Source: an uncultured Clostridium sp. (lineage in GTDB: Bacteria; Bacillota; Clostridia; Lachnospirales; Lachnospiraceae). From it: a DNA stretch of 13,357 nucleotides. The stretch's first letter is position 1; every line of letters starts with the position of its first letter. The position numbers and the translations under genes were made by a program. A model generated the notes under the pieces. It was not told the DNA's origin and did not search any database. It saw nothing but the letters and a program-made list of their open reading frames with translations. This document shows, one piece after another, positions 1 through 13,357 of the stretch. The stretch is taken from positions 1 through 13,357 of the forward strand of contig CATWBR010000072.1 in the NCBI GenBank assembly GCA_958349075.1, given 5' to 3'.

Positions 1-2194
1 TTATAAAACCTCTATACTCGTCTTCGGATAAAGGCGGTGACACTAAAAAGCCCTGCAGATAATCACAGTCCAGTCTCTGCAGTAGATGCAGCTGTTCCCT
101 GCTTTCCACGCCCTCTACAATTGTCAGCATGTTAAGCCGTTTCGCCATATGCAGCACGCTCTCAACCACGATCTGCCTGCGGACATCCTCCCCCTCCGAG
201 GCCAGAAATCCCCGATCCAGCTTCAGAATATCAAGGGGAAGCACCTGAAGTACATTCAGGGAAGAATAACCAGTCCCAAAATCATCCATAGCGCAGATAA
301 ATCCCGCTGTTTTCAGTTTTTTCAAAACCTGCTGCATCAGTTCCAGATCTTCCACGGCAATACTCTCCGTAAATTCCAGTTCCAGTTCGTCATTCTCTAT
401 CTGATATTTATCCCTGATCGCAATATAAGTCTCCACAAACTCGGGTTGGATCATCGTATGCCTCGACACATTGACGGCAATACAGACAGAAGGCAGTCCG
501 CTCCTTTTCAGCCGGTTGATCAGAATACAGATTTTCTCATAGATATACTGGTCCAGGCTGGCTATCATGCCGTTTTTCTCGAACAGTCCGATAAAATCAT
601 CCGGCATCGCATAGATCTGTCCTCCGCGTATCCAGCGTACCAGAGCCTCCGCCCGGTGCTGCTTTTGTCCGCTCACCTTCCGAAGCTGTATCTGAGGCTG
701 TAAGTACAGTACAAACTCTCCGTTGGCAAGAGCCTCCCTCATCTCCGACTCCATCTGTATCTCGTTCAGGGCCTTAATCCTCAGCTCCTCGGTGAAAAAG
801 CCGGGCCTGCTGCCTCTCAGGTTTTTAACCGACTTCTGCGCCATATTGGCACGGTTCAGCATTTCGTCCACATCCATATTGCAGGAGGAGTCCGGAATAA
901 AAACACCGCTGTTCACCTCAACCTGGTAGTTCTTCTCCCGAAACGGCGTGAGTGAAGCCAGTTTTTCCACAAGCAGTTCAAATCTCTCCTGCAGTTTTTC
1001 CGCTTCATCGCGTTTCCACAAAAATGCAAAATTATCGTCGCTGACGCGGCAGAATATCTCCGCCTCCCCGCAGTTGTCTTTCAGGCAGGACGCCCAGTAC
1101 TTCAGTATCCGGTTTCCTGTATGGAATCCGAACAAATCATTGATGTATTTGAAATTTTTGATGTCACAGTACCACACCGAATACTCCGACGGCAAAGCTC
1201 TGGCAAAGAGCACGCCCGCTTCCCTCCTGAACCCCTCCAGGTTCAGGCTGCCCGTCAGTGCGTCGTAATACTCAAGACGCATTTTCTTTCTGTAAAGCTC
1301 TTCCTTCTGCATCAGGGATGCTATATAGAATGCCAGTGTAAAAAGCATTGTAAGATCGGACTGGTGCTTTGTAAAATTCCCAATGGTAATCATACCGGCC
1401 AGCTCTTTCCCTATAAAAATGGGTGTACAGCAGAGTGAGGTCACCCCTTCCGCTTTCAAAAACTCATAATTCTCAGGATCTGTCTCCCTGATACTCTCCG
1501 TATCCATAATCAGTATCTGGGAAGAGCTGCTTAAAAGCTTTCCGCATTCCCTTATGTAGGCAGACTGCCGCTTGCCCGGACTCCACTTGCCTCCCTGCCT
1601 GCTGCCCCACTCGACAAGGGTGGGATAATCTCCGCAGCTATGGATAGTTCCCCACTCTGCGTCAAAAAAAGGACAGATGTTGTCCATAATCCGTCTCTGA
1701 GCTACTAACTGATCCGCCTCGTCAAGCATGGGCTGAATACAGTTCATCAGTATATTCTGGCTCTTGAAGCTCTCCTCCAGGGCGCTCAAAACAGCGTCAT
1801 GCCCCTCCAGCGCTGTTGCAATCTCCATACGGACGGTCCGCCCGTTAAGATCCACTAATTTATCTTTTAAAATATAGTCGTTATTTAAGAAAGGATTATG
1901 ACGCGTCCAGGTGTAATAATGATCCCTGCTGAGAAGATGATTGGTGCAGAACGGACATGGTTCGGAACGGCCCTGAAATACCTCATAGCATTTCTCACCC
2001 TGGTAATGATCGCGTTTCAATTCCTCGGCAATAAATTTCTCATTACTGATATAGAGAACTTCATATGTCTCCGGATCACTGAAATAAACGAAAGATTCCG
2101 GCATCTCCATTGTCAGTATTTCATTGATTGTCCATTGATACCGTCTTATGATATCAAGCCCTCTTTTCTGTCTGTTTCTGAATTCTTCTCTCAA
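1..2194 (-). CDS. PAS/GAF/GGDEF(degenerate)/EAL c-di-GMP phosphodiesterase, C-terminus cut by window edge
   Basis: The minus-strand frame is open from a TTG at 2194 to the left edge, giving 731 residues without the final few. Residues about 10-125 form a PAS-like sensor with a cysteine cluster (C69, C80, C83, context EPCPFC). About 155-300 are GAF-like. A GGDEF domain starts near D311 (DALTG), but its signature is SDDNF at 385-389, so cyclase activity is unlikely. The EAL domain from about 480 keeps every expected catalytic motif: E516-A-L with RW, NVS, the FTES glutamate, DDFGTGYSS at 637, KLD, EGVE and LQGF. I infer a cytosolic enzyme hydrolysing c-di-GMP to pGpG, tuned by its sensor domains. 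TTG is chosen because AGGAAG lies 7 bases upstream. An in-frame ATG at 2275 would add 27 residues but has no ribosome binding site. No membrane segment is seen. Confidence 0.93.
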   Translation of the reverse strand, partial: MREEFRNRQKRGLDIIRRYQWTINEILTMEMPESFVYFSDPETYEVLYISNEKFIAEELKRDHYQGEKCYEVFQGRSEPCPFCTNHLLSRDHYYTWTRHNPFLNNDYILKDKLVDLNGRTVRMEIATALEGHDAVLSALEESFKSQNILMNCIQPMLDEADQLVAQRRIMDNICPFFDAEWGTIHSCGDYPTLVEWGSRQGGKWSPGKRQSAYIRECGKLLSSSSQILIMDTESIRETDPENYEFLKAEGVTSLCCTPIFIGKELAGMITIGNFTKHQSDLTMLFTLAFYIASLMQKEELYRKKMRLEYYDALTGSLNLEGFRREAGVLFARALPSEYSVWYCDIKNFKYINDLFGFHTGNRILKYWASCLKDNCGEAEIFCRVSDDNFAFLWKRDEAEKLQERFELLVEKLASLTPFREKNYQVEVNSGVFIPDSSCNMDVDEMLNRANMAQKSVKNLRGSRPGFFTEELRIKALNEIQMESEMREALANGEFVLYLQPQIQLRKVSGQKQHRAEALVRWIRGGQIYAMPDDFIGLFEKNGMIASLDQYIYEKICILINRLKRSGLPSVCIAVNVSRHTMIQPEFVETYIAIRDKYQIENDELELEFTESIAVEDLELMQQVLKKLKTAGFICAMDDFGTGYSSLNVLQVLPLDILKLDRGFLASEGEDVRRQIVVESVLHMAKRLNMLTIVEGVESREQLHLLQRLDCDYLQGFLVSPPLSEDEYRGFI

Positions 2195-2302
2195 CGTCTC
2201 ACTTCCTTTTCTTTCGTACACTGTTTGTAACGGTTCCGTACCTTCACGGTTCCCGTTCCACACCTCGCAGTGCATCACCGTCTGAACAGATATGATTATT
2301 TT

Positions 2303-2331
2303 ATCTTAGCATCAAACAGTTTTGTTGTCCA
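2303..2331 (-). promoter_or_regulatory. Promoter of the EAL-domain gene
   Basis: Read on the minus strand, TGGACA (2331-2326) and TAAGAT (2308-2303) are separated by exactly 17 bases. This predicts a transcript start near 2296 and an untranslated leader of about 100 bases before the TTG at 2194. The promoter lies downstream of the MATE terminator, so the signalling gene appears to be its own unit. Confidence 0.55.
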
Positions 2332-2361
2332 CCATTCCGACAATAATAGAAGCTGTTCTTC

Positions 2362-2380
2362 CGGAAATTTATATATTCCG
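2362..2380. promoter_or_regulatory. Short inverted repeat upstream of the EAL-gene promoter, possible operator
   Basis: CGGAA (2362-2366) and TTCCG (2376-2380) form an inverted repeat around a 9-base AT-only centre, about 30 bases upstream of the -35 box. The geometry would suit a dimeric regulator. Five-base arms are short, however, and chance is possible. Confidence 0.2.
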
Positions 2381-2430
2381 CATAATGTGACCTTATCTTC
2401 TTGGTCTAAAGCGTTTTAAGGTGAAAATAG

Positions 2431-2477
2431 TTACTGCCCACATTGGCCAGACTTTATCCGGCCAATGTGGGCAGTAA
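2431..2477 (-). terminator. Perfect 18-bp hairpin after the MATE gene
   Basis: TTACTGCCCACATTGGCC (2431-2448) and its exact reverse complement (2460-2477) flank an 11-base loop. The stem begins 4 bases after the MATE stop codon. On the minus strand it is followed by CTATTTTCAC, a weak U-tract, so it is probably an intrinsic terminator but may also protect the 3' end. The plus-strand side has no U-tract. Confidence 0.7.
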
Positions 2478-2481
2478 TCAT

Positions 2482-3840
2482 TTATACTATGACTCCGTCT
2501 TTCTTCGGAACTTTTTTATAAATTTTACGGTAGCAAATCATATGGGCGACAGCCGTGATCAGCCACGAGATGGGATATGATATGTACAGCGAAAAAAGTG
2601 TATGGTGATAAGCAAACACGGTGAATATCCAAATTACGCGCAGGCCGCAGGCTCCTGTAAGCGAGACGACCATCGGAAGAACGGAATATCCCATTCCCCT
2701 CAGGCTGCCGACCAGGGTATCCATCCAGCCGCAGATAAAATAACTGGTACAGATTATCGACATCCGGAGCATGCCGTAAGAAATAACTTCCGGATCGGAG
2801 GAATAAATCTTCAGCAAATCCGTGCCGCCAATCACGGCGGCAAAACCGAGGACCATTCCCACCGCAGTTACCGTGCCGAGGCAGACATACAGAATCCGGT
2901 TCACACGCGTATACATCCGGGCGCCGATATTCTGGCTTGTAAAGCTCAGGTTTGTCTGGTACAGAGCGTTCATTGCTGTATAGACAAATCCCTCGATATT
3001 GGCAGACGCCGTATTTCCGGCCATGGCAATGGAACCGAAGGAGTTGACGGAAGACTGGATTAAAACGTTTGAAATGGAGAAAATCGCTCCCTGCATTCCC
3101 GCCGGGAGGCCAATCTTCATAATTAAGAGTGTCTTCCTCTTATCGATTCTCAGTTTCTTAAGATGCAGCTTAAGAGGTCCGTCCGACTGTGCCAGGCATC
3201 TTAATACAAGGCCGGCGGAAACACACTGGGATATTACCGTAGCCAGCGCGACTCCCGCCACATCCATATGAAGCTTGATGACAAAGAACAGGTTCAGCAC
3301 GATGTTGACGACTCCGGCCAGCGTCAGGAAATAAAGGGGTCTCTTAGTGTCTCCCACCGCTCTCAGGATTGCGCTGCCGAAGTTGTAAGCCATCACGACC
3401 GGCATACCCGCAAAGTAAATCTTCATGTATATAACGGACTTTTCAATAACATCCTCCGGCGTCCCCATCAGTTCCAGCATGAATCTGGAGGTAAAGAGGC
3501 CCAGGAATACAAGGATCGCCCCGCTCACCAGGCTGATGGCGACAGCCGTATGTACCGTCTCACTGACGTCCTTCTCACTCTTCGCCCCGTAATAACGGGC
3601 AACCAGAACATTGGCTCCTATTGACAGACCAATAAATATATTAATTAGAAGGTTAATCAAAGCTGTGGTGGAGCCAACCGCCGCCAGAGACTGGCTGCCT
3701 GCAAAGCGCCCCACCACAATAACGTCGGCCGCATTAAACAAAAGCTGCAGTACTCCCGACAGCATAAGCGGCACGGAAAATGACAGCACCTTCTTCAAAA
3801 TCGGGCCGCTGCACATATCCATTTCATAAGACTTCTTCAT
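2482..3840 (-). CDS. MATE family multidrug/drug:cation antiporter
   Basis: A 452-residue, very hydrophobic integral membrane protein of the MATE (NorM/DinF/MepA-like) superfamily. It is of usual length for the family, which has 12 transmembrane helices in two homologous halves. Typical features are the N-terminal block with PLMLSGVLQLLFNAADVIVVGRF (split here as PLMLSGVLQ, LLFNAAD and VIVVGRF), the following ALAAVG-like SLAAVGST, the loop VARYYGA, and in the second half a C-terminal region with GACGLRVIW. The substrate cannot be read from sequence; family members export cationic drugs or metabolites using a sodium or proton gradient. The start ATG has AGGAAAGG about 9 bases upstream. It has its own promoter and a hairpin right after the stop, so it appears monocistronic. 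Confidence 0.95.
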   Translation of the reverse strand: MKKSYEMDMCSGPILKKVLSFSVPLMLSGVLQLLFNAADVIVVGRFAGSQSLAAVGSTTALINLLINIFIGLSIGANVLVARYYGAKSEKDVSETVHTAVAISLVSGAILVFLGLFTSRFMLELMGTPEDVIEKSVIYMKIYFAGMPVVMAYNFGSAILRAVGDTKRPLYFLTLAGVVNIVLNLFFVIKLHMDVAGVALATVISQCVSAGLVLRCLAQSDGPLKLHLKKLRIDKRKTLLIMKIGLPAGMQGAIFSISNVLIQSSVNSFGSIAMAGNTASANIEGFVYTAMNALYQTNLSFTSQNIGARMYTRVNRILYVCLGTVTAVGMVLGFAAVIGGTDLLKIYSSDPEVISYGMLRMSIICTSYFICGWMDTLVGSLRGMGYSVLPMVVSLTGACGLRVIWIFTVFAYHHTLFSLYISYPISWLITAVAHMICYRKIYKKVPKKDGVIV

Positions 3841-3905
3841 AATCTGCTTTCCTTTCCTGTAATCGCATCATAAAATTCAGGGCCGGTTTTCCCAGCCAAT
3901 CTCAT

Positions 3906-3934
3906 ATTCTACTGCTGGTTAAGGAGTATTGCAA
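3906..3934 (-). promoter_or_regulatory. Promoter of the MATE gene
   Basis: Minus-strand TTGCAA (3934-3929) and TAGAAT (3911-3906) are 17 bases apart, a good vegetative sigma-factor match. The predicted transcript start is near 3899, about 60 bases before the MATE start codon. No regulator site is recognisable. Confidence 0.65.
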
Positions 3935-3974
3935 GTGGTTTTTACATATTTTTAATATTGGACAGGCGGAGGAA

Positions 3975-4427
3975 TTAAACCTCCTGCGTCATCTGCTTTG
4001 CGTTATCCGCCGCTTTCACCTTTGTGAATGCTTTTTCAATGATTCCGTTCTCATCGATCAGATACGTAGTTCTGACCACGCCCATCACCTTCTTGCCGTA
4101 CATATTCTTTTCCTTCCATACATCGTAGGCCTCAATGGCGATCCGATCCGGATCGGCAAGAATCGTAAACGGCAGTCCGTACTTTTCGGCAAACTTCCGG
4201 TGTGATTCCACCGTATCTTTGCTGATCCCGATCACCTCCGCATTCTTCTCCCTGAAATCCGGATAGAGTTCGGCAAAGGAGCATGCCTGCTTTGTGCAGC
4301 CGGCCGTGTTATCTTTACTGTAAAAATAGAGGATTACCTTCTTTCCCTTATAATCGGCCAGGGAAACTTCTTTTCCCTCCTGGTTTAAAAGTTTAAATTC
4401 CGGTGCTTTTGTTCCTGTTTCCAGCAT
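3975..4427 (-). CDS. bcp: Thioredoxin-dependent thiol peroxidase, Bcp/peroxiredoxin Q family
   Basis: A 150-residue cytosolic peroxiredoxin of the Bcp/PrxQ subfamily, close to the usual 150-156 residues. It reduces hydrogen peroxide and organic hydroperoxides at the expense of thioredoxin. The N-terminal APEFKLLNQEGKEVSL block and the active-site stretch YFYSKDNTAGCTKQACSF are diagnostic. C44 is the predicted peroxidatic cysteine and C49 the resolving one, five residues apart as in PrxQ. RTTYLIDENG later in the chain is also typical. An AAAGGAA ribosome binding site precedes the ATG. It lies 69 bases downstream of the M20 amidohydrolase on the same strand without a convincing terminator between, so read-through from that gene is possible. 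A small GGAGG/CCTCC hairpin spans its stop codon but lacks a U-tract. Confidence 0.95.
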   Translation of the reverse strand: MLETGTKAPEFKLLNQEGKEVSLADYKGKKVILYFYSKDNTAGCTKQACSFAELYPDFREKNAEVIGISKDTVESHRKFAEKYGLPFTILADPDRIAIEAYDVWKEKNMYGKKVMGVVRTTYLIDENGIIEKAFTKVKAADNAKQMTQEV

Positions 4428-4496
4428 ATCTGTTATTTCCTTTCTTCTTAAATTTATTTAGCCGGGTGGCTGTTCTTTCTTATTTCTCCCACCCTG

Positions 4497-5939
4497 TCAA
4501 TTTTCTCCCAGCAAATCATAGACGATCGACGCAAAGACCACCGCTCCCTTTTTCAGGACCGACTCGTCCACATCAAACAAAACCGTATGCTGCGGTGAGG
4601 CCATCGCCGTGGTGGTCCTCATGTAGACGGCCTGACCTCCCTGTTCCTGGACACGGTTCATCATAAATCCGATATCCTCACTGCCCCAGTTCTTTGCATT
4701 TGGAGTGCTGCTGACGGAATACTGAGGCAGATGCTCCCTCACTACACCGGCAATCCTTTCGACAAACGGGATATCGCTCACCTGGGAAGGGGCATGGCCC
4801 ATCAGCGTCATCTCACAGGTGCATCCCTCCATCATTGCCGCCGCCTGGCAGATTTCCCTGGCTCTCTGATCCATATAGCCGTTAATCTCCGTTGTCTCAC
4901 CGCGGATCTCCATGGAAATCATGGCCTCATCCGCCACCACATTGCTGCTTGTGCCTCCGTTTATCATACCGACATTGACTCTTGTTATCCCGCCGCTGTG
5001 GCGTGCAATCCCGGTCAGGCCGACCACTGCGTGGGCCGCGGCCAGAACGGCATTCCTCCCTTTCTCAGGAAACCCTCCCGCATGGGCGGATTCTCCCCTG
5101 AAAAAGACATCATATTTGCACGTGGCAAGGGAACCGTAGGTTCCGGGCGTCACATCTCCGTCATCCCCGGCATCATCGGGAGCCACATGGGTTCCGGCAA
5201 AATAATCCACCCCGTCCAGATGGCCTGCGGCCACCATGGCGTTCGCTCCCCTTACCCCCTCTTCTCCGGGCTGAAACAGAAGCTTAACGGTACCATGGAG
5301 CTGTTCGCGCATCGAGGCCAGGATTTCCGCAGTTCCGAGCCCGATGGCCGCATGACAGTCGTGGCCGCAGGCATGCATCATTTTACGGTTGACGGAAGCG
5401 AAACCTTCCCTGTGCGGCCGGTGCGCCTCCGAGGCGTCTTCCTCCATTGGAAGTGCATCAATGTCAAACCGCAGCGCCACAACAGGCCCGTCCCCGCACC
5501 GCAGGATACCGACAACACCGGTGTATCCCTTCTCCATCTCGCTTGTAAGGTATTCCGGGTATCCGGGTATCTCCAGTCCCTCATCTTCGTTTCTCTTTCT
5601 CTCTATGGTCGCTTCGGCCTTTACCCTTCTGTAATGCTCCTCCAGAGTCTCCCTGTCCGGGACAGCCAGCCGGCTTCCCTCTCTGCACACGTCCTTTCCG
5701 GTCAGAACCTCATAGCCCAGCCGCGTCAGTTTTTCGGCGATCACCGCCGATGTCCTCATCTCAAGCCATGCGGTCTCGGGATGTTTGTGGAGATCCCGCC
5801 GGATCCTGATCAGTTTTTCCTGTATGTTATCCCCAATTTGAGTGATCCTGGCGTAGGGATCGTCTCCTTCTGCGTATCTTCCCATATTCCCGTCCCCGCT
5901 TCTTTTATATTGTGTTTCGCATTGCAGTGTCTTATCCAT
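4497..5939 (-). CDS. M20 family metal-dependent amidohydrolase, AbgA-like (p-aminobenzoyl-glutamate hydrolase subunit A type)
   Basis: A 480-residue zinc/manganese amidohydrolase of peptidase family M20. Predicted metal ligands are C191 and H193 in HACGHDCH, E226/E227 in QPGEEG, H251 in GTHVAP and H451 in SPQHTVLFDVDE. D159 in RFDIDALP matches the usual catalytic-core aspartate block. Two things point to AbgA rather than HipO. One is a roughly 45-residue charged insert (about 93-138) before the YTGVVGIL strand. The other is the stretch HREGFASVNRKMMHACGHD, which strongly resembles E. coli AbgA. AbgA with AbgB cleaves folate breakdown products to p-aminobenzoate and glutamate. No abgB or abgT is seen here, so the true substrate is uncertain. 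GGAGG lies 6 bases before the ATG. M19 is a possible alternative start. The gene is divergent from the PfkB kinase. Confidence 0.9.
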   Translation of the reverse strand: MDKTLQCETQYKRSGDGNMGRYAEGDDPYARITQIGDNIQEKLIRIRRDLHKHPETAWLEMRTSAVIAEKLTRLGYEVLTGKDVCREGSRLAVPDRETLEEHYRRVKAEATIERKRNEDEGLEIPGYPEYLTSEMEKGYTGVVGILRCGDGPVVALRFDIDALPMEEDASEAHRPHREGFASVNRKMMHACGHDCHAAIGLGTAEILASMREQLHGTVKLLFQPGEEGVRGANAMVAAGHLDGVDYFAGTHVAPDDAGDDGDVTPGTYGSLATCKYDVFFRGESAHAGGFPEKGRNAVLAAAHAVVGLTGIARHSGGITRVNVGMINGGTSSNVVADEAMISMEIRGETTEINGYMDQRAREICQAAAMMEGCTCEMTLMGHAPSQVSDIPFVERIAGVVREHLPQYSVSSTPNAKNWGSEDIGFMMNRVQEQGGQAVYMRTTTAMASPQHTVLFDVDESVLKKGAVVFASIVYDLLGEN

Positions 5940-5958
5940 TTTATGCCTCCGTTTTTCT

Positions 5959-5987
5959 TTTATAAGTCTATCACATTTTAATGGAAA
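5959..5987 (-). promoter_or_regulatory. Probable promoter of the AbgA-like amidohydrolase
   Basis: Minus-strand TTTCCA (5987-5982) and TATAAA (5964-5959) are 17 bases apart. The transcript would start only a few bases before the GGAGG ribosome binding site, so the untranslated leader is very short. The -35 box is weak. Confidence 0.4.
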
Positions 5988-5998
5988 TGGTGAAAATT

Positions 5999-6030
5999 TT
6001 GTCGGTTTTCCTGAATTATTATGCTATACT
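5999..6030 (+). promoter_or_regulatory. Probable promoter of the PfkB-family kinase, extended -10
   Basis: TATACT at 6025-6030 is preceded by TGC, giving an extended -10 element. The nearest -35-like sequence, TTGTCG (5999-6004), is 20 bases away, which is too far for a standard promoter. The extended -10 probably compensates. The site sits in the 129-base divergent region shared with the amidohydrolase. Confidence 0.45.
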
Positions 6031-6068
6031 GTTAAAATAGAAACAATATCAGAACGGAGGTTTTTCAA

Positions 6069-7055
6069 TTGGCTCACGACGAAGCATCCATTATCAGCAA
6101 AGAATTTTCAAACGGCAGTACCGTCCGTCACACAGACATTCAACCGAAGAACATTATGGTCATCGGTTCAACCTGTGTCGACATTATTATAAATATTGAT
6201 CACCTTCCAAAGACAGAGGAGGATATCCACCCCAGCAGCCAGTCCCTGGCCCTGGGCGGCTGCGCTTATAATGTGGCGTCGATGATCCGGCTCTTTAACG
6301 CTCCACTGACCCTGATTTCCCCTGTCGGAACCGGCTTTTACGGAGACTACGTCGCCAGGGAACTGGAAAAGAACGGCTTTCCCGTTGCCGTCCATGTCCC
6401 GGGCCAGGAAAACGGCTGCTGCTACTGCCTGGTGGAAGCGGGAGGCGAGAGGACCTTTATGTCGTATCACGGTGCGGAATACACCTTCCGAAAGGAATGG
6501 ATGGAACCATTCAGCCATACCGCCTATGACATGGTTTACGTCTGCGGTCTGGAGATTGAAGAGCCGACCGGAATGGAACTGATCGAATATCTGGAATGTC
6601 ATCCCGAGAGGGAGCTCTTCTATGCTCCGGGACCAAGAGGCATCCGGATTGGTCCTGAAAAAACAGGACGTCTCTATGCGCTTCATCCCGTGCTTCATAT
6701 CAATGAGCCCGAGGCAAGGAGCCTGAGCGGCTGTCTCTCCGTAGAAGCGGCAGCAGAAAAGCTTTTCTCACTCACCTCCAACACCGTTATCATCACGTTG
6801 GGAGAAAAAGGGACGTATTGCAGGGAGCGCGCCGGAAATACCTACTATGTGGATGGCGTTCCTTCCCCGGTCGTAGATACCATAGGAGCCGGCGATTCCC
6901 ATATCGGAGCGGTCATGGCCTCCCTGAGCATGGGGAAAAGCCTTAAGGAGGCTGTCTGCATTGCCAACACCGCCGCCTCGGCCGTAGTGGGTGTAAAGGG
7001 TGCATCCCTGACAAAAGAAGAATTTGACCGTCTGTTCCAAAGTTCGGATCAATGA
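6069..7055 (+). CDS. PfkB/ribokinase family carbohydrate (or nucleoside) kinase
   Basis: A 328-residue cytosolic kinase of the ribokinase superfamily, of normal length after a 28-residue N-terminal extension. The fold starts at IMVIGSTCVDII. LGGCAYNVA at 62-70 is the glycine-rich substrate-side signature, SPVGTGFYGDYV follows, and VVDTIGAGDSHIG at 268-280 is the second PfkB signature. D276 is the predicted catalytic base and GAGD forms the anion hole. It phosphorylates a sugar or sugar-like hydroxyl with ATP, but the exact substrate cannot be assigned. The residue after the aspartate is S rather than the common T/A, a small variation. The start is TTG, supported by GGAGG 8 bases upstream; M30 would leave the fold nearly intact but lacks a ribosome binding site. 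A terminator follows the stop, so it is monocistronic. Confidence 0.92.
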   Translation: MAHDEASIISKEFSNGSTVRHTDIQPKNIMVIGSTCVDIIINIDHLPKTEEDIHPSSQSLALGGCAYNVASMIRLFNAPLTLISPVGTGFYGDYVARELEKNGFPVAVHVPGQENGCCYCLVEAGGERTFMSYHGAEYTFRKEWMEPFSHTAYDMVYVCGLEIEEPTGMELIEYLECHPERELFYAPGPRGIRIGPEKTGRLYALHPVLHINEPEARSLSGCLSVEAAAEKLFSLTSNTVIITLGEKGTYCRERAGNTYYVDGVPSPVVDTIGAGDSHIGAVMASLSMGKSLKEAVCIANTAASAVVGVKGASLTKEEFDRLFQSSDQ

Positions 7056-7063
7056 TCATGAAA

Positions 7064-7109
7064 AGGCCCGGCAGGATATTTCTATCGCTGCCGGGCCTCC
7101 TCGATTTTT
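7064..7109 (+). terminator. Intrinsic terminator of the PfkB kinase gene
   Basis: AGGCCCGGCAG (7064-7074) pairs perfectly with CTGCCGGGCCT (7088-7098) around a 13-base loop, followed by a T5 run at 7105-7109. It lies 8 bases after the stop. On the minus strand the same stem is followed by TTTT, so it may also stop transcripts of the convergent coiled-coil gene, which ends at 7228. Confidence 0.85.
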
Positions 7110-7227
7110 AGTACAATTTATATATAAGTATGGATTCCATTATAAAGAACCCTCCCAAAGCTGTCTCATAATCTCTGCTGCATTTCCGTCACAAATGGTT
7201 TACGCCGTCACTCCGACGCCATTCCTC

Positions 7228-8208
7228 TCAAATCACCAGTTTCCCCGTTCCCTTTTCCTTATCGTTGAGACGCACCAGCTCCGCCCGGAATTTTTTGCTT
7301 TTTTCATCCGCCAGCTCAATATTGTGCAAATGCTTTTCTATAAACATAATTCCCGCCGCGTATCTGGATATCTCCTCCGTTATTTCGTCCGATAACTGGA
7401 TCTCACCCGTGTAGACGGCCGTTGTCTTTGTTCTGTTCCAAAGATTCCTGGAAAAATGGAACTCGTACCCGATCAGGCAATTCCCCAGGCAGCTCACGAA
7501 CTCCCGGATAGAGGAACATAATTTTTCTTCCAGTGACTGGCAGATTATATCCGAAAACTCAAAGCAGGTCTGTAGTTTTCTGCGGATATCCTCGCGTTCC
7601 ATCAGATAAAATGTATCGTCCATTCCCGTCTGGCGTCTTATCTCCATATCCTCCATGAACATCAAAAACAGCTTCTCCCATGACTCCACAGACAGCACCG
7701 CCTGTTCCATACGGCTGCAGAGGTTTTTGGCCTCCTCCATCTGCAGCGCCCTTTTGCGGAGCTGTGCCCTGGTGCCGTCCAGCATCTTATTCTCAATTCC
7801 TTTCAGCTCAAACTGGGCGTTGCGGAGCCTCTCATCCAGATTCACACGCATCCTGCAGTCAATATGCGGCCATATTTCTTTGTTAAAGACCAGTGTTTCC
7901 ATCTTTTCCGACTGTTTCTGTAAAAGTTTTAGAACTTCTTTCTCCAGCTCTTCGATTTCTTTTTCTCCGATCTCATCTGGCTGGAACTCGATTAGCTGTT
8001 CAAAATTCTGCTGCGTGATTTCCGCTGCAATCCTTGTGCTCCACGTACAGAGTAATCCGGCAACCCTGGCACAGCACATTTTTACTTTCTCAATCTTCTC
8101 ATTCTCGCTCTCTATGAACTTTTCCTGTTTCTCAATTTCGAGCTTTAATTCTTCGATTCTCTCAATGGTTTCCATACTTGTTCTATACTTCTCCCCTTCC
8201 GCTGCCAT
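7228..8208 (-). CDS. Unknown coiled-coil, Cys-rich protein downstream of a c-di-GMP riboswitch
   Basis: I do not recognise this 326-residue protein. It is predicted to be soluble: no signal peptide or membrane segment is seen. Residues about 12-43 and 80-105 are Glu/Lys-rich heptad-like helices, likely coiled coils, with further amphipathic helices at about 120-175 and 180-235. Cysteines are frequent (C45, C46, C54, C118, C164, C215, C223, C231, C240, C244) but show no obvious metal-binding spacing. The C-terminal third (about 245-300) contains YEFHFSRNLWNRT and a mixed, more globular stretch. The start is uncertain. The ATG at 8208 has GGGGTG about 16 bases upstream, rather far, and an in-frame TGA lies just before it; M12 (8175) is an alternative. 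Its leader carries a c-di-GMP-I aptamer and terminator, so expression should respond to c-di-GMP. Roles in surface behaviour or motility would be a guess. Confidence 0.8.
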   Translation of the reverse strand: MAAEGEKYRTSMETIERIEELKLEIEKQEKFIESENEKIEKVKMCCARVAGLLCTWSTRIAAEITQQNFEQLIEFQPDEIGEKEIEELEKEVLKLLQKQSEKMETLVFNKEIWPHIDCRMRVNLDERLRNAQFELKGIENKMLDGTRAQLRKRALQMEEAKNLCSRMEQAVLSVESWEKLFLMFMEDMEIRRQTGMDDTFYLMEREDIRRKLQTCFEFSDIICQSLEEKLCSSIREFVSCLGNCLIGYEFHFSRNLWNRTKTTAVYTGEIQLSDEITEEISRYAAGIMFIEKHLHNIELADEKSKKFRAELVRLNDKEKGTGKLVI

Positions 8209-8378
8209 ATGCGAACAATAATATCACCCCGGAGCCTGCACCTGTCTTAAACATCCTCGTGAAGGTATATCAGCAGTCTAACAACGAAAAAAGCGCATTT
8301 CACAGATTTTTCATCGACAATCAACGGTAGCCCGGATGCCGCATGCACCGATTACCGCGGTCAATGAACGCAATACTG
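8209..8378 (-). other. Long structured leader between riboswitch terminator and coding start
   Basis: About 170 bases separate the riboswitch terminator from the coding start. On the minus strand they contain a stem CGGTA/TACCG enclosing a second stem GGTGC/GCATC, with a T6 run further on (8292-8287) that has no good stem in front of it. No promoter, convincing small gene or ribosome binding site was found, apart from a far-placed GGGGTG. Translational control of the downstream gene is possible but not shown. Confidence 0.35.
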
Positions 8379-8412
8379 AAAAAAGCAGACACCAAAATCA
8401 GGGGTATCTGCT
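8379..8412 (-). terminator. Riboswitch-associated intrinsic terminator (expression platform)
   Basis: On the minus strand GCAGATACC (8411-8403) pairs with GGTGTCTGC (8393-8385), nine pairs with one G-T wobble, followed directly by T6 (8384-8379). It starts about 20 bases after the aptamer core and precedes the coiled-coil gene by some 170 bases. This is the expected position for a transcription-attenuation expression platform. Confidence 0.85.
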
Positions 8413-8424
8413 CGACACGCATTC

Positions 8425-8512
8425 AAAATGATTGCAACTGGCTGTCATATACTTCTACTTAGACCCTCTAGCTTTGCGCCGCCGCCTTTCGACGGGTTTG
8501 CCATATATAATA
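8425..8512 (-). ncRNA. Cyclic di-GMP-I riboswitch (GEMM-I aptamer)
   Basis: The minus strand carries the GEMM-I consensus in order. GGCAAACC is at 8502-8495. The P2 hairpin CCGTC-GAAA-GGCGG has the required GNRA loop. CGCAAAGC follows, then GGGTCTAAG pairing region with TATGA, the variant tetraloop receptor, then CAGCC and GTTGC. Using Vc2 numbering, G20 (8501), A47 (in CGCAAAGC) and C92 (8434) are all present. G at position 20 indicates c-di-GMP rather than cGAMP preference. Differences from consensus are C25 facing C40 at the base of P2, G instead of A at 42, and a weak P1. It is preceded by a strong promoter and followed by a terminator, so it should control the coiled-coil gene at 7228-8208. 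Whether ligand turns expression on or off cannot be read with confidence. Confidence 0.92.
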
Positions 8513-8525
8513 TTTGCTCGTAGTC

Positions 8526-8554
8526 ATTATACTTTATTTTGTTTGGAAGTGCAA
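8526..8554 (-). promoter_or_regulatory. Near-consensus promoter for the riboswitch transcript
   Basis: Minus-strand TTGCAC (8554-8549), a 17-base spacer and a perfect TATAAT (8531-8526) predict transcription from about 8519, just before the aptamer. It is the best promoter in the window. High basal initiation fits control by attenuation rather than at the promoter. An inverted repeat CGGTTT/AAACCG (8556-8577) lies directly upstream. Confidence 0.85.
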
Positions 8555-8565
8555 ACGGTTTCTTT

Positions 8566-8592
8566 AAAAACAAACCGGCAAAGTATTGCCAA
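8566..8592 (-). terminator. Probable terminator of the 770-residue membrane/TPR-like gene
   Basis: On the minus strand GGCAA (8590-8586) and TTGCC (8581-8577) form a stem with a TACT loop, extended by two T-G wobbles, followed by GG and TTTGTTTTT. It lies about 25 bases after the stop at 8616 and just before the riboswitch promoter, separating the two units. The stem is short, so termination may be partial. Confidence 0.5.
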
Positions 8593-8615
8593 TAAATGGA
8601 TAACAGAAAAATCAA

Positions 8616-10928
8616 TTACGGAATCTGCCTGGGAAGACAGACCCGGGAAAACATGCGTTCCAGTTCCTTTCGTTCCGGACACGGTCCCTCCAGATGAGAT
8701 ATGATGAGATTGTAAACCGTATCGAAAAATGTTTTTTCCTGTTCCGGCAGGCTGTCCGGTTTAAACGCCAGCAAATGAACTTCGGAAGGGATAGTTCCGG
8801 TCTGCGCGGCGCTCCGTTTTATCACATTTGACTCCCCGGTCTGCATTGGATGGCGTTCCAGTACAAAATAGCAATGGGCGGGGTTTTCTTCCAATGGAAA
8901 CTGCCGGTATGTAAAGTCCATCTCCAGGCCGATCGGCTGAATCGTGAGCCAGAAATGCCTGCGCAGCACGGTTTCTGCATTTTCCGGTCCTGCGGCCGGC
9001 TCCTCCCACGTCTTCACTTTTACCGGGATTGTCTCCTCCGCCCCCATAAACCGGCCGAGCAATGCCGACATCATCAGTCCGTCCTCCGTGAACGCCTGCT
9101 CAAACCACAGACGGAACGGAGCCTCATATGTCTCTATCTCTTTGCTGCTTTGAATCCTCTTGACCGCCCTGTAAAAATACTGACTGCGGGCAATGAAACA
9201 CACCACCATATAATACCGGTGGAGCCATGGTGCGAAATGCTCCAGCGAGATGCTGTCCATACATTTCCTGACCCGTTCATAATACAGGACACATCTGTCG
9301 TAATCATCCAGATGGAAGCAGTAAAAACTCAGCCTGAGATAAACCTCCGCTAACTGGGAAGTTTCCGTCATCTCGTCCAGATGCGCCTCCACCCAGCCGA
9401 GCTGCTCCCACATGATGTCCGCATGGGCCGCCTTAAAATTGTGATCCAGGTTCTGCACACCGCAGAGCTCGTCCATGATATTGAGCCTGCACTGAAGTCC
9501 CTCCGGCAAAAGGGAATTCTCATCACACAGAGCGGCGGCGTCCTGCATCAGGGCCATAAAATGCTTCAGTTCGTACTGCTCTAGATGTTCTTTTTGCAGT
9601 GCCGCCAGTTCCTTCAGCAGGTGGATCCGGGAATAGATGGAGACCGACGGCAGCTCTGAAGAGCCCAGATACCGTTCTAAATCCGGAATCGCCTGATTCT
9701 TTCTGTACCAGAACGCATATTCCCTGAGTGCGGCTTCTTCTTCTGAGGGACAGCCGAAAAGTTCTCCGAACATAATGTTAATCTGCTTCATACTCTCATA
9801 CCTGACGGGGAGCGGAAGACTCAGAAGGATCTCTTTCCGGGCTGCCAGATAATGAATGCAGGGACGGGGATCCAGCCCCGAAGCCCAGACAATCCGCGCC
9901 GTACTGGCCGCCAGGACCACCTTATTTTTTTCAGGCAGCCTTTTGTCGCGGATGATTCTTTCAAAACCGCTGTTGACCATCTGATTTAAATTGCCGGCCG
10001 GCTCCTCCGCTTCCCGCATCAGCTCCAGCCTGATGTTTGACAGCGACAGGTATTCAATCGGATGAGCCATGTTCAGATGCGTCTGCAGTTCGTCGATGAT
10101 AGCCCTCCAGTCCGCACTGCGCCCCTCGATCCGGATCCGGTTAAAGGCATAATTATAATAAATGATCAGCAGCAGTTCTTTATCCCGGATTTTCCGTTCT
10201 TCCACAAACTGCAGCGTACTCTTGAGAGCCTTGTCGGCATCCCGGTAATATCCCCGGCTAATCAGGCTCACGGCCCTGTTATGAAGGATCTGCACATGAA
10301 TGAGGGGATCCGTATCGGCCGTGCACGCCTCCTCCGCCCTCCTGGCATGGACAGATGCCTCTTCCGTCTTCCCTTGCCGGAGCCGGAGCAGATTCATTAA
10401 AAAATGATACCTTGCTTTGTCCTCTTTCAAGGATTCGATCAGGGGCTCCGCGGCGCTTAAATTTCCCAGGGTAATCAGCAGAAACACCTTATATTTTTTA
10501 CACCTCGCGTTCTGCTTTGCCGTCATTTTCCTCCCGCTCAGCGCAGCTACAGTCTTCCATGCCTTAATAGTATCATAGTCTATCCGCAGGGTATCGCTGA
10601 ATCTCCTGCCCCGGTGCAACTGCACCTCGATCCGTATATACTCCGCCAGGCCATAGAGGCATAATAAAACCATCAGAGAAAGGCAAAGCCCCAAAATAAC
10701 TTCTTTCTTGTCTTCCCCCTCCGGCAGAACTGCCCAGACCACGCCTGCGGCTTCCGCTAAAACGCCTTCCGAAACCGTGATAAACACCATATAACGTGGT
10801 AAATGATGCTCCTTTTTAAGGATCCACTTGCCAAGCAGAATCAAAAATATTGCAAGCAGGACCGGTACGTATGCCGGTGTGCCTTTTATATAGTCTTCAA
10901 ATAAACCATACAGAATGTCTCCTGTCAT
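8616..10928 (-). CDS. Unknown membrane-anchored protein with TPR-like helical repeats
   Basis: I do not recognise a named family for this 770-residue protein. The N-terminus has three likely membrane helices (about 18-37, 46-68 and 76-97). A long, mostly helical region rich in Ala, Leu, Glu and Arg follows. Residues about 140-330 resemble TPR-type helical pairs (for example HARRAEEACTADTDPLIHV and NRAVSLISRGYYRDADKAL), and more continue at about 430-600 (AEVYLRLSFYCFHLDDYDRC). The last 150 residues look more beta-rich (RRHFWLTIQPIGLEMDFTYR) and may be a separate domain. The bulk is probably cytoplasmic. Such anchored TPR-like proteins often act as scaffolds or sensors, but no partner is evident here. 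GGGGGAG 5 bases before the ATG supports the start. It is flanked by terminators on both sides, so it is probably monocistronic. Confidence 0.85.
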   Translation of the reverse strand: MTGDILYGLFEDYIKGTPAYVPVLLAIFLILLGKWILKKEHHLPRYMVFITVSEGVLAEAAGVVWAVLPEGEDKKEVILGLCLSLMVLLCLYGLAEYIRIEVQLHRGRRFSDTLRIDYDTIKAWKTVAALSGRKMTAKQNARCKKYKVFLLITLGNLSAAEPLIESLKEDKARYHFLMNLLRLRQGKTEEASVHARRAEEACTADTDPLIHVQILHNRAVSLISRGYYRDADKALKSTLQFVEERKIRDKELLLIIYYNYAFNRIRIEGRSADWRAIIDELQTHLNMAHPIEYLSLSNIRLELMREAEEPAGNLNQMVNSGFERIIRDKRLPEKNKVVLAASTARIVWASGLDPRPCIHYLAARKEILLSLPLPVRYESMKQINIMFGELFGCPSEEEAALREYAFWYRKNQAIPDLERYLGSSELPSVSIYSRIHLLKELAALQKEHLEQYELKHFMALMQDAAALCDENSLLPEGLQCRLNIMDELCGVQNLDHNFKAAHADIMWEQLGWVEAHLDEMTETSQLAEVYLRLSFYCFHLDDYDRCVLYYERVRKCMDSISLEHFAPWLHRYYMVVCFIARSQYFYRAVKRIQSSKEIETYEAPFRLWFEQAFTEDGLMMSALLGRFMGAEETIPVKVKTWEEPAAGPENAETVLRRHFWLTIQPIGLEMDFTYRQFPLEENPAHCYFVLERHPMQTGESNVIKRSAAQTGTIPSEVHLLAFKPDSLPEQEKTFFDTVYNLIISHLEGPCPERKELERMFSRVCLPRQIP

Positions 10929-10954
10929 CGTTTCTCCCCCTGTCCTCTGCTTCT

Positions 10955-10983
10955 ATTGTAACATTTGAATTCTTTTTTGGCTA
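10955..10983 (-). promoter_or_regulatory. Possible promoter of the 770-residue gene
   Basis: Minus-strand TACAAT (10960-10955) is a good -10 box about 26 bases before the start codon. At 17 bases the -35 position reads TAGCCA (10983-10978), a poor match, so an activator or an A-tract effect (AAAAAA in the spacer) may be involved. Confidence 0.35.
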
Positions 10984-10994
10984 CCGCCTTCAGC

Positions 10995-11046
10995 AAAAGG
11001 CCGCCAGGGACAGTGTCATGATTTCTCCACACTGTTCCTGGCGGCC
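10995..11046 (-). terminator. Intrinsic terminator downstream of the metQ-amidohydrolase unit
   Basis: An 18-base arm (10999-11016) pairs with 11029-11046 around a 12-base loop, with one A-C mismatch. The outer part is GGCCGCCAGG/CCTGGCGGCC. On the minus strand the stem is followed by TTTT. It lies about 107 bases beyond the amidohydrolase stop and before the promoter of the next gene. Confidence 0.75.
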
Positions 11047-11094
11047 CGCGCCATACATTTAGCTGAACACCGATTTATTCTCGGCCTGCCGCAT

Positions 11095-11142
11095 CGTTAT
11101 TTCCCAGCACCGTTATTTTACTACACCGTTATTTCCCTGCAG
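11095..11142. repeat. Three tandem imperfect 16-bp repeats
   Basis: Three adjacent 16-base units start at 11095, 11111 and 11127: CGTTATTTCCCAGCAC, CGTTATTTTACTACAC and CGTTATTTCCCTGCAG. The first eight bases are identical in all three. The array lies 10 bases after the amidohydrolase stop codon, inside its 3' untranslated region. Its function is unknown; it may be replication slippage or a binding-site array. Confidence 0.7.
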
Positions 11143-11152
11143 CGCTGTCCCG

Positions 11153-12328
11153 TTACATCTCCTGAAGCACCCAGAGCGCATAATCCACATACACATTGCA
11201 TGCGATCAGCAGCCCGTTTTCATCGAGATCAAAAAGTCCGTGATGGTGTGCCACACCGGTATTCGGCTCCCCGGGATTATGGGTTCCCACAAAGGCATAC
11301 ATTCCTTTTGCAGCCGCCAAATAATCGGCAAAGTCATCGGCCCCCAGCGCCTTTTCATAGTTACTGATGATTCCGGACGCCGGAAGGATCTTCTCGGTGA
11401 CGGCGGTGACCTCCGCCACCACCTGTTCGTCATTTACAAGGGGAGCCGCATAATCGCGGATTTCCACTTCCGCCTCGGCGCCATAGAGTTTGGCCGTCTG
11501 TACGGCGATCTGAACCACCTTGTCATTGGTAAATTTTCTTACTTCGGGGCTGAAGCTTCTGGTGGTTCCCTCAATCTCTGCATGTTCCGCCACGATATTG
11601 TACTGGGTCCCCGCCTTGATCACGCCGACACCTACCACTACCGTTTCCAGCGGATCCGTGTTTCTGGCCACTATGCTCTGAAGTCCCACAACGATCTGGG
11701 ATGCGATGTAAGCGGCGTCGATTCCAAGATGAGGTTTTGAGACATGGGCGCCTCTGCCGGTTATGGTGATTTTAAAGTAATCACAGCTTGCATTCTGAGG
11801 CCCCTTTGTCAGGGAAATTTTTCCCGTATCGAGGGCGCTGCTCACATGCGTTCCGAACACCCGGTCCACACCGTCCAGAAGTCCGGCTCCGACAAACTGT
11901 CTGGCTCCCTGCCCAATCTCCTCCGCCTGCTGGAAGAAAAGACGGATATGCCCGCCGAATTCTCCCTTTTTTGCATTTAAGATCTTGGCCGCCGTCAGAA
12001 GTGTGGCCGTATGGCCGTCGTGGCCGCAGGCATGGCAGAATCCCTCATTCTGTGAATGATACTCCACCGTTTTTAAGTCTTCCATGGCCAGTGCATCCAT
12101 GTCGGCCCGGAGGGCAATGGTTTTCCCTTCGCCCTTTTCTCCGTCGATCCAGGCATACACGCCCGTCTCGCCGATTCTCTCATGGGGAAGGCCGATTTTA
12201 TCCAGCTCCTCCTCTATTCTCCTGCATGTATTATATTCCTTCAGACTTACTTCAGGATGAGCATGAAAATATCTTCTCAGGCTGACAAGGTAATCTTTTT
12301 CGTCTGTTACATACTGTTTTAATGCCAT
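11153..12328 (-). CDS. M20 family amidohydrolase, HipO/N-acyl-L-amino acid amidohydrolase type
   Basis: A 391-residue cytosolic metallo-amidohydrolase of usual length for the M20D/HipO group, which releases amino acids from N-acyl (acetyl, benzoyl) derivatives. Predicted metal ligands, numbered from the chosen start, are C101 and H103 in HACGHDGH, E136/E137 in FFQQAEEIGQG, H161 in GTHVSS and H362 in AHHHGLFDLDE. RADMDALAM supplies the core aspartates. An ATG at 12340 would add four residues but has no ribosome binding site; GGAGGG sits just before the ATG at 12328, so that start is preferred. It lies 45 bases downstream of metQ with no terminator between, so the two are probably co-transcribed. 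This fits a substrate taken up by the methionine-type transporter, such as an N-acyl-methionine or a methionine dipeptide. The substrate is inferred from context only. Confidence 0.93.
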   Translation of the reverse strand: MALKQYVTDEKDYLVSLRRYFHAHPEVSLKEYNTCRRIEEELDKIGLPHERIGETGVYAWIDGEKGEGKTIALRADMDALAMEDLKTVEYHSQNEGFCHACGHDGHTATLLTAAKILNAKKGEFGGHIRLFFQQAEEIGQGARQFVGAGLLDGVDRVFGTHVSSALDTGKISLTKGPQNASCDYFKITITGRGAHVSKPHLGIDAAYIASQIVVGLQSIVARNTDPLETVVVGVGVIKAGTQYNIVAEHAEIEGTTRSFSPEVRKFTNDKVVQIAVQTAKLYGAEAEVEIRDYAAPLVNDEQVVAEVTAVTEKILPASGIISNYEKALGADDFADYLAAAKGMYAFVGTHNPGEPNTGVAHHHGLFDLDENGLLIACNVYVDYALWVLQEM

Positions 12329-12373
12329 TTTACCCTCCATCCGTGCCGGCTTGGCGCACCTTTTCCTCAGTGA

Positions 12374-13309
12374 TTATTCTGCATCATCCCATGCGCAGAT
12401 GAAAGCGCCCTGGTATGCATCCTCAATCGTCTTCTTTACCTCCGCCGTATGGTAAGCATCTACGATTTTCTTGTAAACTTCATTGTCCTTATCGGCAGTA
12501 CGGGCAACGACTACGTTGATTAACTGAGGTACTGCCTCATTTGTTGTCTTATCTACATTTTCGGTGTAAATTGTGTCTTCGATCGGGTTAAGTCCTGCTG
12601 TAAATGCGTTTCCGCCGTTGATGATCGCCGCCGCACAGTCAGGAAGAATGTTTGCCAGGGTTGCGGACTCCGCCTCTTTGATATCGATCTTAACTTTGTA
12701 TTCTGTAATATCGGCTTTTGTCGGTACAAATCCTTTTTCCGGATCACATACGATGAAACCGGCCTCTTCCAACAGTTTGAGAGCACGGCCTCCGTTTGTC
12801 AGATCGCTTGGAATGGCAATCACATCTCCGTCTTTAATGTCATCGATGGAAGAGATTTTCTTCTTATTATTATAGATGGAAAGCGGAGCAATAATTGTAT
12901 CTCCAATATCTACGATATCGTATCCCTTCTGAGCCACATCATTTGCCAGGAATGCCTTATGCTGGAATGCATTCAGATCGATTTCCCCGTCATTTAAAGC
13001 ACGGTTTGGAGCTGCATAATCGGTGAATTTCATCAGTTCCACCTGAATTCCGTCGTCCTTGAGAAGTTCGTTGATTGTATCCCACTGTGCATTGTATTCG
13101 CCGACTACGCCGACTTTTACCGTGGTCACTTCCGCCGGTTCCTTTGCCTCTTCACCGCCTGCCTCGCTGCCGGCCGTCTCTCCTGCCGCTGCCGTTGAAG
13201 CCGGAGTGCTGCCGCTTCCTGAGCCGCATCCGAAAAGTGTGAGTGCCGTCACTGCCGCCAGTGTTACTGCCGCTGCTTTTTTCCATGATGTCTTGAATGT
13301 CTTTTTCAT
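12374..13309 (-). CDS. metQ: MetQ/NlpA family methionine ABC transporter substrate-binding lipoprotein
   Basis: A 311-residue exported lipoprotein. Residues 1-27 are a lipoprotein signal peptide with a KK-rich start and a hydrophobic core, ending in the lipobox LFGC; C28 is the predicted lipidated residue. A Ser/Gly/Ala/Glu-rich linker (about 29-60) leads to an NlpA-type binding domain (about 63-311). Recognisable blocks are KVGVVGEYNAQWD, FTDYAAPNRALNDGEIDLNAFQHKAFL, IAIPSDLTNGGRALKLLE and AAIINGGNAF. It should bind methionine (family members also bind related compounds) outside the membrane and deliver it to a MetNI-type permease. No permease or ATPase gene is in the window; they may lie beyond the right edge. 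AAGGAGAG about 7 bases before the ATG supports the start. It is followed by the M20 amidohydrolase. Only 48 bases of upstream sequence are visible, too few to see a SAM or T-box element. Confidence 0.95.
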   Translation of the reverse strand: MKKTFKTSWKKAAAVTLAAVTALTLFGCGSGSGSTPASTAAAGETAGSEAGGEEAKEPAEVTTVKVGVVGEYNAQWDTINELLKDDGIQVELMKFTDYAAPNRALNDGEIDLNAFQHKAFLANDVAQKGYDIVDIGDTIIAPLSIYNNKKKISSIDDIKDGDVIAIPSDLTNGGRALKLLEEAGFIVCDPEKGFVPTKADITEYKVKIDIKEAESATLANILPDCAAAIINGGNAFTAGLNPIEDTIYTENVDKTTNEAVPQLINVVVARTADKDNEVYKKIVDAYHTAEVKKTIEDAYQGAFICAWDDAE

Positions 13310-13357
13310 AATTATTCTCTCCTTTTTCTTCTCTTTAAAATGTGGTTTTATAGGAAC

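Follow-up and report, generated by a model that had tools for sequence, protein, structure and literature searches.

Does c-di-GMP control a protein of no recognised family in this Clostridium genome, and if so, in which direction? The question arises from the minus strand of the 13,357-nucleotide stretch analysed here (the window), where a class I c-di-GMP riboswitch precedes a single gene. The explanation that we consider best, and likely to be right, is that this riboswitch, with a terminator at 8413-8383, gates a monocistronic gene for a lineage-restricted helical protein. Under the proposed mechanism, binding of c-di-GMP to the class I aptamer would alter the chance that transcription stops at 8413-8383; termination there would decide whether the monocistronic gene for the helical protein is transcribed; and the product of the riboswitch-controlled gene would be this lineage-restricted, probably cytosolic protein. 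The features, all on the minus strand and in the order of transcription, are as follows.

8574..8593 (-), terminator-like hairpin behind the upstream 770-aa gene (pattern scan, weak alone)
8526..8555 (-), promoter-like site TTTGCA-18-TATAAT (pattern scan; weak -35, perfect -10)
8430..8512 (-), c-di-GMP-I (GEMM-I) riboswitch aptamer (RF01051 match; orthologous matches in the related loci L001 and L002)
8378..8413 (-), intrinsic terminator of the expression platform, with T6 (z -6.43; pairs kept in three species)
8176..8377 (-), remaining leader, about 200 nt (three-species alignment)
7228..8175 (-), gene of an all-helical 315-aa protein without family (the open frame reaches 8208, 326 aa)

Aptamer, terminator and direction of the switch

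When the window was compared with Rfam, the c-di-GMP-I aptamer at 8512-8430 (-) was the sole match at the gathering threshold (RF01051, 63.7 bits with the gathering score at 35; E = 8.3e-11; model positions 1-87, its full length). The aptamer claimed on this strand by an earlier, sequence-only reading is thus borne out by the covariance-model search proposed with it, which gave a significant, full-length match. The three contact positions named in that reading are all retained in the RF01051 alignment (GGCAAA at its first G, GCAAAG at its first A and UUGC at its C, which we take to be G20, A47 and C92 in Vc2 numbering), and its GAAA loop with a matching receptor is also found, GAAA forming the P2 loop and P3 carrying UCUAAG...UAUGA, presumably the 11-nt tetraloop receptor. 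The aptamer lies in the 5' leader, on the same strand as the gene, whose start codon follows after 254 nt. For the free aptamer RNA, the best fold was no better than those of shuffled sequences (z +1.05). The riboswitch observation is real and well supported, and the element is a further member of an already known class; by analogy with this family, its ligand would be c-di-GMP, and ligand binding would be expected to alter termination.

The promoter-like site combines a perfect -10 box, TATAAT, with a -35 box, TTTGCA, that matches in 4/6 positions, at a spacing of 18 nt, so that the previous description of a near-perfect promoter is right for the -10 box and overstated for the -35 box. One promoter-like site was found in the scan vs. 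1.1 expected in shuffles, and the -10 box and its distance to the aptamer are identical in the window, L001 and L002. The scan for terminator-like sites likewise gave one (8574..8593) vs. 0.7 expected; this hairpin sits just 3' of the end of the upstream 770-aa gene at 8616, a position which suggests that the riboswitch unit is a transcription unit of its own, apart from the upstream gene.

Downstream of the aptamer and without overlapping it, the terminator hairpin at 8413-8383 (-) consists of a core stem of 9 bp, a 9-nt loop and a run of six T; with two of these T paired, the best fold reaches 11 bp (-15.8 kcal/mol, z -6.43, 0/200 shuffles as good). It is missing from the pattern-scan list because that scan permits loops of at most 8 nt. 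All 11 pairs are retained in L001 and L002, three of them altered on one side in L002, and the terminator with T6 that had been noted behind the aptamer is upheld, with its stem kept in the three species. In a consensus fold of the whole leader from the three sequences, both partners were changed in 4/108 pairs (covariation term +0.16); since the pairs are mostly invariant, nothing was drawn from this fold beyond the terminator.

The leader behind the terminator contains an SD-like GGGGAG, 15 nt upstream of the start codon at 8175. The long distance from the terminator to the start codon, about 200 nt, would accommodate a promoter within the leader that mainly drives the gene, with the riboswitch RNA acting alone, and a riboswitch upstream of spo0A (L010, described below) has a second promoter-like site further downstream. 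However, the pattern scan listed no promoter-like (sigma-70-like) site in the stretch between terminator and gene, a single sigma-D-like pattern found no match upstream of the window gene or of its riboswitch-less orthologues, and the stretch is less conserved in L002 (125/185 positions); we rate this alternative as the least probable of those considered.

To compare the possible directions of the switch, the energy gain of the terminator was calculated with and without a forced aptamer fold in the three species. Forcing the aptamer changed this gain by +0.2 kcal/mol in the window, -0.1 in L001 and -2.8 in L002; thus, the folding test favours an OFF switch in L002 alone, the terminator becoming less favourable by 0.2 in the window, and no clear antiterminator emerged from folding in the window, L001 or L002. 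According to excerpts of two reports, those class I riboswitches of C. difficile that are functional act as OFF switches (PMC6366702; PMC6200980), and on this precedent alone we lean modestly towards c-di-GMP turning the gene OFF. Conversely, the same riboswitch might be an ON switch, whereby c-di-GMP would relieve termination and the protein would belong to the sessile state. A class I ON switch exists, namely Bc2 (thuringiensis), as stated in an excerpt of PMC6366702, transcripts of Cdi-1-1, a class I locus in C. difficile, became more abundant with c-di-GMP, as stated in an excerpt of PMC6200980, and folding in the window and L001 shows no preference for OFF. The C. difficile precedent, the separation of terminator and aptamer, and the 2.8 kcal/mol by which the L002 aptamer fold favours the terminator all speak against an ON switch, which we regard as rather unlikely.

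A closely similar known system is Cd1 of C. difficile flgB (RF01051), with which the window element shares the aptamer consensus, the contact positions, the GAAA loop with its receptor and an intrinsic terminator after the aptamer. In contrast to Cd1, the riboswitch in the window has as its target a single gene whose family has no name, the leader runs about 200 nt beyond the terminator, and no Cd1-like antiterminator was seen in folding; in Cd1, according to an excerpt of PMC9262584, formation of the antiterminator requires giving up ligand binding.

Near the riboswitch, the window also encodes a GAF-GGDEF-EAL protein (3-2278, minus strand, truncated at the edge of the window), which may be a c-di-GMP enzyme.

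The gene and its product

The open frame spans 7228-8208 (-) and 326 aa, as had been described. In C. symbiosum, a 1-nt indel lies just upstream of METIER, and the distant homologues P0015, P0016, P0017 and P0019 start at the position matching 8175; these two features make a start codon at 8175 more likely, so that the frame stands but the protein is read here as 315 aa (8175-7228, minus strand).

No match above the curated cut-offs was found for the window protein in Pfam or in NCBIfam (where it was run as the single query), in agreement with the original failure to assign a family. Among 14 family members, the best Pfam E-value was 0.0034, for one member, and DivIVA (PF05103) gave no Pfam match for the window protein or these 14 members at E <= 0.1. 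Membership of a defence family (best PADLOC match, E = 0.12) or a phage family (best PHROG match, E = 0.091) was rejected as insignificant, and PDB sequences included no significant relative (best E = 0.17). Candidate origins on mobile elements were also discarded: the region 7228-8600 had no megablast match in the plasmid collection, the protein had no tblastn match in the phage collection, and no relative was present among 212 pattern matches in viral contigs.

The model that AlphaFold2 built from 14 sequences is confident and all-helical (mean pLDDT 86.8, pTM 0.81), the longest helix reaching 62 residues, with a single small hairpin besides; this is the outcome of the structure prediction that had been suggested. 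Foldseek retrieved nothing at E <= 0.001 from the PDB or the viral library, and a second look gave generic long-helix matches alone; a family missing from this list shows nothing. Two rows, HP0958 (which we assume to be flagella-related) and the flagella-related FliT-FliD, were not above the level noted for helical proteins and were not used.

The highest 19-residue Kyte-Doolittle mean of the window protein is 1.07, with no transmembrane-like stretch, and 35% of its residues are charged; together with the all-helical model, these values fit the soluble, helical product proposed earlier. The protein is probably cytosolic. The epithet "Cys-rich" applies just mildly, Cys accounting for 10/315 residues.

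Two homologues have unusual architectures. P0011 (283 aa) combines a Flg_new repeat with the second part of the window-protein family; it comes from a single contig that may be a chimeric assembly, and was used for alignment A1 alone. P0006 carries a tandem duplication of part of the N-terminal region.

Conservation, distribution and possible function

The unit of -10 box, aptamer, terminator and gene recurs in Clostridium transplantifaecale (L001) and [Clostridium] symbiosum ATCC 14940 (L002), whose proteins are 90% and 63% identical to that of the window, respectively; the pairing of riboswitch and gene is thus not peculiar to the window and is kept in two further species. RF01051 scored 61.9 bits in L001 and 63.1 bits in L002, in the orthologous place, and the distance from the aptamer to the start codon is 254 nt in the window, 252 in L001 and 241 in L002. 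Compared to the window, the 83-nt aptamer has 2 differences in L001 (81/83) and 3 in L002 (80/83), whereas the leader behind the terminator is identical in 186/201 positions in L001 and 125/185 in L002, a contrast in conservation that is marked for L002 and slight for L001. The gene has a synonymous divergence from the window of 0.56 in L001, and one that is saturated in L002. The dN/dS ratio of 0.087 for the window and L001 points to purifying selection on the protein; that for L001 and L002 (0.079) is unreliable because dS is 3.2 there.

These data bear on another alternative, namely that a genuine aptamer sits in an element that has stopped working as a switch, or that acts as a constitutive attenuator, like Bc1. 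As reported in an excerpt of PMC11218506, Bc1 binds its ligand, yet its genes are unresponsive to c-di-GMP; in an excerpt of PMC6200980, 5/12 class I aptamers of C. difficile 630 had no detectable downstream coding sequence; and the lack of a clear antiterminator by folding would fit such an element. However, the aptamer is kept in 80/83 positions against L002 despite saturated synonymous sites, and aptamer and terminator are retained together in three species. We consider this alternative very unlikely and retain the working riboswitch as the preferred reading.

The gene upstream of the unit (8616-10928, minus strand) encodes a 770-aa protein with weak TPR matches, and its counterpart in L001 encodes 781 aa. 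In L002, this gene is absent from that position, and the orthologue of the window gene at 11153-12340 comes next upstream instead; thus, the unit is not tied to its upstream neighbour.

Relatives of the window protein numbered 15 by protein search and 19 with a profile. The family profile found the gene in 5/8 genomes of the genus, and the same five were recovered from the relatives sample (5/295). In three family and order samples, which overlap and in which few candidates were scored per genome, the C. symbiosum genome G002 was the only hit (1/299, 1/397 and 1/392). Among the whole genomes sampled, the protein family was therefore seen in one genus alone, and homologues known only from metagenomes may lie outside it.

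In the genus genomes G301 and G303, the orthologue (35% identical) occupies the same locus, adjoining relatives of the window's PfkB-type kinase gene (Pfam) and of its transporter gene, which we take to be MATE-type. In G304, just a 211-aa frame with a partial family match stands beside the transporter gene, and is taken for a remnant of the gene. No c-di-GMP-I match was obtained at the loci of G301, G303 or G304 (a lax search covered 7600-7900 of L017), nor elsewhere in G301 and G303 among the first-look candidates scored (150/435 and 150/341, respectively). Since no riboswitch accompanies the orthologues at the G301 and G303 loci, and none was found among the candidates scored in these genomes, the protein does not need one. 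Six DNA loci of the family were examined; the riboswitch is present at the three from the symbiosum clade and absent from the other three, which gives a divided answer to the question, raised by the sequence-only reading, of whether homologues are also preceded by GEMM-I. With 150/380 first-look candidates scored, the copy before this gene was the only c-di-GMP-I riboswitch found in the C. symbiosum genome G002. Searches for c-di-GMP-II riboswitches gave no match in the 8 genus genomes and were equally blank in the controls, so that absence is not implied.

Flagellin was found in 5/8 genomes of the genus (G001, G002, G301, G303 and G305). The intact gene occurs in 4/5 of these and in 0/3 genomes without flagellin, G305 being the genome with flagellin and no gene; with n = 8 related genomes, the one-sided p is 0.07, a value that ignores kinship. 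The correlation is a weak lead on function, no more. Because the intact gene, within the genus, turned up solely in flagellin-encoding genomes, our guess is that the protein serves the motile or planktonic state as an accessory. A fuller history, which we put forward tentatively and judge unlikely as a whole, would have a genus-restricted cytosolic helical protein, older than its link to the riboswitch, come under c-di-GMP control in the C. symbiosum lineage through gain of the riboswitch (or its loss in sister species); this protein would be the only riboswitch-borne c-di-GMP output in C. symbiosum and a new intracellular effector of the switch between motile and sessile states, possibly tied to flagella.

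The riboswitch class is known; the family of its apparent target is uncharacterised and lineage-restricted. A search of the open literature library for "symbiosum" together with "c-di-GMP" returned no paper on C. symbiosum, so that c-di-GMP signalling there looks little studied, and the role of the sole class I copy found in G002 is directly testable because it points to one unstudied protein. Comparing sister species whose shared orthologue either carries the riboswitch or lacks it also illustrates how genes can enter or leave a c-di-GMP regulon.

Targets of other c-di-GMP-I riboswitches

How unusual such a target is can be gauged from other loci. At least 110/299 family genomes have c-di-GMP-I riboswitches, a lower bound given that 14 candidates were scored per genome. 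Pfam was run on the likely downstream protein of 24 loci, picked by a simple frame-picking script: 19/30 survey loci (including L051) and the genus loci L004, L006, L008, L009 and L010. The 11/30 survey loci left out (L026, L027, L029, L036, L043-L046, L050, L053 and L054) included some with unclear or repeated targets. For 20 targets (18 survey loci, L004 and L009), Pfam matches were obtained in 16 cases and none in 4; the 16 include four CAP proteins, three solute-binding proteins, three PAS or GGDEF sensors, and one each of LRR_5, Flg_new, transglutaminase, pectate-lyase-like, pilin-like and T2SSE proteins. The other four targets scanned (L006, L008, L010 and L051) are CYTH, DivIVA, Spo0A and VTC proteins, respectively. 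Thus, secreted-, surface- or sensory-looking targets seem to dominate among those scanned, and cytosolic-type ones occur.

An excerpt of PMC6200980 states that 3/6 c-di-GMP-repressed class I loci of C. difficile encode hypothetical proteins, so that an unassigned target alone is unsurprising. The same excerpt gives lower transcript levels with c-di-GMP in vivo for Cdi-1-8, -9 and -11, where, as in the window, a class I riboswitch is followed by a gene whose function is not known; the likeness is one of riboswitch-gene arrangement. This hypothetical-protein precedent (PMC6200980, excerpt), together with the cytosolic-type targets in the genus (CYTH and DivIVA-like among them), weakens both the former view of the target as unusual and its candidacy as a new c-di-GMP output.

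In L006 (1501-2219, plus strand), the riboswitch precedes a CYTH-domain protein, and in L051 (1612-2334, plus strand) a VTC-domain protein. In L008 (701-1587, minus strand, genome G304), a riboswitch of 71.6 bits with a 12/12 promoter-like site and a terminator-like hairpin stands before a DivIVA-like coiled-coil protein. The L008 target resembles that of the window in its cytosolic coiled-coil type, its genus and its combination of promoter-like site, aptamer and terminator, but has no detectable homology to it, a relationship rejected at an hhalign probability of 0.2%.

At L010 (1501-1576, minus strand, genome G224), a c-di-GMP-I riboswitch of 57.6 bits lies between spoIVB and spo0A, behind a 12/12 sigma-70-like promoter, with a second site (11/12) just before spo0A; promoter-like sites at this locus numbered 5 vs. 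2.2 expected. A riboswitch was present at 1/20 spo0A-like loci scanned (of 30 loci), and a link of c-di-GMP to sporulation control via L010 would be of interest.
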